NCBI GenBank assembly: GCA_018335675.1
Contig: JAGXRQ010000096.1
Coordinates: 1 to 54,207, forward strand
Source of the DNA: Bacteroidota bacterium
GTDB lineage: Bacteria > Bacteroidota > Bacteroidia > Bacteroidales > UBA7960
Length of the DNA stretch: 54,207 bases
Direction: 5' to 3'
In this document: positions 1 to 54,207 of the stretch, one piece after another
How the letters are laid out: each line of letters starts with the position of its first letter
Numbering within the stretch: the first letter of the stretch is position 1
Notes under the pieces: generated by a model
Seen by the model: only the letters and a program-made list of their open reading frames with translations
Database searches by the model: none
What the model was told of the DNA's origin: nothing
Program-made: the position numbers and the translations under genes

Positions 1-219
1 CCTTACCATTCATGGGAACGAGGTGCTAATGAAAATATAAATGGGCTTATCAGGCAATACTTTCCTAAAGGGTCTTCTTTTGAAAATATTACTAATCAAC
101 AAATTCAATATGTTCAACACAAGTTAAATAACAGACCAAGAAAAAAATTGGGGTTCTTATCACCAATTGAATTTTTATCATTAAATTTGATTAAACAAAA
201 AGTTGCATTTGTGACTTGA
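1..219 (+). CDS. IS30-family transposase, C-terminal part (cut by window edge)
   Basis: Frame 1 is open from the first base to TGA at 217-219 and gives 72 residues. It reads PYHSWERGANENINGLIRQ, then a YFPKGSSF block, LNNRPRKKLG and a final SPIEFL. This is the end of the IS30 catalytic (rve/DDE) domain; the Glu of WERGANEN fits the last acidic residue of the DDE triad. The N-terminal HTH and the rest of the catalytic core lie outside the window, so intactness cannot be judged. The right end of the element should fall shortly after the stop, before the next gene at 332, but without the left inverted repeat the boundary cannot be placed. Confidence 0.9.
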   Translation, partial: PYHSWERGANENINGLIRQYFPKGSSFENITNQQIQYVQHKLNNRPRKKLGFLSPIEFLSLNLIKQKVAFVT

Positions 220-262
220 ATTCAGCTGGCCAAAATTACATTTTTAATTGTATTCCTTTTTG

Positions 263-270
263 TAACTTTG
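263..270 (+). promoter_or_regulatory. candidate -7 element TAACTTTG
   Basis: TAACTTTG matches the Bacteroidota -7 consensus TAnnTTTG and lies 61 bases before the ATG at 332. No TTG/TTTG is found at the expected 19-21 base distance, so only half of the promoter is supported. It lies between the IS30 transposase stop and the TonB-domain gene and could be native or supplied by the insertion-sequence end. Confidence 0.35.
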
Positions 271-331
271 TACAAATATCACGCTTAAACCTTTAGCGAA
301 TTTTTCAAATTAATATCCTTATAAATTAACA

Positions 332-760
332 ATGGATAAAAACCGTAATAAAAAGTTTTTAAAGCTCCCCACACTTGGAGGAAAAAAAGGAATTATTAAG
401 GATATTGTAATGGAAAATCTAATTTATCCAAAAGCAGCAATAGACAACAATATAGAAGGTGATGTAATTCTATCATACAAGGTTAATAATACCGGAGATG
501 TTGTTGAATGCAAAGTAATCAAAGGAATTGGGTTCGGGTGCGACGAAGAAGCAATTAGGCTTGTTAAAATGCTTAAGTACGAAGAAGTGCACAACAGAGG
601 TGTTAAAGTAACTACAAATAATAAAATAAAAATACCATTCAGGCTAAATAACGATAAAGGAGTCTCTCTTAATATAACTTACACAGAATCACCGATTGAT
701 AATGTTGAAGAAAAAGATAAACAAGGAAACACCTCATATAATTATACAATCTCAATTTAA
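332..760 (+). CDS. free-standing TonB C-terminal-domain protein
   Basis: This 142-residue protein is almost entirely a TonB C-terminal domain. Residues about 28-110 hold NLIYPKAA, then EGDVILSYKV and the family signature KGIGFGCDEEAIRLVKMLKY. In classical TonB this domain contacts the TonB box of outer-membrane receptors. Here there is no N-terminal membrane anchor or proline-rich spacer: the start is a basic, hydrophilic MDKNRNKKFLK. Although it lies just after an IS30 element, the upstream 112 bases show no remnant of a membrane helix, so it looks like a complete short family rather than a truncated TonB. The last 30 residues are unlike TonB. The stop is one base before the ATG of queD, so the two genes are probably cotranscribed. 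Function beyond the domain match is unknown. Confidence 0.75.
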   Translation: MDKNRNKKFLKLPTLGGKKGIIKDIVMENLIYPKAAIDNNIEGDVILSYKVNNTGDVVECKVIKGIGFGCDEEAIRLVKMLKYEEVHNRGVKVTTNNKIKIPFRLNNDKGVSLNITYTESPIDNVEEKDKQGNTSYNYTISI

Positions 761-761
761 A

Positions 762-1220
762 ATGAAAAACAATTCAGTAGTTCGAATAACAAAAAGATTC
801 GGGTTTGAAGCAGCTCATGTTTTACATGGATACGACGGCCTCTGCAAAAATATTCATGGACATAGTTACATATTATTCGTAACCCTAAAAGGAGTTGTAT
901 CAGATAAACTTGGAGATCCGAAACTCGGAATGCTAATGGATTTTTCCAATCTTAAACAAATTGTAAAGGATAATATAGTTGATGTTTTCGATCATTCATT
1001 AATGCTTATGAATGAAAGTGCTCCTATACATAAACAACTCGGGATATGTGATGAATCAAGGGTTATTGTTTTGCCATTCCAGCCAACATGTGAAAACCTG
1101 ATTGTTTATTTTGCAGAAATACTATCACAAAAGCTACCAAAAGGGATAACTCTTCATAGCCTAAAACTCAATGAAACAGAATCTTCTTATGCTGAATGGT
1201 TTTATGAAGATAATCAATAA
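762..1220 (+). CDS. queD: 6-carboxytetrahydropterin synthase (QueD/PTPS family)
   Basis: The 152-residue protein belongs to the 6-pyruvoyltetrahydropterin synthase family. QueD converts dihydroneopterin triphosphate to 6-carboxytetrahydropterin, an early step to queuosine and other 7-deazaguanines. Visible motifs are FEAAHVL (first zinc His), GLCKNIHGHSY (catalytic Cys and two zinc His), FDHSLML, PTCENL and the final LNETESSYAEW with the conserved Glu. An in-frame ATG at 696 would add 22 residues, but they would overlap the TonB-domain gene and precede the conserved start; ATG 762 directly after the upstream stop is preferred. No other queuosine gene is in the window, so a different pterin role cannot be excluded. 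Confidence 0.88.
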   Translation: MKNNSVVRITKRFGFEAAHVLHGYDGLCKNIHGHSYILFVTLKGVVSDKLGDPKLGMLMDFSNLKQIVKDNIVDVFDHSLMLMNESAPIHKQLGICDESRVIVLPFQPTCENLIVYFAEILSQKLPKGITLHSLKLNETESSYAEWFYEDNQ

Positions 1221-1221
1221 A

Positions 1222-1251
1222 AAAAGGTGCACCTATTCGGTAGCACCTTTT
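1222..1251 (+). terminator. intrinsic terminator after queD
   Basis: AAAAGGTGC (1222-1230) and GCACCTTTT (1243-1251) form a 9-bp stem around a 12-base loop. The stem starts one base after the queD stop codon, and the T run in its 3' arm serves as the U tract. Confidence 0.75.
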
Positions 1252-1552
1252 CCCACAATTAATAACCACAAAAACTAATACACTAAAAAACCAATTGAGA
1301 ACTTGGCATTATTTTAATGTAAGCTTGCCTCGATACAAAAGTATACATATTTTCAACTTCAACAAGGCAAAAAAGAACAAATTGCTGTTAAATAAAGTTA
1401 AACCCCTAATGCATTCATTCTGAATAGATTTACTTTGTTTTTTGTTATATTTGAAAACAAAAAATCAAGTATATTTACAAATAAAATTTTACGTTTAAAA
1501 TTATATCATTGCATTATATTTTTGCTTCATTTTTTGGTTTTTATAAAATACT
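1252..1552. other. intergenic stretch before the histidine kinase
   Basis: About 300 AT-rich bases without a credible gene; the 91-residue frame across its end overlaps the kinase and has no recognisable features. Two perfect matches to TAnnTTTG occur on the plus strand, TATATTTG at 1446-1453 and TATTTTTG at 1517-1524. The second is 28 bases before the kinase start and is the better placed, but neither has a clear -33 TTTG. Confidence 0.5.
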
Positions 1553-3160
1553 GTGAAAAAGAACATTATACTTCTGGTAATTATTGCAATAACAGTTGCT
1601 CTGCTAGGACTTATTGGCATACAGCTATATTGGATAAGGAACGCTGTTGCAGTAAAAGAAGCAAACTTCGAGAGAGGTGTAGGAGAAGCTGTTACTGCGT
1701 CAATTTATAAGTATAACAAGATAATTCTGGCAAAGAAGTTATTGTATCAAGACAGGCAAACACAACAAATTAAAGAAATCTTCTCAAACTTTGATTCTAT
1801 AAATAATAATCAAGCTCCCCGTCAAGTAATATCTGATAACCAAAAAGAGTTTCAAACTAAAGATACAGCAATAATATCGATTGATGGCAGCTATTTCCTA
1901 CATATTCATAAAACGCCAGACAATGTATCATATAATCCGGAAGCAAACTACCTAAAACAACATTCAACACAAGAATTTCTAAAATCAGCAGGATACCTTA
2001 GGCCGCCTTTTAATCAGGGAGATGAAGCACAAACCCTTATAGAAAGAAGCAAAATCATTAACGAATTGCTTGAAGACATTTTTGCTGATGATGAAAATTA
2101 TCGGCTTTATGCTGAAATAAACAAATCCACTTTAGACTCATTAATTAAACTTGAACTATCAAATCAAGGAATTAACACCACCTTTGAATTTGGCATATAC
2201 AATTCAGAGACTAATAGTTTGACAAAAGAAAAAACAGGAAGATATACCGAAGAGCTTCTTAGAGATGGCTATGTTTTTAGTCTGTTTCCAGGAACTATTT
2301 TCCATAATCCTGAATACCTGATTGTATATTTCCCATCTCAAAAGCACTACATATTGGCGCAAATGAATGCGATGTTAATTATTTCGACTGTGCTGATACT
2401 CGTTATTATTTTTTCATTCGGATACACTATTTTCACTGTTTTCAGGCAGAAAAAACTTTCCTTGATGAAAAATGATTTCATAAACAATATGACTCATGAA
2501 TTAAAAACCCCTATATCAACGATTTCATTAGCTTGTCAGGCATTATCAGACAAAGATGTTTTAAAATCTGAAAAGCTTTATCAAAACTATATTAATATCA
2601 TTGACGAGGAAAATCAGCGACTGGAAATGATGGCAGAGAAAGTTCTTCAAACTGCATTATTGGAAAAAGGTAGATTAAAGCTTAATATGGCATATATTGA
2701 TTTGCATGACATTTTAAATGAGGCGATTAAGAAAATAGGCTTACAGGTTCAACGCTCAAATGGTTCGATTATTAAAAGTTTTAAAGCAAAGCAATCTGTT
2801 GTGAAAGTTGATAAGTTTCACGTGACAAATGTATTTTTCAACTTACTTGACAATGCGAATAAATACACAGAAGGAAAACCTGAAATAATAGTTACAACCG
2901 AAAATAACCATGAGGGTATTATCGTTAATGTTAAGGATAATGGCATTGGCATAAGTAAATCTAATCAGGTTAGGGTTTTTGAGAACTTACACAGAATTCC
3001 CACTGGTAATATTCATAATGTTAAAGGATTCGGATTAGGATTAGCTTATGTGAAAAACATAATTGAACTTCACAAGGGAGAGGTTTTATTAGAAAGTGAA
3101 ATAAAAAAAGGCAGTACATTTACAATTTTTGTACCTTTCGGGAACAATTCAAACCTTTAA
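1553..3160 (+). CDS. two-component sensor histidine kinase (RprX-like)
   Basis: A 535-residue membrane histidine kinase. Residues about 4-26 are the first membrane helix, a periplasmic sensor of roughly 240 residues follows, and a second helix lies near 272-297. The cytoplasmic part has the H-box MTHELKTPIST with phospho-acceptor His315, N-box NVFFNLLDNANKY (about 425-437), G1 DNGIGIS (about 462) and G2 GFGLGLAYV (about 492). The periplasmic domain has no recognised fold and the signal is unknown. Translation appears to start at GTG: no ATG precedes the first helix. The response regulator follows after 45 bases. The pair resembles RprX/RprY of Bacteroides, but this rests on architecture and order alone. 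Confidence 0.9.
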   Translation: MKKNIILLVIIAITVALLGLIGIQLYWIRNAVAVKEANFERGVGEAVTASIYKYNKIILAKKLLYQDRQTQQIKEIFSNFDSINNNQAPRQVISDNQKEFQTKDTAIISIDGSYFLHIHKTPDNVSYNPEANYLKQHSTQEFLKSAGYLRPPFNQGDEAQTLIERSKIINELLEDIFADDENYRLYAEINKSTLDSLIKLELSNQGINTTFEFGIYNSETNSLTKEKTGRYTEELLRDGYVFSLFPGTIFHNPEYLIVYFPSQKHYILAQMNAMLIISTVLILVIIFSFGYTIFTVFRQKKLSLMKNDFINNMTHELKTPISTISLACQALSDKDVLKSEKLYQNYINIIDEENQRLEMMAEKVLQTALLEKGRLKLNMAYIDLHDILNEAIKKIGLQVQRSNGSIIKSFKAKQSVVKVDKFHVTNVFFNLLDNANKYTEGKPEIIVTTENNHEGIIVNVKDNGIGISKSNQVRVFENLHRIPTGNIHNVKGFGLGLAYVKNIIELHKGEVLLESEIKKGSTFTIFVPFGNNSNL

Positions 3161-3205
3161 AATCAATCATAAAAATATTAAATATAACCCCTAATATCAT
3201 AAAAT

Positions 3206-3907
3206 ATGGAAAATGACAAAATGAAAATCATGCTTGCAGAAGATGATCCAAACTTAGGCACAATTCTTAAAGCATACCTTGAAGCAAAAGGTTTTGGAGT
3301 AAAACTATTCGTTAACGGAGATGAAGCATTAAAGGCTTTTCTTAAAGAGCCATTTGAGTTTTGTATTCTTGATGTTATGATGCCTATTAAGGATGGCTTC
3401 ACCCTTGCAAAGGATATCCGAAGAATTGATAAAAATGTTCCTATATTATTTCTGACGGCAAAGAATATGCAAGAAGATGTTATTGAAGGCTTTAAGGTTG
3501 GTGCTGATGACTATCTCACAAAACCATTCAGCATGGAAGAACTTCTTTTAAGAATTAATGCAATTAGCCGAAGAGCTGTACCTTCCAAAAATCAGGAAAG
3601 TCATAAAACTTTTTATCATATCGGAAAATACACATTTGATTTTTCAAGGCAAATACTTTCAATTGAAGGAGAAGACCTCAAACTTACCTCCAAGGAATCT
3701 AGCCTTCTTAAAATGCTTTGTGACAAAATGAATGATGTGCTTGACAGATCATTGGCTCTAAAAAGAATTTGGCTTGATGATAATTATTTCAACGCAAGAA
3801 GCATGGACGTATATATAGCTAAGCTTCGTAAATATCTCAAAAAAGACCCAACTGTTGAGCTACTTAATGTTCACGGAAAAGGCTTTAAACTTATTGCAGG
3901 AGAATAA
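3206..3907 (+). CDS. OmpR-family response regulator (RprY-like)
   Basis: A 233-residue DNA-binding response regulator. The receiver domain (about 6-120) has the acidic pair Asp13/Asp14, phospho-acceptor Asp56 in ILDVMMP, FLTAK and Lys106 in YLTKPFS. The C-terminal winged helix (about 135-230) has the OmpR/PhoB pattern LTSKESSLLKML, then SMDVYIAKLRKYL and GKGFKL. It should be phosphorylated by the kinase encoded 45 bases upstream. Target genes are unknown. ATG 3206 is used; the in-frame ATG six codons later would also leave the domain intact. Confidence 0.92.
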   Translation: MENDKMKIMLAEDDPNLGTILKAYLEAKGFGVKLFVNGDEALKAFLKEPFEFCILDVMMPIKDGFTLAKDIRRIDKNVPILFLTAKNMQEDVIEGFKVGADDYLTKPFSMEELLLRINAISRRAVPSKNQESHKTFYHIGKYTFDFSRQILSIEGEDLKLTSKESSLLKMLCDKMNDVLDRSLALKRIWLDDNYFNARSMDVYIAKLRKYLKKDPTVELLNVHGKGFKLIAGE

Positions 3908-3946
3908 TTTTGTTGATTTATAAAACAGGCAAGCCCTTTCTGTTAA

Positions 3947-5206
3947 ATGAATATTGCAGATAGAAAAATACATACTCTTACAGAACTTGCAGCCAGTATA
4001 AGAAGTGTAATTGAAAAGAATTACACTTCTTCTTATTGGGTAAAAGCAGAAATTGCCAAAGTAAACCACTACCCAAGAAGCGGACATGCCTATCCGGAGC
4101 TAGTGGAAAAGAATGATAACAAAGTTGTAGCACAATTTAGATCAACAATTTGGGCAAATGACTTCCGAGATATAAATAACATATTTATTGAAGTTACAGG
4201 GGAACCGCTAAAAGATGGCATGGAAATTCTTTGCAGGATAACTGTCGGATTTCATGCAATTTACGGACTTTCTCTAACAATAATTGAAGTTGAACCCTCT
4301 TATACACTTGGACAAATGGCTTTGGAAAAAACCAAAACCATAGAGCAATTAAAACAAGAGGGAATATTCAACAACAACAAAAAGCTTATATTTCCTTTGC
4401 TCCCAAGGAAAATTGCTGTTGTTTCGGTTGAAACAAGCAAGGGATACAGCGATTACATTGAAATTCTACGAAGCTTTGAGGGCAAATACAAACTGTTTAA
4501 CAAACTATATCCGGCTATACTTCAAGGAGAGCAGGCAATTAAAACTATATTGCAACAATTAAGGTATATTAAAAATGTTGCTGATATTTTCGATGTGGTT
4601 ATTATAATTAGAGGAGGTGGGGGTGACATTGGATTAAATTGTTACAACAACTACGAGCTTGCCAAAGAATTAGCCAATTTCCCAATCCCAGTTATTACCG
4701 GAATTGGACACTCTACAAATGAAACTGTTTGTGAAATGGTAAGTCATATTAACAAAATAACACCTACTGATGTAGCATATTTTTTACTGGGGCATTTTGA
4801 AGAATATTCTCAAAGAATTGAAGCGGCAAAACAAAATGCGATTGCTCAATCGAAAAGAATAATTATGATTGAGAATCAAAAGTTAAATCACATTGGCAAA
4901 ACATTGGCAAGGAGCTCTCAAAATCTTAGCTCCAATAATAATAACAATATTTCATCACTTACAAGATCACTCAAAATTGCGTCAAATTCGCTAATTAAAT
5001 CACAAACAAGCAAAACACTATTGCTGGAAAATCATATTAAACTTACAGACCCAATAAATGTGCTAAAAAGAGGTTATTCAATAAGCAGCATTAATGGGGA
5101 AATTATAAAATCATCAAAAGATTTATCAACCGGACAGGCAGTAACAACAAAACTTTTTGATGGTAGTTTTGAAAGTGTAATATCAAAAACTAAAAAAAAT
5201 GACTGA
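3947..5206 (+). CDS. xseA: exodeoxyribonuclease VII large subunit
   Basis: The 419-residue catalytic subunit of exonuclease VII, which degrades single-stranded DNA from both ends. An N-terminal OB-fold (about 1-100) is followed by the catalytic domain with GYSDYIEIL, IIRGGGGDIG and GIGHSTNET, then a helical tail rich in Ser, Asn and Lys that would bind the small subunits. In the family the last motif is normally GIGHxxD, with an Asp reported as essential in the E. coli enzyme; here His255 is kept but residue 258 is Asn. It overlaps xseB by 8 bases, the usual arrangement for coupled translation of a complex that needs several small subunits per large subunit. Confidence 0.93.
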   Translation: MNIADRKIHTLTELAASIRSVIEKNYTSSYWVKAEIAKVNHYPRSGHAYPELVEKNDNKVVAQFRSTIWANDFRDINNIFIEVTGEPLKDGMEILCRITVGFHAIYGLSLTIIEVEPSYTLGQMALEKTKTIEQLKQEGIFNNNKKLIFPLLPRKIAVVSVETSKGYSDYIEILRSFEGKYKLFNKLYPAILQGEQAIKTILQQLRYIKNVADIFDVVIIIRGGGGDIGLNCYNNYELAKELANFPIPVITGIGHSTNETVCEMVSHINKITPTDVAYFLLGHFEEYSQRIEAAKQNAIAQSKRIIMIENQKLNHIGKTLARSSQNLSSNNNNNISSLTRSLKIASNSLIKSQTSKTLLLENHIKLTDPINVLKRGYSISSINGEIIKSSKDLSTGQAVTTKLFDGSFESVISKTKKND

Positions 5207-5399
5207 AAAAAAAATAAGCTATTCAGAGGCAATAGAAGAATTGGAAATAATAGTTGAAGACATTGAAAATGAAAATATATCTATTGATTTGCTGTCGGAA
5301 AAAGTTAAGAGAGCCGCAGAGCTTATAAAGATCTGCAAAGAGGCTTTAAAAATTACTGACGAAGAAGTGAATAAAATATTGGAGGAATTAAACTCATAA
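5199..5399 (+). CDS. xseB: exodeoxyribonuclease VII small subunit
   Basis: A 66-residue helical protein with the XseB pattern SYSEAIEELEIIVEDIEN, then LLSEKVKRAAELIKICK. The length is normal for the family. Several copies form a helical array on the tail of XseA. The ATG lies inside the end of xseA (8-base overlap), which supports translational coupling and the start choice. Confidence 0.93.
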   Translation: MTEKKISYSEAIEELEIIVEDIENENISIDLLSEKVKRAAELIKICKEALKITDEEVNKILEELNS

Positions 5400-5410
5400 T
5401 GTTATTTTTG
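5379..5410 (+). promoter_or_regulatory. candidate promoter for the SPOR gene
   Basis: TTG at 5379-5381, a 21-base spacer and TATTTTTG at 5403-5410 fit the Bacteroidota promoter pattern. The -33 part lies inside the 3' end of xseB. Transcription would start near 5416, about 40 bases before the SPOR gene. Confidence 0.5.
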
Positions 5411-5456
5411 CAAAGTTTAAGTACTTTTTTTGTTTAAAACAAGTTACTAAGTAATT

Positions 5457-5873
5457 ATGATTAGATTTTTTGCAATTTTTACTTTGTTGATAATCACTTC
5501 ACTTTCACTGCTGGCACAAAGCACATCAGAAAACAGCCGCTCTGTTATTGTTAATGACCCTCTGATTGAGAAACTGATGGAATTGCACAGAAACTCCAAT
5601 GTTAGGGACAAAGGCATTTCAGGCTATAGAGTTCATATATACACAGACTCAGGCATTAGATCAAAATTGCGCACTGATAATGCAAAAGCTGAATTTGATG
5701 AAAAATATCCTGAAATAAGCTCCTATATCACATACGACGAGCCTAATTACAGACTTAGAGTTGGAGATTTCAGAACAAGGCTCGATGCAACCAGATTTTT
5801 AAACAGAATAAAAAGAGAATATCCGGCTGCATATATTGTTCCAGAGAAGATCAATTACCCTCCATTTGAATAA
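5457..5873 (+). CDS. secreted SPOR-domain protein
   Basis: A 138-residue exported protein. Residues 1-20 form a signal peptide ending LLAQ. Residues about 58-132 resemble a SPOR domain: GYRVHIYTDSG, then FDEKYPEISSY, YDEPNYRLRVGDFRTRLDA and FLNRIKREYPAAYIV. SPOR domains bind peptidoglycan stripped of stem peptides, often at division sites. There is no lipobox or membrane anchor, so the mature protein should be free in the periplasm. It follows xseB by 57 bases but has its own candidate promoter. The specific role is unknown. Confidence 0.85.
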   Translation: MIRFFAIFTLLIITSLSLLAQSTSENSRSVIVNDPLIEKLMELHRNSNVRDKGISGYRVHIYTDSGIRSKLRTDNAKAEFDEKYPEISSYITYDEPNYRLRVGDFRTRLDATRFLNRIKREYPAAYIVPEKINYPPFE

Positions 5874-5905
5874 AAAAACCCGGATTATCAAAAAGACAAC
5901 CCGGG
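5872..5905 (-). terminator. intrinsic terminator for fba
   Basis: On the minus strand, CCCGG (5905-5901) pairs with CCGGG (5883-5879) and is followed by seven T (5878-5872). It lies 22 bases after the fba stop. The stem is only 5 bp but GC-only, and the 17-base loop is large. The T run overlaps the stop codon of the plus-strand SPOR gene. Confidence 0.65.
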
Positions 5906-5926
5906 CAATTCTCAACATACATTGAA

Positions 5927-7006
5927 CTAATTCTTATCAATCGCATTCAAATCTTCAAACGCAACGATTAATCTTGCTTTCATAGTTTCTTCACCTTTTC
6001 TCAACCAAGCTCTTGGATCATAGTATTTTTTGTTTGGCTTATCATCTCCTTCAGGATTTCCTATTTGCCCCTGAAGATATCCTTCATTTTTAACGTAATA
6101 ATTTTTAATACCTTCCCAATAAGCCCACTGAGTATCTGTGTCAATATTCATTTTTATAACACCGTATGAAATTGCTTCCCGAATTTCTTCTCTGCTTGAT
6201 CCGGAACCACCATGAAAAACGAAATTAACAGGCTTTTCTTTAGTATTAAATTTTTGGTTGATATAATCCTGAGAATTTTTAAGAATAACTGGTTCGAGCT
6301 TAACATTTCCAGGCTTATACACCCCGTGAACATTACCGAAAGAAGCAGCTATTGTAAATTTATCGGAAACACTACTGAGAGCTTGATACATTTTCGCAAC
6401 TTCCTCAGGCTGAGTATAAAGCCTTGAACTTTCAATTCCGGTATTATCAACACCATCTTCTTCGCCACCAGTAACACCAAGTTCAACTTCGAGTGTAATA
6501 CCCAATTTAGACATTCTTTCCATATATCTTTTGCAAATCTCAATATTTTCCTCAAGTGATTCTTCACTTAAGTCGAGCATATGAGAACTATACAAAGGCT
6601 TTCCGAATGCTTTAAAATGCTTTTCACTTGCATCAAGCAATCCGTCAATCCAAGGAAGTAATTTCTTCGCGGCATGGTCGGTATGAAGAATAACTCTTAC
6701 TCCATATTCTTTTGCAAGAAGATCTATATGATATGCTCCTGAAATTGCACCAATTATAGTTGCTTTCTGATTTTCATTGGGTAAAGATTTTCCGGCATAG
6801 AACTGAGCTCCGCCATTTGAAAACTGAATTATTACAGGTGAATTAGCATCACGAGCTGCCTCCATAACAGCATTTACCGAATTCGTTCCAATTACATTTA
6901 CTGCCGGCAAAGCAAACTGCTGAGCCTTTGCAATTCGAAATATCTCTTGTACATGATCTCCGGTAACTAATCCGGGCTCTATGTGACCAAAGTTTTTTAC
7001 TGACAT
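5927..7006 (-). CDS. fba: class II fructose-bisphosphate aldolase
   Basis: The 359-residue enzyme cleaves fructose 1,6-bisphosphate to dihydroxyacetone phosphate and glyceraldehyde 3-phosphate, using a divalent metal. Length and motifs fit the FbaA-type (class IIA) branch: zinc ligands in LHTDHAAKK (about 107-115), LEVELGVTGGEEDG, the metal His of NVHGVYKPG, and FHGGSGSS for phosphate binding. Catalytic residues appear complete. It is monocistronic: convergent with the SPOR gene, with its own terminator, and preceded by a 253-base gap holding a -7 element. Confidence 0.96.
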   Translation of the reverse strand: MSVKNFGHIEPGLVTGDHVQEIFRIAKAQQFALPAVNVIGTNSVNAVMEAARDANSPVIIQFSNGGAQFYAGKSLPNENQKATIIGAISGAYHIDLLAKEYGVRVILHTDHAAKKLLPWIDGLLDASEKHFKAFGKPLYSSHMLDLSEESLEENIEICKRYMERMSKLGITLEVELGVTGGEEDGVDNTGIESSRLYTQPEEVAKMYQALSSVSDKFTIAASFGNVHGVYKPGNVKLEPVILKNSQDYINQKFNTKEKPVNFVFHGGSGSSREEIREAISYGVIKMNIDTDTQWAYWEGIKNYYVKNEGYLQGQIGNPEGDDKPNKKYYDPRAWLRKGEETMKARLIVAFEDLNAIDKN

Positions 7007-7056
7007 AACATCTTACTTTAATATGAATAATTTCATGATTTTTTTTGCAACAACTA

Positions 7057-7064
7057 CAAATTTA
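7057..7064 (-). promoter_or_regulatory. candidate -7 element of fba
   Basis: On the minus strand TAAATTTG (7064-7057) matches TAnnTTTG about 50 bases before the fba start. No -33 TTG lies at 19-21 bases, so this is half a promoter. Confidence 0.4.
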
Positions 7065-7190
7065 AAGTTTTTTATACACAATTCACAGTAACAATTTCAT
7101 AATTTTCTCAATATTTGACTGTTTGAGAAAACATATTATTGTTATATAATTCTCAGTTAATAAATTGATTAATTTTATAGGCCGAAAGCA

Positions 7191-7231
7191 TAAGAATATT
7201 AAAATTCTTACGTTAGAGAATAAACTATTCT
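7191..7231 (+). repeat. two small hairpins before the lipoprotein gene
   Basis: TAAGAAT (7191-7197) pairs with ATTCTTA (7204-7210), and AGAATA (7217-7222) pairs with TATTCT (7226-7231). The second ends 28 bases before the ATG at 7260. Both arms share the core AGAAT/ATTCT, so alternative pairing between the two hairpins is possible. They could lie in the mRNA leader or serve as protein sites. Confidence 0.45.
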
Positions 7232-7259
7232 AAATTCATTAACCAATTTATTAAACAAA

Positions 7260-8120
7260 ATGAAAAAGAACATTTTAATGATTCTGATTGCAATTTCAAT
7301 GATTGCATGTCAGGGTGTTAGCAAAGAAGAACACGAAAAACTACTTAGTGAAAAAGAAATTCTGGAAGATGAGATAAAAGAAAGAGACAACTCTCTTAAT
7401 GAATTCTTTTCCACATTAAACAACATTGAGGAAAATCTGGCCATTATTAAATCAAAAGAGAACATCATTTCTAAAGAAACTAGCAGAAGTCTTGAAGGCA
7501 GAGAAAATGTTAGAGATCGAATCAATGAAGACATTATGCTAATAGGTGATTTAATGGAGAAAAACCGCCAACTTATTGTGAAGCTTAATCAAAGTCTGAA
7601 AAAATCAAATGCAAGAGTTCAGGAGCTAGAAAATATGGTTACTCGTCTTACTGAACAGCTTGAAGAAAAAGAGATTGAAATATCAGTATTAAAAGATGAG
7701 CTCGCAAAATTAAATTTGAAGGTAGATTTCCTTACTACTAAAATAGACGACCTAGAGGAAGAGAAAAAAGAAAAAGACAAACAAATTGACCAGAAAGTGT
7801 CAGAATTAAACACAGCGTTTTATGCAATTGGCTCGCGCAAAGAACTTACTGATCAAAAAATTATTTCAAGAGAAGGAGGTTTTCTTGGATTAGGTAAAAC
7901 GTCTGTACTTCAACCTGATTTTGATACTTCATATTTTACAAAAGTTGATATAACCAAAACGCCTCAAGTAACAATTGTAGGGAAAAATCCAAAGCTGGTT
8001 ACCAGTCACCCAACAGAAGCCTACTCCATCAGAAAAGATGGAGAAATACATTACTTGGATATTAAAAATCACGAAAGATTTTGGAGTGCATCCAAGTATC
8101 TTGTAATTATGATTGAATAA
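7260..8120 (+). CDS. coiled-coil lipoprotein of unknown function
   Basis: A 286-residue protein with a lipoprotein signal: hydrophobic ILMILIAIS then the lipobox MIAC with Cys17. Residues about 20-185 are almost continuous heptad-like coiled coil rich in Glu, Lys and Leu. The last 100 residues form a small globular part (GGFLGLGKTSVL, then YFTKVDITKTPQVTIVG and a final YLVIMIE). No Asp follows the lipidated Cys. The layout suits an envelope-tethered spacer or scaffold. I do not recognise a named family. It stands alone between fba (divergent) and asnS. Confidence 0.8.
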   Translation: MKKNILMILIAISMIACQGVSKEEHEKLLSEKEILEDEIKERDNSLNEFFSTLNNIEENLAIIKSKENIISKETSRSLEGRENVRDRINEDIMLIGDLMEKNRQLIVKLNQSLKKSNARVQELENMVTRLTEQLEEKEIEISVLKDELAKLNLKVDFLTTKIDDLEEEKKEKDKQIDQKVSELNTAFYAIGSRKELTDQKIISREGGFLGLGKTSVLQPDFDTSYFTKVDITKTPQVTIVGKNPKLVTSHPTEAYSIRKDGEIHYLDIKNHERFWSASKYLVIMIE

Positions 8121-8152
8121 TATTTTTAAGAATTTAGTTCAAAGTTTTTTTA

Positions 8153-8197
8153 TAGTTTTGCGCTGCGTAAGATTATTTATTAATAATCTTACGCAGC
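8153..8197 (+). promoter_or_regulatory. candidate asnS promoter and 16-bp hairpin
   Basis: TAGTTTTG (8153-8160) matches TAnnTTTG. Directly after it GCTGCGTAAGATTATT (8162-8177) and its exact complement (8182-8197) form a perfect 16-bp hairpin with a 4-base loop, then TATTTTG. If the -7 is used, asnS mRNA would begin at or in this hairpin. Alternatively it is the terminator of the lipoprotein gene that stops at 8120. The -33 element is not clear. Confidence 0.6.
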
Positions 8198-8231
8198 TAT
8201 TTTGTATGGTATCAAATTTAACAACAGACAA

Positions 8232-9629
8232 ATGAAAAGAAGCATCATCAAAGACCTTTTGCAAGAAGGAAGCAAGCTAATAAACCAGCAAGTTAACATT
8301 AAAGGTTGGGTAAGAACAAAGAGAGGAAATAAAAATGTTGCATTTATTGAAGTAAATGATGGATCAATAATTCATAATATTCAGGTTGTAATTGATCTTG
8401 CTGAATATAACGATGAAGCAACAATGAAGAAAATCTCAACAGGTGCTTGTATCTCAGCAACCGGAGAACTTGTTGCGTCTCAAGGTCAAGGTCAATCTTT
8501 TGAAATTCTTGGCAAATCAATTGAAGTTTATGGTGAAGCTGATCCGGAAAAATATCCTTTACAGAAAAAAGGCCACACACTTGAATTTCTTAGAGAGATA
8601 GCACACCTTAGGCCAAGAACAAACACATTCGGAGCAGTACTTAGGCTAAGACATGCTTTGTCATTTGCCATTCATAAGTTCTACAACGATAATGGCTTCT
8701 ATTATTTGCACACCCCAATTATTACAGGTTCTGATTGCGAAGGCGCCGGTGCAATGTTTAGAGTTACAACCCTTGATTTAAATAATCTGCCAAAAACTCC
8801 CGAAGGAAAAATTGATTATGCCCAGGATTTCTTTGGGAAAGAAACCAACCTCACCGTTAGCGGTCAGCTGGAAGGTGAATTAGGCGCATTGGCACTGTCG
8901 AACATTTATACATTCGGACCAACTTTCAGAGCAGAAAACTCAAATACAACAAGACATCTTTCTGAGTTCTGGATGATTGAACCCGAAATGGCATTTTATG
9001 ACATAAATGATAATATGGATCTTGCCGAAAGATTCCTAAAATATTTGATATCATATATTTTGGAAAACTGCAAAGATGATTTAGAGTTTTTACAAAAGAT
9101 GTATGACAACGAATTGATTGAAAGACTAAGCTTTGTTGTAAATAACACTTTTGAAAGGCTAACATATACTGAAGCTATTGACATCCTAGTAAAATCAGGA
9201 CAATCGTTCGAATTTCCGGTTAAATGGGGTGTTGATTTGCAATCGGAACATGAAAGATATCTTGTTGAAAAACACTTTAAGAAACCTGTTATTCTTACTA
9301 ATTATCCAAAAGACATTAAAGCTTTCTATATGAAACTTAATGATGATGGAAAAACTGTAAGAGCAATGGATGTTTTATTCCCAAAAATTGGAGAAATTAT
9401 CGGCGGATCGCAAAGAGAAGAAAATTACGATAAATTGCTCGGAAGAATTAAGGAAATGGGAATTCATGAAAATGATGTTTGGTGGTACCTGGAAACAAGA
9501 AGATTTGGGACAGCACCACATAGTGGATTCGGACTAGGTTTTGAAAGGCTGATGCTCTTCATTTCCGGCATGGGGAATATTAGAGATGTTATTCCATTCC
9601 CTAGAACACCTCAAAATGCAGACTTTTAA
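8232..9629 (+). CDS. asnS: asparaginyl-tRNA synthetase
   Basis: The 465-residue class IIb synthetase charges tRNA-Asn. The N-terminal OB anticodon-binding domain (about 15-105) starts [20 protein letters not shown]. The catalytic core has motif 1 around [16 protein letters not shown], motif 2 [20 protein letters not shown] and motif 3 GFGLGFERL. The specificity-linked [10 protein letters not shown] is present. The frame is open from an ATG at 8202, which would add ten residues and sit 4 bases after the hairpin; ATG 8232 ([10 protein letters not shown]) matches the usual start and is preferred. Confidence 0.95.
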
Positions 9630-9786
9630 AACACTGTTGTAATTATTGTCTTGATTTTTAGATACATATATGTGATTTGATTATTTTTTCACATCTATTG
9701 ATATTAGTCATTTTCAACTGATTTTGTATTGTTTTTTTTATTAACTTGGTATCATAATTATCTAATTGGACTAAAAGAAATTCTCT

Positions 9787-11298
9787 ATGCTAAAGCAGAC
9801 TTTACAGCAAAAGATGTTGCAAAAACTTTCGCCTCAGCAAATTCAACTTATGAAATTGCTTCAGGTGCCCACTGCTATGCTGGAACAAAGAATAAAACAG
9901 GAAATTGAAGAAAATCCTGCATTAGAAGAAGGAGAAGACACCGATGAGTTCGAAGATCTTAACATAGATAATTCTGAAGAGTTTGAAGCTACTCTTGATA
10001 GTGATTCTGAAAATGAGGATGCTGATGATTTTAATGAAACTGAAATAGATTCTGATAATGAATTTGACATAACCGATTATATTGAAGAAGACGACACACC
10101 TCTTTATAAACTGACTATTAACAACACAAGCCCCGACGAAGAAAGAAAAGATATTCCTTATTCAGCTGGCATTAGCTTTAACGATATGCTAACTTCCCAG
10201 CTTGGCTTGAAAAAACTTAGTGAAAGAGAATATAATATTGCATCTGTAATCGTTGGCAACATAGATGATTCGGGCTATTTACAAAGAAGCATTGAGGCAC
10301 TGGTAGATGATCTTGCATTTTCTTTAAATATTGAAACTAATACAGAAGAAATTCTCAGACTGCTTCAAATAATTCAAGAATTTGACCCCGCTGGTGTTGG
10401 TGCTAGAGATTTGCAAGAATGCCTTTTGATTCAACTAAAGAGAAAACCCAACAGAACACCCGAAATCGAAAATGCAATTCTTCTCATTGAAAAAAGTTTT
10501 GAAAGTTTTACAAAAAAACATTTCGATAAAATAAAGCAAAGGCACAACTTTTCTGATGAAGAGCTCAAAAGTGCAATTGATGAAGTATTAAAACTAAACC
10601 CAAAGCCCGGCAACTCAATTGTTGAGACTCAAAAGCTCACACAATATATTGTTCCGGATTTTACAATTACAACCTACGATAATCAGCTCGAGCTTACATT
10701 AAATTCTCGAAACGCTCCTGAGCTAAGGATAAATCGCACATATGCCGAAATGCTTGAAACGATGGCTGAAAAAAAAGCAAAGGCCGATAAGCGACAAAAA
10801 GAAGCCTTGATGTTTGTAAAACAAAAGCTCGACGGTGCAAGATGGTTTATAGATGCAATTAAACAAAGACAGAATACTCTGATGGTTACTATGGAAGCTA
10901 TAATGGAATATCAAAAAGAGTTCTTTCTTACCGGAGATGAAACAAATCTAAAACCAATGATTTTGAAAGACATTTCAGAAGTTGTTGGCCTTGACATCTC
11001 CACAATATCAAGAGTTGCAAACTCCAAATATGTTCAAACTCCATATGGAACTTACCTTTTAAAATACTTTTTCTCAGAATCTCTGCAAAACGATGCAGGG
11101 GAAGAGGTTTCGACAAGAGAAGTAAAGAAAATTCTTGAAGAATGCATTGGAGAAGAAAACAAGAAGAAACCACTTACCGACGAAGAACTAGCTGCCATAC
11201 TTAAAGAAAAAGGCTACAATATTGCAAGGCGAACTGTGGCAAAATATCGCGAACAGCTGGATATCCCAGTGGCAAGGCTAAGAAAAGAGCTGAATTAA
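9787..11298 (+). CDS. rpoN: RNA polymerase sigma-54 factor
   Basis: The 503-residue alternative sigma factor. Region I at the N terminus is Gln/Leu rich (LSPQQIQLMKLLQVPTAMLE) and binds activators; a very acidic linker (about 45-100) is region II; the core-binding domain follows, and the C terminus has an HTH and the RpoN box ARRTVAKYRE near residue 485. Sigma-54 needs AAA+ activators, none of which is encoded in this window. The stop overlaps the next ATG by one base (TAATG), so the PAP2-like gene is translationally coupled. Confidence 0.96.
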   Translation: MLKQTLQQKMLQKLSPQQIQLMKLLQVPTAMLEQRIKQEIEENPALEEGEDTDEFEDLNIDNSEEFEATLDSDSENEDADDFNETEIDSDNEFDITDYIEEDDTPLYKLTINNTSPDEERKDIPYSAGISFNDMLTSQLGLKKLSEREYNIASVIVGNIDDSGYLQRSIEALVDDLAFSLNIETNTEEILRLLQIIQEFDPAGVGARDLQECLLIQLKRKPNRTPEIENAILLIEKSFESFTKKHFDKIKQRHNFSDEELKSAIDEVLKLNPKPGNSIVETQKLTQYIVPDFTITTYDNQLELTLNSRNAPELRINRTYAEMLETMAEKKAKADKRQKEALMFVKQKLDGARWFIDAIKQRQNTLMVTMEAIMEYQKEFFLTGDETNLKPMILKDISEVVGLDISTISRVANSKYVQTPYGTYLLKYFFSESLQNDAGEEVSTREVKKILEECIGEENKKKPLTDEELAAILKEKGYNIARRTVAKYREQLDIPVARLRKELN

Positions 11299-11921
11299 TG
11301 GACAAAATTGAAACAATAATTGCTAGAATATTCTCCTCCGTGTTTCATCCACTGGTTGTTCCAACCTTAGGAATATTCATCCTGTTTTCTCTTAACACTT
11401 ATATTAGCTTTTCTATTCCATCGGTTTCGCAAAGAATAATTCTTTTAATAGTCATTTTTAATACTGCAATTGCACCTGTTGTTTCAATTTTTATGCTTAA
11501 AAGAATGAAAATTGTAAAAAGCATACTCCTTGAATCGAGAGCCGAAAGAATTATACCAGTATTTATTACAGGATTATTTTACTTTTTTACTTTTTGGGTA
11601 TTAAAACAAGCACAGCTTCCATTTATTATTTACTTTTTCATCCTCAGCGCAACCATAATAATCTTCCTTGTTCTGATAATTACATTTCACTGGAAAATAA
11701 GTATACACATGACATCTATAGGCGGGCTAACAGGTTTTCTTGTGAGTGCATCAATGATATTAAAAACTGAAATTCCAATAATTATTATCTCAGCCATAAT
11801 TATCAGCGGACTGCTTGGATACAGCAGAATTAAACTTAAAGCCCATACTCCTACTGAAATCTATGCAGGCTTCATATTGGGCTTCAGTTTAATAATTATA
11901 TTAACTATAATTTTTACCTGA
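11298..11921 (+). CDS. PAP2-like membrane protein
   Basis: A 207-residue protein with about six membrane helices. Two late motifs resemble PAP2 phosphatases: SIHMTSIGG (SxH type, about 137-146) and SRIKLKAHTPTEIYAG (SR-x5-H-x3-E type, about 178-193). The first PAP2 motif (KxxxxxxRP) is absent, so phosphatase activity on lipid pyrophosphates or phosphatidyl substrates is possible but not shown. It is coupled to rpoN by a one-base overlap, and its stop is separated by only two bases from the stop of the convergent gene. Confidence 0.7.
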   Translation: MDKIETIIARIFSSVFHPLVVPTLGIFILFSLNTYISFSIPSVSQRIILLIVIFNTAIAPVVSIFMLKRMKIVKSILLESRAERIIPVFITGLFYFFTFWVLKQAQLPFIIYFFILSATIIIFLVLIITFHWKISIHMTSIGGLTGFLVSASMILKTEIPIIIISAIIISGLLGYSRIKLKAHTPTEIYAGFILGFSLIIILTIIFT

Positions 11922-11923
11922 TT

Positions 11924-12607
11924 TTAAAAAAGGATAAGTGTTAGACCTAAACTTATCGGGGTCATTTCCTCAACACTATTTCCGGAGAATACACTTTTAA
12001 GCGGATAAAAGCCAAAAACATTTATTCTTCCATAGCCTATTCTTGCAGTAATTCCATAAAAAACATCATCAACATTACCAAGGCTATATTCTCTGAATTT
12101 CACATCATAATTATTTCCGGCTAAATCTTTTCCAGAGTATTTACTGTAACCACTAACTAAGTAACCGGCTTTGAATCCTGCATGAATACGTAATGTTTTA
12201 GGAAGAGAGCGAACAAAAAATCTTGCCTCAATAGGAATACCAATATAATTTAAGCTAATCTTCGATTTTTTAACCTTTATACCATCATCAATAGCAACAA
12301 AATCAAAAACATCTGTTGTGCCAACCCTGGTGTAGATATGGCTTTTTGTATAAAAATTATGACTTGTATAATTTAAGCCTGCTGCAACACTGAAATTTGA
12401 TTTTGCAATAGGATAATCATAAAACCAACTAATAGAAACTCCCCTATCAAGTGATCCCGACTTAATTTCTGCAGGTTTGTTTTGCCAAATATCTGTGAAT
12501 GTTTCAATAATAAATTTATCTTGAGGGCGCATTCTTGTTTTAATGCTTGTGGCAAATGAGCTTACCCCCATTACTATAAGTAGTGCAAAAACGATTAATT
12601 TTTTCAT
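11924..12607 (-). CDS. outer-membrane beta-barrel protein
   Basis: A 227-residue exported protein with signal peptide MKKLIVFALLIVMGVSSFA. The mature part alternates short aromatic beta strands (FSVAAGLNYTSHNF, ISLNYIGIPIEARFFV, LRIHAGFKAGYLVSGYSKY) and ends in ISLGLTLILF, a barrel-type final strand with C-terminal Phe. This fits the PorT/OMP_b-brl group of small Bacteroidota barrels; the exact family is not certain. It is the last gene of the block that holds the TonB-dependent receptor, after a 104-base gap. Confidence 0.75.
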   Translation of the reverse strand: MKKLIVFALLIVMGVSSFATSIKTRMRPQDKFIIETFTDIWQNKPAEIKSGSLDRGVSISWFYDYPIAKSNFSVAAGLNYTSHNFYTKSHIYTRVGTTDVFDFVAIDDGIKVKKSKISLNYIGIPIEARFFVRSLPKTLRIHAGFKAGYLVSGYSKYSGKDLAGNNYDVKFREYSLGNVDDVFYGITARIGYGRINVFGFYPLKSVFSGNSVEEMTPISLGLTLILF

Positions 12608-12711
12608 TTTGAGAGAGTTTTATGTTATTTTATACCTTATTTCACTATAATTTCAACATTAAACAACAAATTTACAAAAATCTGAAGCCTTTTAAAAGAA
12701 TTATAACCAAT

Positions 12712-13521
12712 TTATTCAATAACTCTTGTTGTTCTTACAATTGATGCCCCATAAAAAAGGCCGAAAGCATCATTAGAAATATTTCCTCTTGGAGTTTTGC
12801 CACTGCCTCCCATTGGGCCAGCGCCGCCTGTCTCAAAAAATATTTCAAGAATATAAGCATATGCATCTTTTGGAATACTATGTACTTCGAGTGTCACAGT
12901 ATCACCTTGCTGAAGATTGAACTTATTAAACCAAGCATCAACCTCAAACCCAAATATATATATACCGTCAATAAAATCATCATTTGTGAATGTAATATTC
13001 TTCAATGAATCTGTCATTAAAACACCATTTTTATAAATATGGTACAAATAATTATCACCTTTTCCCGCAGGTTCCATTCCAAAATACAGAACTCTGAATG
13101 ATTCCATAAAAGGCTCCCATCGAAATGCTATTGAATCAACAACCGGGCTTCTTCTAATTTCAGAAGAAGCTTCATGCTTTTTGCCATCATAATCTATTTG
13201 TAAAAGATATGATTCTCCAATTTCTCCGTAAACTTTCTCTGTAGTTTGATAAATTCCGGGCTCAATTTCTTCAAAAAGAAATACTTCACCTGATCCGGAA
13301 ATAATTTTAACTGTTGCCCCAACTGCCCTCGGCGTTTGTTCTTCTGTATAATACTGAATTGTTTTTGATAGTATAGCAATTTGATAAGTGGTGTCGTTGG
13401 TCAATTTAACATCAACAACTAATCTTTCATCTAAATCTCCTTGCAATATTATTTCAGTCTCCTCAACGCAGGAAGACAACAGAAAAACCAGTACTAAAAT
13501 TTTTAAAATTATCTTTCTCAT
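12712..13521 (-). CDS. DUF4249-type lipoprotein
   Basis: A 269-residue lipoprotein; the signal ends LLSSC (Cys18) and is followed by EETEI. Features of DUF4249 are RLVVDVKLTND near residue 33, the beta-rich VGATVKIISGSGEVFLFEE and YLLQIDYDGKKHEASSEI, and a late stretch VTLEVHSIPKDAYAYILEI. Such proteins are usually encoded beside a TonB-dependent receptor, as here, and are thought to be surface lipoproteins working with it. The receptor is upstream across 210 bases containing a repeat block. The ligand is unknown. Confidence 0.8.
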   Translation of the reverse strand: MRKIILKILVLVFLLSSCVEETEIILQGDLDERLVVDVKLTNDTTYQIAILSKTIQYYTEEQTPRAVGATVKIISGSGEVFLFEEIEPGIYQTTEKVYGEIGESYLLQIDYDGKKHEASSEIRRSPVVDSIAFRWEPFMESFRVLYFGMEPAGKGDNYLYHIYKNGVLMTDSLKNITFTNDDFIDGIYIFGFEVDAWFNKFNLQQGDTVTLEVHSIPKDAYAYILEIFFETGGAGPMGGSGKTPRGNISNDAFGLFYGASIVRTTRVIE

Positions 13522-13649
13522 ATCTTTATTTTTATTTCTAATTTTTTATCAATCCCCCAATATTATCAATCTGCACAATCCATACAATCCTTAACCATGG
13601 TATATATCTCTTACTCCCGACATGACACTTTCAATCCATACAATCAACT

Positions 13650-13731
13650 CCCTATCCCCCTATACCCCTATACCCCTATAACCCTATACCCTTATACCCT
13701 TATACCCTCATACCTCTATCCCCCTATACCT
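13650..13731. repeat. degenerate CCCCTATA tandem repeat
   Basis: About nine imperfect copies of a 9-base unit (consensus CCCCTATAC on the plus strand) run up to the base before the stop codon of the TonB-dependent receptor. The minus strand, which is the receptor's coding strand, reads GGGG-TATA units. The same unit occurs in inverted orientation at 41767-41870. Confidence 0.9.
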
Positions 13732-16080
13732 CTAAAACTTAAAATTATAAGTAATAGCAGGTACAATACCAAATAAATAAACCATATATGGATCCTGCTG
13801 ATAAGGATTATCTGCATTCTGCCTGAAAAAATACGAATAAGGATTTTTTCTATTATATGCATTAAATACTGATATATTCCACGACCCCTTCCACTTTCTA
13901 TCTTTTCTTAAGCTTGTCAAAATTGTAGCAGAAACATCAAGCCTATGATAGTCAGGCAGTCGAGTACTGTTTTTTTCTCCAAAAACCGGAACAATTGTCC
14001 CCATATATTCATATCGTTGTATTGGCAATGTTATTGGTTTTCCTGTATGATAAACCCAACTTGCACCAATATTTATCCTTGGACTTATATCATAACTCAA
14101 TACTATTGAAAGATCATGAGGCTTATCATAATTAGATACGTATGGCTTCCCTTGATTTATTCCTGGAATTTCACGATATGTTCTAGACCATGTATATGCT
14201 AACCATCCTGTTAGTTTACCTTTTGACTGCTTTAACAAGAACTCTAATCCATAAGACCAGGCATCTCCTGTTCTTATCTCTCCTTCTAGCAGAGGATTTA
14301 GAATTACATTGGCTTGTTCTTTAAAATCTATTTGATTCTCAATAGTTTTATAATAAGCTTCAACTGAAAAATTAACTTCATTATTTAAAAAATCTCTAAA
14401 ATATCCGATTGCATATTGATTTGCAATTTGTGGTTTTACATTCGGGCTACTTGGAAACCATATATCCAAAGGAGAAGACATTTCAGTAAATATAGTTTGA
14501 TGAAGATACTGTAGCATTCTGTTATAACTAGCCTTAACAGACTGATTGTCAGAAATCAGATATCTAATACCTAATCTTGGTTCCGGACCATGATAAGTAT
14601 TATAAAAATCACCTTTGCCAAACTGTATTGTATCTGTTACATTATAATTTTCATCAAACTGATAAACGGTTGTTGGCCCTATACTTTGAAATATAGAATA
14701 TCTAATTCCATATTCAACCAGAATATTATCAGATAAATTATGTTCATTTAACAAATATAAAGCAGACTCTAATGCATTACTTGTAGGCATTTCAAGCTTT
14801 TCAAATGTTGATTCTTCTCCTGATCCCTCAATAATGCCAGGATTAAAATTATGGTAGGCTGAGTGAACTCCAAATTTAATTGTGTTATTGGTGTTTAAAA
14901 ACCATGTAAAATCATACTTAAAGTTAAATGCTTGTATATCACTTTTCCAGTCAAAATTTGTGGATCCCGATTTAAATCCCATCATGTAGTCAAAATTGCT
15001 ATATATAAGTGAGAAATTTGAAAATATTTTACTATTAAATACATGATTCCAGCGAAAAGTAGATGTTGAATTTCCCCATCCAATTTTAAAATCCTCTCCG
15101 AGGCTCAAAACATCACGGCCGAAATAACCCGACAAATACAACCTATTATTATTGTCAATTCTATAATTTGCTTTTGCATTTAAATCATAAAAATAAAGCT
15201 GATTACCTCTTAAATTTGTATCAGTAGAAAGATAAAGAAATAAATCCGCATATGTTCTTCTTCCGGAAACCAAAAAACTGCTAACATCAGTCTGAATAGG
15301 GCCTTCAACTGTAAGCCTACTTGAAATTGTACCAATTCCGCCTGAACCTTCATACTTCTTATAGTTACCGTCTTTCATCCTAACATCTACTACAGAAGAA
15401 AGCCTACCACCATAATTTGCAGGTATTCCACCCTTAAATAATTGAACATCTTTTATTGCATCTGCGTTAAAAACACTAAAGAAACCCATAAGATGTGAAG
15501 CATTATAAACACTTGCCTCATCTAAAAGAATTAGATTCTGATCAACACTGCCGCCCCTTACAGAAAAACCGGTAGAGCCCTCTCCGGTAGAACTAACACC
15601 CGGCAATAATGTCAAAGTTTTTAAGATATCAATTTCTCCCATAAATGCCGGCAAAGCTTTTACTGCCTCCATTTGCAAAATATTTGCGCTCATTCTAATA
15701 TCTGCAACATTACGATTTGCTTTCTCTCCTTCAATAACAACCTCTTCAAGAGATTGGCTCAAAGGCTCCATATCTATATTAAGCTGAATATTTCCTTTTA
15801 AATCAATTTTGAGAGATTTTCTCAAATATCCAAGATATGATACATTAAATGTATAGTTTCCTTTTGGCAACGTAATGCTATAAAAACCATATACATTGCT
15901 TACAACTCCCGTAGATATTTCGGGGATATAAATGGCTGCTCCTATTAGGTCTTCACCTGTTGAAGCATCTTTTATATATCCAGTTACGGAATATGTATCT
16001 CTTAAATTCTCTGCTTCGGCTCTGGATAAAACAAAAACAAAAAACATTAGAAATAAAATCTTTATAAATTCTTTACTCAT
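13732..16080 (-). CDS. TonB-dependent receptor with carboxypeptidase-like N-terminal domain
   Basis: An approximately 782-residue outer-membrane receptor. A signal peptide ending SRAEA precedes a CarboxypepD_reg-like beta-sandwich (about 30-110: GYIKDASTGEDLIGAAIYI, YGFYSITLPKGNY). The plug domain follows (VEGEKANRN, LTLLPGVSSTGEGSTGFSVRGG), then a 22-strand-type barrel ending FGIVPAITYNFKF with C-terminal Phe. It imports a large or scarce ligand driven by TonB; the DUF4249 lipoprotein downstream is its likely partner. The ligand cannot be told from sequence. ATG 16080 (MSKEFIK) is preferred over an ATG four codons earlier because it starts a normal signal peptide. Confidence 0.92.
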   Translation of the reverse strand: MSKEFIKILFLMFFVFVLSRAEAENLRDTYSVTGYIKDASTGEDLIGAAIYIPEISTGVVSNVYGFYSITLPKGNYTFNVSYLGYLRKSLKIDLKGNIQLNIDMEPLSQSLEEVVIEGEKANRNVADIRMSANILQMEAVKALPAFMGEIDILKTLTLLPGVSSTGEGSTGFSVRGGSVDQNLILLDEASVYNASHLMGFFSVFNADAIKDVQLFKGGIPANYGGRLSSVVDVRMKDGNYKKYEGSGGIGTISSRLTVEGPIQTDVSSFLVSGRRTYADLFLYLSTDTNLRGNQLYFYDLNAKANYRIDNNNRLYLSGYFGRDVLSLGEDFKIGWGNSTSTFRWNHVFNSKIFSNFSLIYSNFDYMMGFKSGSTNFDWKSDIQAFNFKYDFTWFLNTNNTIKFGVHSAYHNFNPGIIEGSGEESTFEKLEMPTSNALESALYLLNEHNLSDNILVEYGIRYSIFQSIGPTTVYQFDENYNVTDTIQFGKGDFYNTYHGPEPRLGIRYLISDNQSVKASYNRMLQYLHQTIFTEMSSPLDIWFPSSPNVKPQIANQYAIGYFRDFLNNEVNFSVEAYYKTIENQIDFKEQANVILNPLLEGEIRTGDAWSYGLEFLLKQSKGKLTGWLAYTWSRTYREIPGINQGKPYVSNYDKPHDLSIVLSYDISPRINIGASWVYHTGKPITLPIQRYEYMGTIVPVFGEKNSTRLPDYHRLDVSATILTSLRKDRKWKGSWNISVFNAYNRKNPYSYFFRQNADNPYQQDPYMVYLFGIVPAITYNFKF

Positions 16081-16092
16081 ATATAATTGCAT

Positions 16093-16466
16093 TTGCTTGT
16101 GTTGTTTAATCTTTAACTTCTATTCCTTAACAAAAAACCTATTCCTTTTGTTCTAATTATAAATATATTTATTTTTAATCAGCGTTCTTTTATGTTTTTT
16201 ATTTGATATGAAATAAATATTTTAACAACCAAAGCAAAAGTAAATACCTTTATGCAAGATATTTTATTGTTTTTATAAAATTTTATTAATCAATTGCATT
16301 TTGCACATATTTGATAATCAGTTGATTGCAAAACATGCCGTAGTAATTTGGATGTTTTTTTACTAAAAATATAAATTATAGGGTTTTACTACTTCGTTAA
16401 TATCATTTTTTTTTTAATTTAGCAACTTAATAAGAAGTCTTTTTTCAAAACTCAAAAAGTCTGTAT
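16093..16466. other. divergent intergenic region
   Basis: About 370 AT-rich bases between the receptor (minus) and the SiaB-like gene (plus). On the minus strand TACTTTTG (16242-16235) matches the -7 consensus, with about 155 bases to the receptor start, but lacks a -33 partner. I see no gene or strong inverted repeat. Confidence 0.45.
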
Positions 16467-17039
16467 ATGAAACTTAATGTAGGTTTAATCAAGTCAGTCC
16501 TTAATGTTTACGATGAGATGTCTCAAAATGGTATCAATATTGTTTATTTGGGGGAATTTCATCATCAAATTACTAAAATGTTCACTGCTATGGCAGAAGA
16601 TGACCTTGACAGAAAAGATGAAGAAAAAACTATTATCAGAAGAGTATATTCTGTAATGGTTGAAACTCTTCAGAATATGGCAAGACATAGCGATGAATTA
16701 GCTGACAAGTACAATATTGGCAGGGGTTTGTTTATGATCGGCAAAAAAGATGAATCATATTATGTTATTACCTCCAACAAAGTATCCAATGCGAAAGTAA
16801 AAACTCTTGAAGCTGCCCTTCTTGAAGTTAATGCAGCATCTAGAGATGAACTGAAGGATATGTACAAAAAACAAATGACTGACGGGAAAATTAGTGAAAA
16901 AGGTGGCGCAGGACTAGGCTTGATTGAGATAGCAAAAAGGACTCGCAACAAACTTGTATATGAGTTTCTTCCTTTAGATGAAAACAGTCAGTTTTTTATT
17001 TTAAAAGCTGAAATTAATGCTAAAAAAATCGATTGCTAA
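16467..17039 (+). CDS. SiaB-like protein kinase (DUF6272)
   Basis: A 190-residue soluble protein with a GHKL ATPase-like fold. VETLQNMARHS (about 71-81) is the N-box and GGAGLGLIEIAKR (about 150-162) the G-box. This matches SiaB-family kinases, which in Pseudomonas phosphorylate the STAS-like protein SiaC in a c-di-GMP-linked switch. Here neither a SiaC-like DUF1987 protein nor a PP2C phosphatase is adjacent; the next gene, recG, starts 41 bases later and may be cotranscribed. The target must be encoded elsewhere if the system is complete. Confidence 0.75.
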   Translation: MKLNVGLIKSVLNVYDEMSQNGINIVYLGEFHHQITKMFTAMAEDDLDRKDEEKTIIRRVYSVMVETLQNMARHSDELADKYNIGRGLFMIGKKDESYYVITSNKVSNAKVKTLEAALLEVNAASRDELKDMYKKQMTDGKISEKGGAGLGLIEIAKRTRNKLVYEFLPLDENSQFFILKAEINAKKIDC

Positions 17040-17080
17040 TTTTTCAAGCATCATTATATATAGCAAAAGAGAGCTAATAC

Positions 17081-19186
17081 ATGTCTGTTGACATTTTAGA
17101 AACTCCAATAGAATATTTAAAGGGGGTCGGACCACAAAGGGCTGACCTTCTTAAAAAAGAAGTCGGGATATTTACCTTTAAAGATTTGCTGCATCTTTAT
17201 CCTTTCAGATATATAGATCGCAGCAAATTTTATTTTGTAAAAGACATAACCGAAGATTTGCCTTATATTCAACTTAAAGGCTATATTTCAAATATTCAAC
17301 TTCACGGTGGAAAAAGAACCACCAGAATGACGGCGAGGTTTTCAGACTCTACCGGAATTATTGAACTTATTTGGTTTAAAGGATTTAAGTGGCTTAAAGA
17401 TGCTTTTAAGCCGGAAACTGAATACATAGTATTTGGCAAACCAAATCGTTTTGGACCTAAATACAACATTGCTCATCCCGAAATTGAAATTGTAAACCCG
17501 GAGGCTATTTCTCAAATGTCGTCAATGCAACCTGTATATAGCTCTACGGAGAAGCTCAAAGCTAAAGGACTTGACAGTAGGGGAATAAGCAAGTTGCTAG
17601 GTAATTTAATCCCAAGAATAGAAAATCATCTGCAAGAAACTTTAAATGAAGATATAATCTCTCAACTAAAATTACTGCCACGAAAAGAAACACTAATAAA
17701 TATACATTTCCCAGAAGAACCTCACACTCTTAACAAAGCTATTGCAAGATTAAAATTTGAAGAATTGTTTTTTCTTCAGTTAAGTCTATTGAAAACAAAA
17801 ACTGATAGAGAGATTAAACTTAAGGGATATTTATTTAAAGATTTAGGAGATTCTTTTCACAGTTTTTTCAATAACAACTTGCCTTTCGAGCTTACCAATG
17901 CTCAAAAAAAGGTATTAAAAGAGATTCGTTCAGACACTTTATCAGGAAAGCAAATGAACAGACTGCTGCAAGGTGATGTTGGCAGTGGTAAAACTATTGT
18001 TGCAGTAATGACAATGCTAATGGCTTTGGATAATGGATTTCAAGCCTGCATTATGGCACCTACTGAAATCTTGGCTCAACAGCATTATAAAAGTATCCTG
18101 AAACTGCTAAACGGTTTAAATATTAGTATTGAAATTCTCACAGGATCTACAAAACAAGCAGAAAGAAGAAGAATTCTCGGTGAACTTATTTCAGGGAAAA
18201 TAAATATTCTAATAGGCACTCATGCCTTAATTGAAGAGGATGTTAGTTTTAAGAACTTAGGAATTGTTGTAATTGACGAACAGCATAGATTTGGAGTGGC
18301 ACAAAGAGCAAAGCTTTGGGAAAAAACAAGCAATCCCCCGCATGTATTAGTCATGACTGCTACCCCAATTCCCAGGACATTAGCAATGACTCTTTATGGA
18401 GATTTAGATGTGTCAGTAATTGACGAACTTCCTCCGGGAAGAAAAGCCATAAAAACCATTCATCAATACGACTCTGCTCGCCTGAAAGTATTTGGATTTA
18501 TGAAAGAACAAATTAAGTTGGGACGACAAATTTATGTTGTTTACCCACTTATTAAAGAGTCTGAAAAACTTGATTTAAAGTTTCTTGAGGATGGTTATGA
18601 AAGTATTGTAAGAGAATTCCCTTTGCCCAAGTATATAGTTAGCATAGTTCACGGAAAATTAAAAACTGCCGATAAAGAATATGAAATGCAGAGATTTGTA
18701 AAAGGAGAATCTCATATAATGGTTGCAACTACAGTGATTGAAGTTGGAATTGACGTTCCAAACGCCTCAGTTATGATAATTGAAAGTGCTGAAAGATTTG
18801 GATTATCTCAACTCCATCAGCTAAGAGGAAGAGTTGGCAGAGGCGCAGACCAGTCTTATTGTATATTAATGACTGGCAACAAATTAAGCAATGATGCAAA
18901 GCAAAGAATACAAGCAATGGTTAATTCAAATGACGGCTTTGAAATAGCCGAAATGGATCTAAAATTAAGAGGACCGGGCGACATTCAAGGAACACAACAA
19001 AGCGGGATTGTAGATCTTAAAATTGCAGATATTGCAAAAGACGAAAAGATTTTAAAATTTGCCAGAGATGTTGCAAGAAATATTCTTGAGAAAGACCCTG
19101 AGTTATCAAGCGATAATAATAAAACAATTGCTCAGACTTTCAAAAAAATATACAAGCATAAGAGCAGATGGAGCAGAATAAGTTAA
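17081..19186 (+). CDS. recG: ATP-dependent DNA helicase RecG
   Basis: The 701-residue branch-migration helicase that remodels stalled forks. The N-terminal wedge/OB domain (about 1-170) starts LETPIEYLKGVGPQRADLL. The helicase core has Walker A GDVGSGKT, DEQH box VIDEQHRFG, TATPIPRTLAM, VIEVGIDVPNASVM and LRGRVGRG, and ends with the RecG-specific TRG-type region LRGPGDIQGTQQSG. Length is normal. It is followed by a strong terminator. Confidence 0.97.
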   Translation: MSVDILETPIEYLKGVGPQRADLLKKEVGIFTFKDLLHLYPFRYIDRSKFYFVKDITEDLPYIQLKGYISNIQLHGGKRTTRMTARFSDSTGIIELIWFKGFKWLKDAFKPETEYIVFGKPNRFGPKYNIAHPEIEIVNPEAISQMSSMQPVYSSTEKLKAKGLDSRGISKLLGNLIPRIENHLQETLNEDIISQLKLLPRKETLINIHFPEEPHTLNKAIARLKFEELFFLQLSLLKTKTDREIKLKGYLFKDLGDSFHSFFNNNLPFELTNAQKKVLKEIRSDTLSGKQMNRLLQGDVGSGKTIVAVMTMLMALDNGFQACIMAPTEILAQQHYKSILKLLNGLNISIEILTGSTKQAERRRILGELISGKINILIGTHALIEEDVSFKNLGIVVIDEQHRFGVAQRAKLWEKTSNPPHVLVMTATPIPRTLAMTLYGDLDVSVIDELPPGRKAIKTIHQYDSARLKVFGFMKEQIKLGRQIYVVYPLIKESEKLDLKFLEDGYESIVREFPLPKYIVSIVHGKLKTADKEYEMQRFVKGESHIMVATTVIEVGIDVPNASVMIIESAERFGLSQLHQLRGRVGRGADQSYCILMTGNKLSNDAKQRIQAMVNSNDGFEIAEMDLKLRGPGDIQGTQQSGIVDLKIADIAKDEKILKFARDVARNILEKDPELSSDNNKTIAQTFKKIYKHKSRWSRIS

Positions 19187-19190
19187 AAAA

Positions 19191-19210
19191 AAAGGGGCGT
19201 ATGCCCCTTT
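19191..19210 (+). terminator. bidirectional terminator between recG and tonB
   Basis: AAAGGGGC (19191-19198), loop GTAT and GCCCCTTT (19203-19210) form a perfect 8-bp stem. A run of A before it gives a U tract for the minus-strand tonB gene that stops at 19230; the T run in the 3' arm serves recG. Confidence 0.85.
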
Positions 19211-19229
19211 CTCATTTTAAATCAAACTT

Positions 19230-19901
19230 TTAATCCATGAATTGAAAAACAATCGGCATTGCAAACTGAGTCCTAACAGTTTGATTGTTTTGCTTGCCGG
19301 GAATCCATTTAGGCATTATGTAGGTTACTCTTATTGCTTCTTCGTCACAGCCGCCTCCAATACCTCTTAAAACATGAGCATTTGTAATACTTCCATCTCT
19401 TTCAACAATAAACATAACTGTGACTCTTCCGCTTATCCTATTTTGTTTTGCAATTAAAGGATACTTGATTTCATTTCTTAAAAACTTTAGCCTTTCTGTT
19501 TCACCACCCGGATATTGAGGTGGAATTTCAACTCCCACAAATACCCTTGTTTCATCAACTTCAGGCTCAGTATCATCTATAAGCTGAAAAACAGGGACTG
19601 CATAATCAGTAATTGGGTCCTCAAAAACCACATCAGGCACATCGGGAGTATCGTTGGTGACAATTTCTATTGATGGACTAATAGGTTTTACAGGAGGTGG
19701 TGGTTCCTGTTTTGGATGTTCTATTTCAAAATCAGTATCTAAAACTAAAACAAGGTCGCCCGAAATATCAATCTTTGGTCTTTCACTTTGTTTCCATTCG
19801 AATGCCAATAATGTAACAATAAGAGCCAGTATAATGCCTATTTGAAGAAAAATGCTCTTTTTCTTTTCTAGGTTTGCCTTTTCTGATTTTTTTGTTTCCA
19901 T
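19230..19901 (-). CDS. TonB family energy-transducing protein (copy 1)
   Basis: A 223-residue TonB protein. After a basic start a single membrane helix (about 18-38: IFLQIGIILALIVTLLAFEW) anchors it in the inner membrane; a short Pro-rich spacer includes EPPPPVKP; the C-terminal domain (about 130-222) has YPGGETERLKFLRNEIKYP and VLRGIGGGCDEEAIRVTYIMP. It is a paralogue of the next gene at 20046-20720 with the same layout. A terminator separates the two genes, so they are not one simple operon. Its ExbB/ExbD partners are not in the window. Confidence 0.88.
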   Translation of the reverse strand: METKKSEKANLEKKKSIFLQIGIILALIVTLLAFEWKQSERPKIDISGDLVLVLDTDFEIEHPKQEPPPPVKPISPSIEIVTNDTPDVPDVVFEDPITDYAVPVFQLIDDTEPEVDETRVFVGVEIPPQYPGGETERLKFLRNEIKYPLIAKQNRISGRVTVMFIVERDGSITNAHVLRGIGGGCDEEAIRVTYIMPKWIPGKQNNQTVRTQFAMPIVFQFMD

Positions 19902-19997
19902 AACACTAAGATTTTGTGGTTAATACTGTGTGTTTACTTCATCTTTGTATGAAAACGAATAAAATTGTTATTATGTTGTATGTTAAAATGTTAAAAA

Positions 19998-20024
19998 AAA
20001 GGGCCGGATTATTTCCGGCCCTTT
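19998..20024 (-). terminator. intrinsic terminator for the second tonB
   Basis: GGGCCGGA (20001-20008) and TCCGGCCC (20014-20021) form an 8-bp GC stem with AAA/TTT extension. On the minus strand it is followed by a run of eight T. It ends transcription of the gene that stops at 20046. Confidence 0.88.
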
Positions 20025-20045
20025 ATATGTATATTCTGAGTATAT

Positions 20046-20720
20046 TTAGTTCAAAACAAATCTGATTGGCATTCTATACTGAACCCTAACAGGTTGATTT
20101 CTTTGTTTACCAGGCTTCCATTTTGGCATATTTCTAACAACCCTAACCGCTTCTTCATCGCAGCCACCGCCAATACCTCTAATCACTTGCACATTGGTAA
20201 CGCTTCCATCTCTTTCTACAACAAATGTTACGAACACAGAACCGGCTATACCAGCTTCGCGAGCAATAACAGGGTATCTGATATTGTCTCTTAAATATCT
20301 CATCATAGCTTCCTGTCCACCAGGATATTCAGGATTTTCCTCAACAATTTCAAAGATATAGTCTTCGTCAACATCTTCCTCTTCCTGAACTATGGGGACA
20401 AACTCTCTAACTACAGTTTCAATTGTTGCTTCCACATCAATTTTAAAATCATCATCAATTTCCACATCATCATCAACAATGATTAACTCCGTAGATGGCT
20501 CTGGTGGAGGTGGTGGAGGTGGGTCTTCAGGACGAGTGATAGGAATATCTTCCTCCTCTATATTGTCCATTTCAAATGTACCTAGGTCATAATCAATTCT
20601 TTCATATTGCTTCCATTCAAAAGCAACCAAAACCACAACCAAGGTAGCAATAAGACCTATTTGAAGAAAAATGCTTTTTTTCTTCTCAATATCTGCTTTT
20701 GGTGATTTCTTCAATTCCAT
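20046..20720 (-). CDS. TonB family energy-transducing protein (copy 2)
   Basis: A 224-residue TonB protein with one membrane helix (about 18-38), an acidic spacer with an interrupted proline run (RPEDPPPPPPPEPS) and a C-terminal domain with YPGGQEAMMRYLRDNIRYP and VIRGIGGGCDEEAVRVVRNMP. It aligns along its length with the 19230-19901 product; the first 30 residues are nearly identical (SIFLQIG, AFEWKQ). The spacer is more acidic than in copy 1, so the two may serve different receptors. On the minus strand TAACTTTG (20795-20788) is a -7 candidate 68 bases before the start. Confidence 0.9.
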   Translation of the reverse strand: MELKKSPKADIEKKKSIFLQIGLIATLVVVLVAFEWKQYERIDYDLGTFEMDNIEEEDIPITRPEDPPPPPPPEPSTELIIVDDDVEIDDDFKIDVEATIETVVREFVPIVQEEEDVDEDYIFEIVEENPEYPGGQEAMMRYLRDNIRYPVIAREAGIAGSVFVTFVVERDGSVTNVQVIRGIGGGCDEEAVRVVRNMPKWKPGKQRNQPVRVQYRMPIRFVLN

Positions 20721-20819
20721 ATTAGTGTCTATTATTTTGTTAATTAACGGCTATGACTAAATTTTATTATATGTCAATCACAATATACAAAGTTAGCAAA
20801 AAAATAAATATTGCTGATT

Positions 20820-21233
20820 CTATTTTTCTAAAAACTTAAAAACTTTAATAATTCTTGTGTTTTTAGTAAATTTAAAAGCTATTATTCCAAATACTGTCCC
20901 AGCTGTATTGGCTATAAAATCCCAAAAACTTCCTGTCCTTTCAGTCAATAACAACTCTTGAAACATTTCTGTTATTGCACCATAACCAAGCCCCAACAAA
21001 AAAACAATCCAAAGATGTTTTCTGACATTGGAAAACTCTAAATTTTTTTTGTCTTTTAAAAAGAATCCAATACTTAGTAAGAACGCAAATACACAAAACA
21101 AGGTTGTGTGAACTATTTTATCAAAATGAGGTATATCAAAAAAACTGCTCTCATCAGAACTAACCGGAACGCTGATTAGGACAAAAATAATCAACCCCCA
21201 AATAACAGAAGGCAGAAAGAACCTGAAAGCCAT
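20820..21233 (-). CDS. VanZ family membrane protein
   Basis: A 137-residue protein with four membrane helices. The VanZ pattern is visible: FDKIVHTTLFCVFAFLLS (about 36-53) and, later, GAITEMFQELLLTERTGSFWDFIANTAGTVFG split over the third and fourth helices. VanZ of enterococci raises teicoplanin resistance, but most homologues have no known role, so the name is only structural. It follows gcvH by 19 bases and is probably the last gene of that transcript. Confidence 0.82.
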   Translation of the reverse strand: MAFRFFLPSVIWGLIIFVLISVPVSSDESSFFDIPHFDKIVHTTLFCVFAFLLSIGFFLKDKKNLEFSNVRKHLWIVFLLGLGYGAITEMFQELLLTERTGSFWDFIANTAGTVFGIIAFKFTKNTRIIKVFKFLEK

Positions 21234-21252
21234 ATTAATTGAACACTCCGAT

Positions 21253-21630
21253 TTAGCCTAAAAGCTCACTGTATTTGTCAGCAGTAAGAAGCTCTTTTGT
21301 TTGTGAAAGATCAGTAAGTTTAATTTTTACAATCCAGCCTTTTCCATAAGGATCTTTATTTACAACATCAGGTGATGCTTCAATTTCAGAGTTAAACTCT
21401 AAAACCTCTCCTGATACCGGCATAAATAAATCTGACACTGTTTTTACAGCCTCAATTGTTCCAAAAGCTTCTTCTTTATTTAAAGTTTCTCCGACAGTGT
21501 TTACTTCAATGTAAACAATGTCGCCCAACTCGCCCTGAGCAAATTCAGTGATGCCTACATAAGCTTCATCACCTTCAATTTTAAGCCATTCGTGATCTTT
21601 AGTGTAAAGTAAATTTCCAGGATATTTCAT
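21253..21630 (-). CDS. gcvH: glycine cleavage system H protein
   Basis: The 125-residue lipoyl carrier of the glycine cleavage complex. Lipoylation site Lys63 lies in [31 protein letters not shown] and [12 protein letters not shown] flank it as usual. No P, T or L protein gene is in the window. It lies downstream of suf genes after a 105-base gap that includes TATTTTTG on the minus strand (21684-21677), a -7 candidate, so it may have its own promoter. Lipoyl synthase needs Fe-S clusters, which may explain the neighbourhood. Confidence 0.95.
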
Positions 21631-21735
21631 AATTAAATGATATTTAATGTAATTGTATGAGTTATTGATTAGCTTTCAAAAATACAATCTTTTTTCCAAC
21701 AAAAAAATCAGATTTTATTTAATTATGTTATTTTT

Positions 21736-22056
21736 TTAAAGTAGCCCTAAATCAAGCAGTGCAGCATCCGACATATTATCTTTTGTCCAAACAGGCTCAA
21801 AAACCAACTTAACTTCAACTTTATCAACTCCTCCAACTGTTTTTACTATATCTCTGACGTCAACAATAAGCTGGTCAGCTACCGGACAATTGGGATTTGT
21901 TAATGTCATAACAATCTGAACATTCGAACTATCATCAATATTAATTTCATAAATCAACCCCAAATCATATACATTTACAGGAATTTCAGGGTCGAAAACT
22001 GTCCTAAGAGCAGTGATGATTTTTTTCTCTAGAGGCTTTTGTTTAGATTCTTCCAT
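21736..22056 (-). CDS. SufT-like Fe-S assembly protein (MIP18 family)
   Basis: A 106-residue MIP18/DUF59 protein. It has TVFDPEIPVNVYDLGLIYEI (about 17-36) and the Cys-containing LTNPNCPVADQL (about 62-73). Such proteins help mature Fe-S proteins. One base separates it from the sufE stop, so it is translated with sufE as part of the suf cluster. Confidence 0.88.
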   Translation of the reverse strand: MEESKQKPLEKKIITALRTVFDPEIPVNVYDLGLIYEINIDDSSNVQIVMTLTNPNCPVADQLIVDVRDIVKTVGGVDKVEVKLVFEPVWTKDNMSDAALLDLGLL

Positions 22057-22057
22057 T

Positions 22058-22486
22058 TTACTGATTTTGCATTTTTGTTTTAAAAGCCAATGCGTACAAT
22101 TTCATTTGCTTTATCATATTTACCAACCCATTGGAACGAGTCGGGGAAAGATGTTCTTTCAATCCTATCTTTTCTATAAAATCTAATTCTGTATTTATAA
22201 TGTAATCAGGAGTTTGATTAGTTAAAACTCTAATAAGCAAATGAACAATTCCCTTTGTTATCAATGCATCACTATCTGCGGTAAAAACAACCTTGCCCTC
22301 ATCAAGCTTTGCATGCAACCAAACCTGAGATTGACAGCCTTTTATCAAATATTGCTGCTCCTTATATTGAGGGGCAATTTCCTGAACAGATTTTCCAAGC
22401 TCGATTATATAATTGTACTTATCTAACCAGTCGTCAAACATCTCAAACTCCGAAATAATCTCTTGTTCTATTTCTTTTATTGTCAT
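22058..22486 (-). CDS. sufE: cysteine desulfuration protein SufE
   Basis: A 142-residue SufE. Active Cys51 lies in LIKGCQSQVWLHA and accepts persulfide sulfur from SufS. FDDWLDKYNYIIELG at the start and the ARSNGL-like TRSNGLVNMI at the end are typical. It follows sufS on the minus strand, but 324 bases of repeats lie between them. sufT-like follows after one base. Confidence 0.93.
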   Translation of the reverse strand: MTIKEIEQEIISEFEMFDDWLDKYNYIIELGKSVQEIAPQYKEQQYLIKGCQSQVWLHAKLDEGKVVFTADSDALITKGIVHLLIRVLTNQTPDYIINTELDFIEKIGLKEHLSPTRSNGLVNMIKQMKLYALAFKTKMQNQ

Positions 22487-22560
22487 AAAGCTGATTTATT
22501 TATAAACACCGATTTTTTCAACCAACAAAATTCTGAGTTAATTTCAAAATTCTTCTTTGC

Positions 22561-22665
22561 GTGCCCTTTGCGGAATCTCTTTGCGGAATCTCAGCGCTTC
22601 TTTGCTTCATAGTTATTAGATTGTTACGCAGAGTTACGCAAAGTTTCGCAAAGTTTCGCAGAGGG
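22561..22665. repeat. TTWCGCARAG-type repeat block
   Basis: Two copies of TTTGCGGAATCTC (22567-22592 region) are followed by four head-to-tail copies of a 10-base unit TTACGCAGAG / TTTCGCAAAG (about 22624-22664). The minus-strand frame over it (75 residues) is an artefact of the repeat. This kind of element occurs in several Bacteroidota intergenic regions by my recollection. Confidence 0.8.
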
Positions 22666-22747
22666 TTTTCTAAAACTAAATTCGTATCCAATTCGTAATT
22701 CGATGAAATAATACTATTTCCCAGAGAATTACACAAAGTAATCACAT

Positions 22748-22810
22748 CAACTCATTATCACATTATCATATTGGCATATTGACATATTGGCACATTATCA
22801 CATTGGCAAA
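22748..22810. repeat. CATTATCACATTGG-type tandem repeat
   Basis: A run of 8- to 10-base variants of CATTATCA / CATATTGG repeats about seven times and ends at the base before the sufS stop codon. It is a second repeat type in the same sufS-sufE gap. Confidence 0.85.
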
Positions 22811-24028
22811 TTACCCAAACATCTCCCTCACCTTCTCCAAAGCTTTTATAAAGATATCAATTTCTTCCTTAGTATTATAAACTGAAAATGAAGCTCTTAT
22901 TGTACCCGGAATACCGAAAAAATCCATCACAGGCTGCGCGCAATGATGACCTGTTCTTACGGCAATACCCAACTTATCGAGTATTGTGCCAGCATCATAA
23001 GGATGAATGTCTTCAAAGACAAAAGAAATCAGACTTGCCCTGTTTTTTGCATTTCCAATAAATCTTATTTTTTCAAATTTTTGAAGTTTGCCGTATGCAT
23101 AATGCAAGAGCTCATCTTCAACATTAGCGATATTCTCTATTCCTGTTTTTTGAACGAACTGAATAGCTGCTTCCAATCCCAACACTCCGGCTACATTTGG
23201 CGTTCCGGCTTCAAACTTAAAAGGAAGTTCATTAAATGTTGTTTTCTCGAAAGTAACATCCTTAATCATTTCTCCACCGCCCTGATAAGGAGGCATTTTC
23301 TCAAGCCATTTTTCTTTTCCGTATAGCACTCCAACGCCCATTGGTCCATAAATCTTATGAGCCGACATACAGTAGAAATCACAATCAAGCTCTTGTACAT
23401 CAACTTTTAAATGAGAAACAGCCTGAGCACCATCAATTAAAACAGGAATATTTTTCGCGTGGGCTTTCTTTATAATTTCTTTTATAGGATTTATTGTTCC
23501 AAGTGAATTGCTAACATGTGTAATTGCAAAAATTTTCGTTTTTTCTGTTAACAGACTGTCAAGCTTATCCATTATCAACTCGCCATTCTCATCCATTGGA
23601 ATAACTTTAAGATGAGCCGACTTTTCTTCGCAAACAAGCTGCCATGGAACTATATTGGAATGATGCTCCATTGCTGAAATCAGCACTTCATCATCCTGAT
23701 TAAGAAATTTTTTCGCAAATGAACTTGCAACAAGATTTATTGATTCTGTAGTACCTCTTGTAAAAATAATTTCATGAGAATTCTCTGCGTTTAAAAACTT
23801 TTGTAAAGTTTTCCTTGCATTTTCGTAGGCTTCTGTAGCTTTCTGACTTAAATAATGCGCACCTCTATGAATATTGGAATTCTCGTTGGAGTAATAATCT
23901 GAAATTCTGTTTATAACAGATATGGGTTTTTGGGTTGTTGCTGCATTATCAAAATAAACAAGAGGATATTTCGAGATATGGGTTTTTAGAATAGGAAAAT
24001 CATTTCTAATATGCTCAACATTAATCAT
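22811..24028 (-). CDS. sufS: cysteine desulfurase SufS
   Basis: The 405-residue PLP enzyme removes sulfur from cysteine for Fe-S assembly (group II desulfurase). PLP lysine Lys225 is in SAHKIYGPMG, active Cys363 in RTGHHCAQP, and the cofactor region EHHSNIVPWQ and DGAQAVSHL are present. It follows sufD by 10 bases. The transcript may continue through the repeats into sufE. Confidence 0.95.
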   Translation of the reverse strand: MINVEHIRNDFPILKTHISKYPLVYFDNAATTQKPISVINRISDYYSNENSNIHRGAHYLSQKATEAYENARKTLQKFLNAENSHEIIFTRGTTESINLVASSFAKKFLNQDDEVLISAMEHHSNIVPWQLVCEEKSAHLKVIPMDENGELIMDKLDSLLTEKTKIFAITHVSNSLGTINPIKEIIKKAHAKNIPVLIDGAQAVSHLKVDVQELDCDFYCMSAHKIYGPMGVGVLYGKEKWLEKMPPYQGGGEMIKDVTFEKTTFNELPFKFEAGTPNVAGVLGLEAAIQFVQKTGIENIANVEDELLHYAYGKLQKFEKIRFIGNAKNRASLISFVFEDIHPYDAGTILDKLGIAVRTGHHCAQPVMDFFGIPGTIRASFSVYNTKEEIDIFIKALEKVREMFG

Positions 24029-24038
24029 AATAGCAGCT

Positions 24039-25421
24039 TTATATTTTGTTTAAATCTATGTCAAACACCGGAGATTCCCTGTCGTTACAGTGCAACAAAC
24101 ATTGATCGCAAATTGACAATTCACCTCTAAGTCTCTTCTGAACCATATTATCAATAGATTCTTTCAATGCAGGAATTGAAATGGCATTTACAACCTCCGA
24201 TGCAAATGCATACATTAGCAGTTGTCTTGCAGTTTTTTCGCAAAGTCCACGTGAATGTAAATAAAACATTGCATTTGGGTCAAGCTGTCCAACAGTTGCA
24301 CCATGACTACATTTCACATCATCAGCATAAATCTCGAGATGAGGCTGGGTAAAAACTTTTGCATCATCTGTAAGCAGAATATTCTTGTTATTTTGATAAG
24401 CCTGAGTTTTCTGAGAATCTTTTCTAACCATAACTTTACCACTAAAAACAGCCCTGGATTCATCATCAAGTATCCCTTTATAAAGCTGATTTGAAGTACT
24501 TTCAGCCTCAGCGTGGTCTACAAAAACCTGATTGTCAACGTGCTGAGCAGAGTCCACAAGATATAATCCGTATAATTCAGAATTACAGTTTTTGCCATTT
24601 ATACCAACATCCACATAATTCTTAGTGAAGGCTCCATTTAATGTTAGGGCATTAGTTACAAGTGAACTTCCTTCTTTTTGCTTTATAAATAAATTGGTAA
24701 GCAAAGATGAGTTTTTGCCCATATTTTGCACTTTATAATGCTCATATTTCGAATTTTCTTCCAGAAAAATCTCTGCCACAGTATTTGAAAAAGAGATATT
24801 ATGAACAAGACTGTGGTCACAATGCACGACAGTAAGCTTGCTGTTTTTACCAACAACAATAAGATGTCGTGGCTGAAGAAATGTATTTTCCTTTAGGTCT
24901 ACTATATTTATAATTTGGATAGGCTTCTCAACTTCAACATTATCAGGCACATGCACAAACAGTCCGTCCTGCATAAATGCAGTATTTAAAGCAGTTACTC
25001 CGGTCTTGTTTATATCAGCAGCTTTCCCCAGATACTTTTCAATAATTTCAGGATACACTTCCATAGCTTTTGACAAGCTACCTATTATGGTTCCGTCTGG
25101 AAGCTGAGTAATCGGAGCGTTTTGATAAACAAACCATCCATTAAGCATTGTAACACTGAATGTATCAAGGTCGTAAACATCGCAAGTGAAAATATCGACA
25201 ACATCAAGGCTTTTGCTTTGATTAACAAAATTAAAAGCAAATTCATGTTCAAGCCTGCTCTGAATATCTGATTGTCGCCAGTTTTCGGTTTTTGTATTTG
25301 GCAATCCATTTTGCTTAAAAACCTCAAGAGCTTTCTCTCTAAGTTCTTTCACAAACAAAGGCGAACCATTGTTAATCAGTTCAGAGTTTTTATTATATAA
25401 ATCGATTAAAAGCTCTTTCAT
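24039..25421 (-). CDS. sufD: Fe-S assembly protein SufD
   Basis: The 460-residue scaffold partner of SufB. The central beta-helix core shows HLIVVGKNSKLTVVHCDHS and YKGILDDESRAVFSGKVMV; a C-terminal conserved CSHGATVGQLDP is followed by RGL. SufBC2D builds and transfers Fe-S clusters. Its ATG overlaps the sufC stop by 4 bases. Confidence 0.95.
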   Translation of the reverse strand: MKELLIDLYNKNSELINNGSPLFVKELREKALEVFKQNGLPNTKTENWRQSDIQSRLEHEFAFNFVNQSKSLDVVDIFTCDVYDLDTFSVTMLNGWFVYQNAPITQLPDGTIIGSLSKAMEVYPEIIEKYLGKAADINKTGVTALNTAFMQDGLFVHVPDNVEVEKPIQIINIVDLKENTFLQPRHLIVVGKNSKLTVVHCDHSLVHNISFSNTVAEIFLEENSKYEHYKVQNMGKNSSLLTNLFIKQKEGSSLVTNALTLNGAFTKNYVDVGINGKNCNSELYGLYLVDSAQHVDNQVFVDHAEAESTSNQLYKGILDDESRAVFSGKVMVRKDSQKTQAYQNNKNILLTDDAKVFTQPHLEIYADDVKCSHGATVGQLDPNAMFYLHSRGLCEKTARQLLMYAFASEVVNAISIPALKESIDNMVQKRLRGELSICDQCLLHCNDRESPVFDIDLNKI

Positions 25422-26167
25422 TTAACCTCATTTTTAATCCATTCATAACCTTTTTCTTCCAGCTCTAATGCAAGTTCTTTTGTGCCACTCTTAACAATTC
25501 TTCCTTCATATAAAACATGAACAAAATCAGGCACAATATAATCAAGCAACCTTTGATAATGCGTAATTACAACTGTTGCATTATCAGGTTTTTTCAGTGC
25601 ATTTACTCCATTTGCAACAACTTTCAAAGCATCAATATCAAGTCCGGAATCAGTTTCATCAAGTATTGCAAGTTTTGGCTCTAGCATAGCCATTTGGAAA
25701 ATCTCGTTCTTCTTTTTCTCCCCACCGGAAAAACCTTCATTAACCGACCTGTTGGTAAGCTTTGCCTGTATATCTACAACCTTTTTCTTTTCTTCCATTA
25801 GCTTAAGAAACTCAGCGCCGGTAAGTGGTTCGAGACCAAAATGTTTCCTCTTTTCATTTATTGCTGTACGCATAAAATTCACCATGCTTACACCAGGTAT
25901 TTCAACGGGATACTGAAATCCAAGGAATACACCTTCTCTTGCCCTTAAATCAGGAGGCATGTCGAGCAAATCTTTCCCATTATACAATATCTCACCAGAG
26001 TCAACAGTAAAGATATCTCTGCCTGCAATTACAGCTGCTAGTGTACTTTTACCCGAACCATTTGGTCCCATTATAGCATGAACTTCTCCTTTATTTACCT
26101 CAATGTTAAAGTTCTTAAGAATTTGCTTCCCGTTTATTGAAACGTTTAAATCTTTTATTTTCAGCAT
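25418..26167 (-). CDS. sufC: Fe-S assembly ATPase SufC
   Basis: The 249-residue ABC-type ATPase of the SufBCD complex. Walker A is GPNGSGKST (about 35-43), the signature FSGGEKKKNE and Walker B LAILDETDSGLD are intact, and the switch His is in VVITHYQRLL. It follows sufB by 30 bases and overlaps sufD by 4 bases. Confidence 0.97.
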   Translation of the reverse strand: MLKIKDLNVSINGKQILKNFNIEVNKGEVHAIMGPNGSGKSTLAAVIAGRDIFTVDSGEILYNGKDLLDMPPDLRAREGVFLGFQYPVEIPGVSMVNFMRTAINEKRKHFGLEPLTGAEFLKLMEEKKKVVDIQAKLTNRSVNEGFSGGEKKKNEIFQMAMLEPKLAILDETDSGLDIDALKVVANGVNALKKPDNATVVITHYQRLLDYIVPDFVHVLYEGRIVKSGTKELALELEEKGYEWIKNEVK

Positions 26168-26197
26168 ATTGATTAATATGATTTAATTTTAATATTT

Positions 26198-27652
26198 CTA
26201 TCCTACACTTCCTTCAAGGCTAATGCTAAGTAGCTTTTGAGCTTCAACAGCAAATTCCATAGGAAGTTTACTTAGTACATCTTTTGCATAACCATTAACA
26301 ATCAAGCCTATTGCGCTTCCCATATCTATACCTCTTTGCAAACAGTAAAACAACTGATCTTCCGATATTTTACTTGTGGTTGCCTCATGCTCAACAATTG
26401 AAGATTTGTTGCCAACTTCTATATATGGAAATGTATGCGCACCGCATTTGTCGCCCAACAGCAAAGAATCGCATTGCGAAAAATTTCTTGCATTTATAGC
26501 ATTCTTTGTAGTTTTAACCAGTCCTCTATAACTATTATTTGAAAATCCGGCAGAAATCCCTTTGCTAATAATTGTGCTTTTTGTGTTTTTGCCAAGATGT
26601 ATCATTTTTGTGCCGGTATCTGCCTGCTGGTAGTTATTAGTTACAGCTACAGAATAGAATTCTCCACTGGAATTATCTCCCATAAGCACAACAGAGGGGT
26701 ATTTCCAGGTAACAGCAGAGCCGGTTTCAACTTGCGTCCATGAGATTTTTGAGTTTTCACCTTTGCAAATACCTCTTTTTGTAACGAAGTTATAAACTCC
26801 GCCCTTGCCGTCTTTATTTCCCGGCCACCAATTCTGTACTGTAGAATATTTTACTTCTGCATCTTTATGAGAAATAATCTCAACTATTGCTGCATGAAGT
26901 TGGTTTTCATCCCTGATTGGAGCAGTACATCCTTCCATATAGCTAACATAACTACCCTCTTCTGCAACAATCAATGTTCTTTCGAACTGACCGGTGTTTG
27001 CAGCATTAATTCTGAAATAAGTAGAAAGCTCGAGCGGACATCTTACGCCTTTGGGAATGTAGCAAAACGACCCATCAGTAAAAACCGCTGAGTTTAATGC
27101 AGCAAAGTAATTATCTGTATAAGGTACAACAGAGCCCATGTATTCCTTAATAAGTTCAGGATGATTTTGAACAGCTTCACTAAAACTGCAGAATATTATT
27201 CCTTTTTCAGCAAGAGTTGATTGAAATGTAGTTTTAACACTAACAGAGTCAATAACGGCATCAACCGCCACTCCTGCAAGTACTTTTTGCTCATCAAGTG
27301 GAATTCCCAATTTTGCAAATGTTTCAAGCAGTTCGGGATCAACCTCGTCTATGCTTTCGTACTTAGGCTGCTTTTTGGGGGCAGCATAATAAATTACATC
27401 CTGATAATCAATTTTCTGATAATTAACATGTGCCCATTCCGGCTCTTTTAGGGTAAGCCAATGCCTGTAAGCTTTAAGCCTAAACTCAAGCATAAAATCC
27501 GGTTCATTCTTTTTAGCAGAAATAAACCTTATAATATCTTCAGAAAGACCTTTAGGCGCAGTATCAAGTTCGATATCAGTATAAAATCCATACTTATACT
27601 CCTTGTCAGCCAGCTCATTCAGGGTCTTATTATTTTCTTCCGCTTCCGCCAT
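26198..27652 (-). CDS. sufB: Fe-S assembly protein SufB
   Basis: The approximately 484-residue scaffold subunit. Typical segments are [46 protein letters not shown] (conserved Cys region) and [16 protein letters not shown] 27652 (MAEAEEN) is chosen over an ATG four codons upstream because the latter would start with an unusual hydrophobic MFVY. It opens the suf cluster (sufB-C-D-S, then sufE-T), and a good promoter lies 44-75 bases upstream. Confidence 0.95.
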
Positions 27653-27695
27653 ATAAACAAACAACTTTTATTTAGATTGATTTAAAATTGGTTTG

Positions 27696-27727
27696 CAAAG
27701 ATAACAAACATAGGTCTTTAAATCAAA
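27696..27727 (-). promoter_or_regulatory. suf operon promoter
   Basis: On the minus strand TTTG (27727-27724), a 20-base spacer and TATCTTTG (27703-27696) match the Bacteroidota housekeeping promoter well. Transcription would start near 27690, about 38 bases before sufB. Confidence 0.75.
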
Positions 27728-27755
27728 ACCAATAAAGGATTAATTTGTTTAATGA

Positions 27756-27950
27756 TTGGAAAAGATTGCAAGCAAGAAAAAAATTAATTCTTTCAAAAAA
27801 GAGCTTTCTACAATTATATACGAGCTAACAGGAAACGATAAGAATTTTGGAATAATACGGAGTAAAGGAGACGCATTGTATGTTGGCATTAATAAATTGT
27901 CTGCATCTATAGTTGATAATTATATGTCCCAAAATGTTCCACGTTTTTAA
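27756..27950 (+). CDS. possible small ORF of unknown function
   Basis: A 64-residue frame (MEKIASKKKINSFKKEL at its start, MSQNVPRF at its end) in the gap between suf and fic. Composition is protein-like (Lys-rich first half, GDALYVGINKL), but I know no family and its end runs into a palindrome. It may be a remnant or chance frame. Confidence 0.25.
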   Translation: MEKIASKKKINSFKKELSTIIYELTGNDKNFGIIRSKGDALYVGINKLSASIVDNYMSQNVPRF

Positions 27951-27956
27951 AACGTG
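27940..27956. repeat. 8-bp palindrome
   Basis: CACGTTTT (27940-27947), one T, and AAAACGTG (27949-27956) form a perfect palindrome overlapping the end of the small ORF. It could act as a terminator or protein site, or be the relic of a mobile end. Confidence 0.55.
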
Positions 27957-28092
27957 TCCGCATTTTTGCTTTTTTTACCCACATTTTAAAAACATGAGTA
28001 AAGCTTTATGTCTTACAGTAAATTGAAATTTTAAAAACTAATTTCATTCCCTCGAAAAAAACAAACATAAAATACACCGAAAAATTAAATAA

Positions 28093-28150
28093 TTGTACCA
28101 TAATTTGTATTTTTGGTGCAAATTAAAAAAACATGGTACAAAATGCACCA
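28093..28150 (+). promoter_or_regulatory. four-half-site operator candidate around the fic start
   Basis: Four copies of TGGTRCAaa occur: minus strand TGGTACAA at 28100-28093, plus TGGTGCAAA at 28114-28122, plus TGGTACAAA at 28134-28142, minus TGGTGCA at 28150-28144. They make two inverted pairs: TTGTACCAT/ATGGTACAA (28093-28101, 28133-28141) and TGGTGCA/TGCACCA (28114-28120, 28144-28150). TATTTTTG (28108-28115) between them matches the -7 consensus. The start codon is inside the third copy. Confidence 0.65.
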
Positions 28151-29212
28151 CATTATCAATTGGAAAAACTTCCTCCACTAAGAGAAACAGTTGAAACCAT
28201 TGAAATTCTTAGACAAACAAACAAGTCCACTGCTGCATTAGCCGAGTTAAAAGGAATTTCAAAGACTATTCCTAACCAAGCCATGCTGATTAATGCCATA
28301 GTATTACAAGAAGCAAAAGATAGTTCCGAAATAGAGAATATTATTACAACCCAAGATGAGCTTTATAAAGCATTAACTATTAATAAAACACATATTTCAC
28401 CAGAAACCAAGGAAGTTGTAAATTATCGTAAAGCGATATTTCATGGATTTAACCTGGTTAAAAACCAGGGGTTTTTGAGAGTGAATGACATCGTAAGGCT
28501 TCAACAAGAATTGGTTGATAATAGTGCCGGGATTAGAAGTACTCCGGGAACTGTATTAAAAAATGACACTACTGGAGAAATCGTTTATACGCCACCACAG
28601 GAAAAGGCAGAAATCCTTGACTTATTAACAAATTTCATTAATCACTTTAATCAACAAGATGATTTGTCGCCATTGATAAATATGGCAATATTGCATTACC
28701 AGTTTGAGAGCATTCACCCCTTTTATGATGGAAACGGTAGAACAGGCCGAATTTTAAATATCTTGTATTTAATCCTTAATGAATTGATAGATATTCCAAT
28801 TCTGTATTTAAGTTCCTACATAATTGCCAATAAACCTGAATACTATCGATTATTAAATCAAACTAATCGAACAGGAAAATGGGAAGAATGGATTGTGTAT
28901 ATGCTTAAAGCAGTTGAAAGCACCTCAAAAGACACAGTTGAAAAGATTACCAATATTAAGAATCAGCTTGATTCTACAATAATTAAAGTTCAAGAAAAAG
29001 CCCCAAAATTATATAGAAAAGAACTTGTAGAATTGCTTTTTGAGCAGCCGTATTCAAAAATTGAGTTTGTTGTAAATAAATTGGGAGTAGAAAGAAAGGC
29101 AGCCTCAAGATATTTAAAAGAACTTGAAGATATTGGTGTTGTAGAATCTCAAAAAGTTGGTAGAGAAACTTTGTATATTAATAAAGAATTAATTGAAATT
29201 CTGAGAAAATAA
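28133..29212 (+). CDS. Fic family protein with C-terminal winged helix
   Basis: A 359-residue Fic enzyme. The catalytic loop HPFYDGNGRTGR is complete (195-206), so it should transfer AMP from ATP to a protein hydroxyl. The N-terminal Fic_N helix carries Ser64-xxx-Glu68-Asn69 (SSEIEN), the inhibitory [ST]xxxE[GN] motif of class II Fic proteins. Residues about 290-359 look like a winged helix (KIEFVVNKLGVERKAASRYLKELEDIGVVE), which could bind the half-sites at its own start. No separate antitoxin is adjacent. It is convergent with proS; base composition is like its neighbours. Confidence 0.9.
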   Translation: MVQNAPHYQLEKLPPLRETVETIEILRQTNKSTAALAELKGISKTIPNQAMLINAIVLQEAKDSSEIENIITTQDELYKALTINKTHISPETKEVVNYRKAIFHGFNLVKNQGFLRVNDIVRLQQELVDNSAGIRSTPGTVLKNDTTGEIVYTPPQEKAEILDLLTNFINHFNQQDDLSPLINMAILHYQFESIHPFYDGNGRTGRILNILYLILNELIDIPILYLSSYIIANKPEYYRLLNQTNRTGKWEEWIVYMLKAVESTSKDTVEKITNIKNQLDSTIIKVQEKAPKLYRKELVELLFEQPYSKIEFVVNKLGVERKAASRYLKELEDIGVVESQKVGRETLYINKELIEILRK

Positions 29213-29264
29213 TGCACATGCACTCAACTGTTTGATTGCCTTTCTATCTATATGAAAACCATTC

Positions 29265-29320
29265 TCCTATAATTGACGTTTTAGATTATTCATTAATTTT
29301 CGTCAATTATTATTGTAGGA
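29265..29320. terminator. inverted repeat between fic and proS
   Basis: ATAATTGACG (29269-29278) and CGTCAATTAT (29301-29310) are a perfect 10-bp pair with a 22-base loop. Outer arms TCCTA (29265-29269) and TAGGA (29316-29320) can extend it past a 5- to 6-base bulge. It sits between convergent genes and ends 2 bases before the proS stop, so it is probably a shared terminator, though without a long T run. Confidence 0.5.
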
Positions 29321-29322
29321 TT

Positions 29323-30798
29323 TTAATACGCCCTTGCAAAAATCACTCTTTGCGTAGATGGATTTCCGGAATAAATACATTTGCCCGCTTCGGGCTTGTT
29401 ATTTAATGGAATACACCTGATTGTGGCTTTGGTTTCTTCTTTTATCTTCTGCTCTGTTTCGGCAGTTCCATCCCAGTGTGCATAAATAAACCCGCCTTTG
29501 TCATCAAGCAATTTGCAGAATTCATCCCATGTGTCGGCATGATGTGTGCTGTTTTCTCTGAATGAAAGTGCTTTTTGGTAAAGATTATCCTGAATTGCAC
29601 TTAGCAGATTAGCTATTTTATTTTCAATATCGGATATTTGATAGCTTTCTTTTTCCAATGTGTCTCTTCTCGCAACTTCAACACAATTGTTTTCCACATC
29701 TCTTGGTCCTATAGCTATTCTAACAGGTATTCCTTTAAATTCGTATTCATTGAATTTCCAACCGGGCTTATGAGTTTGCCTATCATCAAACTTCACAGAA
29801 ATACCTCTGGCTTTTAACTTACTTTCTATTTCTCTGGCTTTGTTGCAAACCATTTCGTATTGGTCCTGATCTTTGTATATTGGAACAATAACCACCTGTG
29901 TTGGAGCTAGCTTTGGAGGTAAAACAAGTCCGTTATCATCGGAATGCGCCATAATAAGAGCTCCTATAAGTCGGGTTGAAACTCCCCATGATGTTGCCCA
30001 CACATAATCTTGTTTCCCTTCCTGGTTGGTAAATTTCACATCGAATACTTTGGCAAAATTTTGTCCTAAGAAGTGAGATGTTCCAGCCTGTAGCGCTTTG
30101 CCATCCTGCATAAGAGCTTCTATGCAGAAAGTTTCAACAGCTCCGGCAAATCTTTCATTGGCTGTTTTTATACCTTTTATAACAGGAACGGCCATAAATT
30201 CCTCAGCAAAAGTAGAGTAAACATCTAGCATTTTTGCGGTTTCTTCCAAAGCTTCCGTTTCCGTAGCATGAGCAGTATGTCCTTCTTGCCATAAGAATTC
30301 GGCAGTGCGAAGAAACATTCTGGTGCGCATTTCCCATCGCACAACATTTGCCCACTGATTAACTAAAATAGGTAAATCGCGATAAGATTGTATCCAGCCT
30401 CTGTATGTATCCCAAATAATTGTTTCAGATGTTGGTCTTATGATTAATTCTTCTTCGAGTTTTGCATTCTCGTCAACAATAAGTCCTTTGCCATCTGGAC
30501 TGTTCTTCAGTCTGTAGTGCGTTACAACAGCACATTCTTTGGCAAAACCCTCCACGTGAGCTGCTTCTTTGCTAAAAAACGACTTTGGAATGAAAATTGG
30601 GAAGTAGGCATTCGAATGCCCTGTATCTTTAAACATTTTATCAAGAGCTCCTTGCATTTTTTCCCAAATGGAGTAGCCATATGGTTTTATAACCATACAG
30701 CCTCTAACAGCTGAATTTTCAGCCATATCGGCTTTCTGAACGATGTCGTTGTACCATTTGGAATAATTTTCTTCGCGTGTTGAGAAATCTTTTGCCAT
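29323..30798 (-). CDS. proS: prolyl-tRNA synthetase (archaeal/eukaryotic type)
   Basis: The 491-residue class IIa synthetase charges tRNA-Pro. It lacks the editing insertion of the E. coli type and has the shorter ProS form usual in Bacteroidota. Visible are [17 protein letters not shown], the motif 2 region [19 protein letters not shown] and [23 protein letters not shown], motif 3 near [20 protein letters not shown], and an anticodon-binding domain followed by a Zn/C-terminal part ending VIFARAY. On the minus strand TAAATTTG (30863-30856) is a -7 candidate 58 bases upstream. Confidence 0.96.
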
Positions 30799-30919
30799 AT
30801 TTTATTGTATAATGGTATGAATTTTGCAATTAATTATGTACTTATTAAAAACGCGCAAATTTAACAAAATAAAATCAGAATATAAAAAGTGAAATGTCTC
30901 ATTATAAAAAGCTAAAAAG

Positions 30920-32767
30920 ATGAAAACACTAGTAAAAATTTTCGGAATCGTCTTACTCTTCACAACTGCGTGCACAAGCACATATCGCGCAGGAAGCGCA
31001 TACGACGATATTTACTACAGTCCGGCCCGAGAAGTTCCAGCTGAACAAGTTGTTACAAAGGGACAGGCGACGGTAGTTGAGAGGCCGGCAGGAGCCAGCC
31101 AAACCTACTCTGAAACCTCAGATTATCAGAGCGACACTGCTTATTATGAAGGAGACAATAAAAATACTTCAACTCAATCTAGCAGTAGTCAAGAACCTTA
31201 CAGCACTGAAACATATTATGATGAAGAAGGAAACACTTATATCACAAATAACTATTACGGTGACTCCTACGATTATACTTATGCTGCTCGTATTAGAAGG
31301 TTTCACGGTGGCTATTACGTAACTTACGCTTACTACGATCCTTATTATACAAACATGTATTGGTATACTTACGACCCATATTATTATGGAGTAAGCATAT
31401 ATATGGGATATGGTGCTCACGGCTTTTATTATCCTGGATATTACTATCCTTGGAGATATAGATACTACTACGGACCTTACTATCACAACCCATATTATTA
31501 TGGATATTATCCTTATGGAGGATATGGATACTGGTCAGGCTATTACGCAGGGTATCATGCAGGATATCACAATGCATACTGGAATCAATACTATTACTAT
31601 CAACATTTCTACAACAGCTACGATAGAAACAATTATCATTACGGACCTCGCGACAGTCACACCGGAACATCAACTACAACCGGAGGTACTGGAGGAAGAA
31701 CACGTAACTCAACCTTGGCTGAGAAATATGAGAATACTGTAGCAAATGAGCGCAGCATAAGGGGAGAAAACAGATCAGATGGTCAAACTAGACCAGTGGA
31801 AGCAACAAGACCTACTGCAACTGAAAGACCGGAAAGAGACATAACTCCTGCTGAAGCAAGCAGACCTGCTGGAGGAACAAGACCGTCAACTGAAGGTACT
31901 AGGCCAGCAGTTGAAGGAACTAGACCAGCAAGTGATCAAACTAAGCCGGTTGAAGCTACTAGGCCAACTGAAACTTCAAGACCTGTGGAGTCTACAAGGC
32001 CAACTGAAGTAACTAGACCTGTAGAAGGAACCAGACCGTCAGGAACAACCAGGCCAACTGAAACAACTAAACCTGCTGAAACAACAAGACCTGCAGGAAA
32101 TCAGGCTCAACCTGAAAGATATCAACCAAGTAGAACTCCGGAAAGTTATTCAACACCTTCTCGTGATTCTCAGGAAAGATATGCCAGACCACAATCTGCT
32201 CCTTCAGGAAGCCAAACGAGAGAAAATGCAACTCAGAATCGTACGCCTAGGACTTACACATCGCCGAGTTATCAGCAACCAAAATCAACTCAGCAATATA
32301 CTAGTCCCCAAAGCGGAAGAGCGCCTGCATCAACTCAACAAAGACCGGAGCAAGGGGTAGAACAAAGGCCACAACAAGCTCAACCTACTCAGCAACAGCA
32401 AAGACCAGCACAGGCTCAACCTACTCAACAGCAGCAAAGGCCTCAGGCTCAGCCTCAAAGACAAGAAACTAGGCCACAATCTGCTCCGCAGCAGACAACA
32501 AGGCCTCAGACAACTCAACCTCAGAGAGAACAAACAAGACCTGCTCCTAGTCAGCAAACACAACCTGCAAGGCAACAGCCAAGCAGTAACAGTGGCACAC
32601 CATCTGTAAGCCCATCATCAGGCAGCAGAAGTAGCGGAAGCAGTTCTGGCAGTTCAGTAGGTAGCAGTTCTTCAAGAAGCAGCTCAGATTCATCATCAAG
32701 CTCAGGCAGATCTTCAAGTTCGTCGAGTTCATCAAGCTCTTCAAGATCTAGTGGTGGAAGAAGGTAA
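30920..32767 (+). CDS. low-complexity Tyr/Pro/Gln/Ser-rich lipoprotein
   Basis: A 615-residue lipoprotein: the signal ends FTTACTSTY (Cys18). It then divides into blocks. Residues about 85-250 are Tyr/Gly rich (many YYG, YYP and GYH steps). Residues about 290-395 hold about 16 copies of a TRP-type unit, consensus TRPxExTRP, such as ETTRPAGNQ. Residues about 395-555 are Pro/Gln/Arg rich (QPTQQQQRPAQA). The last 60 residues are nearly all Ser and Gly, ending RSSGGRR. No catalytic motif. Related Bacteroidota proteins have been labelled 'vitellogenin' from composition only. It is probably a surface-exposed, repeat-expanded lipoprotein. The OmpP1-like barrel follows after 70 bases. Confidence 0.8.
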   Translation: MKTLVKIFGIVLLFTTACTSTYRAGSAYDDIYYSPAREVPAEQVVTKGQATVVERPAGASQTYSETSDYQSDTAYYEGDNKNTSTQSSSSQEPYSTETYYDEEGNTYITNNYYGDSYDYTYAARIRRFHGGYYVTYAYYDPYYTNMYWYTYDPYYYGVSIYMGYGAHGFYYPGYYYPWRYRYYYGPYYHNPYYYGYYPYGGYGYWSGYYAGYHAGYHNAYWNQYYYYQHFYNSYDRNNYHYGPRDSHTGTSTTTGGTGGRTRNSTLAEKYENTVANERSIRGENRSDGQTRPVEATRPTATERPERDITPAEASRPAGGTRPSTEGTRPAVEGTRPASDQTKPVEATRPTETSRPVESTRPTEVTRPVEGTRPSGTTRPTETTKPAETTRPAGNQAQPERYQPSRTPESYSTPSRDSQERYARPQSAPSGSQTRENATQNRTPRTYTSPSYQQPKSTQQYTSPQSGRAPASTQQRPEQGVEQRPQQAQPTQQQQRPAQAQPTQQQQRPQAQPQRQETRPQSAPQQTTRPQTTQPQREQTRPAPSQQTQPARQQPSSNSGTPSVSPSSGSRSSGSSSGSSVGSSSSRSSSDSSSSSGRSSSSSSSSSSSRSSGGRR

Positions 32768-32837
32768 TAAAACGAGAAAAAATAATAAATCCATATAGAT
32801 ATCACATTCATAAAAAATGAATAAACGATAAAGAACT

Positions 32838-34271
32838 ATGAAAAAGATAAAAATTATATTGTCGATTATGTTGCTTTCAACTTTAAGCATAAATGCTCAA
32901 AATGCAGCAGATGCACTAAGGTTCTCATACCTTAACTATGGAGGCACAGCAAGATACATGGGCATGGGCGGTGCATTTGGGGCTCTCGGTGGTGATTTTT
33001 CAACTCTTAGCACAAATCCGGCAGGAATAGGCATATTTAGAGGTTCAGAGTTTACAATTACTCCTTCTCTAAATTACAGCTCTGCAACTTCAAAATATTA
33101 TGGATTGACAGATGAAGATATAAAATACAGCTTCAATATGAAGAATATTGGATTTGTCTTTTCAGTGCCTTTCACAACAAGAGCTGACGAATCAGGAATG
33201 AGATCAATAAATTTCGGATTTGGCTTAGTTCAGCACAACAACTTTAACAATAGGATGGTAGCCGAAGGGTTTAATAACGAAAGTTCAATAATGACTCATT
33301 TTCTTAATGAAGCAAATCAATTTGGATTGAAACCATTTACAACTCAGCTTGCTTATGACACATGGCTGCTGGGGACAGACAATGGAGAATATTTTGTTGA
33401 CATGCCAGACGGCCAGGTTTTCCAAAGAATGGAATCAAATACATCCGGATACATTCAAGAACTTGTTTTCTCTTTAGGAGGAAATTATAATGATGTTGCA
33501 TATTTTGGCGCTACAATTGGAATTCCTTCTGTAAGATATGAAAGCAATTTTGTTTTCAACGAAACAGATGTTGAAAATTTAAGTGATGAATTCAACTCAT
33601 TACAGTTTAAACAATCTTTAAAAACAGTAGGAAAAGGATTTAATTTTAAGCTTGGAGGCTTATTCAGGATAGCTGACATAATCAGAATTGGTGCTGCTGT
33701 GCATACACCCACTTTTTACAATCTAGAAGATGAATACAAGAACACTATGACTTCCGATTTAAATTTAGCTGAGGATCATCCAACTGAAGCAAAATCTCCA
33801 ATTGGATTATATGATTATGAATTAAATACCCCATTGAGAGGAATAGGAAGCGTTGGAGTAGTAATTGGAAGCTTAGGAATAATAAGCGTTGATTATGAAT
33901 ATGCAAATTATTCCAGCATGAGATTAAGAAGCGATGATTATCTATTTACAGATGAAAACAGAGCTATTAGAGATACTTTTAAAGAACAACATGGTGTAAG
34001 AATCGGTGGTGAAGTGAATCTATCTCCAATTTTCTTGAGAGGTGGTTATGCTATGTACACAGGCCCTGTTAAAGAAGGCAAAACAGATTTAAGTAAAAAT
34101 GCAATATCAGCAGGGATAGGGATTAGGGATAAGAGCTATTTTTTAGATTTTGCTTATGTATATAATATGTATAATGAAGATTTTTATCCATATACTAATG
34201 CCGCAATAAAGCCTGCAAATGTTGGCTACACTCAAAGTAATTTCGTTTTAACGCTTGGCTTGCGTTGGTAA
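32838..34271 (+). CDS. OmpP1/FadL-type outer-membrane protein
   Basis: A 477-residue barrel protein with signal peptide ending SINAQ. The mature start GGTARYMGMGGAFGALGGDFSTLSTNPAGIG is the conserved N-terminal hatch region of this family (split here by reading, residues about 35-65). The remainder is alternating beta strands ending VLTLGLRW with terminal Trp. Members import hydrophobic compounds or belong to surface-protein machinery (PorV-type). The exact substrate is unknown. It may share a transcript with the lipoprotein upstream and ends at a strong terminator. Confidence 0.82.
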   Translation: MKKIKIILSIMLLSTLSINAQNAADALRFSYLNYGGTARYMGMGGAFGALGGDFSTLSTNPAGIGIFRGSEFTITPSLNYSSATSKYYGLTDEDIKYSFNMKNIGFVFSVPFTTRADESGMRSINFGFGLVQHNNFNNRMVAEGFNNESSIMTHFLNEANQFGLKPFTTQLAYDTWLLGTDNGEYFVDMPDGQVFQRMESNTSGYIQELVFSLGGNYNDVAYFGATIGIPSVRYESNFVFNETDVENLSDEFNSLQFKQSLKTVGKGFNFKLGGLFRIADIIRIGAAVHTPTFYNLEDEYKNTMTSDLNLAEDHPTEAKSPIGLYDYELNTPLRGIGSVGVVIGSLGIISVDYEYANYSSMRLRSDDYLFTDENRAIRDTFKEQHGVRIGGEVNLSPIFLRGGYAMYTGPVKEGKTDLSKNAISAGIGIRDKSYFLDFAYVYNMYNEDFYPYTNAAIKPANVGYTQSNFVLTLGLRW

Positions 34272-34291
34272 TTTGATTGATGTTGTTTATT

Positions 34292-34322
34292 AAAAAAGCC
34301 CGGAAAATAACCGGGCTTTTTT
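34292..34322 (+). terminator. bidirectional terminator
   Basis: GCCCGG (34298-34303) and CCGGGC (34311-34316) make a GC stem flanked by six A and six T (34292-34297, 34317-34322), so it works on both strands. It ends one base before the stop codon of the minus-strand zinc-ribbon gene (34323). Confidence 0.9.
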
Positions 34323-35210
34323 TTATTGTTTTGCTTCCTTAAGTTCTTTCTCCATTCTTTCATCAACCGTGTTTGCAATGTAGTCATCAACGAGTAATCT
34401 ACCGCAATATTCGCAAACAATTATTTTTTTGTGAAGTCTGATATCAAGTTGTCTTTGTGGTGGAATCTTATTAAAACAACCACCGCAAGCATCTCTTTCA
34501 ACAAGCACAACAGCTAATCCGTTTTGAGCGTTTGTTCTGATTCTTCTGTATGCAACTAAAAGACGTTCTTCTATTTCCAACTCTTGTTGTTTTGACTTCT
34601 TTAAAAGGAATTCTTCATCCTTCTTAGTCTCAGAAATAATATCTTCCAGTTCTTTATTTTTTTCAGAAAGGTCTGTTTTTCTCTCATCAATTTCAGCAAT
34701 TGCAGTATTAAGAATCTCTTCTTTAACTATAATTTCCTGAGTAAATTCTTTAATTTTCTTTTCACAAAGCTGAGCTTCAAGACTCTGGAATTCAATTTCT
34801 TTTGATAATGAGTCATATTCACGATTATTGCGAACATTCATTTGCTGAGCTTCATACTTTTTAACTAGCTCATTACAATCAATAATACCATTTTTTCTGT
34901 TGATGATTTCTTGATTAAGCTCGTCTATCTCGTTTTTGAATTTATCAATTCTCGTTTCTAAGCCGGCAATTTCATCTTCCAGATCTTGAACTTCAAGAGG
35001 AAGCTCACCTCTAACCGAGCGAATTTTATCAATCTGAGAATCAATTCTCTGCAGAGTATATAAATTTATAAGTTTAGATTTAATTATCTGCTCAAGGCTT
35101 TCTTCGGGGGAAGTTTTGGATGTAATAATGTCACTATCTTGTTCGGTAACGACAACTTCTTTTTCAGGAGTCTCTTTTGAGATTTTTTCTGCTTTTGACG
35201 CTTTAGCCAT
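34323..35210 (-). CDS. coiled-coil protein with C4 zinc ribbon (DUF164 type)
   Basis: A 295-residue cytoplasmic protein. Residues about 40-235 are one long coiled coil (LQRIDSQIDKIRSVRGELP at its start). The C-terminal C4 zinc ribbon has CGGCFNKIPPQ and CEYCGRLLVDD (about 240-275). This is the CT398/DUF164 layout, reported in Chlamydia to bind secretion and sigma-54-related proteins; here the role is open. The gene follows nif3-like by 34 bases; the two genes are neighbours in many bacteria, by my recollection. Confidence 0.88.
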   Translation of the reverse strand: MAKASKAEKISKETPEKEVVVTEQDSDIITSKTSPEESLEQIIKSKLINLYTLQRIDSQIDKIRSVRGELPLEVQDLEDEIAGLETRIDKFKNEIDELNQEIINRKNGIIDCNELVKKYEAQQMNVRNNREYDSLSKEIEFQSLEAQLCEKKIKEFTQEIIVKEEILNTAIAEIDERKTDLSEKNKELEDIISETKKDEEFLLKKSKQQELEIEERLLVAYRRIRTNAQNGLAVVLVERDACGGCFNKIPPQRQLDIRLHKKIIVCEYCGRLLVDDYIANTVDERMEKELKEAKQ

Positions 35211-35244
35211 ATTGTATGTATGTTTAGATGTTTTAGAAAATTAT

Positions 35245-36342
35245 CTAATAATAATGAACGGAGTTATATTGCTTTTTTGAAATTTGGAGTGCAAAGTTAG
35301 TAATTTTTTTACTAACAACATCATATAATACTTCCGAAGTAAATTGTTCTGTTTCAAAATGTCCCGCATCAACCAGCAGTAGTTTATTTTCAGCCTCGAA
35401 AAACATATTATATTTTATATCTGCAGTAATAAATGCATCAGCATTTTGAGAAACTGCATGGTTAAGCAAAACACTTCCCGACCCTCCGCAAATTGCAACG
35501 CTGGAAATATTCTCAGCAAAAATCCTAGAATGCTTTAAAACGGGGATATTGAGTTTTTCTTTAACAATGTCAAGAAAGTTCTTTGGATTAAGAGGCTTCT
35601 CAAAAACTCCTATCATTCCGGCTCCAACTCTATCAAAAGTATTATCTAAGGGATAAATATCATAAGCAACTTCTTCATAAGGATGAGCTTTTAGCATTGC
35701 CTTAATAATTTCATGCTTAATATAATCGGGAAAAATAGTTTCAATTCTAACCTCTTCTTCAAAATGCAGCTTATTTACTTCTCCAACAAATGGATTTGCT
35801 CCTTCTACAGCTCTAAACGAGCCTTTGCCGTCAATGTTATAACTACAGCAGTCGTAGTTTCCAATTCTGCCTGCACCGGCATTAAATATAGCATCTCTTA
35901 CTTTTTCAGCATGGTCTTTGGGACAAAAAACAACAAGTTTTTTTAGAATTTCATTTTTGGGCGCTAATATTCTTAAATTTTTTAATCCTATAGCTTCTCC
36001 CAATTTACGATTTACACCATAATAATAATTATCAACATTAGTGTGAGCTGAAATAATTGCAATATCATTTTTAATGGCTTCAATAATTACATTTTCAACA
36101 TAATTTTTGCCGGTAATACTCTTTAATCCCTTGAAAATTATAGGATGATGCGAAATTATAACATTACATTTTTCATTAATTGCCTCCTTAATTAAATCTT
36201 CCGTAATGTCGACACAAATCAATCCTTTAGAAACAACATTATCGGGATTTCCAATAATTAGGCCTGAATTATCATACTCTTCCTGCAGAGCAAAAGGTAT
36301 GTCGGAGTTAATAGCAGCAAGTATTTCTTTAAGTTTTATCAT
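35245..36342 (-). CDS. Nif3-like dinuclear metal-centre protein
   Basis: The approximately 365-residue NIF3/DUF34 (YbgI-YqfO) protein. Metal-binding His pairs are visible in VIISHHPIIFKGLKS, ISAHTNVDNYYYGVN and, near the end, LLVDAGHFETEQF. A middle YqfO-type insert (KKLVVFCPKDHAEKVRDAIF) is present, as in the long form. The frame is open from an ATG at 36390, but the first 16 residues are hydrophobic and unlike the family; ATG 36342 (MIKLKEIL) is preferred. Often called a GTP cyclohydrolase I type 2, but the function is not proven. Confidence 0.9.
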   Translation of the reverse strand: MIKLKEILAAINSDIPFALQEEYDNSGLIIGNPDNVVSKGLICVDITEDLIKEAINEKCNVIISHHPIIFKGLKSITGKNYVENVIIEAIKNDIAIISAHTNVDNYYYGVNRKLGEAIGLKNLRILAPKNEILKKLVVFCPKDHAEKVRDAIFNAGAGRIGNYDCCSYNIDGKGSFRAVEGANPFVGEVNKLHFEEEVRIETIFPDYIKHEIIKAMLKAHPYEEVAYDIYPLDNTFDRVGAGMIGVFEKPLNPKNFLDIVKEKLNIPVLKHSRIFAENISSVAICGGSGSVLLNHAVSQNADAFITADIKYNMFFEAENKLLLVDAGHFETEQFTSEVLYDVVSKKITNFALQISKKQYNSVHYY

Positions 36343-36500
36343 ACAAAAAAATATTAAAAAGTTGCTCAATCGAATGTCAAAATTAATCAACTCTGCAATT
36401 TATAAAAAATTGCAATGCAATGAATTATAATTATCAAAATCACAAACATATTTAAACTACCTTGTTTTTTTTTATGAATTTCATTTTTTACCTTTGGAGC

Positions 36501-37562
36501 ATGGTCATTATAAGAATATTACTATATCCTATCTCATTGCTATACGGACTAGCAGTGCTAATTCGAAACAAACTATTTGATTGGGGAGTTTTAAAGAGTG
36601 TTGAATTTGGCATTCCAGTTATAGGAGTTGGAAATTTAAGTACAGGCGGCACCGGCAAGACTCCACATGTAGAATATCTGGTTTCTTTATTAAAAAATGA
36701 ATACAAAATTGCGGTATTAAGCAGGGGATATAAAAGAAAAACAAAAGGCTTTTTTGTTGCAGATGAAAATTCTACCGCATTTGAAATTGGTGACGAACCT
36801 TTACAAGTTCATCAAAATTTTCCTGACATAATTGTTGCAGTTGATGAAAAAAGGGTTCATGGTATAACACTTTTGAAACAAAATTTCCCGGAAGTAGATT
36901 TGATAATACTTGATGATTCTTTTCAGCACAGATATGTGAAGCCGAGGTTAAATATCTTACTAACTGATTATTACAAGATGTTTAACAATAACTTTTTGTT
37001 GCCAACCGGAAATTTACGAGAGCCAAGGTCAAATGCAAAAAGAGCGGATGCATTAATAATTTCAAAAACCCCGGAAATATTTTCACCACTTGACAGAAAG
37101 CTAATTACAAATAAATTACTTCCATATAAAACAAAAAACATTTTCTTTTCTTATGTAAAATACAAAAGCTGGGAACCACATACAGAGGAGGCAAGAAAAC
37201 ATTCTAAATGCAAATTCAAAACTATCTTTTTAGTTACTGGGATAGCAAATCCTACTGCAATAGAGGAGCATCTGAAAAGACAGTGTAATGAACTAATCTG
37301 TTTTCACTATTCAGATCATCATAACTTTAAAAAAGAAAACATTAAAAAGCTAATAGAAAAATTTCATAATACATATTCAGGTTCTAAGGTAGTTATTACT
37401 ACTCAGAAAGACTATATGCGTTTGCAAAAGCAGGAATTATGGGATTTATTAAAAGACTTGCCGGTTTTTACCATACCAATAGAGATAGAGTTGCATAACA
37501 AAGACAAAAAAGCCTTTGATGAGTTTGTAAAAAAATCGATAAAGAATTCTCCAAAACATTAA
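36501..37562 (+). CDS. lpxK: tetraacyldisaccharide 4'-kinase
   Basis: The approximately 353-residue inner-membrane kinase adds the 4'-phosphate of lipid A. An N-terminal amphipathic helix (RILLYPISLLYGLAV) precedes Walker A GNLSTGGTGKTPHVEYL, and LSRGYKR, LILDDSFQHRYV and DYMRL-type motifs follow. A TTG at 36462 or ATG at 36474 would give longer forms, but their added residues are not typical; ATG 36501 (MVIIRILLYP) fits the family. TACCTTTG (36489-36496) lies only 4 bases before that ATG. It shows that the host makes lipid A. Confidence 0.93.
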   Translation: MVIIRILLYPISLLYGLAVLIRNKLFDWGVLKSVEFGIPVIGVGNLSTGGTGKTPHVEYLVSLLKNEYKIAVLSRGYKRKTKGFFVADENSTAFEIGDEPLQVHQNFPDIIVAVDEKRVHGITLLKQNFPEVDLIILDDSFQHRYVKPRLNILLTDYYKMFNNNFLLPTGNLREPRSNAKRADALIISKTPEIFSPLDRKLITNKLLPYKTKNIFFSYVKYKSWEPHTEEARKHSKCKFKTIFLVTGIANPTAIEEHLKRQCNELICFHYSDHHNFKKENIKKLIEKFHNTYSGSKVVITTQKDYMRLQKQELWDLLKDLPVFTIPIEIELHNKDKKAFDEFVKKSIKNSPKH

Positions 37563-37588
37563 CTTTGTGACCACAAAAAACAAAGTTC

Positions 37589-38389
37589 ATGACTATTACA
37601 GTATTTTTAGGGCTATTTTTCCCAGTTATTATTTCCGGCCTCAGCATATTTTTATTCAGACTATGCAATAAAAACTTAAAGCTACTCGTGGCCTTTAGCG
37701 GTGCTTTTTTACTATCACTGACTTTCAATGAATTATTGCCTCATATTTTCAGTGGGGCTGAAGTAGCTTGTGATCATGGGCATGCACACAATCACAGCAG
37801 CCACATGCATACTCATTTCAATACAATGGGAATGTTTATTTTATTGGGGTTTTTTATACAGCTATTATTAGATTATATCACTAAAGGTGTTGAACATGGT
37901 CATGTGCATTCAAAGTGTCCTGAACATGGCAGTCATGAGCGCGATGTTAAAGAAGGAATTTCATATATCCCGGTAATGTTCGGTTTGTGTTTGCATTCAT
38001 TTCTCGAAGCCATGCCTTTGGCGGAAGGTTTTTCTCTTGCTCAGATTCAAAATCAGCTATTAATTGGAATTATCATTCACAATATTCCTTTGGCAATTGT
38101 TTTAATGAGTTTGTTTATGCAGAACAAAATATCTAAGTTAAAATCTATTTTTCTTCTTTCAATATTTGCTTTAGCGGGACCGGCAGGAGTATTAGCATCT
38201 GATTTATTAGGTTCTCATATTATACAAGACATGGACACCTTTTTCAAGATATCCATGTCGATAGTTGTTGGGATATTTTTGCATATATCCACTACAATAT
38301 TATTTGAGGCAGATGAAGCTCACAGTTTTAATTACAAAAAGTTTGGTGTAATTATTTTAGGAGCACTTTTGGCACTAATACATTTTTAA
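37589..38389 (+). CDS. ZIP family metal transporter
   Basis: A 266-residue transporter with about eight membrane helices. Two His-rich cytoplasmic-type loops (DHGHAHNHSSHMHTH near 64-78 and HGHVHSKCPEHGSHE near 109-123) and the ZIP metal site LHSFLEAMPLAEGF and HNIPLAIVL are seen. Likely zinc or another divalent metal. TAACTTTG (37560-37567), overlapping the lpxK stop, is a -7 candidate 22 bases upstream. Its stop codon overlaps the stop of convergent nrdJ (4 bases shared). Confidence 0.9.
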   Translation: MTITVFLGLFFPVIISGLSIFLFRLCNKNLKLLVAFSGAFLLSLTFNELLPHIFSGAEVACDHGHAHNHSSHMHTHFNTMGMFILLGFFIQLLLDYITKGVEHGHVHSKCPEHGSHERDVKEGISYIPVMFGLCLHSFLEAMPLAEGFSLAQIQNQLLIGIIIHNIPLAIVLMSLFMQNKISKLKSIFLLSIFALAGPAGVLASDLLGSHIIQDMDTFFKISMSIVVGIFLHISTTILFEADEAHSFNYKKFGVIILGALLALIHF

Positions 38390-41094
38390 GAGCATTTGCT
38401 TTCTCCACAGCTTGTGCAAACTAGGCAACCTTCCTGGTAAATTACTGACTCCTGGTTGCATTTACTGCATAGGCATTTTGAAGCTTTTGTTCCATTAGGA
38501 ATAAATTTCTTTAAAGCTCTTACCATACCATTTTTCCATGTATGAAGATGATCACTATCGAGGTTAAGATTTTCTATTATTCCGACAACTTTAGCTATTG
38601 GCATACCATGTCTTAAGATTCCGGAAATTAGTTTTGCATAATTCCAGAATTCTTTATTGAATGATCTGCTAAGCGCCTCTATAGTAACTTTGTATCCGTC
38701 AAGGTCTTTAAATCTGAAGTCATATCGTTTTTCACCATCTTCCGTAATTGTTTTAATAACCCATCCTTTTTCAACGTAAGGAGGAAGATAAAAACCTTCA
38801 GCTTTACCGGTAAATATTTCGTATGGTCTGTCGTTAAGAACACCAACAACAGCAATCCATTTTTCTGAATTATTATTAAACCTAACAATTTCAGCTTCAA
38901 GAACTTTAGGTCTTTTTGGAGCATTAGTTTCTTTAAACTCAATTTCGGAATTATCTTTCTTTTTAGAGTCTTTAACTAATACGCCAGATCTTGAACCATC
39001 TCTGTAAACAGTAACACCTTTACATCCGCTTTCCCAAGCTGTGCGATAAATATCTCCTACAAGGTCTTCAGTAACTTCATTAGGGATATTAACAGTAACA
39101 CTTATAGAATGGTCGACCCATTTTTGAACTGCACCTTGCATCTTCACTTTTGCAACCCAGTCAACATCATTAGCAGTAGCTTTATAGTATGGAGATTGTT
39201 TAATAACATCCTCTAATTCTTGATCTTTAAGATGTTTAAATGCTTCAACATCATATCCATTTACTTCAAGCCATTGTTCGAATTTATGATGAAAAACATT
39301 AAATTCTTCCCAATGGTCGCCAACTTCATCAACAAAATCAACTCTAACATTTTTATCGTTAGGATTAACCTTTTTTCTTCTTTTATAATTGACCATAAAA
39401 ACTGGCTCGATTCCAGAGGTAGTTTGAGTCATAAGAGAAACGCTTCCTGTTGGAGCAATTGTAAGCAATGCAACATTTCTACGGCCAAACTTTTGCATTT
39501 TCTCATACAAATCAATATCGGCTTCTTTAATTCTTCTGATGAAAGGATTGTCTTTCTCTTTATTCGTGTCATAAATTGGGAAAGCACCTCTTTCGGCAGC
39601 TAGATTTACACTTGCACGATATGACTCTATACAAAGAGTTTTGTGAATATTAACTGAGAAGTCAACTGCTTCATCTGATCCATATCTTAACCCAAGAGCA
39701 GCAAGCATATCCCCTTCAGCGGTGATGCCAATACCTGTACGTCTTCCTTCAATGCATTTATCCTTAATCTTCATCCAAAGTTCGGTTTCAACTCTTTTGG
39801 TATCTTCACTTTCAGGATCCGATTTAATTTTTTCTATTATTGCATCAATTTTTTCAAGCTCAAGGTCAATAATATTATCCATTATTCTTTGAGCATAGCT
39901 TATGTGTTCTTTGTAAAGATCGAAATCGAAGTATGCATTTGGTGTAAAAGGATTTTTAACGTATCCAAAAAGATTGACAGCAAGAAGACGACAGCTATCG
40001 TATGGGCATAAAGGAATTTCGCCACACGGGTTTGTTGAAACAGTTTTAAAACCTTTATCTGCATAACAATCGGGAACAGATTCTCTGATAATAGTATCCC
40101 AGAAGAGGATGCCAGGTTCGGCAGATTTCCATGCATTATGCACAATTTTCTTCCAAAGTTGTGTGGCATCAATTGATCTTTTAGCTTTAGGATTATTGCT
40201 ATCGATTGGATACTGTTGTTCAAATTTACTATTACTAACAACCGATCTCATAAAATCGTCAGTAATTTTCACTGACACATTTGCTCCGGTAACTTTGCCT
40301 TCTTCAAGTTTAGCGTTGATAAAATCTTCGCTATCAGGATGTTTAATAGAAACGCTAAGCATAAGCGCTCCTCTTCTGCCATCTTGCGCAACTTCTCTTG
40401 TTGAATTAGAATATCTTTCCATAAACGGCACCAATCCTGTAGAAGTAAGTGCTGAGTTTTTCACAGGGCTACCTTTAGGTCTGATATGAGAAAGATCATG
40501 CCCAACGCCTCCTCTTCTTTTCATAAGTTGCACCTGTTCTTCATCGGTTTTCATAATGCCGCCGTATGAGTCGGCGTTATTTGAATGTCCGATAACGAAG
40601 CAGTTCGACAAAGAACCGATTTGAAATGGATTGCCAATACCAGCCATAGGACTTCCTTGAGGCACAATATAATTGAACCTTTCAAGAAGAGAAAAAATCT
40701 TTTCAGCAGAAACTGGATTTGGATACTTTTTATCAATTCTGGCAATTTCTTTTGCAATTCTTCTGTGCATATCATCAGGAGTAGTCTCATAGATATTGCC
40801 TTCAGAATCTTTTAAAGCATACTTATTAACCCAAACACTAGCAGCAAGAGAATCGCCATTAAAGTACTCAGTAGTTTTAGCTAAAGCTTCCTGATAATCT
40901 ACCTTATTTGGATAATCTTCTTTTGTAGGATGTTTTAGCTCAGTTTTTTTAACCTGAGAGACAGATTTTGAGGCATTTTCGAAATCTAATTCTGGAAGTG
41001 TGCGATTTTCGAGCACCTCCTCATAAAGATTTTCTTCTCCGCTTTTGGTTAATAAATCATCTTTAACTTGCTGAACTGTTGTGTTGTTACTCAT
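38386..41094 (-). CDS. nrdJ: adenosylcobalamin-dependent ribonucleotide reductase (class II)
   Basis: The 902-residue enzyme makes deoxyribonucleotides using coenzyme B12. The catalytic barrel has STNPCGEIPLC and the PTGSVSLMTQTTSGIEP region; KGVTVYRDGSR is typical of the NrdJ branch. The C terminus has KCLCSKCNQES, then LVCTSCGESKC, a zinc/redox tail with several Cys for disulfide exchange. Length is in the range for the long form. No NrdAB or NrdD is in the window. I see no B12 riboswitch in the upstream 240 bases. Its 3' end overlaps the ZIP gene tail-to-tail. Confidence 0.95.
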   Translation of the reverse strand: MSNNTTVQQVKDDLLTKSGEENLYEEVLENRTLPELDFENASKSVSQVKKTELKHPTKEDYPNKVDYQEALAKTTEYFNGDSLAASVWVNKYALKDSEGNIYETTPDDMHRRIAKEIARIDKKYPNPVSAEKIFSLLERFNYIVPQGSPMAGIGNPFQIGSLSNCFVIGHSNNADSYGGIMKTDEEQVQLMKRRGGVGHDLSHIRPKGSPVKNSALTSTGLVPFMERYSNSTREVAQDGRRGALMLSVSIKHPDSEDFINAKLEEGKVTGANVSVKITDDFMRSVVSNSKFEQQYPIDSNNPKAKRSIDATQLWKKIVHNAWKSAEPGILFWDTIIRESVPDCYADKGFKTVSTNPCGEIPLCPYDSCRLLAVNLFGYVKNPFTPNAYFDFDLYKEHISYAQRIMDNIIDLELEKIDAIIEKIKSDPESEDTKRVETELWMKIKDKCIEGRRTGIGITAEGDMLAALGLRYGSDEAVDFSVNIHKTLCIESYRASVNLAAERGAFPIYDTNKEKDNPFIRRIKEADIDLYEKMQKFGRRNVALLTIAPTGSVSLMTQTTSGIEPVFMVNYKRRKKVNPNDKNVRVDFVDEVGDHWEEFNVFHHKFEQWLEVNGYDVEAFKHLKDQELEDVIKQSPYYKATANDVDWVAKVKMQGAVQKWVDHSISVTVNIPNEVTEDLVGDIYRTAWESGCKGVTVYRDGSRSGVLVKDSKKKDNSEIEFKETNAPKRPKVLEAEIVRFNNNSEKWIAVVGVLNDRPYEIFTGKAEGFYLPPYVEKGWVIKTITEDGEKRYDFRFKDLDGYKVTIEALSRSFNKEFWNYAKLISGILRHGMPIAKVVGIIENLNLDSDHLHTWKNGMVRALKKFIPNGTKASKCLCSKCNQESVIYQEGCLVCTSCGESKCS

Positions 41095-41132
41095 TTTGGG
41101 AATTATTTTTATAATATGTTTTGCAAAAAAAA

Positions 41133-41159
41133 ACCAAATTTATTCGGTCGAAATTTGGT
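41133..41159. promoter_or_regulatory. inverted repeat over the nrdJ -7 element
   Basis: ACCAAATTT (41133-41141) and AAATTTGGT (41151-41159) are a perfect 9-bp pair with a 9-base spacer. On the minus strand the left arm overlaps TAAATTTG (41142-41135), a -7 match about 41 bases before nrdJ. The arrangement suits a repressor operator. It does not match the NrdR box. Confidence 0.5.
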
Positions 41160-41340
41160 GTAAGATTTCCGAAGCGAAAATAAAAAACAAACCAACATAG
41201 ATTGGTAACATTATATTAACAATCATGTCAAGTTATAAACAAACGTTAATAAAGCGTTGTAAAAAAGAAAGTTATGTTTGGTCGAAAAAAAAGCTGCAAT
41301 TATGAGCAGTTTTACACATAAGCCTTTGAGTAATGGTTAG

Positions 41341-41766
41341 TTATAGCTCCCAAATAAGCTTTTTCCCAAATCCGAGTCTGTTGTCGGTCATTTTGATAAT
41401 TTTGGGAGAAATTGACCATAAAGTAGTTTCCATTAGACGTGCTATAGGAAATCTTTTCAAATATGCTTTCTCAGCGATTTTCAATTCATTTCCTTCCAAC
41501 TTTTTTATTTCTCCAGCAAACTGTATTCCTCTAATTAAACCTATAATTTTCGTCTCCAGAGCAATCGTACCCGAAACTTTGTTGGAAAAGCTCAAATTTT
41601 TTATATGTTTTGTAGAATTGTCGGATGTTATAATTAGCATATTTTCTTCTGGTAGGTATGCATAGAAGCAGCTGCAGCTCCAAGTTCCATCTTGGTCTAC
41701 TGTGGAAAGATTCAGGAGATGATGTTTCTTTATAAACTTAATGATTTTTTCGGGGACTGTGTTCAT
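41341..41766 (-). CDS. YhbP-like pyridoxamine-phosphate-oxidase-fold protein
   Basis: A 141-residue protein of the FMN-binding split-barrel group closest to YhbP/UPF0306: HHLLNLSTVDQDGTWSCSC near 15-33, MLIITSDNSTKHIKNL and VSGTIALETKIIGLIRGIQF. The family's cofactor and substrate are not known for this subgroup. It is separated from prfB by the TATAGGGG repeats and probably reads alone or at the end of the rng-recX-prfB transcript. Confidence 0.75.
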   Translation of the reverse strand: MNTVPEKIIKFIKKHHLLNLSTVDQDGTWSCSCFYAYLPEENMLIITSDNSTKHIKNLSFSNKVSGTIALETKIIGLIRGIQFAGEIKKLEGNELKIAEKAYLKRFPIARLMETTLWSISPKIIKMTDNRLGFGKKLIWEL

Positions 41767-41870
41767 GGGGTTAGGGTATTAGGGTATAGGGGTATAGGGG
41801 TATAGGGGTATAGGGGTATAGGGGTATAGGGTATAGGGGTATAGGGCATGGGGCATAGGGTGTAGGGTTT
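41767..41870. repeat. GTATAGGGG tandem repeat
   Basis: A 104-base array of about 11 copies of a 9-base unit, GTATAGGGG, with a central set of five to six exact copies (about 41784-41830) and decayed edges (GGGGCATAGGGTG). It starts one base after the YhbP-like start codon and ends 7 bases before the prfB stop. The G-rich strand is the plus strand here. It matches the 13650-13731 array in inverse orientation. Confidence 0.95.
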
Positions 41871-41877
41871 TATATAA

Positions 41878-42967
41878 TTAGATTTCTCCATATTCAATAA
41901 GGAATGCTTTTATAAACATATCTAAATCGCCATCCATAACACTTTGGACATTAGATGTTTCTACATTTGTCCTAAGGTCTTTTATCATTTTATAGGGGTG
42001 CATAACATACGACCGAATTTGGCTTCCCCATTCAATTTTCTTTTTAGTGCTTTCAATTTCCTGAAGTTTTTCTCTCTTCTTTCTTAGCTCAATTTCATAA
42101 AGTTGAGATTTGAGCATTTTGATAGCCTTCTCCCTATTTTGACCTTGAGAACGAGTCTCTTGGCATTCGACGATTAGTCCTGACGGAGCATGTCTTAATC
42201 TAACGGCAGTTTCGAGCTTGTTCACATTTTGTCCACCAGGACCGCTAGAACGATAAGTTTCCCATGTGATATCAGCGGGATTGATTTCAATTAGAATATT
42301 ATCGTCGATTACAGGATAAGCATAAACTGAGGCAAAAGAAGTATGTCGTTTATTATTTGCATCAAAAGGAGAAAGTCTGACAAGTCTATGCACACCGCTT
42401 TCACCTTTCAAATAGCCAAAAGCATATTCACCTTCAAACTCAATTGAAACAGACTTAAACCCCACAACATCACCTTCCTGCTCATCAATAATTTTAGTTT
42501 TATAATTGTTTTGCTCTCCCCATCTAAGGTACATTCTCATTAGCATATGCGCCCAATCCTGGCTTTCTGTTCCACCTGCACCTGAGTTGATATTCAGAAT
42601 AGCATTTAACTTATCTTCTTCCTTGCTAAGCATCTTTTTAAACTCAAGCTTTTCAAGAATTGTATTAGCAGTATTATATTGCTGCATAACTTCTTGTTCA
42701 GATGCTTCGTCGGCCTCATAAAATTCGCACAACACTTTGGTGTCTTCAACAGCAGCTTTCACTTCCGCAAAAGCCTTTGTCCATTTTTTTACTTCGTTTA
42801 AATTCTTAAGAAGTTCTTCGGCTTTTTTTGGGTCATTCCAAAAATCAGGATGTTTGGTTTTTTCTTCTTCTTCCTTTATTATTTGACACTTCTTATCAAT
42901 GTCAAAGAAACCTCCTCAGGGCATCAAGCCTTTTATCAAAGTTTTTTATATGTTCAGAGTAAATCAT
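41878..42967 (-). CDS. prfB: peptide chain release factor 2, with programmed +1 frameshift
   Basis: RF2 ends translation at UGA and UAA. The gene starts at ATG 42967; after 21 codons the frame meets TGA at 42904-42902, and a +1 shift joins it to the frame ending at 41878, giving about 362 residues, normal for RF2. The main part has the peptidyl-hydrolase motif SGPGGQNVNK and a family-typical start DIDKKCQIIKEEEEK. The frameshift is self-regulatory: with low RF2, ribosomes pause at TGA and shift. It lies in the rng-recX-prfB minus-strand group, 48 bases after recX. It is not a pseudogene. Confidence 0.95.
42901..42916 (-). promoter_or_regulatory. prfB frameshift signal
   Basis: On the minus strand AGGAGG (42916-42911), TTT, then CTT TGA C (42907-42901). 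This is the RF2 autoregulation signal: an internal Shine-Dalgarno-like AGGAGG three bases before the slip codon CTT, followed by TGA C. It is notable in a genome that rarely uses Shine-Dalgarno sites for starts. Confidence 0.95.
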
Positions 42968-43015
42968 ATTTTTATTGTATTGAGACGATATATTTAATAA
43001 AGCGAAAGTAATATT

Positions 43016-43504
43016 TTATTTGTCGGCAGTTAGATCTTTCAATATTCTAATGGAAATATCATTTTCATATCCTTTACCAATTAGATATTGTAGAGCTTTT
43101 TGGAATTTCAATTTTTTATCAGCGACTTTAATTTCTGATAACTTTTTTCCGGCAATCTTAGTTAAAATTTGCTGATAATCATCATCATCAATTTTATCAA
43201 TAGCTGATTTAATAACACTTTCATCAATGCCTCTATATTTAAGCTCAAGCAATATTTTTACTTTTCCCCAGTGATTATTTCTATTTTTTCCTATAGCGAA
43301 GGAATGCGCAAAATCGCTATCATTGAAGTAATTATACTCTTGAAGCTTATTAGATATCTTATTAGCAAGTTGCTGATTTGCTCCAAACTGTTTCAGTTTT
43401 TCAACAACTTCTCGAGAGTATCTTGGTTGATATGCACAAAATCTTGCAACTTTGTCAAATAGTTCTTGTTCAAGATTTGATTTTAAAGCATCAGACTTTC
43501 CCAT
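43016..43504 (-). CDS. recX: regulatory protein RecX
   Basis: A 162-residue RecX, which limits RecA filaments. The three-helix repeats show CAYQPRYSREVVEKLKQFG, YNYFNDSDFAHSFAIGKNRN and WGKVKILLELKYRGID. It follows rng by 26 bases and precedes prfB by 48 bases. recA itself is not in the window. Confidence 0.9.
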   Translation of the reverse strand: MGKSDALKSNLEQELFDKVARFCAYQPRYSREVVEKLKQFGANQQLANKISNKLQEYNYFNDSDFAHSFAIGKNRNNHWGKVKILLELKYRGIDESVIKSAIDKIDDDDYQQILTKIAGKKLSEIKVADKKLKFQKALQYLIGKGYENDISIRILKDLTADK

Positions 43505-43530
43505 GGCTTACAGATCTTTTATAAGCATGA

Positions 43531-45090
43531 TTAAATGTTTATTCCGTCGTCTTGCTTATTAAAAAAATGATATTCAAGAAACTGATAAGAAAACACAGGG
43601 ATTACTTTAATCCACTTTTTATATTTCAAAAACCACTTCCATCTTAAAGAAAAAACACCTTTAGTTATATAGGCATGAATAAAAGGATGAACTCTAAGAA
43701 TAAGTTTTTTTTCATTTTGCTCTTGAACCAGATATCTGATATTATTTTCAATTTCATCAACAAGGATAGAGCTTGGCTTAATTTCTCCGGTTCCACTGCA
43801 AGATGGACATTTTTCAAGAATTTCTATGTTAGTTTCGGTTCTAACTCTTTGGCGAGTAATTTGAACAAGACCAAACTTACTAGGAGGCAAGATATTATGT
43901 TTGGCTCTATCTTTCTTCATTTCCTCCCTCATTTTTTCAAACAACTTTCTACGGTTAATTGCAAGATTCATATCAATAAAATCAATTACAATTATTCCAC
44001 CCATGTCTCTAAGTCTTAATTGCCTGGCAATCTCTGTTGCAGCTTCAATATTAACATCAAGAGCATTTGTTTCCTGGCTGTTTTCTTTGTTAATTCTATG
44101 ACCAGAGTTAACGTCAATTACATGAAGTGCTTCGGTATGTTCAATAATAAGGTAAGTTCCCGATTTCATTGAAACAATTTTGCCGAAAGACGATCTTATT
44201 TGTTTTTCAACTCCAAAATGTTCGAAAATTGGTTCACTTCCTTTATAATATTTAAGAATATCTGCCTTTTCCGGGGCAATTGTTTTGATAAAGTCTTTTA
44301 ACTCCGCATACACTGTAGGATCATTAACATGAATATTGTTAAAAGATTCATTTAAAAGGTCTCTCAGAATAACACTACTACGATTGATTTCGTCTTGAAT
44401 TATTCTAGGAGGTTTTGCGAGGTTTAACTTTTCAACAACAGCATACCATTTGTCGACGAGACTGTTAAGGTCGGCAACAAGGTCGGCAACCATTTTACCT
44501 TCGGCAACAGTTCTAATAATAACGCCAAAATTTTTGGGTTTAATGCTTAGCACCAGCCTTTTTAGTCTGCTTTTCTCTTCAGGATTTTTTATTTTTTGAG
44601 AAACAGAAATTCTATCGGAGAAAGGTACTAAAACGAGAAACCTCCCTGCGAAACTAATTTCAGAAGTGATTCTTGGGCCTTTAGTTGAAATAGGTTCTTT
44701 AGCGATTTGAACTAAAACCGGCTGATTTGAGGAAAGAACACTTGAAATTTTTCCACTTTTATCAATATCTTTTTCAAGAATAAAATCATCCATTTTAGGA
44801 AGACCTGCTTTATTATTTATAGCCAATTTAGTGTATTTATTTAGGCTATTAATTTGAGGACCAAGATCTAGATAATGCAGAAAAGCATCTTTCTCGTATC
44901 CAACATCAATAAAAGCAGCATTAAGTCCGGAAATAATTTTTTTAACTTTTCCCAGATATATATCCCCAACAGAATAATTGTTATTTCTTTTATCCTTATG
45001 AAGCTCGACTAAAAGTTTATCCTCCATTAAAGCCATTGAGACTTCATTGAGTCCGGAGTCTAATATTAATTCTCTATTCACGATTTTCAA
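43531..45090 (-). CDS. rng: ribonuclease E/G family endoribonuclease
   Basis: The 519-residue single-strand endoribonuclease for rRNA and mRNA processing. An S1 RNA-binding domain lies near 36-125 (YSVGDIYLGKVKKIISGLNAAFIDVGYEKDAFLHY in two parts); catalytic Asp are in VIDVNSG and IIVIDFIDM; the zinc-link CPSCSGTGE (about 430-438) joins the dimer. It is RNase G-sized, without the long RNase E scaffold tail. It has its own promoter and lies downstream of HU and the bS22-like gene. Confidence 0.93.
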   Translation of the reverse strand: MKIVNRELILDSGLNEVSMALMEDKLLVELHKDKRNNNYSVGDIYLGKVKKIISGLNAAFIDVGYEKDAFLHYLDLGPQINSLNKYTKLAINNKAGLPKMDDFILEKDIDKSGKISSVLSSNQPVLVQIAKEPISTKGPRITSEISFAGRFLVLVPFSDRISVSQKIKNPEEKSRLKRLVLSIKPKNFGVIIRTVAEGKMVADLVADLNSLVDKWYAVVEKLNLAKPPRIIQDEINRSSVILRDLLNESFNNIHVNDPTVYAELKDFIKTIAPEKADILKYYKGSEPIFEHFGVEKQIRSSFGKIVSMKSGTYLIIEHTEALHVIDVNSGHRINKENSQETNALDVNIEAATEIARQLRLRDMGGIIVIDFIDMNLAINRRKLFEKMREEMKKDRAKHNILPPSKFGLVQITRQRVRTETNIEILEKCPSCSGTGEIKPSSILVDEIENNIRYLVQEQNEKKLILRVHPFIHAYITKGVFSLRWKWFLKYKKWIKVIPVFSYQFLEYHFFNKQDDGINI

Positions 45091-45121
45091 TTAGTTTGAA
45101 ATCATAATTACACTAATAACA

Positions 45122-45153
45122 CAAAAGTATAAGTGAAGTCAGGAGAGCCCAAA
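45122..45153 (-). promoter_or_regulatory. rng promoter
   Basis: On the minus strand TTTG (45153-45150), a 20-base spacer and TACTTTTG (45129-45122) are a full Bacteroidota promoter match. Transcription near 45115 gives a leader of about 25 bases before rng, so the 45176-45206 hairpin lies outside the rng transcript made from here. Confidence 0.75.
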
Positions 45154-45175
45154 AATATAGATTTATAAATAAAAC

Positions 45176-45206
45176 TACATAATACCTACCAAATAGGTAT
45201 TATGTA
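45176..45206 (-). terminator. 13-bp hairpin after the HU/bS22-like genes
   Basis: TACATAATACCTA (45176-45188) and its exact complement (45194-45206) form a 13-bp stem with a 5-base loop; on the minus strand GTTTTATTTAT follows. It is 44 bases after the bS22-like stop and upstream of the rng promoter, hence most likely a terminator or 3'-end stabiliser. Confidence 0.65.
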
Positions 45207-45249
45207 ATTTTATAAAAGGCAAGAAAATAAAACTCTGATTAAGAGCGAA

Positions 45250-45339
45250 TTATTTCTTTTTATGCCTGTTTTTGCGCAAACGTTTTTTACGTTTGTGCGT
45301 TGCCATCTTATGTCTTTTTCTTTTTTTTCCGCTTGGCAT
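45250..45339 (-). CDS. bS22/mS38-like small ribosomal protein (AURKAIP1/COX24 type)
   Basis: A 29-residue, very basic protein: it starts MPSGKKRKRHKMATHKRKK and ends with RLRKN, RHKKK. It matches the AURKAIP1/COX24 C-terminal domain, seen in mitochondrial mS38 and actinobacterial bS22, where it sits near the decoding centre of the small subunit. It is too short for standard ORF thresholds. It lies between HU (38 bases upstream) and rng, an order I recall from other Bacteroidota. Confidence 0.85.
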   Translation of the reverse strand: MPSGKKRKRHKMATHKRKKRLRKNRHKKK

Positions 45340-45377
45340 AACTATAATATTTAAATATTAAAAATTTCTTTTGCTAA

Positions 45378-45671
45378 TTATTTAGAAGCTTTAACTGTTT
45401 TCTTAACTTCACTTACAAACTCTTTTGCAGGTTTGAAAGATGGGATACAATGAGCAGGGATTATGATAGTAGTGTTTTTTGAAATATTTCTACCTGTTTT
45501 TTCAGCTCTTTCTTTAATAATGAAGCTTCCGAAACCTCTCAAATAAACGTTATCACCCTTCACAAGAGCACCTTTTACGGTATTCATAAACGCTTCTACA
45601 GTTGCCTGAACTGATACTTTCTCAATGCCTGTTTTGTTTGCAATCTCATTTACGATTTCAGCTTTTGTCAT
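45378..45671 (-). CDS. hup: HU family DNA-binding protein
   Basis: A 97-residue nucleoid protein. MTKAEIVNEIANKTGI and the beta arm GFGSFIIKERAEKTGRNI, followed by AHCIPSFKPAKEF, are HU/IHF features. The arm has Ile-Ile-Pro-Ala in place of the usual IPA-x-x-x-P order but is otherwise normal. On the minus strand TAACTTTG (45733-45726) is a -7 candidate about 55 bases upstream, with TTTG 23 bases before it. Confidence 0.93.
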   Translation of the reverse strand: MTKAEIVNEIANKTGIEKVSVQATVEAFMNTVKGALVKGDNVYLRGFGSFIIKERAEKTGRNISKNTTIIIPAHCIPSFKPAKEFVSEVKKTVKASK

Positions 45672-46134
45672 AATTCAATATTTTAGATTATATAATTTAT
45701 TATTCAACATTCTCAAATTGGGTTGCAAAGTTAACTTTTTTCTTATATAAAGAAAACAAAATATTATTTTTTAATTTAATTAACCATGTGATATTAATAA
45801 TATTATGAATTTATAGCATAAAGAAATTAATAAAATCTCATTTTGAAAATCTTGTTTTGATTTTTCACAAAGCTAATAATGAAATTACATTCAATTTTGA
45901 ATGCAAAACAAGAATTAATTAGTCGAAAAAAAAACTAACTTTGATGATATTATAAAAGACCAATAAAAACAACATATTCAAGAAAAAAACACATTCACAA
46001 AAAAACATCAAGTCATATATTTATTGTTTTTTATCTATTTTTTTTTGCTTTTTGTTGTTGTTTTATAAAATTGTTATAATTTTGTCGCGAATTATTTATT
46101 AAACAATATTGTATAATTATTAAAAAATTAAATT
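45672..46134. other. long divergent intergenic region (hup / ssb)
   Basis: A 463-base gap of very low GC content. It holds the hup -7 candidate, TAACTTTG at 45936-45943 on the plus strand without a visible -33 partner and without a following gene for 190 bases, and the ssb promoter at 46055-46084. No protein-like frame is seen. A small RNA starting near 45950 is possible but unsupported. Confidence 0.5.
46055..46084 (+). promoter_or_regulatory. ssb promoter
   Basis: TTG (46055-46057), a 19-base spacer and TAATTTTG (46077-46084) match the consensus. Start near 46091 gives a leader of about 45 bases. Confidence 0.65.
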
Positions 46135-46557
46135 ATGGCTGGAGTTAACAAAGTTATTTTAATTGGGCACCTTGGCAAGGACCCTGAAATTAGATCTATT
46201 GAAGGTGGAGTTAAAAAGGCTTCTTTTTCATTAGCAACAACAGAGTATTACAAAAACAAAAATGGAGAAAGAACAGAATCCACTGAATGGCATAATGTAG
46301 TATTATGGCGTGGACTTGCTGAGCTTGCTGAAAATTATTTGAGAAAAGGCAGTCAGGTTTATCTTGAGGGAAGAATCAAATACAGGCAGTATGACGACAA
46401 AGATGGTGTTAAAAAGTATATCACCGAAATAAATGGAGACGCTCTAACTTTTCTTGGTGGCGGTAAAGGACAACAAACTCCTTCCGAACAGCCTATAAAA
46501 GGATCTTCAGAAGATAATCCGCCAATGGAAGATCTAAGCGACGATCTACCGTTCTAG
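46135..46557 (+). CDS. ssb: single-stranded DNA-binding protein
   Basis: A 140-residue SSB. The OB-fold (1-105) starts MAGVNKVILIGHLGKDPEIR and has TEWHNVVLWRGLAELAENYL and VYLEGRIKYRQYDDKDG. A short linker leads to the acidic tip DDLPF that recruits repair and replication partners. It is transcribed alone from its own promoter and stops at a terminator one base after the gene. Confidence 0.97.
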   Translation: MAGVNKVILIGHLGKDPEIRSIEGGVKKASFSLATTEYYKNKNGERTESTEWHNVVLWRGLAELAENYLRKGSQVYLEGRIKYRQYDDKDGVKKYITEINGDALTFLGGGKGQQTPSEQPIKGSSEDNPPMEDLSDDLPF

Positions 46558-46590
46558 AAAAAAAGCCTCAATTACTTGAGGCTTTTTTTT
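46558..46590 (+). terminator. bidirectional terminator after ssb
   Basis: GCCTCAA (46565-46571), loop TTAC, TTGAGGC (46576-46582), flanked by seven A and eight T. The T run overlaps the stop codon of the convergent 46589-49459 gene, so both transcripts end here. Confidence 0.9.
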
Positions 46591-49459
46591 ATCCAATCCT
46601 GTACTCTAGGCTCAATCTAGATTGATGGTCTGATAGGTTAGCAATAATTTTCTTGAGCATTATTTTTTCTAAATCCGACAACAGTTTGGTTTGAATCTGA
46701 TTGTTAACGATTGTATTAGATTCAATCTGCTTAAGTTGATTTTTAATTCTTAGCAGCATTAGAAATCTGTAGGCTTGTTCAATTTCTTCTTTCACGGAGT
46801 CGGTAACAGCATCAGCAGACTGCAGAGCAAAAAGTCTTTCAAGTGTATTTCTTTCCCCTATACCAAATTTAAGCGACCATAATCTTACAATGCTTGTAAT
46901 AGCAAGCATTGGGAGTTTTACATCATAAAAATCAACATGTTTTGAACTTTCAATAGCATATAACTTTAATGATACAGTGCTTTGTGCAAGATTATAAAAA
47001 AACACATTTTTATCTTTAAGGGTTTTTTGACAAAACTGCTGAAGTTTGTTTGCGAGATCAAAATCACCGAAAACAGGTCTGAAATCAAAAAATATTGAAA
47101 TATTAAGTATTTCCTGAGGGTTTGGTTTATCAATCCATTCCAATATCATCTTTTTCCATGCTTCTAGCTCCATGCACCATTGTTTATTCAATGCCATTAC
47201 GCCACCCTTACACAATGGATATCCGGCTTTATTAAGCTTATTGCAAACAATATCGCCTAATTTCAAAAAATACTCTTGTAAAACCTTAATATCCTCATTT
47301 GAGTTATTTTGAAATAAGATGGCATTATCCTGATCTGTAGCAAGAGTTTGTTCTCTCCTACCTTCACTACCCAGGGCTAAAAAAACGAAAGGTACAGGAG
47401 GCTTACCCACCTCACCAATTGCCTCATTAATTAGTTTCTCTGTAATTGTATCTGACAATTTACTAATGAGCTTACCCGTTGTTGCTACTCCTGTTCCTGT
47501 TTCGACCAAGGTTGATATTAATCTTGGCAATCGGTTCATAGCCTCATTAATTTCATATACTGATTCAGATTTTTGTATTGCATTGATTAAAAACTCAGGT
47601 GTGTCTTTCCTTAATTCAGAAAGACGAATAAGACTAATATAAAAATGTGTTTTATTATCTTGAGAATTTACTACAATGTAAGAAACATGGTGTTGCATCA
47701 TTAAAGAAAAAGCATCCATTACCATATCATCTTCCGAAACGGCAATTATGGGAGAACTCATAATTTTTGCTACAGCAATTGAATCGTCATTTCCTGATGC
47801 AATAACTCTTCTGCTTATATCACTATGCGTAACTAACCCCATTATATCTTCCTGATCATCAACAACTAAGATTACATCCGACTTAGCAGCAACCATTAAT
47901 TTGGCAGCAATCTTAACACTGGTTTTTAGTTCGCACTTTGGGGCAGGCAGCATAAAGTCCTTTACCGGTTGCAAAAGAACATTAGCAGATAATTGAACAG
48001 AAGGAGCATTTTTCTTAAAATCAGAATCTCTACTGAGATGATCGTATGCATCAATAATAACACCATCGCAATAATTAAGCTTGCCATCAGCGTCTTCAAC
48101 CGGGAATAAAGAAACCATTGCCATAAGCACAGTACCATCTCCTCTTCGAATTCTAATGAGTTTATCTTTTACGTGAATTCCTTCATTGATTGCCCTAACA
48201 ACATCTTTTTTCTCATCAGACAAATCAAAGAGTTCCTGCACATGAGTGTCTTTCAATTCATATTGAGATGAGTAACCAAGAAGCTCAAGAGCTTTAGTGT
48301 TAATTTCAGTAAACCTAGATTGCCTTCCAAGTGTGCATCTAAAAACACCAATATTCATTAACCCTGCTATGGACTTGAATTTCTCCATACTAAGATCAAG
48401 CTCTTTCTCAACATTTTTGTGTTTTGAAACATCTTTTACTGCATAAATAAATCCCACTTTGCCTTCAATTTCAAACTTTGAAATATTAATAACCACATCT
48501 ACAAGAACTCCGTTTTTCTTTTGAATTTTCTTCTCAGACGATAGTTCCGAAGGTTTTAATTGATCAGTATTATTAATATTATTTTTATTACCAACAATCT
48601 CATTCAAAGTTTCAATAAGGATATAATTATGCTCATCAAATTCAAGCTGAGAATATCCCAGCAGATTTAGCAAATAAGGATTACAGTATACAATTTCGTT
48701 TTTAATTACCATTAGAACGCCGTCGGTAGAAGCTTCAACAAGTTTTTTATATCTATGCATTGAGTCTCTGAGTCTTTCTTGGGCTGCATTCCTCTCTTGT
48801 TCAGCAACATAATTTCTTCTGGCCAGATAACTAATTATAGTGCCAATTAGCAATGTTATCAGAAGAGATATCCATACAACTTTTCGAGTTAGGTTCGATA
48901 TTTCTTTTTTAACATCCTCGATATAAATTCCTGTTCCAACAATCCAGCCCCATGGTTCATAAGATTTTACATAAGATAATTTAGGGACAATTGTAAGGCT
49001 ATCATCTTTCCACTGCCAATCGTACTCAACATAACCATCGCCGCCATTTTTAACAATATTAACAATATCAACAAAAAAGTTTCTTCCTCTAGAATCTCTA
49101 TAATCAGACAAATTCGTTCCCATTAAATTTGTTCTGTAAGGATGCATAATCATCACCGGGATTGTATCAGTAATCCAGAAATAATCTTTGAGTTCATCGC
49201 CGTATCTCATATCGCTAATAATCAATGATGCTTCTTCCTTGGCATCATTAATGTCAAAACTCTCATCAATCATAGCATCCAGCTTATGCATTACACTCCA
49301 GGCCGTATTAGTAAGCTCCCTGATTGTTTCTCTTTTTCCGTTCATTAGGCTTTCTCTGTAATTCGGAATCACAAAAATATAGATGGCAGCAAGAAATAAT
49401 AATACTGCAGCCATTGAAGGGAGTAGTATTCTGAAAAAGAATTTCGTGTTATTTATCAT
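46589..49459 (-). CDS. membrane Cache-PAS-PAS-CBS-CBS-nucleotidyltransferase protein
   Basis: A 956-residue multidomain signalling protein. Order: membrane helix (about 8-30); periplasmic sCache_2-like sensor (about 35-190: DYFWITDTIPVMIMHPYR, DGYVEYDWQW, WGWIVGTGIYIEDV); second helix (about 193-212); two PAS domains (about 225-345 and 355-470, with YKKLVEASTDGVLMV and GVIIDAYDHLSRD); paired CBS domains (about 495-625, HSDISRRVIASG, KIMSSPIIAVSEDD); a GlnD-like DUF294 nucleotidyltransferase (about 640-790, catalytic GSEGRREQTLATDQDNA); and a DUF294 C-terminal helical domain. No kinase, GGDEF or methyl-accepting output. sCache_2 domains commonly bind small carboxylates and CBS pairs bind adenine nucleotides. 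It follows a metallophosphoesterase by 12 bases and ends the symporter locus. Confidence 0.88.
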   Translation of the reverse strand: MINNTKFFFRILLPSMAAVLLFLAAIYIFVIPNYRESLMNGKRETIRELTNTAWSVMHKLDAMIDESFDINDAKEEASLIISDMRYGDELKDYFWITDTIPVMIMHPYRTNLMGTNLSDYRDSRGRNFFVDIVNIVKNGGDGYVEYDWQWKDDSLTIVPKLSYVKSYEPWGWIVGTGIYIEDVKKEISNLTRKVVWISLLITLLIGTIISYLARRNYVAEQERNAAQERLRDSMHRYKKLVEASTDGVLMVIKNEIVYCNPYLLNLLGYSQLEFDEHNYILIETLNEIVGNKNNINNTDQLKPSELSSEKKIQKKNGVLVDVVINISKFEIEGKVGFIYAVKDVSKHKNVEKELDLSMEKFKSIAGLMNIGVFRCTLGRQSRFTEINTKALELLGYSSQYELKDTHVQELFDLSDEKKDVVRAINEGIHVKDKLIRIRRGDGTVLMAMVSLFPVEDADGKLNYCDGVIIDAYDHLSRDSDFKKNAPSVQLSANVLLQPVKDFMLPAPKCELKTSVKIAAKLMVAAKSDVILVVDDQEDIMGLVTHSDISRRVIASGNDDSIAVAKIMSSPIIAVSEDDMVMDAFSLMMQHHVSYIVVNSQDNKTHFYISLIRLSELRKDTPEFLINAIQKSESVYEINEAMNRLPRLISTLVETGTGVATTGKLISKLSDTITEKLINEAIGEVGKPPVPFVFLALGSEGRREQTLATDQDNAILFQNNSNEDIKVLQEYFLKLGDIVCNKLNKAGYPLCKGGVMALNKQWCMELEAWKKMILEWIDKPNPQEILNISIFFDFRPVFGDFDLANKLQQFCQKTLKDKNVFFYNLAQSTVSLKLYAIESSKHVDFYDVKLPMLAITSIVRLWSLKFGIGERNTLERLFALQSADAVTDSVKEEIEQAYRFLMLLRIKNQLKQIESNTIVNNQIQTKLLSDLEKIMLKKIIANLSDHQSRLSLEYRIG

Positions 49460-49471
49460 ATTATCAGTGTT

Positions 49472-50212
49472 TTATCCAATTAAACACGGAGTTATTTCAT
49501 AAGAGTCATTATCATATAATAAATATGTACCAGATTTTCTACCTCCTGTAACAGGAGGGCAAAACACAATTCTATAGTTGGTTTTTATTGAAAATGGCTC
49601 ATATCTTGGAGCCGACCAAAACAATTTGCCGGCTATATTAACCCCACTAGGATGCGCATGTCCGGAAAAAGCAAGTTTAGCATCACATTCTTCCATAAAG
49701 GCAAAATGCTCTTTAAGTTCACTAATTTTGTAAGGAAACCACTTCCCTATTCCAGACATATCAGGCTTTATAAAATGCGAAAACAAGATATTATATTTAT
49801 CTGTAGCAACAACTTCAAATTCTTTTAAACCTTTTAGAAAGCTCATATTCTTTTCTGAAATAATAGGAATGACCTCTTCCTCATAGAGCCAAAGAGTATT
49901 ATTGGCTATCTTTTTTCTCTGTTCTATTGAAAGAGTATACCAGTTGTCCGGGATATTTTTTTCATTATAATACGAAGGTAGTCTTTGACTGTTGAACAAG
50001 TCGTGATTTCCTGCAATAACGATATCAGCCTCCTCTCTAATCAAATCAATACATGCATTTGCATCCGGTTTGTGGTCGTAAAACTCTCTTGCAAAGCCGG
50101 TAATATCTCCAAGACAAATAAGCAAATCAAATCCTTTGGATTTAATTGATTTGAATGCCTTTTCAAGCATAGAAATATCTTCATGTATGTCGGAGAGGAT
50201 TGCTATTTTCAT
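49472..50212 (-). CDS. calcineurin-like metallophosphoesterase
   Basis: A 246-residue phosphoesterase with all metal-binding blocks: SDIHED (about 7-12), CLGDITG (about 34-40), AGNHDLF (about 89-95), SHFIKPD (about 145) and SGHAHPSG (about 182-189). The substrate (phosphate monoester, diester or nucleotide) is unknown. It starts the pair with the 956-residue nucleotidyltransferase protein, 12 bases downstream. A nucleotidyltransferase next to a phosphoesterase suggests that one could reverse the other's modification; this is inference. Confidence 0.88.
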   Translation of the reverse strand: MKIAILSDIHEDISMLEKAFKSIKSKGFDLLICLGDITGFAREFYDHKPDANACIDLIREEADIVIAGNHDLFNSQRLPSYYNEKNIPDNWYTLSIEQRKKIANNTLWLYEEEVIPIISEKNMSFLKGLKEFEVVATDKYNILFSHFIKPDMSGIGKWFPYKISELKEHFAFMEECDAKLAFSGHAHPSGVNIAGKLFWSAPRYEPFSIKTNYRIVFCPPVTGGRKSGTYLLYDNDSYEITPCLIG

Positions 50213-50315
50213 GCACTCAGCTGGTTTGTTTCAAAGTTACTAAAATTAAAAAACAAACAGTTAATAGCTGCATTTTTTTAAAACAGAATAAAGAAACGAT
50301 AAGACCAGAAAGGAT

Positions 50316-51068
50316 TTACAACCTGTCTTTAGGAAATATTTTCCTTAATGTACTGCGCTTTTTTTGAGGTTGATCAAACAAAACATTAAGATTATTCTCT
50401 GCAGCCAGATTATCGGGCCATAATTCTAAAGCTTTGAAATACATATTTATTGCATTATCATATTCTCCACGGTGTCTTAAAATAATGCCATAATTTGCAT
50501 AGCTCACCGATAATCTTCTTGGAGTTTCAAACTGAGCCTCTTTTATTTGCTTAACTCTTTTCTTTAAATACCTGGAAATATTCTTGTTTTCAAATGCAAT
50601 ATCATTTTCGCTAAAATAGGGCTGTATTAAGATTTTTATTTCATCATCATTTAGATTTTCATAAACTTCAATCCAAGATGTATAAATATCTATGCTTTTT
50701 AATGCATTTATTTCAGCCGACTTAAGCAGAGAATCTTTAACAATACTGTCGTTTGCATTTAGCGCGAGAGAGATGTATGCAGCAGCTCTATTATTATAAA
50801 GAACTCCAACCTCATATGATTGCGAATAATGATCAAATTCTAAATAAATATTTTCAATAGAATCCATTAAAACAAAAACCGAGTCGTACTGGGCATTTTC
50901 TGCATATTTATTATACTTCTCATAGAGTAGATGAGCGTCATACACACGAGGATCTGTTGAGAGGTTTTCGTATTTATAATACCAATCAGCAATTACGATT
51001 GCTAAAATGAAAAGAGTACCCATCACGAGGATGAGTACTCTAGAGGTTTTATTCTTTAAAAATTTCAT
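50316..51068 (-). CDS. membrane-anchored TPR protein
   Basis: A 250-residue protein with a short cytoplasmic start, one membrane helix (about 11-29: VLILVMGTLFILAIVIADWYY) and a mostly alpha-helical outside part. VLYNNRAAAYISLAL (about 88-102) and ANYGIILRHRGEYDNAINMYFKALELWPDN (read in pieces, about 192-221) are TPR units. The end is basic (RSTLRKIFPKDRL). No enzyme motif. It starts 3 bases after the symporter stop, so it is in the same operon and may link it to the phosphoesterase and nucleotidyltransferase that follow. Confidence 0.75.
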   Translation of the reverse strand: MKFLKNKTSRVLILVMGTLFILAIVIADWYYKYENLSTDPRVYDAHLLYEKYNKYAENAQYDSVFVLMDSIENIYLEFDHYSQSYEVGVLYNNRAAAYISLALNANDSIVKDSLLKSAEINALKSIDIYTSWIEVYENLNDDEIKILIQPYFSENDIAFENKNISRYLKKRVKQIKEAQFETPRRLSVSYANYGIILRHRGEYDNAINMYFKALELWPDNLAAENNLNVLFDQPQKKRSTLRKIFPKDRL

Positions 51069-51071
51069 TTT

Positions 51072-52745
51072 CTATAAATGTACCTGTTCAACCAAAAACT
51101 TGCGAATTTCGATAGGTGTTGGTTTAGTAAGTTTAGAAACAATAATATTAACTAAAATTGCAAGAGGAGCACCTATCCATGCAAAATACCAAGCTCCTAA
51201 CCAGTATTCAACAAATTGATGATAAGGCAAAACTATACCCGATTTTCCGAAAATAAAATAGGATATAGAAACGACTGAAACCAATACCCCTGCGATAAGA
51301 CCTGCAATAGCACCTTGTTTATTGGATCCGCTCCACCAGATTCCAAGAAGGAATAATGGGAAAATTGTACATCCGGCAAGTGAGAACGTAAGAGCAACCA
51401 ATTCAGCGATAAGAGCGAGTTCCAACATTGCAATAAAAGCCACGATAATAGCCATTAAAATTGTTCCCAATCTGGCAATCATCAATTGTTTTTTTGCAGT
51501 TGCTTCAGGGTTAATAACTTTCACATAAAGGTCGTGAGAGAAAGCCGAAGCACCTGTAACAAGCAATCCTGAAACAGTAGAGAAAGCAGCAGAAACAGCA
51601 CCTGCAGCAAGAAGACCTACAATCAGAGGATGAATATTGCCAAGCTGAGCTGTATAAACTACGATAGCGTCTTTGGCAAGAGAGCCTACTTCAGGGTGTG
51701 CTGCAAGAATTTTTCCAAAAGCAGCATAAACCGGAGCTGTCCAATACAAAATACAAATAAAGAACAAACCCCAAACTACTGACCATCTAGCATCTTTAGA
51801 ATTTGGAACAACATAAAATCTTTGGATTACGTGTGGTAAACCGGCAGTACCAATCATAAGAGCAAAAACGATAGCCATCCACTGGAAGAATGTTCCGCCT
51901 GATGAAATTGCCCAAGGCATAGCAAATTCAGGAGATGCAACTATAGAAAAATGATGACCATAACTATTAAATAGTTCTGCACTATCAGCAATAGATATTC
52001 CTGAAACAATGTCAGAAACAACCGATCCATATCCAATAGGAGGTAGCAGCCAGAAATAATCATATTTAAACAACAGGATAAAAAGAGGAATTAGGAAAGA
52101 GACAATAATAATAACGTATTGAATCTGCATGTTTTTTGTAACACCAAGCATACCAGAGATAAGAGTGTAAGCCAAAACTACTCCACCACCGATCAATAAT
52201 GCATAAACATAATCAATGCCCATAATCCACTTAAACATAATACCTATGCCACCAAACTGGGCAACACAATAAGCGATAGAAATAAGTATAGCAAGTATAG
52301 CTCCGAATATTCTAAGTCCTTTTGAATAAAATCTGTCGCCAATAAAATCGGGAGCAGTATATTTACCGTACTTTCTAATTTGTCCGGCCATAAGAATAAG
52401 CAGCAACACATAACCGCCTGTCCAACCAACAACATAAGCAAGTCCGTGATAACCTGTTCCAAACATAAGAGCAGCCATACCAAGGAAACTTGCTGCACTC
52501 ATCCAGTTTGAAGCGATAGCCATACCGGAGCCAACTCTGGAAATACTTCTTCCGGCAGCATAATAATCAGATGTGTCTTTGGCGCGGAAAATAATTCCAA
52601 CCATCACGAAAGTAACTAATACACATATTAATATAATAGCAGGACCTAATTTAAAACTGCCTTCAAGTTCGGTTGCTTTTGCTGCTGCGTGAGTAGATAC
52701 AGACACAAGGAGCATTATAATTAAGAATAATATCTTTTTCATCAT
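51072..52745 (-). CDS. sodium:solute symporter, ActP-like
   Basis: A 557-residue transporter of the SSS family. Like E. coli ActP it has an N-terminal signal-like segment (MMKKILFLIIMLLVSVSTHA), then about 13 membrane helices. Family motifs: DYYAAGRSISRVGSGMAIAS with WMSAASFLG, YTAPDFIGDRF, GMLGVTKNMQIQYVII and, near 305-335, GTAGLPHVIQRFYVVPNSK. Acetate or another short carboxylate is the likely substrate by similarity; this is not certain. The DUF4212-like gene lies 29 bases upstream and TPR 3 bases downstream. Confidence 0.85.
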   Translation of the reverse strand: MMKKILFLIIMLLVSVSTHAAAKATELEGSFKLGPAIILICVLVTFVMVGIIFRAKDTSDYYAAGRSISRVGSGMAIASNWMSAASFLGMAALMFGTGYHGLAYVVGWTGGYVLLLILMAGQIRKYGKYTAPDFIGDRFYSKGLRIFGAILAILISIAYCVAQFGGIGIMFKWIMGIDYVYALLIGGGVVLAYTLISGMLGVTKNMQIQYVIIIVSFLIPLFILLFKYDYFWLLPPIGYGSVVSDIVSGISIADSAELFNSYGHHFSIVASPEFAMPWAISSGGTFFQWMAIVFALMIGTAGLPHVIQRFYVVPNSKDARWSVVWGLFFICILYWTAPVYAAFGKILAAHPEVGSLAKDAIVVYTAQLGNIHPLIVGLLAAGAVSAAFSTVSGLLVTGASAFSHDLYVKVINPEATAKKQLMIARLGTILMAIIVAFIAMLELALIAELVALTFSLAGCTIFPLFLLGIWWSGSNKQGAIAGLIAGVLVSVVSISYFIFGKSGIVLPYHQFVEYWLGAWYFAWIGAPLAILVNIIVSKLTKPTPIEIRKFLVEQVHL

Positions 52746-52774
52746 ATATCGTTTTAATGTTATTGTTAGAAAAA

Positions 52775-53521
52775 TTAAGCCATTTGTTCCTGTTTTTCTA
52801 TTTTGTCAGTTTCTACACAGTATATCCAGCATAATCCAACAAAAAGAAATAATAGAAATACAGCGGAATAGAAATAATGAAACGGAAAACCAAGGAAGTT
52901 AAAATCAGTAAGGAATGATCTGTTGTGTGTCATATAGAGATTCATGGCCTTTTCTGTTAAAGCTTGATTTTCAGCAGTAAATTCATCTTTCATGTCTGCA
53001 TTAATAGAAAACGGAACTGCTATAATTTTAACATCAGTAGTACTTATTCCAAGAATATCAGCAACATCGGCTTCAAGCTTTTTCCTTGATTGGATGTAAG
53101 TTAGGTCAGCAATATTGTCGCTTGAAGATTTCAATTCATTGAATGCCTCAACATTGTGACAAAGCTCGTCGAGTTCATCGCCTGCAATCTGAAACAAGCT
53201 ATAATTAAATGCATTAGAAAGAGCTGTTTTCATGTCAGGTTCAATATAAATTTTACCTAAACATTGCAAAACTGAATTTGCAAATACTTTAAGTTGTGCC
53301 TCAGATGCATTTCCATCTTTAACATCTGTCCATACTGCATTAAACTCAGTAAGAGCAGGTTCCGGTGTAGGCTTTCCAAGCAGCTTTAAAGTTATTTGGA
53401 ATCCAAAGATAGCAACAGCCCAAACTATTATTAGCTTAATGACCATGTTTCTGTTTCTCCTGGCCCGGGTAGTCACAGGCTTAAAAAAACTTACGTGATA
53501 ATCGTTGTTTGTATTCTCCAT
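52775..53521 (-). CDS. DUF4212-like small symporter subunit with a large insert
   Basis: A 248-residue protein with two membrane helices (about 26-47, MVIKLIIVWAVAIFGFQITL; about 215-238, FHYFYSAVFLLFLFVGLCWIY). The end NFLGFPFHYFYS and VETDKIEKQ resemble DUF4212, the small subunit often encoded before ActP-like symporters. Ordinary DUF4212 proteins are about 80-100 residues; here about 155 soluble residues lie between the helices, perhaps a periplasmic domain. I do not recognise its fold. It starts the five-gene minus-strand locus. Confidence 0.6.
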   Translation of the reverse strand: MENTNNDYHVSFFKPVTTRARRNRNMVIKLIIVWAVAIFGFQITLKLLGKPTPEPALTEFNAVWTDVKDGNASEAQLKVFANSVLQCLGKIYIEPDMKTALSNAFNYSLFQIAGDELDELCHNVEAFNELKSSSDNIADLTYIQSRKKLEADVADILGISTTDVKIIAVPFSINADMKDEFTAENQALTEKAMNLYMTHNRSFLTDFNFLGFPFHYFYSAVFLLFLFVGLCWIYCVETDKIEKQEQMA

Positions 53522-53905
53522 AAAAATTAATTATTAGTTGTTTGGTTAGTTAATTAGTTAATACAGATATGAAATTCAGGGAGCAAATATAAATATAGTT
53601 CTGACAAATTATACTTTTTTTTAAAATATCTGTTTGAACTCTGACAACTATTTACTTAAGTGACATTTAGCATTATTGTTTTTATTTTCTGGCGAAACTG
53701 TTAATATTAGCGCAAAGTCGCAATCAACAATTAACCATATTAAATATACTGTTTAGATTTGTTTATTTTTAATCATTTCCCTGCAGTTATGTGATTCAAA
53801 GCCAACCTTATCCTTCTTTTAAAACCTTAGTAGTAAAAATACAAATCCGTAACCAGCAACCTTATTAGCTTATTAAAACTTTTTCATCAAAGCTTTTCAT
53901 CAGAT
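53522..53905. other. intergenic stretch upstream of the symporter locus
   Basis: About 380 AT-rich bases. On the minus strand TATATTTG (53591-53584) is a -7 match 63 bases before the DUF4212-like gene; the nearest TTTG is only 13 bases from it. I see no gene or repeat in the rest. Confidence 0.4.
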
Positions 53906-53981
53906 ATATTGGGTGCACGGAAAATAAGAAAGTATAAATGATCAGGTTATAAGGTAATAAGTCCCTCAGTATACCCAATAT
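53906..53981 (+). ncRNA. hairpin A of the structured right edge
   Basis: ATATTGGGT (53906-53914) and ACCCAATAT (53973-53981) are a perfect 9-bp pair around 58 bases, inside which TTAT (53947-53950) and ATAA (53957-53960) can pair. It precedes the larger structure at 54015-54184 and may belong to the same element. Confidence 0.4.
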
Positions 53982-54014
53982 TGCCCCTAAACGAATAACT
54001 GGAGAAAAATTATT

Positions 54015-54184
54015 AAATTTAGGCATTGCCCATGCATTTTATGTCGTAAGAACCATGATGTAAAACATCACTAATAAGTCTGACACTAGGTGGTTTAAAG
54101 AGTCCCAATTGGCAGTTGGATGCCGTATAAGAGAGTTTACAATCTAAACCACCAGGCATAGGGCAATGATAAACCCCTAAATTT
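54015..54184 (+). ncRNA. nested structured RNA candidate (retron- or IS110-leader-like)
   Basis: A long basal stem joins AAATTTAGG (54015-54023) with CCTAAATTT (54176-54184), CATTGCCC (54024-54031) with GGGCAATG (54161-54168) and ATGC (54032-54035) with GCAT (54156-54159). It encloses a hairpin TGATGT/ACATCA with loop AAA (54056-54070) and a stem GGTGGTTTA/TAAACCACC (54089-54097, 54145-54153) with a large internal loop and an apical GGCA/TGCC hairpin (54111-54124). The start codon at 54192 follows 7 bases later. All pairings are read directly; the identity is inferred. Confidence 0.6.
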
Positions 54185-54191
54185 ATAAACT

Positions 54192-54207
54192 ATGAGTAAA
54201 ATTAAGA
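54192..54207 (+). CDS. start of a gene cut by the window edge
   Basis: ATG at 54192 opens MSKIK and runs off the window. Five residues do not identify it. Position after the structured region suggests a reverse transcriptase or IS110-type transposase. Confidence 0.4.

Follow-up and report, generated by a model that had tools for sequence, protein, structure and literature searches.

Several phyla have DUF294 proteins that are encoded next to acetate-type symporters, and our literature search found no paper on the reaction which such proteins carry out. DUF4212 was not found in this search, nor was anything that unites acetate, a symporter, a CBS domain, a nucleotidyltransferase (NTase), an exonuclease and acs, or a nucleotidyltransferase with a CBS domain and a Cache domain. 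The closest arrangement for comparison is a DUF4212-SSF-cNMP-CBS-DUF294-exonuclease module, which is known here from the Shinella plasmid pShin-06 and from the Bacteroidota loci L028 and L050-L055. Its presence on pShin-06 bears out a statement in the original prediction, that DUF4212, symporter, DUF294 and exonuclease genes lie together in Proteobacteria; in Vibrio pelagius the DUF294 and exonuclease genes are present without the symporter. The locus described here lies in a Bacteroidales contig of 54,207 nucleotides, the whole of which is referred to as the window, and it resembles this module in its symporter and small-subunit families, in its CBS-DUF294-DUF294_C output and in having a phosphodiesterase-type gene alongside. 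However, the window protein shows no match to a cNMP domain and has a transmembrane sCache_2 plus PAS input instead, an upstream metallophosphoesterase (MPE) gene is found in place of the downstream RNase_T exonuclease, the small subunit is longer by an inserted stretch of about 150 residues, and the locus also encodes a TPR protein.

The locus consists of five open reading frames on the minus strand with intergenic gaps of 29, 3, 103 and 12 bases, and the positions and gaps originally given for them agree with the list of open reading frames. The first gene, upstream of which the contig ends after 686 bases, encodes an extended form of the small symporter subunit of the DUF4212/TIGR03647 family (248 aa; 52775..53521; Pfam and NCBIfam). 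It is followed by a sodium/solute symporter of the VC_2705 family (TIGR03648; 557 aa; 51072..52745; NCBIfam and Pfam SSF), a TPR-like protein with one N-terminal membrane helix (250 aa; 50316..51068; weak Pfam TPR match and hydropathy), a calcineurin-like MPE (246 aa; 49472..50212; Pfam Metallophos and motif conservation) and a membrane sensor-nucleotidyltransferase (956 aa; 46589..49459; Pfam and hydropathy). A terminator-like hairpin is present just inside the TPR gene; the region has 7 sites of this kind, where 4.2 would be expected. The original prediction had joined these genes into one locus and had named the lack of a recurring neighbourhood in other genomes as evidence to the contrary; our neighbourhood survey found the gene order again in other Bacteroidales genomes, viz. 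extended DUF4212 subunit, symporter, TPR protein, often a porin-like gene, MPE and Cache-PAS-CBS-DUF294 protein. The label "porin-like" for the gene concerned (G418) is inferred from a signal-like start and a terminal aromatic residue alone, and the proteins tried gave no Pfam or NCBIfam match.

The DUF294 survey covered 43 loci, comprising the window, L024 and L025 (the sole yield of a single-sequence query scan of genome contigs), 20 of the 22 other rows of one search, the remaining two being weak, and 20 of the 30 other rows of a second search. The symporter survey covered 53 loci, of which 39 are of the extended type, inclusive of L026 (small subunit truncated at the contig start) and exclusive of L066 (symporter off the contig), G053 (weak) and G462 (a fragment), and 14 are other symporter loci; some of these loci also served to build the family HMMs with which the counts were made. 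In a sample of 118 genomes of the order, a Cache-nucleotidyltransferase is present in 9/9 genomes with the extended subunit and in 7/109 other genomes, where the window's own genome is included, the weak G053 row is left out and G030 (L045, with a truncated NTase) is scored as lacking Cache; the Fisher tests on these and on the partner-gene counts ignore relatedness. In G007, G058 and G109 the Cache-NTase and the extended subunit are both present, on different contigs. The extended small subunit has matches in 40 of 393 genomes of the order (E<=0.001), three of them weak, partial or fragmentary (G053, G375 and G462). Of 30 further genomes in which the extended subunit is matched, 9 show no match to DUF294, one of these being G579, where the contig end truncates a Cache gene; the symporter can hence occur in the absence of the enzyme. 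Conversely, 9 of the 22 Cache-NTases, some of them at contig ends, have no symporter in the stretch read. A plasmid search with the window's NTase gave 343 records matching part of it and none covering 80% of it. The linkage of the Cache-NTase to the symporter system is well supported.

The architecture of the 956-residue protein is TM-sCache_2-TM-PAS-PAS-CBS-CBS-DUF294-DUF294_C. Its sCache_2 domain (residues 39-190; 48890..49345) is recognized by Pfam with 129 bits (cut-off 25) and was compared residue by residue with that of PscD, for which the ligand contacts are named in PMC5062169. Y93, W95, H106, F129, Y146, W148 and K160 of the window protein correspond to 7/7 of the PscD carboxylate contacts, and all seven are kept in 22/22 Cache-NTase fusions, whereas this is the case in only 2/14 other sCache_2 domains. 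The same seven contacts are thus common to the window protein and the sCache_2 chemoreceptors PscD, McpP and Adeh_3718 (PDB 5g4y and 4k08); however, the output of these chemoreceptors is a methyl-accepting signalling domain, whereas that of the window protein is a nucleotidyltransferase. The seven-residue pocket supports, by sequence comparison, the sensing of a carboxylate outside the cell that had been proposed, and the view that the Cache domain senses acetate-like monocarboxylates there is well supported, these acids being the probable ligand. Between the input and the output lie a first PAS domain (residues 231-354; 48398..48769; TIGR00229 and Pfam), a second PAS domain (residues 380-470; 48050..48322; PF13426) and a CBS pair (about residues 494-612; 47624..47980; Pfam, NCBIfam and structure matches).

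The DUF294 nucleotidyltransferase domain (47114..47533; Pfam and motif check) contains the GSEGRREQTLATDQD motif, and 22/22 Cache-NTases retain the catalytic motif GS-x-G/A-R...D-x-D. A model of the CBS-DUF294-DUF294_C part, built from three sequences and with a mean pLDDT of 66, gave as its best matches the N- and C-terminal domains of GlnE (Z 23.6 and 23.2); DrrA, an AMPylating protein, matched with Z 21.3 and the CBS rows with Z 15.2 and less. According to their entry titles, the CBS domains that appear among these matches are ones with AMP, ATP or c-di-AMP as ligand. The helical DUF294_C domain (46601..46948; Pfam) is placed by PMC3710099 in the same Pfam clan as the C-terminal domains of GlnD/GlnE and the HEPN domains. 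As in GlnE and GlnD, a nucleotidyltransferase fold is followed by a helical domain, and the GlnE halves are the best structural matches. However, unlike these proteins, the window protein has a single NTase, with no Pfam match to a second NTase (as in GlnE) or an HD domain (as in GlnD), its identity to them over the structural alignments is 11-14%, and it has a membrane sensor in front and a phosphoesterase on a separate gene. From the model we infer that the DUF294 half is related to enzymes which tag proteins with nucleotides and that its reaction would be of this kind, although a shared fold shows no activity.

The MPE matches Metallophos with 68.8 bits (Pfam cut-off 21.5), its DxH, GD, GNHD, H and GHxH motifs are kept, and across 26 sequences the conservation of the metal motifs is 95% or more. 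Because a search of the PDB gave a single row (E 0.039), no activity can be borrowed for it. The MPE gene adjoins 16/22 Cache-type versus 0/13 cNMP-type DUF294 genes, whereas a DnaQ-like exonuclease gene, of the RNase_T type in the three loci checked, adjoins 13/13 cNMP-type versus 0/22 Cache-type genes; the position of the cyclic-nucleotide-binding domain of the exonuclease-linked proteins is taken in the Cache type by the Cache N-terminus. The original prediction that a phosphoesterase occupies the exonuclease's place is therefore correct as regards the alternation of the two enzymes but not as regards position, as the MPE gene precedes the NTase gene and the exonuclease gene follows it, and what is seen is a change of partner and not of place. 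Further, a relative of acetyl-CoA synthetase is found in the stretch of 9/13 cNMP loci versus 0/32 Cache loci, so that the connection with acetate seen in the sister system cannot simply be transferred to the Cache loci.

The match of the small subunit to DUF4212/TIGR03647 is confined to residues 202-245 (Pfam and NCBIfam; 204-244 for Pfam alone); for TIGR03647 it reaches 34.9 bits, above the cut-off of 26.05, and covers model positions 30-73 of 77. It is partial because of the insertion of about 150 residues (52913..53380; Pfam match limits, alignment, hydropathy and net charge), absent from the original prediction, which separates the two membrane helices placed by hydropathy at residues 27-45 and 210-228. 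An inside location of the N-terminus is favoured by net charge in 36/38 relatives, and the insertion is predicted to be periplasmic. A single-sequence model of the insertion had a mean pLDDT of 44.5 and hence was not used, and a PDB sequence search with the small subunit gave four weak, unrelated rows (best E 0.013). The symporter matches TIGR03648 in two stretches with 499.3 bits (cut-off 320.75); it has the SSF family in common with the monocarboxylate symporters ActP and MctC but differs from them in belonging to the VC_2705 branch. Two kinds of symporter adjoin the same kind of Cache-NTase, viz. the TIGR03648 type and a type closest to the MctC/ActP models, the latter assignment being based on 2 of 6 proteins tested. 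One example is the L024 symporter, with 447 bits to the MctC model and 415 to an ActP model, below the respective cut-offs of 670 and 750. In the NTase tree, where 18 of 51 inner branches are starred and 15 open, the window and L024 proteins are sisters (100/100), yet they have different symporters, and the tree requires 4 changes of symporter kind; L088 bears the label "other" in it solely because its N-terminus lies outside the stretch, and the L045 protein is a truncated one.

The best Pfam TPR match of the TPR protein, at 25 bits, is under the cut-off of 27.8. Its gene follows the extended-subunit symporter in 35/36 loci, whereas in the 14 other symporter loci, six of which have a Cache-NTase, no TPR gene follows the symporter (0/14). 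Due to these six loci the TPR protein cannot be a common target of the NTase, and its earlier standing as a candidate target is weakened. One N-terminal helix is present in 36/36 relatives, of which net charge places the N-terminus inside in 23, with 6 ties and 7 opposite, and Lys/Arg alone in 14, with 10 ties and 12 opposite; the side of the membrane on which the protein lies is thus only weakly predicted, with less certainty than that of the small-subunit insertion, and topology does not settle whether it is a target. Tyr8 in the tail of the small subunit was also considered, but it is conserved whether or not a genome has the NTase and is therefore uninformative as to the target.

Building on the computed anatomy, recurrence, pocket conservation, intact catalytic motifs and fold, our preferred reading, offered tentatively and at somewhat less than even confidence, is that a transmembrane monocarboxylate sensor drives a reversible nucleotidylation which tunes ActP-like uptake. 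According to this reading, acetate-like C2/C3 acids would bind the periplasmic Cache domain, as predicted from its fully conserved pocket, and the signal would travel via the membrane helix and the PAS domains to the CBS-gated DUF294 domain. This domain would then transfer a nucleotide, most probably the AMP used by its fold relatives, to a cytoplasmic target, and the MPE of the neighbouring gene would remove the nucleotide or its product, although we know of no MPE that removes AMP from a protein; the direction of control is likewise presumptive. The likeliest target would be the symporter itself or those tails of the small subunit which lie in the cytoplasm, as both transporter types found next to the enzyme share an SSF symporter with a two-helix small subunit as the partner facing the cytosol, and the TPR protein and the small-subunit insertion may form a separate accessory of one of these types.

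If the DUF294 enzyme instead makes or extends a nucleotide or oligonucleotide signal, or tails RNA, then the MPE or exonuclease would degrade the product and the signal would adjust uptake or expression, e.g. via a nucleotide-binding regulator. Relatives of RNase_T-type exonucleases cut nucleic acids, and such an exonuclease is the alternative partner beside all 13 cNMP-type genes; since it and the MPE both belong to phosphodiesterase families, a nucleotide chain is a conceivable substrate for the two of them. The nucleotides bound by the fold-matched CBS domains point the same way, as does a Crp-like regulator gene, divergent beside the small-subunit gene in 5/53 symporter loci (L037, L040, L042, L088 and L095), whose product in L040 has a cNMP-binding domain and an HTH (Pfam). 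This gene suggests transcriptional control at these five loci and keeps a messenger or transcriptional route open; however, it is seen in so few loci, with none in the window, whose contig ends upstream of the locus, and the closest folds over the NTase and helical part are the GlnE domains and DrrA rather than RNA or messenger enzymes. We regard this explanation as possible but rather unlikely.

An enzyme with some other target in the cytoplasm, e.g. a transcription factor or a metabolic enzyme, whose gene lies near that of the symporter because the same acids act on both, would agree with the nine Cache-NTases lacking a symporter in the stretch, with the five Crp-like genes and with the acetyl-CoA synthetase relatives of the sister system. 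However, no such relative is found in any Cache locus, and the five large neighbours tested by Pfam are unrelated to one another, which makes this explanation quite improbable. It is only slightly less improbable that the output is a nucleotide-gated scaffold which binds the symporter or another partner, with no covalent modification of importance and the MPE serving a separate metabolic step. The 6/22 Cache-NTases without an adjacent MPE, some of them at contig ends, and the symporter operons in genomes without any DUF294 match are consistent with a scaffold, but a scaffold needs neither the invariant catalytic motif of the NTases nor the conserved metal motifs of the MPE. That the window merely holds unrelated transcription units side by side, as the 103-base gap, the hairpin in the TPR gene and the convergent or separate placement in L038, L042, G007 and G109 could indicate, is very improbable in view of the order repeated in other genomes and the co-occurrence of 9/9 versus 7/109.

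The results suggest that this Bacteroidales locus is an unstudied switch for food uptake. Because its input ligand and the class of its output reaction are both predicted and a separate phosphoesterase is a candidate for the reversal, the Bacteroidales version makes the question of DUF294 function testable. The small-subunit insertion and its companion TPR protein also call for an explanation, and the transporter to which they belong is present in roughly one tenth of the genomes of the order searched. The wider claim, that there is a transmembrane one-component signalling class in which the binding of an extracellular acid directly controls reversible protein nucleotidylation, with Cache-CBS-DUF294 as writer and the MPE as eraser, and in this way sets the activity of SSF uptake, is an unlikely one at present. 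If true, the window protein would be a receptor nucleotidyltransferase, by analogy with the known receptor kinases and receptor cyclases, and the MPE would act as a de-nucleotidylase on proteins.

The five minus-strand genes at 46589-53521 of the window were recovered as open reading frames (ORFs) whose coordinates and gaps (29, 3, 103 and 12 bases) agree with the original prediction. In the order of transcription, they encode a DUF4212 small symporter subunit containing an insertion (the extended subunit), a sodium/solute symporter of the VC_2705 family (TIGR03648, 499 bits), a TPR-like protein with a single, N-terminal membrane helix, a metallophosphoesterase (MPE), and a 956-residue sensor-nucleotidyltransferase (NTase) with the domain order TM, sCache_2, TM, PAS, PAS, CBS pair, DUF294, DUF294_C (a Cache-NTase); the genome has one DUF294 match and one sCache_2 match. 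Among named relatives, the closest found is 'Bacteroidales bacterium UBA2287' (locus L024); its NTase is 64% identical over the best segment. The TPR gene contains, in its first codons (51013-51041, minus strand), a terminator-like hairpin of 12 pairs followed by a T-rich tail; this hairpin could reduce expression of the genes past the symporter, or be due to chance (7 terminator-like sites observed versus 4.2 expected). Elsewhere, two long plus-strand ORFs (30920-32764 and 32838-34268; 615 and 477 aa), lacking any Pfam match at E 1e-4, lie where the window is richest in GC.

The proposed neighbourhood survey of Cache-CBS-DUF294 fusions shows that this arrangement recurs. In a search from the NTase, DUF294 was matched in 22/118 genomes of the order and 24/247 of the class, and the 43 loci read (the window, 2 from a relatives search, 20 from the order and 20 from the class) comprise 22 with a Cache N-terminus, 13 with a cyclic-nucleotide-binding domain (cNMP type) and 8 with neither or cut. 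Seven Cache loci are near a symporter of the window type, with the extended subunit seen in 6 (in the other, L026, the contig start cuts it off); 6 are near a second symporter kind, with a DUF485 small subunit in 5 (Pfam-confirmed for one); and 9 lack any symporter in the stretch. The extended subunit itself was matched in 40/393 genomes of the order (E<=0.001), three of these matches being weak, partial or fragmentary. In the 118-genome sample, where both searches used identical settings, a Cache-NTase is present in 9/9 genomes with a strong extended-subunit match, inclusive of the window's own genome, versus 7/109 others. However, 30 further extended-subunit genomes included 21 with a DUF294 match (not each checked for a Cache domain) and 9 with none, and thus the association, though strong, is not obligatory. 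In G579, one of these nine, the Cache gene is cut at a contig end. In the search from the extended subunit, loci with enough downstream sequence showed a porin-like gene in 22/29, an MPE in 14/27 and an NTase in 13/22, counted on either strand and missing genes placed upstream. The porin-like protein (~420 residues; L027:6584-7840, L035:6596-7861, L042:6681-7919, L039:10875-12146, L048:12321-13580), for which the proteins tried gave no Pfam or NCBIfam hit, is found repeatedly, either between the TPR and MPE genes or adjoining the NTase, and is missing from the window's operon.

The Cache loci differ in their partner enzyme from the sister system, viz. cNMP-CBS-DUF294 genes with an RNase_T (DnaQ-like) exonuclease. 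On the same strand and at most 500 bases away, an MPE is found in 16/22 Cache, 0/13 cNMP and 1/8 other loci, whereas the exonuclease (three checked by Pfam) is found in 0/22, 13/13 and 1/8, respectively. The idea that the phosphoesterase occupies the exonuclease's place therefore holds in that the partners alternate, but not in position, as the MPE sits upstream of the NTase gene and the exonuclease downstream. The NTase tree, in which many inner branches have weak support, requires 2 changes of partner and, among the Cache rows, 4 of symporter kind. A sister pair, the window and L024 (100/100), differs in symporter kind; this speaks for the Cache-NTase/MPE pair being the stable unit, which is combined with either of the two acid symporters. 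In L030, the gene at 8325-10376, directly 3' of an MPE gene, encodes a PAS- and CBS-containing DUF294 protein with no Cache or cNMP match; hence the MPE partner does not strictly need a Cache domain.

For the sensor input, we compared the Cache domain, which aligns to PDB 4k08 and 5g4y, with the propionate contacts of PscD named by Brewster and colleagues. These contacts (Tyr90, Trp92, His103, Phe126, Tyr143, Trp145, Lys156) are all reported to be common to PscD, McpP and Adeh_3718, binders of C2/C3 carboxylates (PMC5062169). The window protein shares all seven (Y93, W95, H106, F129, Y146, W148, K160), and the set is complete in 22/22 Cache-NTases, in keeping with the earlier suggestion of carboxylate sensing outside, binding being predicted from sequence. 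Among 30 control sCache_2 loci, which a search of 116 genomes of the order yielded, 7/7 contacts were seen in 16/16 NTase fusions versus 2/14 others. One of these two Cache domains belongs to a hybrid histidine kinase (PAS-histidine kinase-receiver, by eye; L126, minus strand 1-2100) in G090, a genome without a DUF294 match, where the same carboxylate-type input has a different output. The second symporter kind scores best to the MctC and ActP models, below cut-offs (two of six proteins tested). Based on the retained contacts and this similarity, the ligand of the Cache domain and the cargo of the symporter are predicted to be acetate-like acids. Acetyl-CoA synthetase relatives occur in the stretch in 9/13 cNMP loci (two Pfam-confirmed) versus 0/32 Cache loci, which argues against simple carry-over from the sister system.

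The small subunit does belong to the DUF4212 family, but its match is restricted to residues 204-244, and the original prediction lacked the insertion of ~150 residues, which separates the two membrane helices, precedes a conserved GFPFHYFY segment in the alignment, and is missing from short DUF4212 proteins (84-112 residues) of the same class. Two helices are seen in 37/38 relatives and net charge places the N-terminus inside in 36/38, which predicts a periplasmic insertion; for the TPR repeats a periplasmic side is predicted only weakly. A TPR gene follows the symporter by <300 bases in 35/36 extended-subunit loci with room for it, versus 0/14 loci having other small subunits; the sole exception is the broken locus L090 (4194-6800, G452), whose extended-subunit operon is split into fragments. 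The TPR protein is also absent from all six Cache-NTase loci of the second symporter kind. Because of this distribution, we take the TPR protein and the insertion to be paired accessories that belong to one of the symporters; as a common NTase substrate the TPR protein is disfavoured by those six loci, and its proposed role as modification target is weakened. Both transporter versions share, as cytosol-facing parts, the symporter and the two-helix subunit. No modification site is claimed in the latter, since the conserved tyrosine of its N-terminal tail is kept also where no NTase was found.

Regarding the output reaction, the motif GS-x-G/A-R...D-x-D is kept in 22/22 Cache-NTases. CBS-DUF294-DUF294_C was modelled with AlphaFold from three sequences (mean pLDDT 66, pTM 0.60); in this model the NTase and helical domains of the window protein resemble GlnE, both halves of which are the top PDB matches (Z 23.6 and rmsd 4.0 over 335 residues; Z 23.2 and rmsd 3.5 over 308); DrrA, an AMPylating protein, follows at Z 21.3, and the next rows are CBS pairs (Z 15.2 and less). 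DUF294_C shares a clan with the C-terminal domains of GlnD and GlnE (PMC3710099). The metal motifs of the MPE are conserved across 26 sequences. From the motif, fold, clan and MPE motifs we infer reversible nucleotidylation, in which the DUF294 output would add a nucleotide and the MPE would take it off, by analogy with GlnD, where a fused HD domain removes it. A sizeable share of the probability nevertheless goes to a messenger or nucleic acid, rather than a protein, as the NTase substrate. This is favoured by the exonuclease partner of the sister system and by a Crp-like regulator gene divergent beside the small-subunit gene (DUF485 or extended DUF4212) in five loci (L037:5205-5894; L040:8725-9411, by Pfam; L042:2544-3233; L088:3124-3813; L095:3171-3860).

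The Proteobacterial arrangement cited in the original prediction is real: Shinella has DUF4212, symporter, DUF294, hypothetical and exonuclease genes in that order, Skermanella has DUF4212, symporter and DUF294 with a hypothetical gene, and Vibrio pelagius has a DUF294-exonuclease pair without a symporter. In P. aeruginosa, we take PA3232/PA3233 to be the nuclease and CBS-DUF294 protein. A study of this organism describes PA3232-PA3235, inclusive of an ActP homologue, as up during growth on propionate, PA3233-PA3235 as down once propionate is added, and a PA3234 deletion as having no growth defect on propionate (PMC9765439). A literature search short of most subscription journals turned up no publication describing the Cache version. 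The DUF294-symporter arrangement of Proteobacteria is thus known, and what is new is its Cache version, with an uncharacterised reaction at its centre.
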